Positions 1 through 40,401 of a stretch of DNA of 40,401 bases are shown piece by piece. The position numbers were made by a program, and so were the translations under genes. This stretch comes from an uncultured Candidatus Saccharibacteria bacterium (GTDB lineage: Bacteria; Patescibacteriota; Saccharimonadia; Saccharimonadales; Saccharimonadaceae), in contig CAMJLE010000005.1 of assembly GCA_946406665.1 (NCBI GenBank), forward strand, positions 1-40,401, written 5' to 3'. Positions within the stretch are counted from its first letter, which is position 1; every line of letters starts with the position of its first letter. The notes below the pieces were generated by a model. It was not told where the DNA came from. It saw nothing but the letters and a program-made list of their open reading frames with translations, and did no database searches.

Positions 1-2
1 TA

Positions 3-31
3 TTGACTTTTTGGCGAAAATTTGGTATAAT
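3..31 (+). promoter_or_regulatory. uvrA promoter (leaderless type)
   Basis: TTGACT (3-8), a 17-nt spacer and TATAAT (26-31) form a near-consensus vegetative promoter. The -10 box ends 6 nt before the uvrA ATG at 38, so transcription should start at or next to the start codon. No Shine-Dalgarno sequence is present. Confidence 0.8.
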
Positions 32-37
32 TAATGA

Positions 38-2914
38 ATGGCGAGTGATTCTTCTTTTGACGAGCAAAATATGATTAGGATTCGTGGCGCACGGGCTAAT
101 AATCTCAAGAATATTGATATTGATATTCCGCGCGACAAACTAGTCGTAATTACAGGGCTTTCTGGTTCGGGTAAGTCTTCCCTGGCCTTCGATACAATCT
201 ATGCCGAGGGGCAGCGCCGCTACGTAGAATCTCTCTCTTCTTATGCGCGCATGTTTTTGGGTGTGATGGATAAGCCGGACGTAGATATGATAACAGGTCT
301 TTCGCCGGCGATTTCGATTGACCAAAAGTCTACTTCGCGCAACCCGCGCTCAACCGTGGCCACGGTGACAGAGATTTATGATTATTTGCGTTTGCTGTTT
401 GCGCGCATTGGCGTGCCGCATTGTCCAATTTGCCATTCGGAGGTGGCGCGTCGTACGGTCCAGGACATTATAGACCAAGTTATGGCTTGGCCGACCGCAT
501 CAAAGCTAATGGTGCTTGCCCCGATAGTATCGCAAAAGAAAGGCTCATTCTCGCATATTGGTGAGCAGTATTTGGCCAAAGGCTTTGCGCGGGCGCGCGT
601 GGATGGAATTATTTATGCGCTCGATGAATGGCCTGAGCTAGACAAAAACTTGCGTCACGACATTGAGATTATTGTGGATCGTTTTGTGATGGCGCCAGAT
701 CTCGAGAGTCGTGTTTCGCAGTCCGTAGAACAAGCGCTGGATTTGGGCGATGGGATTATGCAGATTCTTTGTATTAAAGATAATTCTACGGCAATTGGTC
801 AGAATAACATTAACACGACCGATGCGGAAGTTGTGACGTATTCTCAACGCTATGCGTGCCCAAATCATCCAGATGAGTTGATTCCAGAGCTTGAGCCACG
901 CCTCTTCTCTTTCAATGCGCCACAAGGAGCGTGTCCGACTTGTACGGGTTTGGGCACACGGATGGAAATTGACCCATCGTTAGTATTGAATCCTAGTTTA
1001 ACAATTGCGGAGGGCGGGATTAGGCCGTATAACCGTATCAATCAGGATTCTTGGTGGCTAAAGCGCTTGACGGCGGTTGGCGAAAGGCATGGTTTTTCGG
1101 TACGTACGCCGATTAGGGATCTATCCGAAGAAGCGATTCACACCATTCTCTACGGTACGGGTGACGAGCATTATCATGTAAGGCTTAGCAACGGCTATGA
1201 ATATAATGCTGTATACGAGGGCGTGATTCCGAATTTGGAAAAACGCCATAAGGAGACTGATTCGGATTTCGTGCGCAAGGATATTGAGCGCTTTATGCGT
1301 GAGCGTGTCTGTCAGACTTGCCACGGGGCGCGCTTGAAACCGGTCGTACTTGCGATTACGGTGCACGGTTTGAATATTACGGACATGTGCGCAATGGATG
1401 TCGAACAGACTCTTGAAGTGCTCAACTCCGATCTTGAATTGACGGAGAATGAAGAGATGATTGCGCGGCCAATTCTGAAAGAAATCAAGGCGCGCGTTGG
1501 ATTCATGAAAGATGTCGGCCTAAACTATCTTGAGCTTGGTCGCTCGGCGGCGACGCTATCCGGTGGCGAAGCGCAACGCATTCGCCTAGCGACGCAGATT
1601 GGTTCTGGCCTTCAGGGTGTTCTGTATGTTTTGGATGAGCCATCGATTGGCCTACATCAGCGAGACAATAATCGACTAATTGCTACATTGAAGCATCTGC
1701 GCGATTTGAAGAATACAGTTATTGTTGTTGAGCATGATACGGATACAATTCAGCAGGCGGACTATTTGATAGATATTGGCCCCGGCGCGGGCGTAAACGG
1801 TGGCAAAGTTGTGTCTGCTGGCACGCCGGCTGAGGTTGCCAAGGATCCGAATTCGATTACGGGCAAGTATCTGTCTGGCAAGGTGAAGATTGAGGTGCCA
1901 AAAAAGCGCCGTAAAACTTCTGGAAAATACCTAGAAGTGATTGGTGCGCGTGAGAATAATTTGAAGAACATTGACGTAAAGTTTCCGTTGGGGGTGTTCA
2001 CAGTGGTTTCGGGCGTATCTGGCTCCGGCAAGTCTACCCTTGTGAACGAGATTTTAGCAAATGAGCTACTAGCTCGCTTGAATCGAGCGCAGACCGTGCC
2101 GGGGGCGCATGAGCGGATTGATGGGATTGAGCATCTGAACAAAGTCATCGTGATTGACCAGTCGCCAATAGGGCGTACGCCACGTTCGAACGCAGCTACT
2201 TATACAGGCGTTTTCAATTATATTCGCGATTTATTTGCCGAGCAGCCAGAAGCGCAGGTGCGTGGCTATAAGCCTGGTCGTTTCTCCTTTAATGTGAAGG
2301 GCGGACGATGCGAGAACTGTCAGGGTGATGGCGTGATAAAGATAGAAATGCACTTCTTGCCGGATGTGTTTGTAACTTGCGATGCTTGCCATGGTAAACG
2401 CTATAATCGCGAGGCGCTAGAAGTGAAGTTTAAGGGCAAGACGATTGCGGATGTGTTGGAAATGACCGTTGATGAAGCCGTAGAGTTCTTCAAGAATCTA
2501 CCGCTAATTGCCGGAAAGTTGAAGACTCTGCAAGAGGTAGGTCTTGGGTATATTCGTTTGGGTCAGCCAGCAACGACTTTCTCTGGCGGCGAGGCGCAGC
2601 GTATTAAATTGGCGACAGAGCTCGCGCGACGCTCGACCGGTAAGACGCTGTATATCCTTGATGAGCCAACGACTGGCCTACATTCTGATGATGTAAAAAG
2701 ATTGTTGTCGATTTTACAACGATTAGTTGAAGGCGGTAATTCGATGATTGTAATTGAGCACAACTTGGATGTAATCAAGAGCGCAGATTGGATTATTGAT
2801 ATGGGCCCAGAGGGTGGCCAAGGTGGTGGCAAGGTTGTTGCGTCTGGCACGCCTGAGGATGTGGCGCGTAATGAGAAGTCCGAAACAGGAAAGTATCTTA
2901 AAGATCTACTTTGA
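38..2914 (+). CDS. uvrA: UvrABC system protein A (excinuclease ATPase)
   Basis: UvrA is the damage-sensing ABC-type ATPase dimer of bacterial nucleotide excision repair; it loads UvrB onto lesions. The 958-aa length is normal for the family (about 940). The first Walker A is GLSGSGKSS (about residues 40-48), with its signature [11 protein letters not shown] near 510. The second Walker A is GVSGSGKST near 660, with its signature near 850. Cys-pair zinc modules are visible near 129 (CPIC), 430 (CQTC) and 757-786 (CENC...CDAC). Both Walker B regions read LDEPS/LDEPT. The ATG at 38 is chosen because the -10 box lies just upstream; the ATG at 34 meets a stop after four codons. No uvrB or uvrC lies in the window. 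Confidence 0.97.
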
Positions 2915-2960
2915 GCATTAATTATGCGGCGATTGGCTAGCGTGGGCTATCTGCTTACGC

Positions 2961-2989
2961 TTGTCATCCCCTGTTGTTTAGGGTAAAAT
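2961..2989 (+). promoter_or_regulatory. rplY promoter
   Basis: TTGTCA (2961-2966), a 17-nt spacer and TAAAAT (2984-2989). The predicted start near 2996 leaves a leader of about 26 nt containing the SD sequence AGGAAG (3008-3013), 8 nt before ATG 3022. This gene is therefore conventional, unlike uvrA just upstream. Confidence 0.75.
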
Positions 2990-3021
2990 ATGCACAAGAA
3001 TAAAAATAGGAAGTAATTTTT

Positions 3022-3696
3022 ATGAGCGAAGATAAATTGTCTCTCGCAAAACGCGAGTTGACTGGTAAAAAAGTAAAGGGCTTGCGCGAGCAAGGTTTGA
3101 TTCCGTCTGTAGTATTCGGTGATGGCGAGCCGGTTTTGACGCAATCTGCATACAATGAGACCGAGAAAGTTCTCTTGAGTGCTGGTTACCATTCCCCGAT
3201 TGACCTAGACATTGCTGGCAAGAAGCAGATGGCCCTAGTTAAGGTTGTCCACCTCGATCCAGTTAAGCGCACGATTATGAATGTTGAATTCCAGGCTATT
3301 TCTGCAAACCAGGTCGTAGAGGCCACTGCACCAATCGAAATTGTCAACTTTGAGAAGTCCGACGCAAGCAAAGCGCACCTAGCGATTTTGCAAGTCATGG
3401 AAGAGATTGACGTTAAGGCAAAGCCAGCCGATCTCCCTGAATCTATCGAGGTAGATGCTTCTGGACTTAAGACTGTAGAAGATGGTATTGTCGTTGCCGA
3501 TTTGAAGTTGCCAAAGGGCGTTGAGCTCGCCGATAAGGAGCTTGATCCAGAATCTGCCGTCGCTAACGTTTATGACCCAGCTCAAGAAGCTGCAGAGCGT
3601 GAGGCCGAGGCGGAAGCCGATAAGGCCGCCGAGGAGGCTCGTGCTGCCGAGGCTGAGGCTGCTGCGGCCGCTCCAGCTGATGGAAAAGCAGAATAA
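3022..3696 (+). CDS. rplY: 50S ribosomal protein L25 (CTC/TL5 family)
   Basis: L25/CTC binds 5S rRNA in the large subunit. At 224 aa this is the long two-domain TL5/CTC form. The N-terminal domain begins LAKRELTGKKVKGLREQG, matching the 5S-binding fold, and contains the conserved stretch around LVKVVHLDPVKRTIMNVEFQ (residues about 73-92). The C-terminal beta domain ends in an Ala/Glu-rich acidic tail (residues about 192-224), a common low-complexity extension. The start has an SD (AGGAAG). The gene is monocistronic, with its own promoter and a strong terminator at 3707-3738. Confidence 0.93.
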   Translation: MSEDKLSLAKRELTGKKVKGLREQGLIPSVVFGDGEPVLTQSAYNETEKVLLSAGYHSPIDLDIAGKKQMALVKVVHLDPVKRTIMNVEFQAISANQVVEATAPIEIVNFEKSDASKAHLAILQVMEEIDVKAKPADLPESIEVDASGLKTVEDGIVVADLKLPKGVELADKELDPESAVANVYDPAQEAAEREAEAEADKAAEEARAAEAEAAAAAPADGKAE

Positions 3697-3706
3697 TTAA
3701 TGATAT

Positions 3707-3738
3707 AAAAAATCTCCCGTCAGTGGCGGGAGATTTTT
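3707..3738. terminator. Bidirectional intrinsic terminator
   Basis: AAAAATCTCCCG (3708-3719) pairs with CGGGAGATTTTT (3727-3738) across a 7-nt loop. The A-run on one side and T-run on the other make it usable for both rplY (+) and the convergent minus-strand gene ending at 3757. Confidence 0.9.
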
Positions 3739-3756
3739 GTTGGATTGCGTATTCGA

Positions 3757-4389
3757 TTATAAGTCAGAAATGTTTTTGGTTTCGTTTTCTCTGTCCGTGC
3801 AGGAATTAATGAGTTCTAGCTCTGTGGCGTACTTTTTAGCTAAATTGATTTGTTCTTCGTTGAATTTGCTACATTCGGTGAGGCCGTTGCCGCCAGCATA
3901 ATACTTCCAAGTGCCGTCACTGCTGGTTGAGCGATAGTATTGGGCTAAGCCGCCACCGCCATTGTAGCCCCTTTCCTCTCCCAAGATGAACATATATTCA
4001 CCGTCTTTCGTAGCAACCATCTTTTTGAATTGTAGATACGTCTGAGTTCCGTGTAGGAGCTTGAAAGACTCCTCAATTTTTGTATCAAAGCCGTTTAGTG
4101 AGTGCTCTGTCTTGGCTGGCTCTGATGGCGTGTTATCGCTCGTTCCTGGAGCTTCGGCTGGCTCGTTATCGGTGTCGTGTTCGGTTGATGTGTCAGTGTT
4201 GGCATTTTTTCTAAGCTTGGCGATTTCCTGGTCTTTCTTGGCAAGTTCGCCATTGGCGCCGACCAATACTCCGATAATTATGCCAATTGCGACTAGAAGG
4301 ATGACGCCAGTGGTAATCCAGGCGGCCTTGGGGCTGACTATTTGTGGCTCATCTGCTTCTTCTGTCGCGTCGATGTGTTCTACTCTCAT
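3757..4389 (-). CDS. Single-TM membrane-anchored hypothetical protein
   Basis: No family recognised. The 210-aa product has a cytoplasmic N-terminus of about 20 residues, one strong membrane segment (AAWITTGVILLVAIGIIIGVL), a short coiled-coil-like stretch (ELAKKDQEIAKLRK), a Thr/Glu/Pro-rich linker and an extracellular C-terminal domain with two cysteines (near residues 184 and 205) and a glycine run (GYNGGGG). The start at 4389 is preferred over an in-frame ATG at 4422 because AAGGAA (4394-4399) sits just upstream and the longer form would overlap the preceding gene. It lies 8 nt after the aldolase fusion stop, so it is probably co-transcribed with it. Confidence 0.7.
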   Translation of the reverse strand: MRVEHIDATEEADEPQIVSPKAAWITTGVILLVAIGIIIGVLVGANGELAKKDQEIAKLRKNANTDTSTEHDTDNEPAEAPGTSDNTPSEPAKTEHSLNGFDTKIEESFKLLHGTQTYLQFKKMVATKDGEYMFILGEERGYNGGGGLAQYYRSTSSDGTWKYYAGGNGLTECSKFNEEQINLAKKYATELELINSCTDRENETKNISDL

Positions 4390-4397
4390 TCTGTTCC

Positions 4398-6239
4398 TTA
4401 TTTTTTGATTAACGCTTCGCAATTAGCAATAAGGCGTTCGCGGAAACCGGCGCGGGCCGCATCGGCATTAGCATTATCTCCCTTCCAGGCATTTAGGGCT
4501 GGATCTTGGAGGGCGCGAGCATACGAGAAGGTAACCGGCCATGGGAATGGGCCTTGGTTGGTAATTTCCTGAAGATTTTCGGTAGCCTGAGTGACGCTCT
4601 GGCCACCGCTAAGGAAGACTACGCCGGCGAGCTCGGCGGGAACGTGGGCTTTTAGTACATCAGCAGTAGCTTTGCCGACTTCGGCTGGTGTGGATTGGGT
4701 ATGATAGCGCTTACCGGCAAGTACCATGTTTACCTTTAAGACACAGCCAGGAAGTTTAACCTCTTTGTTCTTAAGTTCCGCAAAAAGTGCGTCGAGAATT
4801 TTGCTTGTGCATTCGATGTTCTTTTCGATTGGATAATCGCCATCGTAGACTACTTCTGGTTCAACGATAGGTACAATGCCGGCATTTTGGCAATCGAGTG
4901 CGTATTTGGCGAGAATCTCGGCGTTCTTTTGGATGGCCATTTCGCTCGGGCTGTGATCGGTGATTTCGAAAGCGGCACGCCATTTCGCAAAACGAGCACC
5001 CATGTTGTAATACTCGGTTAGGCGAGTCGATAGGCCGTCGAGACCCTTTGTCCATTTTTCGTCTGAACCCTCAAATGGCTCGAGGCCTTGGTCGACCTTA
5101 ATGCCCGGAATGATACCTTTACTTGCTAGATAGGTGACGAAATCGCGACCGTCGTCCGCTATTTGGCGGGCGGTTTCATCGAAGAGTATTACGCCATTAA
5201 CATATTTCTCTAGCTCTGGTGTTGTAAAGAAGATGTTACGATAGTCGCGGCGATGTTGTTCGTCGTCTGGGATATTCATGGTCTCGAATTTTTTATGGAT
5301 AGAACCGCCGGATTCATCGGCTGCCAAGATGCCCTTTCCGGCTGCAACAAGCTTCTTAGCGTTAGTTTCTACTTCGTTCATTAGTTCCTCCTTTGGAATA
5401 TGTTTTTCAATACGGTAATAATCGTCGGCAATTTCTTCTTCGAGTGTCTCTAGGTTTGAGCTGGCGCTTAAGATAGAACGCTCCACGTTGGCTCGCGCAA
5501 GAAGTAGCGATTCGTTGGCGGTTTTTCCGAGTACAAGTGCGCCCAAGACGGATGCGCCAATAGTGAGATGTGAGCTGAGATGTGTCATGAGGTCGACGCG
5601 ATCTTCGAGCTGCCAGCGGATGCGCTTGTTGGTGTATTCGATATGATGTGAAGTAATCATGACGAGATTCTTCACGTCCTGATTTAGCTTCATATCGGAA
5701 ATGACCAAGTCGGCGCGATTAATAAGATTGCGCATATAGGTAGCGTTGACGTTACTGTATTTACCTACAAATAGCGCAAATTTGACGGTACGGTGCGCGT
5801 CTAGATATAGCATAATCTCTTCAACGGTTTCTAGCGACAGGTTGGCGCTACGGTCTATATAGAGCCATTCGCCGTCCTCTTCAGGAATATGCCAATCGGT
5901 TTGCATGTATGAGCTTGGACTAAGATAGCTGACATGTCGATCTTGGCAAAGAATGTAGCGATACACGGTTTCGGCGTCTTTAGCGACGAATTGTCCGTCA
6001 ACGAAGTCGGCGTCGGTGCCGGCGATTTTGGCATCAATGCCAAAGCGCTTGAAGACCTCTAGGCTAATACTGGCGCCACCATAGATGGAGACTCGATTGT
6101 AGTATTTGTGGGTTGAGCCGTCAAAGGCTAAATCTAGCCATTTAATATCGTTTTGATCTGTTTCGAAATTGTTTTGGCGATTATCTAAGCGTAGATATAC
6201 GTCTTTAGTAACATTACCAACAATCAGAATCTTGCTCAT
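4398..6239 (-). CDS. PfkB-like (degenerate) domain fused to class I fructose-bisphosphate aldolase
   Basis: Residues about 1-270 resemble the PfkB/ribokinase sugar kinase fold: N-terminal beta strand ILIVGNVTKDVYL, GGASIS at 54-59, and the final helix pattern at 228-255. The region that should carry the catalytic DTxGAGD motif reads MTHLSSH at 218-224, so the base Asp and anion hole are missing. Residues about 287-613 are a complete class I aldolase: KGILAADES (302-310), FAKW with Lys419, VEPEV (459-463), the Schiff-base region LKVNMV with Lys502, and LSGGQS (543-548). Class I aldolases cleave fructose-1,6-bisphosphate by a Lys Schiff base. The ORF is uninterrupted. It starts leaderlessly behind TGCTACAAT (6246-6254). 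A perfect internal SD precedes Met287. Confidence 0.9.
   Translation of the reverse strand: MSKILIVGNVTKDVYLRLDNRQNNFETDQNDIKWLDLAFDGSTHKYYNRVSIYGGASISLEVFKRFGIDAKIAGTDADFVDGQFVAKDAETVYRYILCQDRHVSYLSPSSYMQTDWHIPEEDGEWLYIDRSANLSLETVEEIMLYLDAHRTVKFALFVGKYSNVNATYMRNLINRADLVISDMKLNQDVKNLVMITSHHIEYTNKRIRWQLEDRVDLMTHLSSHLTIGASVLGALVLGKTANESLLLARANVERSILSASSNLETLEEEIADDYYRIEKHIPKEELMNEVETNAKKLVAAGKGILAADESGGSIHKKFETMNIPDDEQHRRDYRNIFFTTPELEKYVNGVILFDETARQIADDGRDFVTYLASKGIIPGIKVDQGLEPFEGSDEKWTKGLDGLSTRLTEYYNMGARFAKWRAAFEITDHSPSEMAIQKNAEILAKYALDCQNAGIVPIVEPEVVYDGDYPIEKNIECTSKILDALFAELKNKEVKLPGCVLKVNMVLAGKRYHTQSTPAEVGKATADVLKAHVPAELAGVVFLSGGQSVTQATENLQEITNQGPFPWPVTFSYARALQDPALNAWKGDNANADAARAGFRERLIANCEALIKK
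5379..5394 (-). promoter_or_regulatory. Internal ribosome-binding site before the aldolase domain
   Basis: On the minus strand AAAGGAGG (5387-5394) stands 5 nt before an in-frame ATG (5381-5379) encoding Met287. The downstream part is 327 aa, the size of a stand-alone class I aldolase. The codons also encode Lys-Glu-Glu in the fusion, so coding use is a possible alternative explanation. Confidence 0.6.
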
Positions 6240-6245
6240 GCTTTC

Positions 6246-6254
6246 ATTGTAGCA
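6246..6254 (-). promoter_or_regulatory. Extended -10 promoter of the aldolase fusion
   Basis: Minus strand TGCTACAAT, with TACAAT at 6246-6251 and a 6-nt gap to ATG 6239. No -35 match is visible, and no SD exists upstream of this start. It predicts a leaderless mRNA. Confidence 0.65.
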
Positions 6255-6274
6255 TAAAAGGATAGCTACGATAT

Positions 6275-7027
6275 CTAATCGCCAAGCGTGCGATAAAAGC
6301 GATTGACGGTATAGTCGAGGGCGGGATAACGATCGCTATACTTTAGCAAGTCATGGATGGCTTGGTCGACATCGTATGGGATATCGATTTGTTCATAACT
6401 TAGTTTGTCTTTCTCGAGATTGAGAATGCCGACACTGGCAGCTTCGATACCGATTGGGCAACCGACGCTTCCAGGATTGATGAAAAGCTGGCCGTTATTC
6501 GACTTAATCATGCAGCGAATATGCGTATGGCCGAAAAGAAATATGTCGGCGTCGATATCTTTAAAGAGCTGTTTGCACTGGGCGCTATTGGGGCGGAAAA
6601 AGAATTTACGATATTCGCCAAGCTGGTCAAAAGGATAATGGCAAGCATAGAGCTTGCGCCCCTCTACTTCGATGATTGCTGCGCGTGGCAGTTTCTTTAG
6701 ATATTCAATAGATTCTTGACTGATTTGCTCGTGGTTCCAGCGGAAGAGGTCGAGGATTTCCTGGGGGAGTTTGCCGTAGCTGGCATCATTGTGGTTGTGT
6801 ACTGGCAATTCTTTGAGTAGGTAGTCTTCGTGATTGCCGCGGACGGCGGCGAGAATTAAATTCTGATGTTCGCGGAAGAATTGAACGCATTCTTCCGGGT
6901 GTGCGCCTAGGCCAATAATATCGCCTAAATAAATAACTTTTTCGACGCCACGATTTGTGAAGTCGTCAAAAACAGCACGCAATGCGCCGATATTACTATG
7001 AACGTCAGAAATAATTCCAATTCGCAA
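6275..7027 (-). CDS. Metallophosphoesterase (YfcE/MJ0936-like)
   Basis: A 250-aa calcineurin-like phosphoesterase with all metal-site motifs in order: SDVHSN (7-12), GDIIG (about 36), GNHED (about 64), CHYPF (about 128), GHTH (about 165) and NPGSVG (about 184). The family hydrolyses phosphomono- or diesters with a dinuclear metal centre; the substrate cannot be read from the sequence. The start is TTG at 7027, supported by AGGAGG (7034-7039) 6 nt upstream and by a consensus promoter. The extra C-terminal portion (after about 205) is helical. It lies just upstream of the aldolase fusion, which has its own promoter. Confidence 0.88.
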   Translation of the reverse strand: MRIGIISDVHSNIGALRAVFDDFTNRGVEKVIYLGDIIGLGAHPEECVQFFREHQNLILAAVRGNHEDYLLKELPVHNHNDASYGKLPQEILDLFRWNHEQISQESIEYLKKLPRAAIIEVEGRKLYACHYPFDQLGEYRKFFFRPNSAQCKQLFKDIDADIFLFGHTHIRCMIKSNNGQLFINPGSVGCPIGIEAASVGILNLEKDKLSYEQIDIPYDVDQAIHDLLKYSDRYPALDYTVNRFYRTLGD

Positions 7028-7055
7028 AACTAGCCTCCTCTAATACAATCTATAT

Positions 7056-7084
7056 ATTATATCAAATTATTCTGTTTTTGTCAA
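7056..7084 (-). promoter_or_regulatory. Full-consensus promoter of the metallophosphoesterase
   Basis: On the minus strand TTGACA (7079-7084), 17 nt, TATAAT (7056-7061): a perfect match to both vegetative boxes. It sits immediately after the polA stop (7092) and drives an SD-containing leader of about 22 nt to the TTG start. Confidence 0.88.
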
Positions 7085-7091
7085 TGTTTGG

Positions 7092-9542
7092 CTATAGCTC
7101 GCCCCAGTCGTGGCCCGTTGTGACGTCAACTGCAAGTTTTACTGGCAACTCTGGCGCAACTTCTTCCATGGTCTTTTTGAGTAGATTGGCGATATCGGTG
7201 GCAAGGTTTTCTTCGCATTCGATAATAAGCGAATCATGTACTTGCAGGATAAGATTGGCGCCTGGCGGTAGTTGTTTATCCACGGCGAGCATGGCTTTTT
7301 TCATCAGATCAGCTTCTGTGCCTTGAATTGGCATATTGCCGGCGGCACGTTCGGCGGCGGCGCGGACGATACGGTTCGGTGCGCCAAGATCAGGCGTTGG
7401 ACGACGGCGTCCAAACATAGTCTCGACATAGCCGTGCGTACGACCAAATTCAAGAGTGTCGTCAAGATACTTGCGCATCGGGGCGCGTAGCTCGAAGTAA
7501 CGATCGATGAATTGCTTGGCTTCGTAGAAACTCATTCCTGCCGCGTCAGATAATCCTTTGGGGCTCATACCGTAGAGCACGCCGAAGTTGATGACCTTGG
7601 CGGCGCGACGTTGGGCTTTGGTGACTTGCTCCATTGGGATATGAAAAGCGTCAGCTGCGGTTTTTGTATGAATATCTAGGCCAGCATTAAAGTCATTGAT
7701 TAGTTGCTGGTCGCCAGATAAAGCGGCAGCGAGGCGCAACTCGAATTGAGCATAGTCGGCAGAAACGAAGACTTTGCCCTGCTCCGCCACGAAGCAGCCG
7801 CGAATGCGCTTTCCGTCATCGCTGCGAACTGGGATATTTTGTAGATTCGGATTAATGCTGGAGAGGCGGCCGGTTGCGGTAACGTCCTGCGTGTAGGTGG
7901 TATGAATACGGTGATTATGGTCGGCGAGCGCCGGAAGCGGGTTGATGTAGGTGCTGAGTAATTTTCCGACTTCGCGGTATCGTTCGATGAGTGGGATTAC
8001 TTCGTGTAAATCGCGAAGCTTGTCGAGCTCTTTCGCGCCTGTAGAATATGCACGCTGAGTTTTTTTGATACCTTGAGTTGGTAATCCGAGATGTTCGAAT
8101 AGCACCTGGGAGAGCTGAATTGGCGAGTTGATATTGAAAGTTTGGCCTGATGCTGTATATATTTTTTGCTCCAATTCGGCTAACTCGGACGAGAATTCGC
8201 GATTGAGCGCTTCGAAACGATCTGGTGCTATTGCAACGCCGTTGGACTCCATTTTGTAGAGAACTGGAATGAGAGGCATATCGAAATCTGTGGCGACTTT
8301 TTCGAGCGAAGGTATTGCGGCAAGCTGTCGTCGTTGAGCAATGTAATCTTCTTTAGGGTCGCTCATGTCGACGAAGCTCATTTGGTCGGTTTTGCGCGCA
8401 AGCGGGTCCAATAGGAAGCTAGCTTGGCCGAGGTCCCAAAATGGCTTGCCGTCTAAGATGGCCTGCGCGAGATTGCTATCCTCGTGCATATCGGCTTTGA
8501 CGTTTCGCGAAATATAAAGATCGTTTGGTATTTCTACGGTAATATCGGCCGGTGGCGGCAAAATGTTGGTGGGGATTTGACCAGTTTGCGGTTTTGTATT
8601 ATTTGCGACAGTTTGCTTTGGTGGTGTTGTATTTTTAATAACGGTGTTGTCTAGTTTTGTGTTTGGGAATAAGGTGATAAATTTGCGAATTAGCGAGTTG
8701 AATTGAAGCTTCTTTAGTTCGGCTACGACTTTTTGGGGGTTGAAATCGGCTAAGCGAGTGCTGGCTGGGTCGAAATCCAGCGGTGCATCAAACTTGATTT
8801 GGGCTAGTTGTTTGCTGATAAATGCTAGTTCTTTGCCCTCTCTGAGTTTGGTGCCGGTGGCGCCTGGAATATCGTCGACGTGATCATAGAGATTTTCGAG
8901 CGTATCGTATTCTTGAAGAAGCTTGACGGCACCTTTTTCGCCAATACCTGGTACGCCAGGGATATTGTCGGAAGAATCGCCTTTGATGGCTTTCAGATCG
9001 AGGAATTGTTTTTTGTTGAGACCATATTTTGCTTCGACGTCTGGAATATTGAACTCAGCTACGTCGGAGAAGCCGCGCTTAAGCTGATACATTTTAATAT
9101 GCTCGTCAACGATTTGGAGCATATCGAGATCGCCGGAGATAATTTCGACGCGCTTACCAGCCGCTTGAGCTTTGCGCGCTAGGGTACCGATAATGTCGTC
9201 CGCTTCGAAATCGTCGAATTCGTAGAGAGGGATATGGAATGCCTCGAGGAGCTCCATTAGGAACGGGATTTGAGCATAAAAATCTGGCGGTGCGGGTTTG
9301 CGATTAGCCTTGTATTCAGCATAGATAGCGCGACGGCTGCGAATGTTGGTTTTTGACTTATCCCAGGCGACTGCAATATATTCTGGCTGAAGCTTTTCGA
9401 TTATTTCAATTAACATTGCGGCAAAGCCATAGACGCCACCTGTAGGAGTGCCGTCTGGGAGCGAAAGATGCCCCATGGCGTAATAGCCGCGATAGAATAC
9501 ACTTTTTCCATCAATAATTGTCAGATTTTCGCGCTCGTCCAT
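7092..9542 (-). CDS. polA: DNA polymerase I, proofreading-deficient type
   Basis: 816 aa. Residues 1-290 form the 5'-3' flap nuclease, with DGKSVFYRGYYA (11-22), EADDIIG (113-119), SGDLDML (136-142) and the helix-hairpin region KGDSSDNIPGVPGIGEKG (187-204). A Pro/Thr/Asn linker spans 300-335. The 3'-5' exonuclease slot (about 336-420) is shortened and lacks the DxE metal motif, as in Taq polymerase. The polymerase domain has motif A SADYAQFELR (Asp596), motif B RRAAKVINFGVLYG (645-658) and motif C QVHD (Asp770). It fills repair gaps and removes primers. It starts at ATG 9542, 6 nt after a TATAAT. It follows the Y-family polymerase gene with an 18-nt gap, giving a repair-polymerase pair. Confidence 0.96.
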   Translation of the reverse strand: MDERENLTIIDGKSVFYRGYYAMGHLSLPDGTPTGGVYGFAAMLIEIIEKLQPEYIAVAWDKSKTNIRSRRAIYAEYKANRKPAPPDFYAQIPFLMELLEAFHIPLYEFDDFEADDIIGTLARKAQAAGKRVEIISGDLDMLQIVDEHIKMYQLKRGFSDVAEFNIPDVEAKYGLNKKQFLDLKAIKGDSSDNIPGVPGIGEKGAVKLLQEYDTLENLYDHVDDIPGATGTKLREGKELAFISKQLAQIKFDAPLDFDPASTRLADFNPQKVVAELKKLQFNSLIRKFITLFPNTKLDNTVIKNTTPPKQTVANNTKPQTGQIPTNILPPPADITVEIPNDLYISRNVKADMHEDSNLAQAILDGKPFWDLGQASFLLDPLARKTDQMSFVDMSDPKEDYIAQRRQLAAIPSLEKVATDFDMPLIPVLYKMESNGVAIAPDRFEALNREFSSELAELEQKIYTASGQTFNINSPIQLSQVLFEHLGLPTQGIKKTQRAYSTGAKELDKLRDLHEVIPLIERYREVGKLLSTYINPLPALADHNHRIHTTYTQDVTATGRLSSINPNLQNIPVRSDDGKRIRGCFVAEQGKVFVSADYAQFELRLAAALSGDQQLINDFNAGLDIHTKTAADAFHIPMEQVTKAQRRAAKVINFGVLYGMSPKGLSDAAGMSFYEAKQFIDRYFELRAPMRKYLDDTLEFGRTHGYVETMFGRRRPTPDLGAPNRIVRAAAERAAGNMPIQGTEADLMKKAMLAVDKQLPPGANLILQVHDSLIIECEENLATDIANLLKKTMEEVAPELPVKLAVDVTTGHDWGEL

Positions 9543-9548
9543 AGATAT

Positions 9549-9554
9549 ATTATA
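9549..9554 (-). promoter_or_regulatory. polA -10 box (leaderless type)
   Basis: TATAAT on the minus strand ends 6 nt before ATG 9542. The -35 region is weak (GATCAT at 17 nt). No SD is present before the start. It lies in the 17-nt gap after the upstream gene, so polA may be both read through and independently initiated. Confidence 0.55.
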
Positions 9555-9559
9555 TCTTA

Positions 9560-10780
9560 TTACGTGATGGAATGATCGAGGTATCTGGTGGAGCCAAATG
9601 GTATTTTGGTTTTGACATGCTCGGTTCCATGCGAGGAGGCGGAATGGATTTTACGTGTGCCGAAACGGTAGTTGATTTTATCGATAGCGAGACAGACGCG
9701 CTCGGTGCGGTCGATTCTTTCTTGGTCGAAGGTCATTTGTGCGCTAGGTTGCCTTTGCAATTTGTAGAGAGTGACGCCGATAATGCGGGCGGGGTTTGGC
9801 AACTGCATAAAGAGCCGACTGGCGTTGCGGCAAATATCTTGATCTGTATCGATGGCATTTTTGAGGATGGTGGACTTGTGATAATATACGTCATCGTAGC
9901 CGTAAGTCCAGACGTAAACGCCGCGCGCATAAAGATGCTTGCTGCGCAAGCGATAGCCAACATCTTCGGAAAGATGCAAGATGCGCGCGCGGGTTTCTTC
10001 CCTGCTGAGCTTGTTGCTTTCCATGACATATTGGCGGCCGACGGATTTAATGCCGCTAAGATAATCGTCAACTTCAATGCCGCGTAGTCGTTGATACCAC
10101 TTCGTACCATCGATGCTTTTGCAAACAAGTTTCACGAGGGTTTGCTCGTCGGCGTCGAGAAATTGGAGCGGCGTAAAGATATTGACCGCATTGAGGCGGC
10201 GCTCCATGCGTGTGTTGATACCGGGAAGATCGACGAGCTTGAGTGTAGCGAAGACGGCGCGTTGATTTTCTGGGGTAATTTCGTCAAGACCATCCGGCTT
10301 ATGTAATTCGGCTGCCAGCTTGGCGAGAAAACGATTACTGGCGATGCCGACATTGCAGCGCATATAATCGCCAACTTCCGTGAGTAGGCGATGTTTGATT
10401 TCGTAGCCGATTTCGGTGCGGCTACGGGTCTTAGTGTGCGGTGGTGCGACGGCGAGATTAATGACGCCTTCGTCGATAGATTTCATGACAACGTCGGGAG
10501 AATAATCTTGCATGATGTGTTTGAGCTTTTCGTGAACAAAGATGTATTTGCTAGGTTCAGTCTCGGCGAAAATAATGTTCTTACAGATAGCTTCTGCTTC
10601 CTTGCGACGCATGCCAACTTTAATTCCAGCGGCCTTAGCCTCGTAGCTGGCGGCAATAATGCAGGCATTCGGCGTAATGCGATTGGTAATGGCAACAGGG
10701 CGACCGCGTAACATAGGACGAGATTGCTGTTCGATAGTAGCGAAGCAAGAATTGAGGTCTATATGCATAACGTCATTCAT
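9560..10780 (-). CDS. Y-family DNA polymerase (DinB/UmuC-like)
   Basis: A 406-aa translesion polymerase. The catalytic palm motifs are HIDLNSCFATIE at 6-17 (metal Asp8, Phe at the steric-gate neighbourhood) and SIDEGVINL near 100-108 with the second metal Asp-Glu pair. VGIASNRFLAKLAAELHKPDG (about 144-164) is the conserved finger/palm segment, and PGINTRMERRLNAVNI is the helix-hairpin-helix. A little-finger domain follows (about 235-340). It extends past lesions with low fidelity. The start at 10780 overlaps the preceding small gene by 8 nt. GAGGG lies about 9 nt upstream. The exact subfamily (pol IV or UmuC) is not settled here. Confidence 0.92.
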   Translation of the reverse strand: MNDVMHIDLNSCFATIEQQSRPMLRGRPVAITNRITPNACIIAASYEAKAAGIKVGMRRKEAEAICKNIIFAETEPSKYIFVHEKLKHIMQDYSPDVVMKSIDEGVINLAVAPPHTKTRSRTEIGYEIKHRLLTEVGDYMRCNVGIASNRFLAKLAAELHKPDGLDEITPENQRAVFATLKLVDLPGINTRMERRLNAVNIFTPLQFLDADEQTLVKLVCKSIDGTKWYQRLRGIEVDDYLSGIKSVGRQYVMESNKLSREETRARILHLSEDVGYRLRSKHLYARGVYVWTYGYDDVYYHKSTILKNAIDTDQDICRNASRLFMQLPNPARIIGVTLYKLQRQPSAQMTFDQERIDRTERVCLAIDKINYRFGTRKIHSASSHGTEHVKTKIPFGSTRYLDHSIT

Positions 10781-11036
10781 AATGGTCGCCCTCGAATTCT
10801 AGATACCAGTTGAGCGAATCAGTGTCGAGCGTGATGCGATAATCTGTTGCGCCATCTGTGAGGTCAAATGCGTAGGTAGTTTTGAGCCCGTCGTATTTAG
10901 GGTGGACTAAGCCAATTTGTGCGATTAATACTTCCCTGCCGTTTTGTGTACGAAAAGCAATCGGGCGACAATGCCCCAGAATATTGCGCGAAAAGGTAGC
11001 GTCTACTTCGATTGGTTCATGTAAGTTTTGATTCAT
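10773..11036 (-). CDS. Small protein of the Y-polymerase operon
   Basis: An 87-aa acidic protein of unknown family, starting MNQNLHEPIEVDA and ending EFEGDHYE, predicted to be mostly beta-stranded and soluble. It overlaps the Y-family polymerase start by 8 nt, so the two are translationally coupled. The position recalls SOS-type cassettes where a small regulator precedes a UmuC-like gene, but no similarity to UmuD or ImuA is visible. ATG 11036 is preferred over an upstream in-frame ATG at 11087 because AGAGGA (11042-11047) lies 5 nt before it. Both that site and the start codon sit inside an inverted repeat. Confidence 0.7.
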   Translation of the reverse strand: MNQNLHEPIEVDATFSRNILGHCRPIAFRTQNGREVLIAQIGLVHPKYDGLKTTYAFDLTDGATDYRITLDTDSLNWYLEFEGDHYE

Positions 11037-11111
11037 AAAAATCCTCTGCTTATTGCGATTGATGAAATGATTTTTGATTTGACGCAATATTGGCGTCGAT
11101 TTTTATGAATC
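11030..11111 (-). promoter_or_regulatory. Inverted-repeat leader sequestering the start codon
   Basis: GATTCATAAAAATC (11030-11043) and its exact reverse complement (11098-11111) form a 14-bp dyad; the copy at 11030-11043 contains the ATG at 11036-11034. Inside it TATTGCG (11051-11057) can pair with CGCAATA (11083-11089), or the latter can join a local GACGC...GCGTC hairpin (11081-11097). The SD AGAGGA lies at the junction between the stems. A translational switch or a repressor operator are both possible. Confidence 0.6.
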
Positions 11112-11146
11112 TGAATCAGGGGCCGAAGCATGATTCGATTAATAGT

Positions 11147-11155
11147 ATTATAGCA
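11147..11155 (-). promoter_or_regulatory. Promoter of the Y-polymerase operon
   Basis: Minus strand TGCTATAAT, an extended -10 with TATAAT at 11147-11152. It gives a leader of about 105 nt before ATG 11036, long for this window, and this leader contains the inverted repeat. Confidence 0.65.
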
Positions 11156-11163
11156 GATTTGTC

Positions 11164-12201
11164 TTATTTTTTCTTAGCACGTTGTGTAATGAGTTTTTGC
11201 ACAACCTGATAGTGGATGGCAGATATAAATATGGATAGGATGGACATGAGGATAATATTTGCACGCGCACCAAAGTTTATCCCGGCGGCAATCATAATAC
11301 GAATAACGCCAAAATGCCACATAAATAACGGCAAACTGATAGCTCCTGCGTAATTGAATAGTTTGGTGCGCAATTTACTTGTAAGACTTATACCTGAGAG
11401 GGTAATGAGTGCCGCGAAGAATAGGACTACAATGCATAATTCGACGGGTTTTAGATTGAAGTAGCCAATGATGGCGGCGTATATGTATAGAGATATTTCT
11501 AAAAACGTTAGAAAGCGACGAGTGATATCGGAGACTTTTTTGGCGGATATAATTTTTGTTAAATAGTAAATGACACCGCCGAGTGACATGGCGAATAAGC
11601 CACGATAGAAGCTAAAGCGGCTATTGACGCTGTAATAAGTAAGGAGATTTGGCTGCTGCAGAATCAGCCAGGTTATAGGGAGCATTGCGATGACAAATAG
11701 ATTAAGGCGTCGACTTTGTGCAATTAGGGATACGAGCGGCATGGCAAAAATCATGACGGAAAGATACCAGACTGGGCCAATAATGCGCGCGTGAGACATA
11801 ACTCCGGACGGAAGTAACAGGATTTCATTAATAACGTTTCGCATGTTGTTGACGAAATTGCCAGTCCAGTGGTCTTGAGAGTAGCCGATAGTAAAAACGA
11901 CTAGCGATGTAATGGCGACTATTGGTATTACATATGGCATTAAGGCTACGAAACGTTTCCAAGTGTAGGCCAAGGCATTTTTTGCCCTTGTCTCGATGTT
12001 TTGTCTGAAGTATGGCGTTTTCTGAAAATGTTTAAAAATAAAAAAACCCGTAAGAAAGAAAAAGAATTCTACGAAATATTCTAGATGATGGTCGTTCCCG
12101 CCTATTAAATCGATGTGACAAAGCAAAATCATGATGGCGGCAAAAAATCGCCAAAAATCTACGACATCTATCCTCGCTGTTTTTTGCGAAGTTCTTTTCA
12201 C
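11164..12201 (-). CDS. Acyltransferase family 3 membrane protein (OafA/YrhL-like)
   Basis: A 345-aa integral membrane protein with about ten hydrophobic segments. The family signature is near the N-terminus: RIDVVDFWRFFAAIMILLCHIDLIGG, with the conserved Arg and the His in the first membrane helices, followed by the FFFLTGFFIFKHF motif. These enzymes move acyl groups onto cell-surface sugars or peptidoglycan/exopolysaccharide; the acceptor here is unknown. The start is GTG at 12201, supported by AGGAGG (12206-12211) 4 nt upstream and a TGCTATAAT promoter. Surface decoration would fit an epibiotic lifestyle, but that is inference. Confidence 0.88.
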   Translation of the reverse strand: MKRTSQKTARIDVVDFWRFFAAIMILLCHIDLIGGNDHHLEYFVEFFFFLTGFFIFKHFQKTPYFRQNIETRAKNALAYTWKRFVALMPYVIPIVAITSLVVFTIGYSQDHWTGNFVNNMRNVINEILLLPSGVMSHARIIGPVWYLSVMIFAMPLVSLIAQSRRLNLFVIAMLPITWLILQQPNLLTYYSVNSRFSFYRGLFAMSLGGVIYYLTKIISAKKVSDITRRFLTFLEISLYIYAAIIGYFNLKPVELCIVVLFFAALITLSGISLTSKLRTKLFNYAGAISLPLFMWHFGVIRIMIAAGINFGARANIILMSILSIFISAIHYQVVQKLITQRAKKK

Positions 12202-12221
12202 TTTACCTCCTGATTATGTTA

Positions 12222-12230
12222 ATTATAGCA
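12222..12230 (-). promoter_or_regulatory. Acyltransferase promoter
   Basis: Extended -10 TGCTATAAT on the minus strand, with TATAAT at 12222-12227. It leaves a leader of about 14 nt that holds the AGGAGG ribosome site. Confidence 0.65.
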
Positions 12231-12255
12231 GAAGATAAGCGTTTTGCTCGAATAT

Positions 12256-12283
12256 AAAAAAGTCCCCGGTAGAAAACCGGGGG
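12256..12283 (-). terminator. Intrinsic terminator of the small zinc-ribbon gene
   Basis: CCCCGGT (12264-12270) pairs with ACCGGGG (12276-12282), followed on the minus strand by a run of U (A-run 12256-12261). It separates the 12309 gene from the acyltransferase promoter. Confidence 0.88.
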
Positions 12284-12308
12284 TGTCGCCTGTTGTTTTT
12301 GTGGGGCT

Positions 12309-12506
12309 TTATCGTTTTATATGCCCACTACCGTGACATAGTGGGCATGTGCTGAACTGGAATGTCTGCCCGAACATGGTTTGCGTTTGTTCTGTCCTAC
12401 GGTTGCTGCATGATGGGCATGGTATTGTGCTGCTGTGCCTATCGTCCGGCTGGTGCGACGTTTTTTTGGGCGAGCTCCGTGGGAACGGAAGTATTTTTAT
12501 AGACAT
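12309..12506 (-). CDS. Small zinc-ribbon protein (DnaJ-type CxxCxGxG)
   Basis: 65 aa, starting MSIKILPFPRSS. It has a CPSC pair in the middle and CPLCHGSGH near the C-terminus. The second pair matches the CxxCxGxG repeat of DnaJ-type zinc modules, so one zinc ion is likely bound. Function is unknown; small CxxC proteins of this shape often bind nucleic acid or partner proteins. The start at 12506 is chosen for the AAAGGGGGAAG stretch just upstream. It has its own promoter (12552-12579) after the helicase-nuclease stop and its own terminator. Confidence 0.65.
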   Translation of the reverse strand: MSIKILPFPRSSPKKTSHQPDDRHSSTIPCPSCSNRRTEQTQTMFGQTFQFSTCPLCHGSGHIKR

Positions 12507-12551
12507 ATTGCTTCCCCCTTTCTCTGTATGTATCGTAGAGGCGACTATTAT

Positions 12552-12579
12552 ATTATACAATTTTTATATGATTTTGCAA
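12552..12579 (-). promoter_or_regulatory. Promoter of the zinc-ribbon gene
   Basis: TTGCAA (12574-12579), 16 nt, TATAAT (12552-12557) on the minus strand, directly downstream of the helicase-nuclease stop. The leader is about 40 nt. Confidence 0.6.
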
Positions 12580-12590
12580 TAGCTAGTTTT

Positions 12591-15500
12591 TTATTGCTCT
12601 GAAACTAGCTGGTCGTAGAATGCCTTAGTGGGGTTGCTGCTCTTTTGTGCGACGGCGATATCTGGCAGATCCAGGGCCTTGATGTGCTTGAAAACGACTT
12701 GGATGAGGTGTTTGATTTCGGCGGCTTCTTTTTCGTTAAATTTGAGTTCAAGCGAGACGATATCGCCGTCGTCGTCTGGCGTGATATAGTCTATGCGTCC
12801 GGTCGTGACTTTGTAATTGCGAAAGTCTTTAGAATTTTCGATAAGGAATTTGTAAAAATACAACTGAATTTTGTAGGCAAAAGTGCTGTCGTAGGTACTC
12901 CATTTATGCTTGGCGTTGCCGGTCTTAAAGTCAGAAACGACGATGGTTTTTTCGTCTTCGTTGATTTCGACACGATCGATTTTGCCGGTTAGTATGGCAT
13001 CTCCGAGCGTGATGGTTTCCGTAAAGAAGCCGCGTTCGGATTCGGCATTCGTATTGCGGATAAGGTCGCCGCGCTCGGCGAGAAACTTGGCAAGCTCTGC
13101 TTGGCCGCGTTTATAGAGGTCGTCTTTAGTCTTGCTGTCGGCGTCGGCGTTATCTATGCGTTCCTCGAAGCGTTTGATTGCTTCTTCGTTGCTAATATTC
13201 TCCTTATTAATTTCGTCCATTATTTCGTGAATGAGGCTGCCGTAAATCAACGCGAAATTATTCGTCTCGTCGCCAGGTTCGCCAATAATGTAATTGCGGA
13301 GAAAACTGATTGGGCCGTCGCCATACCGTAAATCGATGAAGGTATTTAAATGTGTTGGAGATAGGCGATATTTTTCGACGTATGGCCGGAGGAGATTTTT
13401 GCGCGTTTCGTCGTCTGGGATGTAGCTATCTAGCCATTTGTCTGGAGCGATAGTTTCTGGGTCGATGCCTTCTTCGTCGCTTTGGATTATTTTAGCGAAT
13501 TGCGATGGCGTGGTTTGGCTAGTAATTGAATGATTGTTGTCTTCGCGGATATCTAGATACTTGAGTCTGTCGGCGTCATGTCCAGCGAAGTCGGACAAGC
13601 TATATGTGATGTATAAATGGGATTTCGCACGCGTAATAGCCACAAATAGCACGCGGATCTTTTCGTCGGCAGAATCCCCAGTATGACGTACGTGCTCGAG
13701 GTTGCGCGGAAGTGTAATGAGGTCGGTATTCCCTTTTGCTTCACTCCAATTTTTGTTGTCGGCGGCAATTAGAAAAACGTGTTCGTATTCGAGCCCCTTG
13801 GCCGAGTGGACGGTTTGCAATTGTACGGCTTGGTCGGACTCATGGTAGGGTGACTTGTTGAGGATTGGCATTTCGGCATTACTATATGCGTCAATTGTGC
13901 CGATGAAATCTGCGAGTTTTAATTTGTCTTGACTGCGCGCTTTCTTTGCATTCAGCATGTCGCGTAGGGTATTTAGGTTGCTAAATAGTTCGTAGTGATC
14001 CAGTTCGTCGTTGAATAATTTTTTGCAGGCTTCATTAATGACATATTCTGCGGAGTACGTTTCGACTTTAGCTGAAAGTTCTGCGATGTAGTTCGCTGCT
14101 TCTTTTTGATGTTCGTCTTCGCTTCCAAACATTGTTTCGATGATGCTCTTTTTGCTATGTTTGGCGGATTGGATAATAGAAATGACGTCGGCTGGAGCCA
14201 ATTGCCAGCAAGGCATGGAGAGTAATTGGAACCAATAAGGGTCGGCATACTTGGGGTTTTGAGCTAACGCAAGCAAAGCGCGGCAGAATGTTAAAAGTTC
14301 GCAGATATGGCTGTCTTCGAGAATGTTTTCGCGGCGCGTGTAGGAGACAGGAATATCGAGGCTATGTAAATATGGCAAAATCGAAACAAGATATTTGTGT
14401 TTAGGTGCGATTACGGCAATTTTATTCCCTGGCGTACCGGAGTCAATGATGGTGCGAATTTGTTTGGCAATATATGAATACTCGGCTTGATATGCTTTGA
14501 ATTCGCGAATTTCGATATTGGTTTGAGCCGGTGGATTCTCGGCTGAGATACGTTTGTCGATATTGACATTTGGTGCTTTACAGAAGCGATCGAGTGCTTG
14601 TTCGATCACGTTGTGCGATAGTTCAAGAATAGGCGCGGAGGAACGGTAGTTTTTGGTGAGGAATACTTGTTTAGGATGATATTTTGCGTCAAAATCGAAG
14701 AAATTCGACGTGTTGGCGCCCTGGAAACCATAAATAGCTTGATCATCGTCGCCGACGGCCATAATATTTGGCTTTCCCTCGTTGCTTGGGTTGTCAGTTA
14801 GTAGTGCGACGAGTTGCGCCTGTGCATCGTTGGTGTCTTGGAATTCGTCCAGGAGTATATATTGGAAGCGCTCTTGGGCGTTATAGCGTTTTTCGTCATC
14901 GTTTTTGAGTAGGTCAATGGCGTTGAGGATCATGTCGTCGTAGTCAAAAAGCCCGGCTGCGTTTAGGGCGTTGCTGTATTTCTCCATGATGTTAGCGAGA
15001 CTGAGGAGCTTTTTATTTGCAATATCGTCGCCAAATACATATTGATCGTTTTTGTCCTTTTTGAAGTATTTGTCGCGCCATTTTCCTGGTAGTTTTGCGG
15101 ATGGTTTGGCGGCATTTTCTTCGGCTAACAATGCCTCTGCGAGTGACCGATAGTATATTTTGGCAATGGGTTCAACTTTGCCAACAATATAGTCGCGCGC
15201 GCTTGGGGTGTCGACGAAAGATTTGAGCTTGTCGAGAATTCGTCCGTAAACTTCGGCGGATTTTGGGTAGCGTAAACCGCGAGTTTGTTGAATATCGTCC
15301 GAGATTACAACTTGCATTTCTGCGCAATCGATTTGGTTGCGATTGACGATTTTGCGAATGTCGTTCGGGCTCAGTGCAGCCGACTTGAGGTCGGATATGG
15401 CCGAGATAATTGAGCTAGTATAGTATTCGGGTCGCAAAATATCTGTTGGATCGAGTGTTTCTTGGATTTGGCGAATCATCGTGAAGCGTTCGAGTTCGTC

Positions 15501-15827
15501 GATTGCGGCGGTGAGGTCGGGACGATGCTCCTGAAGGATGTATGATCCGAATGCGTGATAAGTTTGAATCTGAACCTTGTATGCTTCTGGGCCGATAAAA
15601 TCGGTGAGGCGTTTGCGCATATTACTTGCGCCGGTTTCGGTAAATGTCAGACAGAGAATGTTTTCTGGCCCGACGTCGGTTTGCCTGAGGATGTTCGCCG
15701 TACGAATTGATAGTAGCTGAGTCTTGCCGGTGCCTGGACCAGCAATAACTAATAGTGGTCCGTCAATATAATCGACAGCCTCACGCTGCTGTTCGTTGAG
15801 ATTTTTGTATGCCTGCTCAAAATCCAT
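12591..15827 (-). CDS. UvrD/Rep-type helicase fused to a RecB-like nuclease
   Basis: 1078 aa. SF1A helicase motifs in order: AGPGTGKT (29-36), LTFTETGA (Ia), DEFQDTN (II), GDDDQAIYGFQGA (III), LTKNYRS (IV), QTVHSAKGLEYEHVFL (V) and VAITRAKSHLYI (VI). The C-terminal third is a PD-(D/E)XK domain: IYGSLIHE with the conserved His, GKIDRVE near 950, VSDFKTG with the Asp and Lys, and a QLY segment. The layout is AddA/AdnA/RecB-like, suggesting double-strand-end resection without a classical RecBCD. The start MDFEQAY at 15827 is preferred over an upstream ATG because TATAAT (15834-15839) ends 6 nt before it. It is divergent from the 732-aa gene. Confidence 0.92.
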   Translation of the reverse strand: MDFEQAYKNLNEQQREAVDYIDGPLLVIAGPGTGKTQLLSIRTANILRQTDVGPENILCLTFTETGASNMRKRLTDFIGPEAYKVQIQTYHAFGSYILQEHRPDLTAAIDELERFTMIRQIQETLDPTDILRPEYYTSSIISAISDLKSAALSPNDIRKIVNRNQIDCAEMQVVISDDIQQTRGLRYPKSAEVYGRILDKLKSFVDTPSARDYIVGKVEPIAKIYYRSLAEALLAEENAAKPSAKLPGKWRDKYFKKDKNDQYVFGDDIANKKLLSLANIMEKYSNALNAAGLFDYDDMILNAIDLLKNDDEKRYNAQERFQYILLDEFQDTNDAQAQLVALLTDNPSNEGKPNIMAVGDDDQAIYGFQGANTSNFFDFDAKYHPKQVFLTKNYRSSAPILELSHNVIEQALDRFCKAPNVNIDKRISAENPPAQTNIEIREFKAYQAEYSYIAKQIRTIIDSGTPGNKIAVIAPKHKYLVSILPYLHSLDIPVSYTRRENILEDSHICELLTFCRALLALAQNPKYADPYWFQLLSMPCWQLAPADVISIIQSAKHSKKSIIETMFGSEDEHQKEAANYIAELSAKVETYSAEYVINEACKKLFNDELDHYELFSNLNTLRDMLNAKKARSQDKLKLADFIGTIDAYSNAEMPILNKSPYHESDQAVQLQTVHSAKGLEYEHVFLIAADNKNWSEAKGNTDLITLPRNLEHVRHTGDSADEKIRVLFVAITRAKSHLYITYSLSDFAGHDADRLKYLDIREDNNHSITSQTTPSQFAKIIQSDEEGIDPETIAPDKWLDSYIPDDETRKNLLRPYVEKYRLSPTHLNTFIDLRYGDGPISFLRNYIIGEPGDETNNFALIYGSLIHEIMDEINKENISNEEAIKRFEERIDNADADSKTKDDLYKRGQAELAKFLAERGDLIRNTNAESERGFFTETITLGDAILTGKIDRVEINEDEKTIVVSDFKTGNAKHKWSTYDSTFAYKIQLYFYKFLIENSKDFRNYKVTTGRIDYITPDDDGDIVSLELKFNEKEAAEIKHLIQVVFKHIKALDLPDIAVAQKSSNPTKAFYDQLVSEQ

Positions 15828-15833
15828 ATAGTT

Positions 15834-15860
15834 ATTATATCGCAAGATATGCTTTATAAT
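15834..15860. promoter_or_regulatory. Divergent leaderless promoters
   Basis: TATAAT on the minus strand (15834-15839) lies 6 nt before ATG 15827, and TATAAT on the plus strand (15855-15860) lies 6 nt before ATG 15867. Only 39 bp separate the two start codons, so each promoter overlaps the upstream region of the other and joint control is likely. The -35 boxes are poor. Confidence 0.65.
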
Positions 15861-15866
15861 GGGGGC

Positions 15867-18065
15867 ATGTCGAGAGGCGAAAGTATTAAGAAACTAAACC
15901 GAGAATTAGTGAGTTTGAACACGGATTTAGCGAAAAAGCATTTCCGACATATTATCTACCTTGAGGTTATAGAGCCACGCTCGTCGTCGCAGAGTGATGC
16001 GGTAATTCATTTTTATTACCTAGATAACGCAAGGATGCGAGAATATGAGATTTGCCGTGCAGATTCAGCCGACTTTTACCATGGTTTTATGGGACTAATG
16101 GATAGATATACTTTTGCAGACTTCTTTCGTAATTATCGTTTTCGCACCAATGACTGTTCGTATCGGATATTGATTCGCAAGGGTGTTGTGCTAGATGCGA
16201 ATAGTGATTTAGGTGGATTTGTGTATCAGAATAATGGTAATAGCCACCTGATTAGTCCGCGCGAACGCGATGTATTTGAGCGCTTGAGCGGCAGTTTGCT
16301 AAATTATACCGACGGTGTGGCACAATTAGTTCGCGTGGGGTGCTTATTGAAGAATCAAAAGTTCCGCAGTATTCATAATGATTATTTCGGCAAAGTCGGA
16401 ATCGCGACTTTGAGTGATGGCGCAACGATTAGGGCACGTTACGCGGATAGCATTGCGAACATGAATATTATTACTGATGGCGAATTGTTTGATGAATATA
16501 TTGATCTCGTAAATGCGATACCGATGTCGGAGTTTACTGAGCAAAGTGTGGTTTCGCAACTGGCAAAAAATGATTATGATACGAAAATTATTTTGCAAGA
16601 TAATTATAGTAACTTTTTGTTTGTCGATGATGATGAGATGGATTTTGCAGCTATTCTCTTGGATCTGTTCTTGCGCCGAATGAAACAGAGCTTTTCGCTG
16701 GGCGATTGGCTGAGCTGTATTGACAATATGAAGCGCACTAGCGTTGGGGCTCCCCCGCCCGAACGTGAGCACGAACGCACCTTGAGCCTGTATAGAGCTA
16801 GCTATGTGCTCAAAAGAGTTCAGCTTCCGAAGTTGGTGCATTTTATTTATGACTTTTTCGATTTTAGTCATCTTTCGCATAATGTTGGCGCATTTTTCCC
16901 GAAGCTAAATGAACTTATAGGTGAGGATATTCGTGAAAAATATTCGCACTTAGAAACAATAAATGTTAGTCTAAATAGTTTTATTGAGTCGCAAAAGCCG
17001 GAGGAGTATTTTGCAGAACCGAAACTTATTAATTTTTCTACGGCGGCCGATAGAGAAATCCAAAAACAATTATTATGCGGAAGCCTCGGCCATGTGTTTT
17101 CTGCTTATTATTTATGTAATTATGTACAAGTAGCGGATTACAAGAAATATACGGATATTTTGCCAGCTGCTGTGGAGCTTATTAAGAATTTGCAGGTCGA
17201 AAACGAAGATGACTATGGCTTGTTTTGGATGGCGGGCGACCTCTTGAATGAATTCTGGAGGTTACTGCCGGACGAAGATGTAGATTTACAGAAAGAGGTA
17301 GAATCTTTAGTTTATGACATTTATTGGTCGCGTATTGGCAGCGTTTGGCCAATTATGCACCGTAATGAAGTAAAATATGCAGACGAGTGGCAAGCTCAGG
17401 TGTTTCAAGAAAGTCTTGGCTGGATTATGTGTCTTGGTGCCGATAAATTCTATGACCGCGAACTGAAAAAGTATCTAGCGTCCAAAAGAGACACCTATGA
17501 TATGTTAGATGCGGTAGACAAAAAACAATATTACATGATGTTTTCTAAACAAAAAGACCATAGTTTGCCTAAATTCCTGGTTAAAAATAGTGATGATGAG
17601 CAGTGGTATTATGCCGCGCTTGATTGTGATAGCGTTTCTGATGTGGAGGTATTTGAAAGGATGATTAATGCCGATGTGGCATTGGGTATTAGTATGTCTG
17701 TGCGGGAAAAAGTTTTGCATAAGTTGTTGTCAAAAACACGGAGTCGGAAAAATTTCGATGAGCTGTGCTCTGCTTGGGTGGTCGCTTTCGATAATTACGC
17801 TACGTTTCTAGATCATTTAACAAGTGATAGTGAGAAGGCGGAGGGTTTGGCAGCAGAAATGCTATTAGAAATATGCGGAACAGTTACGGACATATCTGAA
17901 AAGAAAAATATTACGGAATTGTCGCAAAAAATGCGCGAGAAATATCCGACGAAAACGCTCGACGATAAGATAAAAAAGGCATTGGATTTGGTCGATGCGA
18001 GGATTCGTCTAGTTAAGTTTCAGAGAAAAGGTGTCACAGCGGATTTTATTCGTAGCTTGCATTAA
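15867..18065 (+). CDS. Hypothetical 732-aa soluble protein
   Basis: No recognised family. The N-terminal 250 residues are mixed alpha/beta (with a segment around YRILIRKGVVLDANSDLGGF), and the rest is strongly helical and rich in Lys, Asp and aromatic residues, like a helical-repeat scaffold. No signal peptide, membrane span or nucleotide-binding motif is seen. The start at 15867 is chosen because the -10 box ends 6 nt before it; an in-frame ATG at 15849 would overlap that box. It shares a divergent promoter with the helicase-nuclease. It ends tail-to-tail with gpsA, with stop codons overlapping by a few bases. A role with the helicase-nuclease is only a guess. Confidence 0.7.
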   Translation: MSRGESIKKLNRELVSLNTDLAKKHFRHIIYLEVIEPRSSSQSDAVIHFYYLDNARMREYEICRADSADFYHGFMGLMDRYTFADFFRNYRFRTNDCSYRILIRKGVVLDANSDLGGFVYQNNGNSHLISPRERDVFERLSGSLLNYTDGVAQLVRVGCLLKNQKFRSIHNDYFGKVGIATLSDGATIRARYADSIANMNIITDGELFDEYIDLVNAIPMSEFTEQSVVSQLAKNDYDTKIILQDNYSNFLFVDDDEMDFAAILLDLFLRRMKQSFSLGDWLSCIDNMKRTSVGAPPPEREHERTLSLYRASYVLKRVQLPKLVHFIYDFFDFSHLSHNVGAFFPKLNELIGEDIREKYSHLETINVSLNSFIESQKPEEYFAEPKLINFSTAADREIQKQLLCGSLGHVFSAYYLCNYVQVADYKKYTDILPAAVELIKNLQVENEDDYGLFWMAGDLLNEFWRLLPDEDVDLQKEVESLVYDIYWSRIGSVWPIMHRNEVKYADEWQAQVFQESLGWIMCLGADKFYDRELKKYLASKRDTYDMLDAVDKKQYYMMFSKQKDHSLPKFLVKNSDDEQWYYAALDCDSVSDVEVFERMINADVALGISMSVREKVLHKLLSKTRSRKNFDELCSAWVVAFDNYATFLDHLTSDSEKAEGLAAEMLLEICGTVTDISEKKNITELSQKMREKYPTKTLDDKIKKALDLVDARIRLVKFQRKGVTADFIRSLH

Positions 18066-18844
18066 TCGACTTGGCCAACTAGGTCGTAGATTTCTTCCAG
18101 CAGCATGTAGCCCCTGTGGTCGATTTGTTGCAGAGCATAAATGCCTTCGATAGTTTTGAGTTCGTCAATGATTTCTGGCAACTTCTTCCCCTCTCGTAAG
18201 CGAATACCGCAGGTGTAGTTGCGGGATGAGTTGTTCATGCAGGTTAGGATGAGGTCGCCAATGCCACAAGCAAGCTCGGCGGTTTCTGGTTTGGCGTTGT
18301 GGTCTTTGAGATATTTTTCCATTTCAGCGTGCGCATGCTGGATGTAGATAGCGGTATCGTTTGCGGAATCGGCGCGATAGCCAGCGCCAATAGCGTAGAT
18401 ATTTTTGAGGGACCCACATAGCAGAATGCCGAGGAGGTCTTCTTGTAGCTCGATACTGATTTGGTCATTTTTTAGCAAGCCCATTGCGAAAGGCGCGGAG
18501 GCTGTGAATGTCGCTGGTTTGCCATCGATGATTTCTTGCGCAAAGCCTGGACCAGAAATAGCGGAAAATTGAGAAAAGTCATTAAAAGTGTCGGGGTCGC
18601 AAATGCCTTTTGTGGCGAGGATTGTGGGAAGTTTCTTTAGACGGGCCGGGTAATCTTTGAGAAACTCCTGTAAATTCGCAGACGGAACAGCAATCATGAT
18701 AGCGTCTGCCTGATAGGTAGCTTGCTCGAGATTGACTTCTGGGTATAGATATGGGTCGTAATATTTAATATCGTGATGGTTGTCGGTGAGGATTTTGCCG
18801 AGTGCGCTTCCGAATGCTCCTGCGCCAAGAATTGTGATAATCAT
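18062..18844 (-). CDS. gpsA: Glycerol-3-phosphate dehydrogenase [NAD(P)+], short form
   Basis: 260 aa; the family is usually 320-340. The N-terminal Rossmann motif is GAGAFGSALG, followed by IAVPSANL, the substrate loop SGPGFAQEI, catalytic-lysine segment GSLKNIYAIGAGY, and GIGDLILTCMNNSSRNY in the C-terminal helical domain. It reduces dihydroxyacetone phosphate to sn-glycerol 3-phosphate for phospholipids. All key motifs remain; length is lost in loops and at the C-terminus. The start at 18844 follows TGCTACAAT by 6 nt and is preferred to an in-frame ATG at 18865. A broken glycerophosphodiester phosphodiesterase lies at 31.9 kb. Confidence 0.92.
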   Translation of the reverse strand: MIITILGAGAFGSALGKILTDNHHDIKYYDPYLYPEVNLEQATYQADAIMIAVPSANLQEFLKDYPARLKKLPTILATKGICDPDTFNDFSQFSAISGPGFAQEIIDGKPATFTASAPFAMGLLKNDQISIELQEDLLGILLCGSLKNIYAIGAGYRADSANDTAIYIQHAHAEMEKYLKDHNAKPETAELACGIGDLILTCMNNSSRNYTCGIRLREGKKLPEIIDELKTIEGIYALQQIDHRGYMLLEEIYDLVGQVD

Positions 18845-18850
18845 GGGTTT

Positions 18851-18859
18851 ATTGTAGCA
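18851..18859 (-). promoter_or_regulatory. gpsA extended -10 promoter
   Basis: Minus strand TGCTACAAT, identical to the box before the aldolase fusion. TACAAT (18851-18856) ends 6 nt before ATG 18844. No SD is present. Confidence 0.65.
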
Positions 18860-18910
18860 TAACATGATATATGTGAGCTTTTGCCGCCCTTCATTGAATG
18901 TATGGTTAAA

Positions 18911-18930
18911 TTGTCAAAGATTTTTTGACA
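18911..18930. repeat. 20-nt dyad direct repeat, copy 1
   Basis: TTGTCAAAGATTTTTTGACA is identical to the copy at 19804-19823, and each copy is a hairpin (TGTCAAA/TTTTGACA arms). The two flank the SD-led gene 18975-19703. Confidence 0.8.
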
Positions 18931-18957
18931 TAGAAAAAGGCCACGATTCGTGGCCTC
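18931..18957 (-). terminator. Terminator of the 18975-19703 gene
   Basis: AGGCCACG (18938-18945) pairs with CGTGGCCT (18949-18956) around a 3-nt loop, followed on the minus strand by UUUUU (A-run 18934-18938). Confidence 0.88.
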
Positions 18958-18974
18958 GAAGAGTTTTTGCGCCC

Positions 18975-19703
18975 TTAACAGTGAAAGATATAATTGTCCA
19001 GCTCTATCAAATCGCCCACTCGGCAGGTAGTGAAAACCCTGGATGATTCAACGTGGACTACTTCTCCAGGTATATCTCTACCGGCTTCTTGATCGTAAGG
19101 TACAAGGAAAGCCCCGTGCTTACACTGTTCGTCGAAGCAGTCGACTCTGAAACATAGGGTCTCCTCTTGCTTTGCTTTTTGTGTTGAATGGAGTTTCGCG
19201 GAGCGCTCATCGTATTCCATGTGGAAAAGCGCTCGCCATTCATGCCCCGGTGCTGTTGCGATATTGGGCGTATATAGAATGTATTTTTGCCCAATATGGA
19301 GATCGTCCCGGGCGAAGAGGCTGAACCTCATGACATCTATGCGTTCCAGAATTGGTACGCCATCGATGCCTGTTGGGATGATTTTTTTGATACGATCGAA
19401 CGGTAAGTGGAGTATTTCCCCCTTTGCCGTTAGAACGTGGCAAGTCTCGCCATCCTCTGTCCAGGCGAAGACTTTGCATCTTTCAGGTATCGGGGACAAG
19501 ACCGCTTTGTCGTCGGCTGTGAGTACCAGTGATGTTACTCCCCCACTGATTGAGCTCGGATCTGCTCCGACGATATCAATCCTTTCGCGCCTTCCTTCTT
19601 TCTCCCGGAATTTATCGGGAATAACAACGGTGACGAGCACTAGGAGAGCGAAAAACAGGATGACGGCGCCGGTGACTACCAGAACATTAATTAATGGATG
19701 CAT
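18975..19703 (-). CDS. Membrane-anchored hypothetical protein between repeats
   Basis: 242 aa with no recognised family. An N-terminal membrane anchor (about residues 5-29, NVLVVTGAVILFFALLVLVT) is followed by a soluble, mostly beta domain containing paired cysteines late in the chain (CFRVDCFDEQC and the final FHC). The ribosome site AAGGAGGT before ATG 19703 is among the strongest in the window, and it has a conventional promoter and leader plus a strong terminator. Codon use looks richer in C/G-ending codons than the neighbours, by eye only. It lies between gpsA and the rlmD-like gene, flanked by identical 20-nt repeats, which suggests an acquired cassette. Confidence 0.65.
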   Translation of the reverse strand: MHPLINVLVVTGAVILFFALLVLVTVVIPDKFREKEGRRERIDIVGADPSSISGGVTSLVLTADDKAVLSPIPERCKVFAWTEDGETCHVLTAKGEILHLPFDRIKKIIPTGIDGVPILERIDVMRFSLFARDDLHIGQKYILYTPNIATAPGHEWRALFHMEYDERSAKLHSTQKAKQEETLCFRVDCFDEQCKHGAFLVPYDQEAGRDIPGEVVHVESSRVFTTCRVGDLIELDNYIFHC

Positions 19704-19753
19704 AAAATTAATACCTCCTTCTTGGTGAGATGTGTAGGTGCAAAAACTACATA

Positions 19754-19782
19754 ATTATAACATATAATATGTAAGTAGTAAA
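19754..19782 (-). promoter_or_regulatory. Promoter of the repeat-flanked gene
   Basis: TTTACT (19777-19782), 17 nt, TATAAT (19754-19759) on the minus strand. The leader is about 45 nt and carries AAGGAGGT. Confidence 0.65.
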
Positions 19783-19803
19783 GCTGTCATTGAGGACCGT
19801 TGA

Positions 19804-19823
19804 TTGTCAAAGATTTTTTGACA
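19804..19823. repeat. 20-nt dyad direct repeat, copy 2, overlapping the rlmD-like stop
   Basis: Identical to 18911-18930. On the minus strand it encodes the last residues Ser-Lys-Asn-Leu and the TGA stop of the methyltransferase. The broken paralogues end in Leu-Ser-stop instead, so this repeat altered the C-terminus. Confidence 0.75.
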
Positions 19824-20958
19824 AAATTGCCAGAGTCTCAATATGTGGCGTGCGCGGAAAGAAATTGTACGGCTGAAGTTTCTTGATTTGGTAGTTGGAT
19901 AATTGTGCGATGTCGCGAGCTTGTGTAATTGGGTTACAACTGAGGTAAACGATGGATTCAGGGCGCACGGTGTTGATTTTTGCGATGAGTTTAGGGTCAC
20001 ATCCGGCACGAGGAGGATCGAGAATAACCGTGCAGTCGGGCGTGATGTATTCCGTGACATCTTCGGATTTAGCGAGGATGCATTGCGCATTAGTATTGGC
20101 GGCATTGTTTTGCATTTCGGCGAAAGCTGCGCCATTAACTTCGACGAGTGTAAGTTTGCGGTCGCGGGCGACAGATAGGCCAATGCTACCCACGCCGGCA
20201 TATAGGTCGAGCACTTTGTCGGTGTGAATGTGCTGGGAGATTTCTTCGAGCACGAGTTCGTAGACTGGTAGATTGATTTGAAAGAAGCCGTTCGGTGAAT
20301 AGGAGTATTTATAACCGTTCAGTGTGTCGCTTAATGATTGCATGACTGGATGGGCTTTGCCGTTTTCAAAAAGAGCTGAAGACACCTTGCCATGTTGATC
20401 GCATCGAATTAGTAGCGATTGATAAGTGCGCGCCTCAGCATGCTCGGAGTTGAGCTTGGCGATAATCTTTTGCGCTTCGGCGAATATTTCTGGACGCTCA
20501 ATGGAGCTTTGCGAGATAGGGGTTTTGCGATGAGTGCCACGAGTGTGGAAGGCGAGGTGAATTAGATTATCTTCATTGCTCCAATAAAGCGAATATTCCA
20601 TCTTGTTACGATAAAAGAAATCCTTGCCATCAGTGGCAGTCGGTAAGACAGCAGTGTGAATATGTTGTTGATGGAAACATTCTTCAACGAGGAGCTGCTT
20701 TTGTTTTAGCTCTTCGGAGTAATCAAGGATTTGCCAAGGGCTGGTGGCGAGATAGCAGGCGTCCTTTGGCTCGACGCGATGGGGTGAGGCCTTAACGATT
20801 TTGGTCGCAACTCCCTCGCAATAAGTGCGTTTATTTTTAGTAATCTCAAAATCGACTACCTCGTTAGGCAGAGCGTTCCAGAGGAAAGCCTTTTTGCCAT
20901 CGTCTAGTGTAGCAATGCCCTGCCCGCCTGGGACTAGCTGATTTATTTTCGCATTCAT
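19807..20958 (-). CDS. TrmA/RlmD-family RNA m5U methyltransferase
   Basis: 383 aa. An N-terminal TRAM-like domain (INQLVPGGQGIATLDDGKKAFLW) is followed by the SAM-binding motif LDLYAGVGSIGLSV, DPPRAGCDP, the catalytic nucleophile region YLSCNP (Cys341) and the C-terminal PRTPHIETLA with the general-base Glu. The family methylates uracil C5 in 23S rRNA or tRNA with SAM. The four cysteines that bind the 4Fe-4S cluster in RlmD/RlmC are not visible (the slot reads DACYLATSPWQ), so the exact target is open. It starts leaderlessly behind TGCTATAAT. Two broken paralogues lie upstream at 21514 and 23004. Confidence 0.9.
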   Translation of the reverse strand: MNAKINQLVPGGQGIATLDDGKKAFLWNALPNEVVDFEITKNKRTYCEGVATKIVKASPHRVEPKDACYLATSPWQILDYSEELKQKQLLVEECFHQQHIHTAVLPTATDGKDFFYRNKMEYSLYWSNEDNLIHLAFHTRGTHRKTPISQSSIERPEIFAEAQKIIAKLNSEHAEARTYQSLLIRCDQHGKVSSALFENGKAHPVMQSLSDTLNGYKYSYSPNGFFQINLPVYELVLEEISQHIHTDKVLDLYAGVGSIGLSVARDRKLTLVEVNGAAFAEMQNNAANTNAQCILAKSEDVTEYITPDCTVILDPPRAGCDPKLIAKINTVRPESIVYLSCNPITQARDIAQLSNYQIKKLQPYNFFPRTPHIETLAILSKNL

Positions 20959-20965
20959 TAGTGGT

Positions 20966-20974
20966 ATTATAGCA
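20966..20974 (-). promoter_or_regulatory. rlmD-like gene promoter
   Basis: Extended -10 TGCTATAAT on the minus strand; TATAAT (20966-20971) ends 7 nt before ATG 20958. Confidence 0.65.
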
Positions 20975-20990
20975 GACAATTGGTCGCTGC

Positions 20991-21019
20991 TTGATTTATG
21001 TGTGTTCTCGTGCCATAAT
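20991..21019 (+). promoter_or_regulatory. Promoter of small ORF, module 1
   Basis: TTGATT (20991-20996), 17 nt, CATAAT (21014-21019) with TG two bases upstream. The same 29-bp promoter recurs exactly at 22469-22497. Confidence 0.7.
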
Positions 21020-21056
21020 ATTCAAATATTCTTTAATGAAAGGGGGTGAACGTTTT

Positions 21057-21173
21057 ATGCTTGATGTCGTGAAAAATGTAGCAAAGGCGGCAGCTGTTGT
21101 CGTTGTCGGCTATTGCCTCGCTATCATGATAATCGTGGCAGTGTGCGATAAGCTCGATTTGCTTGAAGAGTGA
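21057..21173 (+). CDS. 38-aa single-TM peptide, module 1
   Basis: A short peptide beginning MLDVVKNVAKAAAVVVV, with a hydrophobic helix over residues 10-29, one Cys in the helix and one just after it, and an acidic end (DKLDLLEE). AAAGGGGGTG lies about 8 nt before the ATG. The copy in module 2 keeps frame and length with five conservative or synonymous-type changes, supporting translation. It has its own promoter and terminator. No family is recognised; small membrane peptides of this shape occur among toxins, regulators of membrane proteins and stress peptides, and nothing here decides between them. Confidence 0.65.
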   Translation: MLDVVKNVAKAAAVVVVGYCLAIMIIVAVCDKLDLLEE

Positions 21174-21192
21174 TTTTGTGCACATATAAAGT

Positions 21193-21218
21193 GAGCCGCT
21201 CCGAGAGCGGCTCTTTTT
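21193..21218. terminator. Shared terminator of module 1
   Basis: GAGCCGCTC (21193-21201) pairs with GAGCGGCTC (21205-21213), followed by TTTTT on the plus strand. The convergent antisense ORF stops at its edge. Confidence 0.88.
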
Positions 21219-21430
21219 CAAGCTGTAGGCTTCTGGTCCGGTTTGTCGGACTCATCCTTATTGGTTTTGCCAACCTCGGGTGGCACTATGCGCCTGCGGT
21301 CGAAGTTGACGCTAAACCTCACGTTGTACGGATCGACGTGTATGTCGATACTCGTGCGTAACGCGAGCGCCATTGCGGCTCCTGCCAGACTCTTTGCCAC
21401 TGTGGCGATAATCTTCTGGTTATTTTTCAT
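21218..21430 (-). CDS. 70-aa antisense small protein, module 1
   Basis: Begins MKNNQKIIATVAKSLAGAAM, a weakly hydrophobic helical segment to about residue 25. A conserved middle (HVDPYNVRFSVNFDRRR) and a polar Lys/Asp/Pro-rich tail follow. GGGAGGG stands upstream of the ATG, behind a near-consensus promoter (21475-21503). It is convergent with the 38-aa peptide gene and the two share a terminator. The corresponding gene in module 2 is frameshifted. No family recognised; secreted, membrane-surface or cytosolic location is uncertain. Confidence 0.62.
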   Translation of the reverse strand: MKNNQKIIATVAKSLAGAAMALALRTSIDIHVDPYNVRFSVNFDRRRIVPPEVGKTNKDESDKPDQKPTA

Positions 21431-21474
21431 ACGGTCCCTCCCTTCCGTAATAAGGTTACTTGTGAGATAGTTCT

Positions 21475-21503
21475 ATTATATCACACTTAGACGGAAAAGT
21501 CAA
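21475..21503 (-). promoter_or_regulatory. Promoter of the antisense small gene, module 1
   Basis: TTGACT (21498-21503), 17 nt, TATAAT (21475-21480), with AAGTGTG in the spacer next to the -10. The AAGTGTG-plus-TATAAT arrangement recurs at 22965-22993 and 27279-27307. Confidence 0.78.
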
Positions 21504-21513
21504 GTATGCCGTA

Positions 21514-21591
21514 TCAACTCAGCACCTTTGCAACATTTGCGACGGAGTTACCCTGCCCGCCTGGTACTAGTTTGTCTATTTTCGCATTCAT
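21514..21591 (-). pseudogene. Internally deleted rlmD-like remnant (25 codons)
   Basis: The ATG at 21591 with its -10 TATAAT (21599-21604, 7 nt before it) and 14 codons (MNAKIDKLVPGGQG) match the start of the intact methyltransferase. They run in frame into 11 codons (NSVANVAKVLS) that correspond to the 3' end of the other broken copy. The middle, about 1 kb, is missing. Promoter and frame are intact, so a 25-aa leaderless peptide could still be made. Confidence 0.65.
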
Positions 21592-21612
21592 CAGGCTAAT
21601 TATAACAGATAT

Positions 21613-21641
21613 TTGACATCTATTATTTATAGTGGCATAAT
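21613..21641 (+). promoter_or_regulatory. Promoter of the tandem-repeat protein gene
   Basis: TTGACA (21613-21618), 17 nt, CATAAT (21636-21641). It gives a leader of about 120 nt before ATG 21770, with no clear terminator-like structure. Confidence 0.75.
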
Positions 21642-21769
21642 ACGTGTAGGCTTTTTGCTACGTTGCTATTCTCGTAATTAGGGCGCGCTAGCAAATAGTG
21701 CTCTTTTTTATGAAGTTGCAGTGATAGCGAAAGAGGTTGTTGTATTTCTTCTTGTTAGGAGGTGAAAAA

Positions 21770-22411
21770 ATGGACAGTAATGTAGGTATCGATATTCGTT
21801 CCAGAATTCAAAAATTGGCCGATGAAGTCACCAGGATTCATGACGTTAATTTGAGCGATAATGTGCCGTCTTCGATTATAATATCGCTCAAGAATGACTC
21901 ATTCAGTATCGGGGGTGTGGAGTACCATTATGACGAAAGTGGACTACGCGCAGCCGAGGAACAGGCCGCTGTAATGAGAGCGAGTATTCGCGAACGGGTC
22001 GAGGAGTTGGCGCAAAAGGTGGTTACGGCGGGTTTCAGTAACGACGATGCGCTCTCAATCACCATACCGGCTGATAAGTGCGATTACTTTTTTATTGGAG
22101 AAGAGAAGTATCTTTATGATGCGGACGGACTGCGCGCAGCCGAGGAGCATGCTGTGGTTGTGGCGACCTTCATGTGTGTGCATTTGAAGGTGATTCGTGG
22201 CTTCGAGGCTTTAAGGCTACCGGCGGCTCAAGCGGGCATACTTATACGCATTGAGGGGTGCAATGCTATCTTTTATGTCCCTGGAGCAACTGGAAAACCC
22301 GATAGGTATCCCTGCGTTTCTGAAGCGAAGACGTGCGAGCTTGGGAAGTTTCCCATAACGAAGCGTGGTCTTGAGGATGCGAAGACATTTCTTGAGAATT
22401 CTTTGGTCTAA
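21770..22411 (+). CDS. Hypothetical protein with two tandem domain repeats
   Basis: 213 aa, unknown family. Two similar segments of about 60 residues follow each other: the first ends GVEYHYDESGLRAAEEQA, the second EEKYLYDADGLRAAEEHA, each preceded by an amphipathic helix (IQKLADEVTR / VEELAQKVVT) and a SxxISLKN/SITIPADK strand. A third, more divergent segment (GILIRIEGCNAIFYV) completes the chain. No membrane span or signal peptide is seen. AGGAGGTGA precedes the ATG, an ideal ribosome site; an in-frame upstream ATG (21737) lacks one. A strong terminator follows. It lies between the two small-ORF modules. Confidence 0.72.
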   Translation: MDSNVGIDIRSRIQKLADEVTRIHDVNLSDNVPSSIIISLKNDSFSIGGVEYHYDESGLRAAEEQAAVMRASIRERVEELAQKVVTAGFSNDDALSITIPADKCDYFFIGEEKYLYDADGLRAAEEHAVVVATFMCVHLKVIRGFEALRLPAAQAGILIRIEGCNAIFYVPGATGKPDRYPCVSEAKTCELGKFPITKRGLEDAKTFLENSLV

Positions 22412-22431
22412 TTCGTGTCGCTGTTTTAGTT

Positions 22432-22463
22432 GGCACTCTTCTAGTTATGAAGGGTGCCTTTTT
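22432..22463 (+). terminator. Terminator of the tandem-repeat protein gene
   Basis: GGCACTCTTC (22432-22441) pairs with GAAGGGTGCC (22449-22458) across a 7-nt loop, followed by TTTTT. Confidence 0.9.
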
Positions 22464-22468
22464 GCGGC

Positions 22469-22497
22469 TTGATTTATGTGTGTTCTCGTGCCATAAT
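22469..22497 (+). promoter_or_regulatory. Promoter of small ORF, module 2
   Basis: TTGATT, 17 nt, CATAAT; the same 29 bp as at 20991-21019. Confidence 0.7.
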
Positions 22498-22535
22498 ATT
22501 CAAATAATTTTTTAATGAGGGGGTGTGAACGTTTT

Positions 22536-22652
22536 ATGCTCGATATCGTGAAAAGTGTAGCAAAGGCGGCAGTCGTTGTCGTTGTCGGCTATTGCCTCGC
22601 AATCATGACGATCGTGGCAGTGTGCGATAAGCTCGATTTGCTTGAAGAGTGA
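22536..22652 (+). CDS. 38-aa single-TM peptide, module 2
   Basis: Starts MLDIVKSVAKAAVVVVV and ends DKLDLLEE, the same length as the module 1 peptide (21057-21173). Differences are conservative (Val/Ile, Asn/Ser, Ala/Val, Ile/Thr). GAGGGGGTG stands upstream of the ATG. Retention of frame, ribosome site, promoter and terminator in both copies argues for a translated gene under selection, although the duplication could also be recent. Confidence 0.65.
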   Translation: MLDIVKSVAKAAVVVVVGYCLAIMTIVAVCDKLDLLEE

Positions 22653-22677
22653 GGGTGATTTTGTGCACATATAAAGT

Positions 22678-22702
22678 GAGCCGCTCCAAGAGCGGCTCTT
22701 TT
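22678..22702. terminator. Shared terminator of module 2
   Basis: GAGCCGCTC (22678-22686) pairs with GAGCGGCTC (22690-22698) around CAA, followed by TTTT. Confidence 0.87.
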
Positions 22703-22734
22703 CAAGTTGTAGGCTTCTGGTCCGGTTGCCGGAC

Positions 22735-22916
22735 TCAGCCTAACTCGTTTTTGCCAACCTCGGGCGGCGCTATGCGTCTGCGGTCGAAGTTGACGCTGAA
22801 TCTCACGCTGTTCGGATCGACGTGTACGTCGACACTCATACGTGACACGAGAGCCATTGCGGCTACTGCAAGAGTCTTTGCCGTCGCGACGAGAAATTCT
22901 TTCTGATTTTTTTCAT
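22735..22916 (-). pseudogene. Frameshifted antisense small gene, module 2
   Basis: The ATG at 22916 is followed by seven A on the minus strand (22907-22913). With eight, the frame would continue into a stretch matching the 70-aa module 1 protein (HVDPNSVRFSVNFDRRR, then PPEVGK). As written the frame hits a stop within 18 codons. The end is also shorter than in module 1. The promoter and GGGAGGG ribosome site are retained, so slippage in the A-run or a sequencing error could restore it. Confidence 0.6.
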
Positions 22917-22964
22917 AGGGTCCCTCCCTCCCTTCCGAAATAAGGTTGCTTGTGAGATAGTGCT

Positions 22965-22993
22965 ATTATAGCACACTTGATGAAAAAAGTCAA
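22965..22993 (-). promoter_or_regulatory. Promoter of the antisense small gene, module 2
   Basis: TTGACT (22988-22993), 17 nt, TATAAT (22965-22970), with AAGTGTGC directly before the -10. Confidence 0.78.
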
Positions 22994-23003
22994 GCAAAGC
23001 GTA

Positions 23004-24010
23004 TTAACTCAGCACCTTTGTAACATTTGCGACGGAGTCATAAACCTTAAGCCTAAGTGTATGCGGTTATTGTTGTAGTAGTCAAGGTAATTGGGTTGCG
23101 GCTTAGGTAAACGATAGTTTGAGGAGTAATTTCATTAAGTTTCTGAATGAGCTTCTGGTCACATCCCGCTCGAGGCGGATCGATTATGACTGCGCAATCT
23201 GGAGCGATATAATCTGTGACATCCTCGGATTTGGCGAGAATGCACTTAGCATTTGTGTCTTCAGTATTCTTTTTCATTTCGGCAAAGGCGGCACCGTTTA
23301 TTTCGACAAGGGTTAATTCGAGATTACGCACAACGGAGAGCCCGATGCTACCCACGCCGGCGTATAGATCGAGGACTTTATTAGTACCGATATGCTGAGA
23401 AATTTCTTTAAGCACGAGTTTCATATAAGGGCAAATTGATTTGGAAAAACCGTTGGGCGAGTATGTATATTCATATCCGTTGAGTTGATCCTTGAGCGAG
23501 TTCATTATGGGGTGCGATTTGCCGTTTTCGAAGAGAGCCGAAGGAACTTCGCCCTGCTGGTTGCAGCGAATTAGTAGCGATTGATAGGTGCGCGCTTCGG
23601 CATGTTCGGCGTTGAGCTGCGCGATAACTTCGGATGCTTTTGCCCAAATTTCTGGACGCTCGATGCTACACTTTTTGATTAGAACTTTGCGGTGCGTGCC
23701 GCGCTCATGGAAGGCAGGACAAATTTTATTGTCGTCATTATCCCAGTAGAGTGAATACTCCATTTTATTGCGATAATAAAAATCTTTGCCATCGGTTTTA
23801 GTGTTGTTTGGTCTGACGGAGACATGCTGTTGCGAAAAAAACATTCGCGAACCAATTCGGATTTTTGCGTAAGCTCATATTGATAATCCATAATTTGCCA
23901 TGGACTTGTTGCAAGGTAGCGCCGGGCAAGGCATTCTAAATAAAGGCCTTTTTGCCATCTTCGAGTGTGGTAAGCCCTTGTCCGCCCGGTACTAGTTTTT
24001 TGATTTTCGC
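23004..24010 (-). pseudogene. Decayed paralogue of the rlmD-like methyltransferase
   Basis: Recognisable from the Ala codon after the lost start (24008-24010) to a stop at 23004. The start ATG is gone, an in-frame TAG follows the first 22 codons, about 45 codons of the N-terminal domain are deleted, a T7 run near 23825-23831 causes a -1 frameshift, and the catalytic SCNP reads SRNP (CGC at 23098-23100 in place of Cys). After this the C-terminal part shifts frame and ends VANVTKVLS. The SAM motif (YAGVGSIGLSV) and DPPRAGCD are still intact. It cannot be active. Confidence 0.85.
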
Positions 24011-24028
24011 TGATATTTATCTTATAAT
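24000..24028 (+). promoter_or_regulatory. ABC exporter operon promoter
   Basis: TTGATT (24000-24005), 17 nt, TATAAT (24023-24028), ending 7 nt before ATG 24036. The -35 box lies inside the decayed rlmD-like 5' end. Confidence 0.78.
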
Positions 24029-24035
24029 CATATCA

Positions 24036-24974
24036 ATGAAAAACGTTATTGACGTAAAACACTTAACTAAGAGTTATAAATCAAATAAAGCGGTCGACGA
24101 TTTGAGCTTTGCGGTTAAGGAAGGTGAGATTCTAGGCCTTCTTGGTCCGAATGGTTCGGGTAAATCTACGACAATGAATTGCATCTTGTCGCTTTTGAAA
24201 TTCGAGGCGGGCGAGATAAAGATTTTTGGCAAGGAAATGGCGCCGGATGCTTACGATATTAAAACGAAAGTTGGCGTTGTATTTCAAGATGTTGCCGTTT
24301 TTGACGAGCTGACGGTTTATGAAAATATTGATTATTTTTGTGGCCTATATGTCGAAGATAAGGCTACGCGCGCGCAGTACGTGGAAGATGCCTTGAAGTT
24401 GGTTGGCCTGGAAGAAAACAAGAGTCAGTATCCGAAGCAGCTTTCTGGCGGTTTGTTGCGTCGTTTGAACATTGCTTGTGGCATTGCGCATAAGCCGAAA
24501 TTGATTTTCTTGGACGAGCCGACGGTGGCGGTTGATCCACAGAGCCGCAATAATATTCTTGAAGGCATTAAAAAGCTCCGCGAGGATGGTGCGACGGTCG
24601 TCTATACGACACACTATATGGAAGAAGTTGAGATTCTTTGCGACCGTGTAATTATTCTCGACCATGGAAAGATCATCGCCAGCGGTACGAACGATGAGCT
24701 TAAAGCGCTCGCGAAAATTGAAGAAAAAGTCACGATTGAGATTCCTGATTTGGCTCCTGAAAAACTCGCTGGTTTCGACAAGATTAAAAACGTTAGCGAA
24801 GTTGAATATGATAATGGCATCCTAAAGATTGTCTATCGCAAAGGCAAGAACAACCTTATCGATATGATGGAATATCTCAAAGAAAATATGATTCAGTACA
24901 ACAAAATTTTCTCTGAGCGCCCTACCCTAAACGACGTGTTCCTAGAGCTAACTGGCAAGGAGCTACGCGACTAA
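24036..24974 (+). CDS. ABC-2 type exporter ATP-binding protein
   Basis: 312 aa. Walker A GPNGSGKST (about 36-44), Q-loop VVFQDVAVFDELT, signature LSGGLLRRL, Walker B LIFLDEPTVAVDP and the H-loop TTHYMEE are all present, with a C-terminal extension typical of DrrA/CcmA-type drug or lipid exporters. The start at 24036 fits the leaderless promoter; an in-frame ATG at 23952 lies inside the decayed gene. The stop overlaps the next start (TAATG at 24972-24976), so the three exporter genes are coupled. The substrate is unknown. Confidence 0.93.
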   Translation: MKNVIDVKHLTKSYKSNKAVDDLSFAVKEGEILGLLGPNGSGKSTTMNCILSLLKFEAGEIKIFGKEMAPDAYDIKTKVGVVFQDVAVFDELTVYENIDYFCGLYVEDKATRAQYVEDALKLVGLEENKSQYPKQLSGGLLRRLNIACGIAHKPKLIFLDEPTVAVDPQSRNNILEGIKKLREDGATVVYTTHYMEEVEILCDRVIILDHGKIIASGTNDELKALAKIEEKVTIEIPDLAPEKLAGFDKIKNVSEVEYDNGILKIVYRKGKNNLIDMMEYLKENMIQYNKIFSERPTLNDVFLELTGKELRD

Positions 24975-26134
24975 TGTTTTGGCATAACTACAAGTATGCC
25001 CTGAAGGCGTTGTGCAAGAACCGCATGTTGGTTTTTTGGACGACGATCTTTCCATTTATTTTGGCGATATTGTTTAACTTGGCCTTCGCGCGCTTACATG
25101 ACTACGACGTTTTTGAGCCATTTAATGTGGCGGTCGTAAATGATGAAGCGTATCAAAATGAGAAGGTTTTTAGTGAGGCATTTAAGACGCTTGGTGAGGG
25201 CGACGAAAAACTATTTAATATTGAATATACCGACAAAGACCGCGCTGAAGAGCTGCTAGAAAATGGCGACGTTGACGGCTATGTCTATGTTGTGGATGGC
25301 AAGAAAAAAGTCAAAATTAAAGAGAATGGCACAAATCAAACTGTGCTTACGATGACGACTGAGCAGATTTCGCAAAGTGCGAAAATAATTGACGATATTG
25401 CAATGAGTGAGATTGCAAAGTCGGCTGGCCAGCCGGTTGATGTGGTTGCGATTTATCAGAATGCCGTGAAGGTTGTAACGGAAGCGGAGCCGAACGTGAA
25501 GGATGAGTCACACGTGATGAATGTCGTTTCGGTCGAGTTCTATTCCCTCATCGCGATGGCTTGTATGCAGGGCGCGATGTTGAGCTGCGAAATGATGAAT
25601 CGTTGTATGCCGAATATTACTAACCGTGGCAAACGTGTGGCGATTGCGCCAACGCGCAAAGGCATAATTGTGGCTAGTAATTTGCTTGCTGGCTATACGA
25701 TGCTATTCGTTTCGATTATTGCGCTGATCTTCTTTACTCGTTTTATTCTAGGCGTAGAATATGGCGATAATATTCCGTTTATTTGTTTGCTGGCGGCGAT
25801 TGGTGGTCTGACGGCAACGATGCTCGGCATGTTCTTGTCGGTGATTTTGAAGACGCGCGAATCGTTGAAAAACGTGATTATCGTAGTCGTGACGATGCTT
25901 GGTAGCTTGTTTGCTGGTATGTTTGGCGCGATGAAGATGTTCTTTGATGAGATGATTCCGATTGCGAATAAAATCAGCCCGGTTGGTTTAATCACGGATG
26001 GTTTCTATTCGCTTTACTACTACGAAGATATGACGCGTTTTTATATAAATGTAATTTCGCTAGTTGTGATTTCGATTTTGCTCTTCGTCTTTTCGATTAG
26101 GAGTTTGAGGAGGCAGCGCTATGATAGTATCTAA
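24974..26134 (+). CDS. ABC-2 type transporter permease 1
   Basis: 386 aa with the ABC-2 layout: one N-terminal membrane helix (FWTTIFPFILAILFNLAFA), a large extracytoplasmic domain (about 45-205), then five helices in the C-terminal half, including LLAGYTMLFVSIIALIFFTRFIL and GLTATMLGMFLSVILK. It is translationally coupled to the ATPase gene and overlaps the next permease gene by 14 nt, implying a heterodimeric exporter. Its substrate is not predictable. Confidence 0.9.
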   Translation: MFWHNYKYALKALCKNRMLVFWTTIFPFILAILFNLAFARLHDYDVFEPFNVAVVNDEAYQNEKVFSEAFKTLGEGDEKLFNIEYTDKDRAEELLENGDVDGYVYVVDGKKKVKIKENGTNQTVLTMTTEQISQSAKIIDDIAMSEIAKSAGQPVDVVAIYQNAVKVVTEAEPNVKDESHVMNVVSVEFYSLIAMACMQGAMLSCEMMNRCMPNITNRGKRVAIAPTRKGIIVASNLLAGYTMLFVSIIALIFFTRFILGVEYGDNIPFICLLAAIGGLTATMLGMFLSVILKTRESLKNVIIVVVTMLGSLFAGMFGAMKMFFDEMIPIANKISPVGLITDGFYSLYYYEDMTRFYINVISLVVISILLFVFSIRSLRRQRYDSI

Positions 26135-27272
26135 AGCTTTCTGGAAGATTGTTTTAAAAAATATCGGCGCGATTATTACGCCAACGATTGTTCTTTTAAT
26201 GTTCGGTACGATTAGTGCTTCGTCAACTGTGACTACTGCGCAGTATGAAGCGTGTAGGCCGTCGATTGTGATATTTAATCATGATGAAAATGTTGGTTTA
26301 ACGAAGCATTTTGTTGAGTATTTGAAGAAAAATGCGGAAGTTAAGACTGGCTATGAAGACAATGATAGGTTGAAGGATGCGCTGTTTTATGAAGAGGTTT
26401 CGGTGGTTGTTGAGATTCCGGAAAACTTCCATAAAGATATGGCGCTTGGCCACAAGCCGGAAATAAAAATGCGTTCCTCGGCGGGTTATGTGGCGGAGTT
26501 GTCGAAAGTTGTAGTACGTCGTTATTTGTCGGTGGCGGAAGGCTATGCGGCAACGAATTTGAGCGAGCAAGCACTCGTAGAGAAAGTTGATGCGGCGATT
26601 ACGAATGACGTCGAAACGGAAATGAAGTCGGCGGTCGACACGTCGAAATTTGCGAAGGCGTCGCGCTATTATAGCTTTGCTAACTATACGATTCTCTCTT
26701 GTTTTATTACGATTATTTGTTTGATTATGTCGTCGTTCAATCGCGAGCAGATTCGCAAGCGCAATTTGGTCGGTGCGATCGATATCAAGAAAATGAATCG
26801 CATTTTACTAAAGAACTGTTGCGTTTATGCGGTAGGCGCTTGGGCTTTCTATGTGATCGTAAGTTTCTTTACGCTCGGTACGGACGTAATGTTCACGACG
26901 CAGGGCTTGCTCTATGCTGCTAACTCGCTTGTTTTTGCGGCGGTGGCTACTACAATCGCGTATTTGGTCAGTATTTTCGCGCTCAGTGCCGGTGCGGTCA
27001 ATGGCCTGCAAAATGTACTGGCTTTGGGTTCTAGCTTCCTCTGTGGGGCTTTTGTGCCGGCAGAATACTTACCAGAATCCGTGCTTGCCTTTGCGCATGT
27101 TTTGCCGAGCTATTACTATATCGATGCAAATGATCGCATTATGAAGATTCAGCAGTTTGATGCGGATACTTTGTTGCCGATTTTCCTAGAGATGATTGCG
27201 GTTGCTGGCTTCGCGGTAGCCTTCGTAGTTTTGGCAAATATTATCTCGAAGAAGCGCCAGAAAATAGCATAA
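26121..27272 (+). CDS. ABC-2 type transporter permease 2
   Basis: 383 aa with the same layout as the preceding gene: N-terminal helix (IITPTIVLLMFGTISAS), external domain to about 180, and a C-terminal block of membrane helices with ALGSSFLCGAFVPAEYLPESV, a conserved ABC-2 pattern. It overlaps the previous gene by 14 nt. It completes a three-gene exporter of one ATPase and two different permeases. Confidence 0.9.
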   Translation: MIVSKAFWKIVLKNIGAIITPTIVLLMFGTISASSTVTTAQYEACRPSIVIFNHDENVGLTKHFVEYLKKNAEVKTGYEDNDRLKDALFYEEVSVVVEIPENFHKDMALGHKPEIKMRSSAGYVAELSKVVVRRYLSVAEGYAATNLSEQALVEKVDAAITNDVETEMKSAVDTSKFAKASRYYSFANYTILSCFITIICLIMSSFNREQIRKRNLVGAIDIKKMNRILLKNCCVYAVGAWAFYVIVSFFTLGTDVMFTTQGLLYAANSLVFAAVATTIAYLVSIFALSAGAVNGLQNVLALGSSFLCGAFVPAEYLPESVLAFAHVLPSYYYIDANDRIMKIQQFDADTLLPIFLEMIAVAGFAVAFVVLANIISKKRQKIA

Positions 27273-27278
27273 GCGACA

Positions 27279-27307
27279 TTGACTTTTTACTTAAAGTGTG
27301 CTATAAT
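27279..27307 (+). promoter_or_regulatory. Promoter of the 82-aa membrane protein
   Basis: TTGACT (27279-27284), 17 nt, TATAAT (27302-27307), with AAGTGTGC before the -10. It is the same design as the antisense promoters of the two modules. Confidence 0.8.
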
Positions 27308-27358
27308 TTAAAGGTTAGCTATTGTTTTTTGCAGAGAGAAAGTGGGGTGCATGCAAAA

Positions 27359-27607
27359 ATGGATTACGCGGTTCATGTCGCAAAGGTAGTTACGTTCTTC
27401 GTAATTAACATGTTCGCTTATGAGCTCATTGTATTTGGGCTCTGGGCACTGGTGATTATTCCATTTTGTCGAGCTACCTGTAAGTTGCCCGAAGAGCTTG
27501 TCGATAGAATCATCGCGCACGGCATACGTATTTGTATGGCGATCGTGATAGTGCTATTAGCCCTTTGGGTTCTCGACATCTATAGACTAATTCCGATGCC
27601 TAGCTAA
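27359..27607 (+). CDS. Small two-TM membrane protein (82 aa)
   Basis: Starts MDYAVHVAKVVTFFVI, with two hydrophobic stretches (about 8-37 and 58-75) separated by a polar loop containing CRATCK. No family is recognised. The N-terminal pattern VAK followed by a hydrophobic helix resembles both small proteins of the duplicated modules, and the promoter matches theirs, so it may belong to the same group. A weak SD (GTGGGGTG) lies about 9 nt upstream of the ATG; an out-of-frame ATG at 27351 is ignored. Strong terminator after the stop. Confidence 0.65.
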   Translation: MDYAVHVAKVVTFFVINMFAYELIVFGLWALVIIPFCRATCKLPEELVDRIIAHGIRICMAIVIVLLALWVLDIYRLIPMPS

Positions 27608-27608
27608 C

Positions 27609-27642
27609 AAAAAGCCCCCCGCCGTAGTGCGAGGGGCTTTTT
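27609..27642. terminator. Bidirectional terminator
   Basis: AAAAAGCCCC (27609-27618) pairs with GGGGCTTTTT (27633-27642), between the small membrane gene and the convergent FtsX-type gene. Confidence 0.88.
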
Positions 27643-27647
27643 GTCTT

Positions 27648-28952
27648 TTATTCATAGCGCAATGCGTCGATTGGGTTCTTCTTTGACGCGCGGCGTGCAG
27701 GAAGCGTGCCAGCGAGGAAGGCGATGAACATGATAATGAGAGCAATCGAAATCATTGTCATTGGCTCAAAGATAGTTAGCTGGAAGGTTGGGAAATCTTT
27801 GAGGAAGGTTTCGATGGCAACTTTGTTTACGACGTTGCCAACAATCATCGATACGAGAATGCCGAAAGTGGAGCCCCAGAAGCCAAGCATGATTGCCTCT
27901 GTGGAGAAGCTGAGGAATACTTTGCTATTGCTCATGCCGAGGGCTTTGTCGAGACCAATCTCGCGAGTGCGCTCTTGGACAGACATAAATAATGTGTTAA
28001 TGATGCCGATGGAGGCCGCGACGAGTGCGATGCCGCCAAAGATGTTAAAGACAATCAGGATGGCGTCAAAGAAGCTCTGGAACATGCCAACTTCGTCTTC
28101 GACGGACATGGATTTAAGGCCAATTTCTTCGAGCTCTTTTTGGATTTCTTTTACGCGGTCTGGATCGACGTCGGCGGTAGCTTGATAGCTACGATTGGTT
28201 TCGGCAGGCATGCCTTCGTAGTTGATAGCATTAATGCGCTTCCAGAGTGCGAGATTTGCGCGGCTGCCACCCATAGATAGGATGCCAGGCGCCTGTGTAC
28301 CAGAAACTTTGGCTTCTACGATCGTATGGCACTCGCTGCGTTTGATGGCGGTGTAGCACTTTAGTGTGCTTGGGACGGCAATTTTTACGGTTTTACCGAC
28401 GATGTCTGCGACGTTATCGTAGCCAAGGACCTTCGCAAGGTCTTCGTTGACGGCGATTTCGTAATCGGCATCTTCAGCAGTATTTGGCGTTTCGCCGTGC
28501 GACATATCAAAATCGATGCCGTCTACGACAAGGTTGAGGTTTAGTCGATAGCGCTTCTCAATCTTGTCGCTAGTGATGTAGTCGGCGCTAGCATTTGGTA
28601 AAACATTAAAGACTTTGACGCCTTTGATTTTTTTGGCTTTTTCGATTTGCTCGTCTTTGATGTAGGCGGTTTGATTCGTAGAGTCCTTGTCTTCAGTGTA
28701 TTCCTGCGGGCCGGAAGTACTAATCATGCTGGCAAAAGAGTCGTAGGCTTCGGCCGGCATCATTTCAAGGTATCCGTCGCCGCCCATGTTGGCGATTTGT
28801 TTGTCGAGGAAGTCGTTCACGCCCGCGTTGATGGCGGAGTTAAGAATGATCGTGAAGCTACCGACAAAGATTGCGAGAATCGTTAGGAAGCTACGAAGTT
28901 TACTGCGCCACAGGTTGGCGTTTGCGTCATGGATGATATCTAAGGCTTTCAT
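27648..28952 (-). CDS. MacB/FtsX-family ABC permease
   Basis: 434 aa. An N-terminal membrane helix (LRSFLTILAIFVGSFTIIL) is followed by a large periplasmic-type MacB domain (about 45-285) and three C-terminal helices (FGGIALVAASIGIINTLFMSVQERTREIGLDKALG, then two more), the FtsX layout. The start overlaps the ATPase stop (TAATG), so the two form one operon. Such pairs export peptides, lipoproteins or drugs. The external domain contains CYTAIKRSEC, a possible disulfide. Confidence 0.93.
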   Translation of the reverse strand: MKALDIIHDANANLWRSKLRSFLTILAIFVGSFTIILNSAINAGVNDFLDKQIANMGGDGYLEMMPAEAYDSFASMISTSGPQEYTEDKDSTNQTAYIKDEQIEKAKKIKGVKVFNVLPNASADYITSDKIEKRYRLNLNLVVDGIDFDMSHGETPNTAEDADYEIAVNEDLAKVLGYDNVADIVGKTVKIAVPSTLKCYTAIKRSECHTIVEAKVSGTQAPGILSMGGSRANLALWKRINAINYEGMPAETNRSYQATADVDPDRVKEIQKELEEIGLKSMSVEDEVGMFQSFFDAILIVFNIFGGIALVAASIGIINTLFMSVQERTREIGLDKALGMSNSKVFLSFSTEAIMLGFWGSTFGILVSMIVGNVVNKVAIETFLKDFPTFQLTIFEPMTMISIALIIMFIAFLAGTLPARRASKKNPIDALRYE

Positions 28953-29734
28953 TATTCTTCCTCCACGTCGATTTCTTTAGTATGGTTTTTATCGCGTATG
29001 CCATCGAGATTTTCGTCTTCGATGAAACTCGGGTCGTGCTTAGCGACACCTTTGCCGTCGCCAATGACTTTGCCGTCGGCGATATGAATTTGGCGGCCAC
29101 ATTTTGTAGCGAGTTCTTCGTCATGCGTAACAATGATAAGGGTAATTCCCTTTTCGCGATTGAGATTAAAAAGAAGCTCTTCGATCTTTGCGCCAGTTGC
29201 GGAATCGAGGTTGCCAGTTGGCTCGTCGGCGAAAATAACTTTCGGGTTGTTTACGATTGCGCGAGCGATACAGACACGCTGTTTCTGACCGCCCGATAGG
29301 TCGTTGGCTTTGTTTTTGTATTTGTCGCCAAGTTCGACGGTTTCTAGGGCTGCCATAGCACGTTTGCGACGTTCGCCGCGGCGAATACCTGCGATCTTTA
29401 ACGGTAAAATGACGTTATTTATAACAGTGTCGTTAGTGTTCATAAAGAAGCTCTGGAATACGAAGCCGAACTCCTTGTTGCGGAGGCGATTAAGCTTGCG
29501 CTGTTTGAGCTTGCTAGTATTTTTGCCGTTAAGTTTGATAGTGCCTTCAGAAGGCTGATCGAGGAGCGCCAAAAGGTGCATTAGTGTCGACTTACCGGAG
29601 CCGGATTTACCGGTAATTGCTACCGATTCTCCGCTTTCGATGTCGATATCTATGCCCTTTAGAGCCTCGAATTTCGAGTCGCGCTTTCCATAGACCTTTT
29701 TTAGGCCACGCGTAGATAATAAAACATTTTTCAT
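28952..29734 (-). CDS. MacB/LolD-type ABC ATPase
   Basis: 260 aa. Walker A GKSGSGKST (about 40-48), Q-loop FVFQSFFM, signature LSGGQKQRV and Walker B VIFADEPTGNLDS are the LolD/MacB consensus. An acidic C-terminal extension of about 35 residues (KEIDVEEE end) goes beyond the usual ATPase. It is followed directly by the FtsX-type permease gene. TATAAT (29744-29749) lies 9 nt before the ATG, predicting a leader of only 2-3 nt. Confidence 0.93.
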   Translation of the reverse strand: MKNVLLSTRGLKKVYGKRDSKFEALKGIDIDIESGESVAITGKSGSGKSTLMHLLALLDQPSEGTIKLNGKNTSKLKQRKLNRLRNKEFGFVFQSFFMNTNDTVINNVILPLKIAGIRRGERRKRAMAALETVELGDKYKNKANDLSGGQKQRVCIARAIVNNPKVIFADEPTGNLDSATGAKIEELLFNLNREKGITLIIVTHDEELATKCGRQIHIADGKVIGDGKGVAKHDPSFIEDENLDGIRDKNHTKEIDVEEE

Positions 29735-29743
29735 ATCCGTTTT

Positions 29744-29749
29744 ATTATA
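29744..29749 (-). promoter_or_regulatory. -10 box of the LolD/FtsX operon
   Basis: TATAAT on the minus strand, 9 nt before ATG 29734; no clear -35 and no SD. Confidence 0.55.
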
Positions 29750-29756
29750 CAGGTTT

Positions 29757-30212
29757 TTACATCGTGACGAAACCGATGAGCATAGAAAACCACATCTCGA
29801 TACGTTCGATGATGCGGTTTGCGACGTAGGCGATTGCAGCGCCTAGAGCTGCTGGTATAACGGTACCAAAACCGAATGTGTCGTTCGGCCATAGCAGGAC
29901 ACAGAGCGCATATAATAGGCAGGCTGGTATGTAGAATAGGCCGAAGCCGCTGATGAATTTTATAGCGATGAAAGTAATAATTACGGTCGTGATGACCCAC
30001 AGCATAATTGCGAGCCCCGGAATGGCATAGATTTGTGGAAGTAGCGTTGGTAAGAGCAGGAAATCTAGGCAGTATTTGCCAATGTAGGTTGCCATCAAGA
30101 TAAAGAAGCTGAGCACGGTAAGGCCAGGAACTTTTTCTGGCTTTTTGTTTGGGTTAAAAGGCGTCGGTCTGTATTTTGCTGGCGGCGTGTATTGTTTATT
30201 TGTGTCTATCAT
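29757..30212 (-). CDS. Multi-TM hypothetical membrane protein
   Basis: 151 aa. A Pro/Lys-rich cytoplasmic N-terminus of about 28 residues is followed by four hydrophobic segments (LTVLSFFILMATYI, LAIMLWVITTVIITFIAIKF, GLFYIPACLLYALCVLL, VIPAALGAAIAYVA). No family recognised. TATAAT (30220-30225) ends 7 nt before ATG 30212, a leaderless start. The gene lies just upstream of the LolD/FtsX operon and may be co-transcribed with it. Confidence 0.7.
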   Translation of the reverse strand: MIDTNKQYTPPAKYRPTPFNPNKKPEKVPGLTVLSFFILMATYIGKYCLDFLLLPTLLPQIYAIPGLAIMLWVITTVIITFIAIKFISGFGLFYIPACLLYALCVLLWPNDTFGFGTVIPAALGAAIAYVANRIIERIEMWFSMLIGFVTM

Positions 30213-30219
30213 TGCCTTT

Positions 30220-30245
30220 ATTATATCTTATTTTTATGCTAAAAT
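30220..30245. promoter_or_regulatory. Divergent promoters: membrane protein and tRNA-Gln
   Basis: Minus-strand TATAAT (30220-30225) serves the gene starting at 30212. Plus-strand TGCTAAAAT (30237-30245) lies about 11 nt before tRNA-Gln. Confidence 0.65.
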
Positions 30246-30256
30246 ATCTTTCAGAT

Positions 30257-30331
30257 TGGACCGTCGCCAAGCGGTAAGGCACTGGGTTTTGGTCCCAGCA
30301 TTCGCAGGTTCGAATCCTGCCGGTCCAGCCA
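30257..30331 (+). tRNA. tRNA-Gln (UUG)
   Basis: Acceptor TGGACCG pairs with CGGTCCA. The anticodon arm CTGGG-TTTTGGT-CCCAG gives anticodon TTG. The T arm has GGTTCGAATCC. The discriminator is G, and the CCA end is encoded (30329-30331). Confidence 0.95.
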
Positions 30332-30333
30332 TT

Positions 30334-30375
30334 AAGGATAAAGAAACACTCCGCACAGGGTGTGTTTTTATCCTT
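30334..30375 (+). terminator. Hairpin downstream of tRNA-Gln
   Basis: AAGGATAAA (30334-30342) and AACAC pair with GTGT and TTTTTATCCTT (ending 30375) around a 10-nt loop. The U-tract is inside the 3' arm, so it is likely a terminator or processing hairpin. Confidence 0.6.
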
Positions 30376-30458
30376 AATTGCGGAGTAGAATTTTACGCGT
30401 ATCTAGGTTGTCCATGCCGTAATTTTACCGCGTAATGTCGTAAGTGTTCCTAGTCGAT

Positions 30459-30487
30459 TTGGGTGTCGTACCGAAATGAGATATACT
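30459..30487 (+). promoter_or_regulatory. Promoter of the acidic peptide / PgeF operon
   Basis: TTGGGT (30459-30464), 17 nt, TATACT (30482-30487), ending 6 nt before ATG 30494. The 120 bp between this and the tRNA-Gln hairpin holds nothing else I can support. Confidence 0.55.
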
Positions 30488-30493
30488 ATAGAT

Positions 30494-30592
30494 ATGGAGC
30501 AGAACGACAGCGAAGAGGAGAAAGCCATACAGGAGTTAGAATCTAGTTGTGACGATGAAGATTCAGAAGAGCTCTGGGCTTGTAGCGAGTGA
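30494..30592 (+). CDS. 32-aa acidic leader peptide
   Basis: A very acidic peptide (starts MEQNDSEEEKAIQELE, ends LWACSE) whose TGA overlaps the ATG of the next gene (TGATG at 30590-30594). Its leaderless promoter is the only one visible for the following three genes, so its translation would bring ribosomes to the PgeF-like start, which has no SD of its own. It could be a coupling leader or a small partner protein. Confidence 0.5.
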   Translation: MEQNDSEEEKAIQELESSCDDEDSEELWACSE

Positions 30593-31380
30593 TGCAGAAC
30601 AATAGGAATGTAAGATATGTTTCTGGTGCGCTTGCGGATTATCTGGAGTTTCCGGCGCTCGAACGATACCCTGAACTAGGCGCCTCCTTTGCGGTTCGCG
30701 GAACAAAAGGCTATCATTACGAGCCCATTTCGAGCGAAGCTAATTATTCTGGGATTTCTGCGGAATTAGGTATACATGAGAGTAGCTTGACGATGCCTGT
30801 CCAGGAACATACGGCCAACGTGGCCGAGTGTATTGATGGCGTGAAAAAATATGAGAGTACTGACGGCTTGGTCACTAATATGCGTGGCGTTGTTCTATGC
30901 ACTAAGGTTGCGGACTGTATTTCTTTATTGCTATATGATCCGATTAATCATGCGATTGGAAATATTCATTCCGGATGGCGTGGAACCCTACAGAAGATAT
31001 CCGATAATGGCGTGCGTAAGATGGTTGAACTTTACGGTACTGATCCGGCTAAGCTAATTTGTGTTATCTGCCCTAGCATTCGGCAGGATCATTTTGAGGT
31101 TGACGAGGATGTATATGTTTTATTTAAAGAAGCATATCCTGATTTAATAGACGAAGTTACGCGCAAGAGTGGTGATAAATATTATATCGATAGCGTGAGG
31201 TGTAATACTTGGCTATTGGAGCAGCTTGGCGTTAAGGTTGAGAATATTATAGATTCCGAGTTATGTACGGTTTGTTATTCAAGCCTGATTAATTCTTACA
31301 GAGGAAATATAGATGGGGAGAAACAATATCGTAATTTAGCCATGATTTGGTTAAGGGATAATAATAAGGAGGTAAAATGA
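30592..31380 (+). CDS. pgeF: PgeF/YfiH-family (laccase-domain) protein
   Basis: 262 aa. Zinc-site motifs of the family are present: QEHTANV (His), VADCISLLLYDP (Cys), and GNIHSGWRGTLQKI (His and the GWRGT signature), followed by CPSIRQDHFEVDEDV. Characterised members act on purine nucleosides or trim mis-incorporated residues from peptidoglycan precursors, and older annotation calls them multicopper oxidases. ATG 30592 is taken over GTG 30589 because of the stop-start overlap with the acidic peptide. It overlaps the flavodoxin start by 4 nt. Confidence 0.88.
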   Translation: MQNNRNVRYVSGALADYLEFPALERYPELGASFAVRGTKGYHYEPISSEANYSGISAELGIHESSLTMPVQEHTANVAECIDGVKKYESTDGLVTNMRGVVLCTKVADCISLLLYDPINHAIGNIHSGWRGTLQKISDNGVRKMVELYGTDPAKLICVICPSIRQDHFEVDEDVYVLFKEAYPDLIDEVTRKSGDKYYIDSVRCNTWLLEQLGVKVENIIDSELCTVCYSSLINSYRGNIDGEKQYRNLAMIWLRDNNKEVK

Positions 31381-31910
31381 GCAAAGTATTAGTATGCTTC
31401 TTTTCGACTGGCGGCGAAGATGTTGCTAGTGGGGAGAATAATGAGTTAGGCAATACGGCAGTAATGGCGCAGTTGATTGCAGATAAGTTGAAAGAAGATT
31501 CTCATGAAGTCACGAGTTTTCGGATAGAGCCTTCTACTCCCTATCCGGACGGTTACGATCAAAAATTGGCGCGCGCCATGGAGGAGCGCTCGATGCAAGA
31601 GCGCCCCGAATTCGTTGGTGAAATACCCGACTTTGACGACTATGACACGGTGTTCATCGGGTATCCAATTTGGTGCAGCGACTTGCCGATGATTATGTAT
31701 ACATTTCTCGAAAAACACGTTTTTACTGGTAAGATTGTTATCCCATTTTGTACACATGGGGGCTCGGGCGAATCTGGTACGTTTCAGACAGTGCAGGAGA
31801 AAGCGGTTGGCTCGGCGCCCGGAGAGGGTTTGGCCATGCTTGGCGATTTAACGCGTAAGCCGGGAGGAAAACTACAGGTCGACCATTGGGTCGAACAGTT
31901 GGCTGTCTAA
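31377..31910 (+). CDS. Flavodoxin-like protein
   Basis: 177 aa. Begins with the FMN phosphate-binding strand-loop (VLVCFFSTGGEDVASGENNELGNTAVMAQLIADKL), then FIGYPIWCSDLPMIMYTFLEKH and the loop FCTHGGSGESGTF, the pattern of the flavodoxin_4 group. A redox role with FMN is likely. The ATG overlaps the preceding stop (ATGA) and GGAGGT is 5 nt upstream. It is adjacent to the glycerophosphodiesterase gene in one operon. Confidence 0.88.
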   Translation: MSKVLVCFFSTGGEDVASGENNELGNTAVMAQLIADKLKEDSHEVTSFRIEPSTPYPDGYDQKLARAMEERSMQERPEFVGEIPDFDDYDTVFIGYPIWCSDLPMIMYTFLEKHVFTGKIVIPFCTHGGSGESGTFQTVQEKAVGSAPGEGLAMLGDLTRKPGGKLQVDHWVEQLAV

Positions 31911-32635
31911 ATGGCTAAAAAGGATTTAAACTTTCTATGCTCTGCCCCGATAGCACATCGGGGCTTGCATGGCTTAGGAGTTCCGGAGAACTCTTTGGCT
32001 GCATTCGGCGCGGCTGTCGCGCATGGCTATATTATAGAATTGGATGTACATCTATTATCCGATGGAGAGATTGCCGTTTTTCATGACGATAATTTGGATC
32101 GGATGTGCGATGCTCTCGTGGAGATAGAGAGCTTGACTAAGCCGTCTATCTCGAAATACCGATTAGCTAATACTCGCGAACATATTCCGCTATTAAAGGA
32201 TGTACTGAGTCTAATTGATGGTGCCGTTCCGCTCATAATTGAATTGAAGGGGGCGGGGGTTGGTTCTAAGTTTGTGGATGCCCTTTGGGGAGTGCTTGAG
32301 GATTATTGCGGAGAGTATGCGCTAAAGAGCTTTAATCCGCTAATCGTGCATAATTTAAGGCGACGTTTTCGCTCCGCTCCGGTGGCCAGCTGTTCTCGAG
32401 CTCGATGTTTGGCGATTTACCTAGATTGACCGGTTGGATGTTTCGGCGAGTGGTTTATTCGTCGCTTCGACGGTGTGATTTTATTTCGGTGAGCTATAAG
32501 GATTTGAATTTGCCAATAATTGCTTCTTTGCGCAGGTGCGGAAAGTTAGTGTTGGCATGGACTATTCGCAGTGAGAGCGCTCGTCGTAGTGCACTCAAGA
32601 AATCTGACAACTGTATTTGCGAAAAGATTATATAA
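31911..32635 (+). pseudogene. Glycerophosphodiester phosphodiesterase, frameshifted
   Basis: The first frame (31911-32429) carries the GDPD motifs: IAHRGLHG, PENSLAAF, IIELDVHLLSDG, VFHDDNLDRM, IIELKGAG and LKSFNP. Near 32375-32390 the frame breaks, and the downstream frame continues as GQLFSSSMFGDLPRLTGW and ISVSYKDLNLP to a stop at 32635, including the late WTIR strand. A single-base loss around CTCCGGTGGCC explains it. The complete enzyme would hydrolyse deacylated phospholipid diesters to glycerol 3-phosphate, linking to gpsA. It could also be a sequencing error. Confidence 0.8.
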
Positions 32636-32647
32636 GCAGGTGAGTAG

Positions 32648-35600
32648 CTAAGGCGTGGTATTCTGTCTAGGAATTCCAAGCGCATCTCTCGTGCGTCCGC
32701 TTGCATTTGCTAGCATTTGTGCATTTTGCGGAGTTTGAGCTTCCGCTATCTGACGACCGAGAACCGTTTGAATATTTGTGCCATGCTTATGCAACATACT
32801 ATCCATAGCATGTAGCAGGTCGGCGTTCATTCCGAGGACTTGGGATGTTGACATGCTTTGTATACCATAGTTGTTTTGTGGATCATTTGGTATCCCTCTT
32901 GATACTGCGAAATCAATTACGCGAGTACCCATATTTCCTCCAAAACCTTGAGCATATAGAGAGTTCGCTTGGGCATCCGGGTGCATTTGTGCTATATCGG
33001 GATGGAGAGCTGCGTATTCAAGATAGTCTCTATTCGCATCGTCTAGAGCGTTATTGCCCAGGGCTTGTATTCTAGCTTTCATGCCATAATCGCTTTGGTC
33101 TGCTCTAAATGCGTCCAGCGAGCGTGGTCTGTGGTTGAGGTCTTTAGCATATACGTTAAGCACCGGATTTCCTGGTAATTGTGCGAGGCTGCTTGATAGC
33201 CGGTTGATGTCCCTGGCATTATCTCCGAATCCGGCCATTGTGCTTAGTGTGGCAACTTCGTCTATTGCGTGACCAGTGTTAATCTGTGCAATTCTATTTA
33301 TTCCCGCAATAGCTAAATTCATATCTGGCCGACCCGAATTAATCATTGCCTCCATTTGCCCATGTACTTGTTTCTCGCTCATTGTAGAAAAACTGTCTTC
33401 GTATAGTTTTAATCGTTCTGCATCGTCCGACGCGGCGGTTCTGACGGTACTGTTGTAGTGCGCTCGCTCGGCTGCGGTAAGATTCGCTATCCCTCTTCTG
33501 TTTACTCTGTCTTGTAGGCCATTACCATATTGTCCGTTAGTTATAAATCTTACGAGGCGATCTCGTGTTCTTGTACCGTTAAGCTCGTTTCTGGCGTTAT
33601 TTGCGATACGTTCGTTGTTTTCAGCTTCACGCCCTTCTCTGCGCCTATTACGGTAGTCGGTAAGCCAGCTATGTTCGAGGCGATCGTTGGCATGTGCGCG
33701 AGCGGTTCGGTTCATGTTGCCTCGTATGCTATCAAGCTTATCGCCGAGGCCGCCTATGCTGTTCATGCCTTTGCGGATCATGCTAGGAATGAAGAAGATT
33801 GGTGCAATAGAGACAGCTGCCGCCGAGAGTGTCATGCCAAGGCTGGAGAGCGGCCTTTCGCCATTACCAGTTTCAGCAATAATTAGTATTTTCGAAACAA
33901 AGTCGCCACCGTAAACTAGTGCCGAACAGATTGGATAGGCGATTAACATGCCTTTGAAAGCTTCGTACCATTTGTCGAAAATCGATTTTTTGGTATTTGG
34001 TAGAATATATGCAGCGAACGCTAGCGGCGATACCACAACGAGGATTACCGCAATGGCCTGACGGAGTGAGAGCATAATAAATAGGAATAGCACGCCAATA
34101 ACTATTGATACTAATGCGACGAGCGCTGGGATGATGATTGCGGGTCCGGCCGCATGGAAGGCGCCAATTCCTAGCACGCTTGCGATACCGACTATCATTA
34201 GTATGCCTGAATCGAACTTGTTTGATACCGGCGGAGCCATAGAGGGGTTTAGGTTGACGGTTACACGAGAAAGCGAGTCACCGATGGTTCCGGCCATGTT
34301 TTCAAACAGACCTTTGACTGCTCGGCCGAGAATATTCGACACGTCGACTGAAAGTTGGCAAATAATATATGATACGTTAATTAGAACTGCACCAATAATT
34401 AGCTTTGGTAATATTTTTTTGATTCCATAGTTATCGATGCCTACGCCCGTTAATTGCGAGAAAATGACAAATAGAAATATGATAACGAAGGCTAGATTTG
34501 CAAAACCCTGGAATACACCCCAGATACTCCTAACTGCGGCACCACCCTCGCTATTTGTATCGAATAGCACCGCATCTATACTTAGATATGGCTCAATGAG
34601 GCCTGAGTAAGTTTTCTCTACCATCGCCGAAGACACGTCGATTATAGGACAGAGGAGCCAACCCATGGCGCCAGCATTAGTGTGGCAGTCTGGTGCTCGT
34701 TCGGACGAATCAGAGTCGCCGTCAGTAACACTAGAGCCGGATGGGTCGTCGAGCTCTGTTATCTTTAAGCTCTTGAAGTATTCTATGAGTTGGCTAAAGG
34801 TCATATTGTGCGGCTCAGTAAATACGCCGCCACTATTTGTACTAAGTCCGTTAACGTTACCTCCATTTTCACCTCTAGCCCTATACGACGTTACGAAGCA
34901 ATTTTCCGTAACGCTAGTTTCACCGGTCTTGAACCATTTTATAGGCCCTTTATAGCCGTTTGCTAATGCGGCGCTCTGATCCATTTCGGAACAGTCTACT
35001 ACGCCTTGATAGATATCGGTCAGATAGTACATATACAGGTGTACCTGTTCTTGTGCGGTAATCTGAAGCGCCGAGTCGACTTTTCCCTTATCTATGCCTA
35101 GTAGTGCGGCCGCGGTTCTTTTGCCGTCTGTATCGTCTAATTTGTAGCTGCCGATGTCGTTGGGCGTCTCTTTGATTTTCGTATAAATTACTTTAGTGTC
35201 AATCCATTGCGGGTTGTTATATGTACCCGGCGTATAGTGGGTGTAGTTGAATATTTTGTTTTTAGCGAATGCGTCATCAATTTTGCTTTTAAATGATTCC
35301 CAACTGACGTTATTGTATGGGACGGTTTCATATGTATATTGCACGCCTTGATATTCGTTTCTTTTTGTTAATGCAATTTTTACTGCTTTCGCCGTTTTAT
35401 CTACATACATTGCGCCGCCGAAGCCGGTGAAGCCGAGACCATAGCCGCTTTTGCCACCATTATTAATCATAGTGACGGTTCCGGTAATTTTGCCGTTCTC
35501 GATTTTATCTGCGCATAATGGGTTCGTAATGACGTCTTCATCCTTTGAGGGGGTACCTCTACTGCTAGAGATTTGGTCGTTGTATGTATATTTCTTGTAT

Positions 35601-36085
35601 AGGCCATAGACGCATTTGCCATTTTCTGGTGAAGCATTTGCGACAAATTTATATCCAGCATATTGAGTCAAGAAGCTGCCCGCTGAACTGTCAGAACCGC
35701 TGGCTGGTACTGGATGTCCAGTTATATCGAAAGCGCTTTTAATTGAGCTGCTTGTACCCGATCCGCCTTCGATAACCTGTTTACAATTGACGGATTCTTT
35801 TACGTATGAAGAAAATTTCATGCCCGATGGGATTGCGAATGGGCCTACATTTCCACCTTTTGATGCGACAAGTGAGCTTGCGCCCTGGAATTCGCCGATA
35901 GCTTCAAAGCCGTCAGTTACGGCTCCTTTTTGGTAACACTGCACGAGAGCTCGCACCAATGAGCGTTTAAGTATGCTATTTGTGTCGTATACGGCATATG
36001 TATTGGCTCCTAGCACAAATACTGTACATATAGCGAGCGTAGCTACGATTAGGGTTCTGGCTATTTTATTCTTTAATTTGTTCAT
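32648..36085 (-). CDS. VirB6/TrbL-like type IV secretion membrane protein
   Basis: 1145 aa. An N-terminal signal segment (MNKLKNKIARTLIVATLAIC) is followed by an extracellular domain of about 450 residues with several Cys, Gly/Ser-rich parts and aromatic repeats. GWLLCPIIDVSSAMVEKTY introduces a block of about seven membrane helices (about 515-770), with LFVIFSQLTG and ISYIICQLSVDVSNILG-type stretches. A long polar Arg/Asn-rich cytoplasmic tail (770-1145) follows. This arrangement is the CPR-type VirB6/TrbL protein of DNA or protein transfer machines. The start at 36085 is preferred for GGAG 5 nt upstream and the 20-nt overlap with the preceding gene. Confidence 0.82.
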   Translation of the reverse strand: MNKLKNKIARTLIVATLAICTVFVLGANTYAVYDTNSILKRSLVRALVQCYQKGAVTDGFEAIGEFQGASSLVASKGGNVGPFAIPSGMKFSSYVKESVNCKQVIEGGSGTSSSIKSAFDITGHPVPASGSDSSAGSFLTQYAGYKFVANASPENGKCVYGLYKKYTYNDQISSSRGTPSKDEDVITNPLCADKIENGKITGTVTMINNGGKSGYGLGFTGFGGAMYVDKTAKAVKIALTKRNEYQGVQYTYETVPYNNVSWESFKSKIDDAFAKNKIFNYTHYTPGTYNNPQWIDTKVIYTKIKETPNDIGSYKLDDTDGKRTAAALLGIDKGKVDSALQITAQEQVHLYMYYLTDIYQGVVDCSEMDQSAALANGYKGPIKWFKTGETSVTENCFVTSYRARGENGGNVNGLSTNSGGVFTEPHNMTFSQLIEYFKSLKITELDDPSGSSVTDGDSDSSERAPDCHTNAGAMGWLLCPIIDVSSAMVEKTYSGLIEPYLSIDAVLFDTNSEGGAAVRSIWGVFQGFANLAFVIIFLFVIFSQLTGVGIDNYGIKKILPKLIIGAVLINVSYIICQLSVDVSNILGRAVKGLFENMAGTIGDSLSRVTVNLNPSMAPPVSNKFDSGILMIVGIASVLGIGAFHAAGPAIIIPALVALVSIVIGVLFLFIMLSLRQAIAVILVVVSPLAFAAYILPNTKKSIFDKWYEAFKGMLIAYPICSALVYGGDFVSKILIIAETGNGERPLSSLGMTLSAAAVSIAPIFFIPSMIRKGMNSIGGLGDKLDSIRGNMNRTARAHANDRLEHSWLTDYRNRRREGREAENNERIANNARNELNGTRTRDRLVRFITNGQYGNGLQDRVNRRGIANLTAAERAHYNSTVRTAASDDAERLKLYEDSFSTMSEKQVHGQMEAMINSGRPDMNLAIAGINRIAQINTGHAIDEVATLSTMAGFGDNARDINRLSSSLAQLPGNPVLNVYAKDLNHRPRSLDAFRADQSDYGMKARIQALGNNALDDANRDYLEYAALHPDIAQMHPDAQANSLYAQGFGGNMGTRVIDFAVSRGIPNDPQNNYGIQSMSTSQVLGMNADLLHAMDSMLHKHGTNIQTVLGRQIAEAQTPQNAQMLANASGRTRDALGIPRQNTTP

Positions 36086-37166
36086 ATATACTCCATATTT
36101 GCTCGTATACACATTCATTTGCATACATCATGACGAGACGTTTTCGCTCGAGAGCGTCATCTTTTGCACTAACTATTCTTCTGAAAGTAGCGTCGCTTTC
36201 AAATTTCTCATAGCAGACGCCGTTTAGGATGTCGTTGCTATTGTTGCAATTGTTACTCGTGTAATACTTTAGGATATCAATTAACGATTCGTAGTACGTC
36301 ATGGCATCGCCGATATAGGTCGACGAGTAATCTTCGGTTTCGTATTCGGAGTAAAAAGTTTTAACTTTTTGCATTGCCGCTTCTTCCCCGTTGGCAAGAT
36401 ATACTTTTGCTAATTCTTTTTCGGAGTAATCGCCGTGAATTGCATGCGAGTAAGATAATGAGAAGTTTGCACTGTAAACAGTGATTTTTGTGCGGTTTTC
36501 GTCGTCTTCCGTGTATAACTCATTCACTTTTTCCTTTACCTTTTTGTATTTTTCGTCTGCTTTTCTGTAAAAAGCGGCCAATTCTTTTGCGTCGCCTCTT
36601 CTGTAGATAGCAATCAAATTATAGTTTTTCCCGGGATCATATTCCCCGATTTCGTCGGTTGATTCTGTGCCGTTTAGTACGTAGTTTGCATATTCGTTGA
36701 AGACAACTCTGATTTCTTTATTGTTGGCGGACAGCTTTTGATTAAGGATGCTGTTGGATATGAATGGAATAACGACTAAAACAATGATTGCAATAATTGC
36801 GATTACGCCTATTACGAGTCCGATGGTGAAAAATAGTTTCCGATTGCGACGTTTTGTTTGTTCATTGGATGCTTTTGCAGTTGCGATGGCGTTGTTGAAG
36901 AAATCAGGAACTTTCGAGTTGTCTTGCTTGAGGTCCTGCGTCGCGTTGAATGTATTACTGCTACGATTGGTGGATACATTAGGCGTGAGTGGTGCAGCTT
37001 GGGGCAATACTGGGGTGTTGTCTTCGAGGCTATTGTCTATCGATTCATTAAAGCTCGGTTCGGGGTCACTTAAAATTGCGGCATTCGAAGTTACAGGCGT
37101 TTCGACCTGTGTGTTCTCCTGTTGATTGTCATGAGGAATAGTTATGCCGACCCCATCTTCGTTCAT
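36066..37166 (-). CDS. Single-TM hypothetical protein upstream of VirB6-like gene
   Basis: 366 aa. A disordered, Asn/Thr/Pro-rich cytoplasmic N-terminus (1-105) is followed by a KRRNRK stop-transfer and one long hydrophobic helix (LFFTIGLVIGVIAIIAIIVLVVIPFI), then a mostly helical extracellular domain (about 140-366) with CNNSND and GVCYEKF cysteines. No family recognised. The 20-nt overlap with the VirB6-like gene implies coupled translation, so it probably works in the same envelope complex. TGCTAAAAT lies 7 nt before the ATG, a leaderless start. Confidence 0.75.
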   Translation of the reverse strand: MNEDGVGITIPHDNQQENTQVETPVTSNAAILSDPEPSFNESIDNSLEDNTPVLPQAAPLTPNVSTNRSSNTFNATQDLKQDNSKVPDFFNNAIATAKASNEQTKRRNRKLFFTIGLVIGVIAIIAIIVLVVIPFISNSILNQKLSANNKEIRVVFNEYANYVLNGTESTDEIGEYDPGKNYNLIAIYRRGDAKELAAFYRKADEKYKKVKEKVNELYTEDDENRTKITVYSANFSLSYSHAIHGDYSEKELAKVYLANGEEAAMQKVKTFYSEYETEDYSSTYIGDAMTYYESLIDILKYYTSNNCNNSNDILNGVCYEKFESDATFRRIVSAKDDALERKRLVMMYANECVYEQIWSIYEQIKE

Positions 37167-37173
37167 ACTTACT

Positions 37174-37182
37174 ATTTTAGCA
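37174..37182 (-). promoter_or_regulatory. Promoter of the VirB6-like operon
   Basis: Extended -10 TGCTAAAAT on the minus strand; TAAAAT (37174-37179) ends 7 nt before ATG 37166. Confidence 0.65.
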
Positions 37183-37210
37183 TAAACGAAATGGCTAAAA
37201 CAATGATAAT

Positions 37211-37792
37211 TCAGATATTTTTTCGGGTCACGAGTAGGCCGGAGATGTCCGCAAAGCTAAAAGCAATTAGCATGACGCCGAGTATTTGCAGGAAGATGTC
37301 TGGGATTAATATTTTCCCAAGTACGCAGAGTACTCCGCAGACTAAGCTAATGCAGGATAATATTAGTGGTAATTTGGCAAGCCCCTTATTGATACTGCGT
37401 AATTTGAGCGCATCTTGTAGGCGGAACATGCTTTCGATAATTATAAAAATGCCGACTACGAACGAGATAAGTTCTTTAATAAAATCAGTTTGAGAAATCA
37501 GGAAGACCCCAGCAATTACCATGGCGATACCCGTAATGAGTTTTGCTATCTCGGAGGCCTTCTTTTCTGAGCGGTAAAAAGCGATGAAATTATAGGTGGC
37601 GTAGAGGATAAATATGCCGCCGATAACGAATGAGATTCCTTTGACGACTTTGTCTGCCCAGATTAGAAGACAGACGCCGAGGGCTAGCATGATAATGTCC
37701 ACAAGTGCTGAGGCTAGTAGCTTCTTCGTATTTTTGGGTTGCTGGTTTATTATTTGGCCTTCTATGATATCGGTGTTCTTATTCTCTGCCAT
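37211..37792 (-). CDS. DUF308/HdeD-like membrane protein
   Basis: 193 aa, six hydrophobic segments in two similar halves, with the repeated pattern of a helix followed by GGIFILYATYNFI / VGIFIIIESMFRL. This matches the DUF308 (HdeD) fold. The function of the family is poorly known; HdeD is linked to acid resistance in enterics. A leaderless start follows TATAAT (37799-37804) by 6 nt. It lies immediately downstream of the CYTH gene and may be read through from it. Confidence 0.8.
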   Translation of the reverse strand: MAENKNTDIIEGQIINQQPKNTKKLLASALVDIIMLALGVCLLIWADKVVKGISFVIGGIFILYATYNFIAFYRSEKKASEIAKLITGIAMVIAGVFLISQTDFIKELISFVVGIFIIIESMFRLQDALKLRSINKGLAKLPLILSCISLVCGVLCVLGKILIPDIFLQILGVMLIAFSFADISGLLVTRKNI

Positions 37793-37798
37793 ATAAGT

Positions 37799-37804
37799 AT
37801 TATA
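37799..37804 (-). promoter_or_regulatory. -10 box of the DUF308-like gene
   Basis: TATAAT on the minus strand, 6 nt before ATG 37792, overlapping the gap after the CYTH stop. Confidence 0.55.
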
Positions 37805-38383
37805 TTATTGTTTACGACGTTTTTCGAGCCATTCTGGAATGTCGGTGAATTTGATTTCGGGCATATAGTTAATGTCATCTTCTGAAACGTCAAACACTTG
37901 TTGGTAGGCAATTCCGACTGAGCCATACTCGGCATCGGGCATTTTTAATCCCAATTCGCTAGCCAGCTTTTCGACGGCCTCGGCCGATTTTCCTTCTATT
38001 TCTATAAAAGGCGGTATCCATGGCCACGTATCGATATCGATTTCTACGCCGTCTTTTATCCATGATTCGCGATATGTTTCTTGGAGCGCTTTGGGTGCAC
38101 CAGCTAACGACGTTAAAAATTCCACAGCATTATTATAATTATCTACCGTTAGGCAGATTTCTTTCATGCCGTCGATGCTGCGTTCGTCTTCGCGCTTGAA
38201 TGACATTGTGATTTTGTCGCCTTCGTTGCGCACGCGATAATAATTGCTTTTGCGTTTACCATCGAAAACAGCGCGATTCATAAGGCGTTCAGGAGCAACT
38301 AGTTCCGCGCCGATATTTTTGAGCAGCTTGCGTATATTTTCTTTGTCGATATTGAGAAATTTTGCTTCTATCTCTGCCTTCAT
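37805..38383 (-). CDS. CYTH-domain phosphatase-like protein
   Basis: 192 aa. The EIEAKF signature (the ExExK motif of CYTH enzymes) is at residues 3-8, followed by NYYRVRNEGDKITMSFKRE, EICLTV, YRESWIKDGVEIDIDTWPWIPPFIEIEG with paired acidic residues. CYTH proteins form a metal-binding tunnel for triphosphates (class IV adenylyl cyclase, thiamine-triphosphatase, tripolyphosphatase). The exact substrate is open. It follows corA with a 3-nt gap and has no SD of its own, so it is probably coupled. Confidence 0.88.
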   Translation of the reverse strand: MKAEIEAKFLNIDKENIRKLLKNIGAELVAPERLMNRAVFDGKRKSNYYRVRNEGDKITMSFKREDERSIDGMKEICLTVDNYNNAVEFLTSLAGAPKALQETYRESWIKDGVEIDIDTWPWIPPFIEIEGKSAEAVEKLASELGLKMPDAEYGSVGIAYQQVFDVSEDDINYMPEIKFTDIPEWLEKRRKQ

Positions 38384-38386
38384 GTT

Positions 38387-39319
38387 TTAGAGTAGTCCTT
38401 TCTTTTTTAATATAATTGCCGTGATAATTGAGACGGCGAAGGATCCGATTAAGATTATCCACGCCGCTGCCGGGCTCGTGCCGATAATACCGAGCTGAAC
38501 GTTCATGCCTAGAAAAGAAGAAATCATAGTCGGAATCGAAAGTACGATAGTGATGCCGGCAAGGAATTTCATATTATTATTTTGATTGTTGCTAACTATG
38601 GTCGCATAAGTTTCTGTCATAGATTGGACTATTTCCCGATAGATGCCGGCCATATCGATAGCTTGCCCAGTTTCGATAATGGCATCTTCTATCATATCCG
38701 AATCGCCATCGTAGAGCGGAAGAACGGAGCCTTTATTGATGCGCTCTAAGACTAGACTATTTTCTTTTAGCGATGTCGTGAAATATACGAGCGTCTTCTC
38801 GGTCATGAGCAGGTCGACTATGTCCTCGTTAGTGGTGGCTTTCTTGAGGGCATTTTCTTTATCTTCGATTGTATTGTAGATGGCGGTTAAGACTCGAAGA
38901 TATTCGGCTGCGGCGGCATTGATGATTTGGATGGCAAAGCGAGTCTTTTTGGCGGTATGGAAATCGGCAATATTATTTACGCGAAAATTATGTAAAATTT
39001 GTGTTTTGCGTGGAGAAATCGTGATAATATAGCTGTCTGATATGACGATGCCGATAGGATAGGTGACGTATTTTGAATTTTCATTGATTGCAGGTACGTC
39101 AATAACCACAAGGGTAGCATCCGAAGATGCTTCGATGCGTGGAAGTTCGTCGTCGTCGCGCATTTTAGTGACGAACACGGGATTGATATTGGTGCTTTTT
39201 AGGACTGTGGCAATTTCTTCGTCGGTCGGTGAGACCATATCTATCCAGCAGCCCTCTTCGATAATGTCGGTTCTGGAAATCTTTTGAGTTTCTGTGTCGG
39301 TTCTATAAAAACGTAGCAT
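38387..39319 (-). CDS. CorA-family divalent cation transporter
   Basis: 310 aa. A cytoplasmic alpha/beta N-terminal domain and long helices precede two C-terminal membrane helices (FLAGITIVLSIPTMISSFLGMNV and AAWIILIGSFAVSIITAIIL), with the GMN selectivity motif between them. The chain ends in KKKGLL, as usual for CorA. It is a pentameric Mg2+ (Co2+/Ni2+) channel. The usual YGMNF reads LGMNV. TGCTAAAAT (39347-39355) gives a leader of about 20 nt. Confidence 0.93.
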   Translation of the reverse strand: MLRFYRTDTETQKISRTDIIEEGCWIDMVSPTDEEIATVLKSTNINPVFVTKMRDDDELPRIEASSDATLVVIDVPAINENSKYVTYPIGIVISDSYIITISPRKTQILHNFRVNNIADFHTAKKTRFAIQIINAAAAEYLRVLTAIYNTIEDKENALKKATTNEDIVDLLMTEKTLVYFTTSLKENSLVLERINKGSVLPLYDGDSDMIEDAIIETGQAIDMAGIYREIVQSMTETYATIVSNNQNNNMKFLAGITIVLSIPTMISSFLGMNVQLGIIGTSPAAAWIILIGSFAVSIITAIILKKKGLL

Positions 39320-39346
39320 TAATGTAGGCCTGATTAGTTTAAGTAT

Positions 39347-39373
39347 ATTTTAGCATGTTCATGATGATACAAT
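39347..39373. promoter_or_regulatory. Divergent promoters of corA and hemolysin III gene
   Basis: Minus TGCTAAAAT (39347-39355) serves corA. Plus TGATACAAT (39365-39373) ends 6 nt before ATG 39380 and gives a leaderless start. Confidence 0.65.
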
Positions 39374-39379
39374 AGGCAT

Positions 39380-40057
39380 ATGAAGAAGCGTATACAATTA
39401 TTTAAATCGAAGCTTCCAGAATACGCAAAAAGCGAGGAATTATTTGGGATGGTGGCACATATTGTAGGCGCCGCTCTGAGTATTGCACTTTTGATTTTAT
39501 GTATTATTCGTGGCGCAGCAAAAGGAAGCGTTGCGGCTGTGTTGACTGGAATCGTATTCGGTGTTTGCATGGTGTTGCTATATGTAATTTCTGCTATATA
39601 CCATGGGCTATCACCGCGCGTGAAGGGTAAGGCGGTAATGCGTGTATTGGACCATTGCTCAGTATTTTTGCTAATTGCCGGTACGTATACGCCTGTCACT
39701 ATTTGCGCTTTAGCGAAAGCGGATCCTGCATTGGCCTGGGTAATATTCGGTGTCGTATGGGGGATGTCAGTAATTGGCATAGTATTGAATGTAATTGATG
39801 TAGATAAGTACTTTCCGTTTTCTATGGCCTGCTATATAGCTCTTGGTTGGTGTATTATTCTATCTCTTCCTCAATTAATGACAGTGCTGCCAATGATGGC
39901 GATTTCTCTGCTCTTTTGTGGAGGTGTGGCATATACGGCTGGGGCGGTTTTGTTCGGACTTGGGTCGAAACGGCGCTATGCGCATACGGTGTTTCATATG
40001 ATGGTGGTAATTGGTAGCGTATTCCATGGATTAATGGTCTTGCTGTTTGTTTTGTAG
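39380..40057 (+). CDS. Hemolysin III / PAQR family membrane protein
   Basis: 225 aa, about seven membrane helices. Conserved metal-site motifs are present: ELFGMVAHIVGA, SAIYHGL, LDHCSVFLLIAGTYTP (Asp-His) and FHMMVVIGSVFHGL (His-x-x-x-His type). Members belong to the YqfA/AdipoR superfamily of zinc-dependent integral hydrolases; the hemolysin name is historical. Divergent from corA. After the stop at 40057 the next genes are RNA. Confidence 0.92.
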   Translation: MKKRIQLFKSKLPEYAKSEELFGMVAHIVGAALSIALLILCIIRGAAKGSVAAVLTGIVFGVCMVLLYVISAIYHGLSPRVKGKAVMRVLDHCSVFLLIAGTYTPVTICALAKADPALAWVIFGVVWGMSVIGIVLNVIDVDKYFPFSMACYIALGWCIILSLPQLMTVLPMMAISLLFCGGVAYTAGAVLFGLGSKRRYAHTVFHMMVVIGSVFHGLMVLLFVL

Positions 40058-40085
40058 GGGATGCCTAAAAATTGTCCGAAATTTG

Positions 40086-40114
40086 TTGCATTTTTTATTT
40101 AGACGTGCTATTAT
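40086..40114 (+). promoter_or_regulatory. Candidate promoter upstream of the tRNA-Ala region
   Basis: TTGCAT (40086-40091), 17 nt, TATTAT (40109-40114) with TGC upstream. The predicted start is near 40121, the first base of a perfect hairpin. Confidence 0.55.
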
Positions 40115-40120
40115 GTGTGT

Positions 40121-40146
40121 GGGATAAGCGCCCCCCCGCTTATCCC
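40121..40146 (+). other. 10-bp hairpin with a C6 loop at a predicted transcript 5' end
   Basis: GGGATAAGCG (40121-40130) pairs exactly with CGCTTATCCC (40137-40146) around six C, followed by TTTATT. It could be a short terminated transcript, a 5' stabilising hairpin, or a terminator. The C-loop is complementary to the GGGGG at 40160-40164 and to the tRNA 5' end. Confidence 0.55.
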
Positions 40147-40174
40147 TTTATTGTTATATGGGGGTTTACAATTT

Positions 40175-40193
40175 GGGGCATTAGCTCAGTTGG
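40175..40193 (+). repeat. Direct tRNA-Ala 5' fragment
   Basis: GGGGCATTAGCTCAGTTGG is identical to the first 19 nt of the tRNA-Ala at 40277, then diverges. It has no 3' half. Confidence 0.85.
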
Positions 40194-40240
40194 ATGTTTG
40201 AGGCATTTATTGCCGAGTAAGTAATAATATCTGCGCCATG

Positions 40241-40268
40241 GGCGCTCTAGCCAACTAAGTGAATGCCT
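40241..40268 (-). repeat. Inverted tRNA-Ala 5'-half fragment
   Basis: On the minus strand AGGCATTCACTTAG is followed by TTGGCTAGAGCGCC, matching the acceptor and D-arm of tRNA-Ala. GGCGCTCTAGCCAACT (40241-40256) is an exact 16-nt complement of tRNA positions 40290-40305. Confidence 0.8.
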
Positions 40269-40276
40269 GTTAAGAT

Positions 40277-40353
40277 GGGGCATTAGCTCAGTTGGCTAGA
40301 GCGCCTGCTTTGCAAGCAGGAGGTCAAGAGTTCGAGTCTCTTATGCTCCACCA
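40277..40353 (+). tRNA. tRNA-Ala (UGC)
   Basis: Acceptor GGGGCAT pairs with ATGCTCC. D arm GCTC-AGTTGGCTA-GAGC. The anticodon arm CCTGC-TTTGCAA-GCAGG gives anticodon TGC. The T arm has AGAGTTCGAGTCTCT. The discriminator is A and CCA is encoded (40351-40353). Nothing further can be supported in 40354-40401. Confidence 0.96.
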
Positions 40354-40401
40354 AACGGTTTATGAAATTATTTTTATCCATTCCGTAATCTATAAATGTC
40401 T

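Follow-up and report, generated by a model that had tools for sequence, protein, structure and literature searches.

CPR bacteria rarely carry phosphofructokinase (PMC7304191), which raises the question of how Saccharibacteria and other members of the group run and control upper glycolysis without the canonical enzyme. It is posed in an unusual form by an open reading frame (ORF) of 613 amino acids at positions 4398..6239 (minus strand) of the window, the whole 40,401-nucleotide stretch of contig CAMJLE010000005.1 analyzed here, in which a class I fructose-bisphosphate aldolase (FBA) follows a kinase-like domain that lacks its catalytic motif. An earlier note on this DNA had suggested that such a domain could be a sugar-phosphate sensor or allosteric domain of the aldolase.

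The fusion to an intact class I aldolase was borne out, as the frame is single, uninterrupted, and kept in relatives, and residues 289–611 match both PF00274 (E 5.8e-114, 380.9 bits, above the Pfam cut-off) and NF033379 of NCBIfam (412 bits against a cut-off of 250). The aldolase half (residues 287–613, 4401..5381, minus strand) has its catalytic Asp, Lys, and Glu residues in place in the motifs AADES, IKVDQ, FAKWR, VEPE, LKVNM, SGGQS, and ARALQ, including Lys502 (LKVNM, 4734..4736, minus strand), the equivalent of the Schiff-base lysine, and is predicted to be a working class I FBA and the sole FBA found in the genome. The catalytic residues of this half are intact in nearly all fusions. In L098 and L165, the fusion ORF is open with a degraded aldolase tail, from which the Schiff-base lysine is missing in L098, and both halves look catalytically dead (L098:3965-5371 and L165). 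The aldolase halves of L100 and L101 read VESD or IESD for VEPE and have other altered motifs, and their specificity may have changed. An interdomain linker (residues 276–286, 5382..5414, minus strand) joins the two halves of the protein, and the full-length AF2 model consists of two confident domains (pLDDT 90.1) whose relative placement is undefined (pTM 0.59); because their orientation is not fixed, the model gives no allosteric interface.

The N-terminal domain (residues 1–285, 5385..6239, minus strand) has no match at E ≤ 1 in Pfam or NCBIfam, and PF00294 does not reach its cut-off, with no match in the window and matches in 2 of 56 homologues (best E 0.0056). Standard domain libraries thus miss the domain, and as a result, the annotation reads only "aldolase." A search of PDB sequences with a profile of the domain yielded nothing useful (best E 0.35), so its kinship to the kinases is drawn from fold comparison only. 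The structure prediction proposed in the earlier note confirmed the PfkB/ribokinase fold named there, with a confident AF2 model of the domain (pLDDT 90.5, pTM 0.90) that has a ribokinase-like α/β fold with a β-sheet lid, Foldseek matches to ketohexokinase, ribokinase, and the phosphofructokinase Lin2199, and a VIA-align superposition on 2c4e (Z 20.5, rmsd 3.3 over 248 residues).

Within this fold, Asp13 (6201..6203, minus strand), the equivalent of the PfkB sugar-binding Asp (GxxxxD), is invariant in 56 homologues, the GG of the second sugar motif is also retained, and the lid-side residues W34, L35, F39, R94, and Y95 are invariant. The DRTGAGD of intact Saccharibacterial PfkBs aligns in a gapless register with T219-H-L-S-S-H-L225 (THLSSHL, 5565..5585, minus strand), which places Leu225 at the position of the catalytic Asp; the earlier note had also read the motif as dead, in a register shifted by one residue, which makes no difference to the conclusion. 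None of the pseudokinase homologues compared has the DTxGAGD anion hole or its catalytic Asp, and on alignment with intact PfkBs, the NxxE motif and the nucleotide-binding T-D-G-x-x-G segment are gone as well. Judged from its sequence, the domain is a PfkB-type sugar kinase without phosphotransfer (no GAGD, no NxxE, and a shrunken ATP lobe) in which the sugar and lid half is kept. The window does not, therefore, encode a bifunctional enzyme with two intact active sites, as found in the relatives designated g31, since its kinase half is dead. The retained sugar-side residues are compatible with ligand binding, although they may serve folding or dimerization instead.

A search for the same fusion in other Saccharibacteria, which had been proposed as a check, detected it in nearly all of 36 same-genus relatives and in ~60 host-associated Saccharibacterial species with named MAGs, of which a few bear the title Nomurabacteria, and this recurrence rules out both a chance join and an assembly join. 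The fusion is also present in further genera of the same large family of very small, gut-dwelling Saccharibacteria. Across this family, the full-length class I FBAs that were found almost always form the C-terminal portion of such an ORF (exception G430). Four MAGs titled Nomurabacteria (L090, L115, L116, and L117) carry the Saccharibacterial pseudokinase locus and are probably misnamed records. At the loci with flanks covered, most pseudokinases, fused and unfused, adjoin bL25 and/or uvrA. The dead domains all fall on one side of a branch that separates them from the active kinases (support 100/99); the aldolase tree is poorly resolved.

Variants of the arrangement occur in relatives. In the sister genera g31 (L181–L184) and g64 (L162), a class I aldolase is fused to an intact PfkB, and the Pfam families PfkB and Glycolytic are both over their cut-offs. 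These proteins resemble that of the window in their N-terminal PfkB fold, C-terminal class I FBA, and taxonomic family, but differ from it in their DRTGAGDAF motif, in being recognized by PF00294, in their locus, and in having no internal start. The g31 kinase halves group with the unfused PfkBs of the family, and the kinase tree mildly rejects one common origin for the active and the dead fusions (p-AU 0.02, with long branches in play). Together with the other locus, this indicates that fusion may have arisen twice, the intact fusions of the sister genera being possibly a separate event. In the congener G002 (L111), a stand-alone pseudokinase gene shares an 8-nt overlap with that of a class II FBA of PRK07084 type, which is non-homologous to the class I enzyme and performs the same reaction. 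Furthermore, seven genomes that keep the pseudokinase (G330, G288, G324, G233, G312, G326, and G274) yielded no aldolase of class I, class II, or DeoC/LacD type, and two of them (G326 and G274) have no PfkB match either. Absence from a MAG is never certain, but each of the seven genomes is at least 95% complete and they span several lineages, so missing contigs can hardly account for all of these absences. Seen with the class II pairing and the degraded aldolase tails, they connect the pseudokinase with aldolase function but do not make it dependent on that function, and an exclusive role as allosteric domain of this aldolase, as first envisaged, is too narrow. Where the pseudokinase outlives the aldolase, at least one other partner is implied, and since several such relatives retain the dead domain, it probably has an independent function.

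The statement that CPR genomes often lack 6-phosphofructokinase needs qualifying for these bacteria. The canonical enzyme (PF00365) is absent from the window's genus, which has a glucose-6-phosphate isomerase homologue, but a separate intact PfkB is present in almost all genomes, usually one in each, and the missing phosphofructokinase of TM7x has been predicted to be a PfkB encoded in its aldolase operon (PMC12815258). PfkB and FBA genes also adjoin in other families of the order, and from these neighborhoods and the TM7x prediction, the dead domain plausibly descends from an aldolase-linked sugar-phosphate kinase. In one genome of another family (G057, L038:1342-7348), GAPDH, RpiB-like, and Rpe/transketolase-like ORFs lie in a row with an unfused class I aldolase and an intact PfkB, which overlaps the aldolase by one base. 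Several genera have ORFs of ~505 aa (L156, L157, and others) in which an intact PfkB carries an extra N-terminal region of ~170 aa, and a stretch similar to this extension is part of a 418-aa ORF in L038.

Among known systems, the TM7x_02415/TM7x_02420 operon likewise pairs a PfkB-family gene with an aldolase in Saccharibacteria (PMC12815258), a likeness drawn from the published description. Unlike the fusion, its genes are separate and its enzyme is predicted to be active. The IolC-type PfkB kinase of myo-inositol catabolism is fused to an aldolase-like domain and shares the kinase–aldolase design, but its kinase is active and its aldolase belongs to a different family. Retention of PfkB-family proteins for a regulatory or structural role is exemplified by FLN1 and FLN2 of plants. 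These are fructokinase-like PfkB-family subunits of the plastid RNA polymerase (PMC4036507). They differ from the protein of the window in lineage, partner, and process, and have no aldolase fusion. The literature search returned nothing relevant on PfkB pseudokinases, ribokinase-family pseudoenzymes, or a pseudokinase–aldolase fusion in Patescibacteria; the active fusions in sister genera, the class II overlap, the aldolase-less pseudokinases, and the internal start described below are new.

What the dead domain does can be approached through its conservation. Among 56 homologues, 33 of its positions are conserved at 90% or above, with 26 of the 33 within residues 1–131 and none in 181–214, and dN/dS, computed for nine pairs, is well below 1, with values of 0.02–0.05 for close pairs, similar to those of the aldolase half. 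Loss of the motif together with low dN/dS places the domain under selection, though not for phosphotransfer. Decaying baggage left after the loss of kinase activity would fit the missing motif and the very diverged copies of g29 and g42, but it is already disfavored by this strong purifying selection and by the genomes that keep the pseudokinase after losing the aldolase, and can be given hardly any credence. Residual kinase activity through some unconventional catalytic residue is similarly very improbable, since none of the compared sequences has Asp at position 225, position 224 varies (H/Y/R/F/N/D and others), and the domain no longer has the GAG anion hole, NxxE, or the base-binding segment, even though it retains Asp13 and GG. 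An alternative active Asp was considered in unfused forms, where L111, L115, and L117 have an Asp one position before the catalytic place; fused forms do not retain even this neighboring residue. A structural or assembly scaffold that joins kinase and aldolase without ligand sensing, through PfkB lid-sheet dimerization and possibly with the separate intact PfkB, agrees with the invariance of W34, L35, R94, and Y95, the separate PfkB of most genomes, and the adjoining PfkB and FBA genes of other families, but G326 and G274 argue that a PfkB partner is not obligatory, and this explanation is unlikely on the whole. The best explanation, which has about an even chance of being correct, is a ligand- or partner-binding pseudokinase that regulates or positions, as a scaffold, the only aldolase found in the cell, and that has another partner in some lineages. 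Ribokinases pair through the lid sheet, and the domain would either still bind a sugar or sugar phosphate or pair in this manner, and would thereby tune the aldolase as a regulator or place it as a scaffold; a role as sensor is an inference. In this genus, the full-length protein would be made from a leaderless start together with some free aldolase from an internal Shine–Dalgarno (SD) start.

The internal start is an ATG (Met287, 5379..5381, minus strand) at the beginning of the aldolase, 5 nt after the SD-like sequence AAAGGAGG (5387..5394, minus strand), and an in-frame start is kept here in 31/36 same-genus sequences, three of them as GTG, and missing from the other 5/36. Predicted SD pairing is strong at the junction (mean −7.8 kcal/mol). 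Among the 223 other internal ATGs in these genes (mean −0.7 kcal/mol), 222 pair more weakly, but synonymous-codon shuffles come closer (mean −4.1 kcal/mol, per-gene p mostly 0.01–0.2), and the junction exceeds them only modestly. None of 41 genomes contained the exact 16S tail pattern, so the argument draws on the general bacterial anti-SD. Upstream of the full-length ATG, the extended −10-like sequence TATGCTACAAT (6246..6256, minus strand) ends 6 nt before the start codon, and a −10-like box is found here in 30/37 relatives; this typical leaderless layout points to translation of the full-length protein from a leaderless mRNA. Elsewhere in the window, several of the starts at 38, 6239, 9542, 29734, 30212, 37166, and 37792 have a TATAAT-like box just upstream and no SD, and other genes have a clear SD. 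The internal start could, with equal plausibility for and against, be a mere relic of an ancestral two-gene operon, with the fusion as the sole functional product: the separate genes of G002 still show the same SD–ATG arrangement and five same-genus sequences have lost it, but the SD is retained in different reading frames (AAG GAG as KE, AAA GGA as KG), three GTG starts occur among diverged species, and the fused sister genera have no start at the junction position. If the internal start is used, one gene possibly gives two products, the full-length protein and a free aldolase. A tentative extension, less likely than not, is that the leaderless full-length protein and the SD-started aldolase would form mixed oligomers with a variable number of sugar-sensing pseudokinase arms, and that the pseudokinase would also be a free-standing regulator in aldolase-less relatives.

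For the upper glycolysis of these bacteria, the only aldolase found here is bound to a dead relative of kinases that adjoin the aldolase or are fused to it in related lineages. The active fusion, the dead fusion, the dead kinase alone, and the dead kinase beside an unrelated aldolase together form a natural experiment in the conversion of a metabolic enzyme into a regulator.
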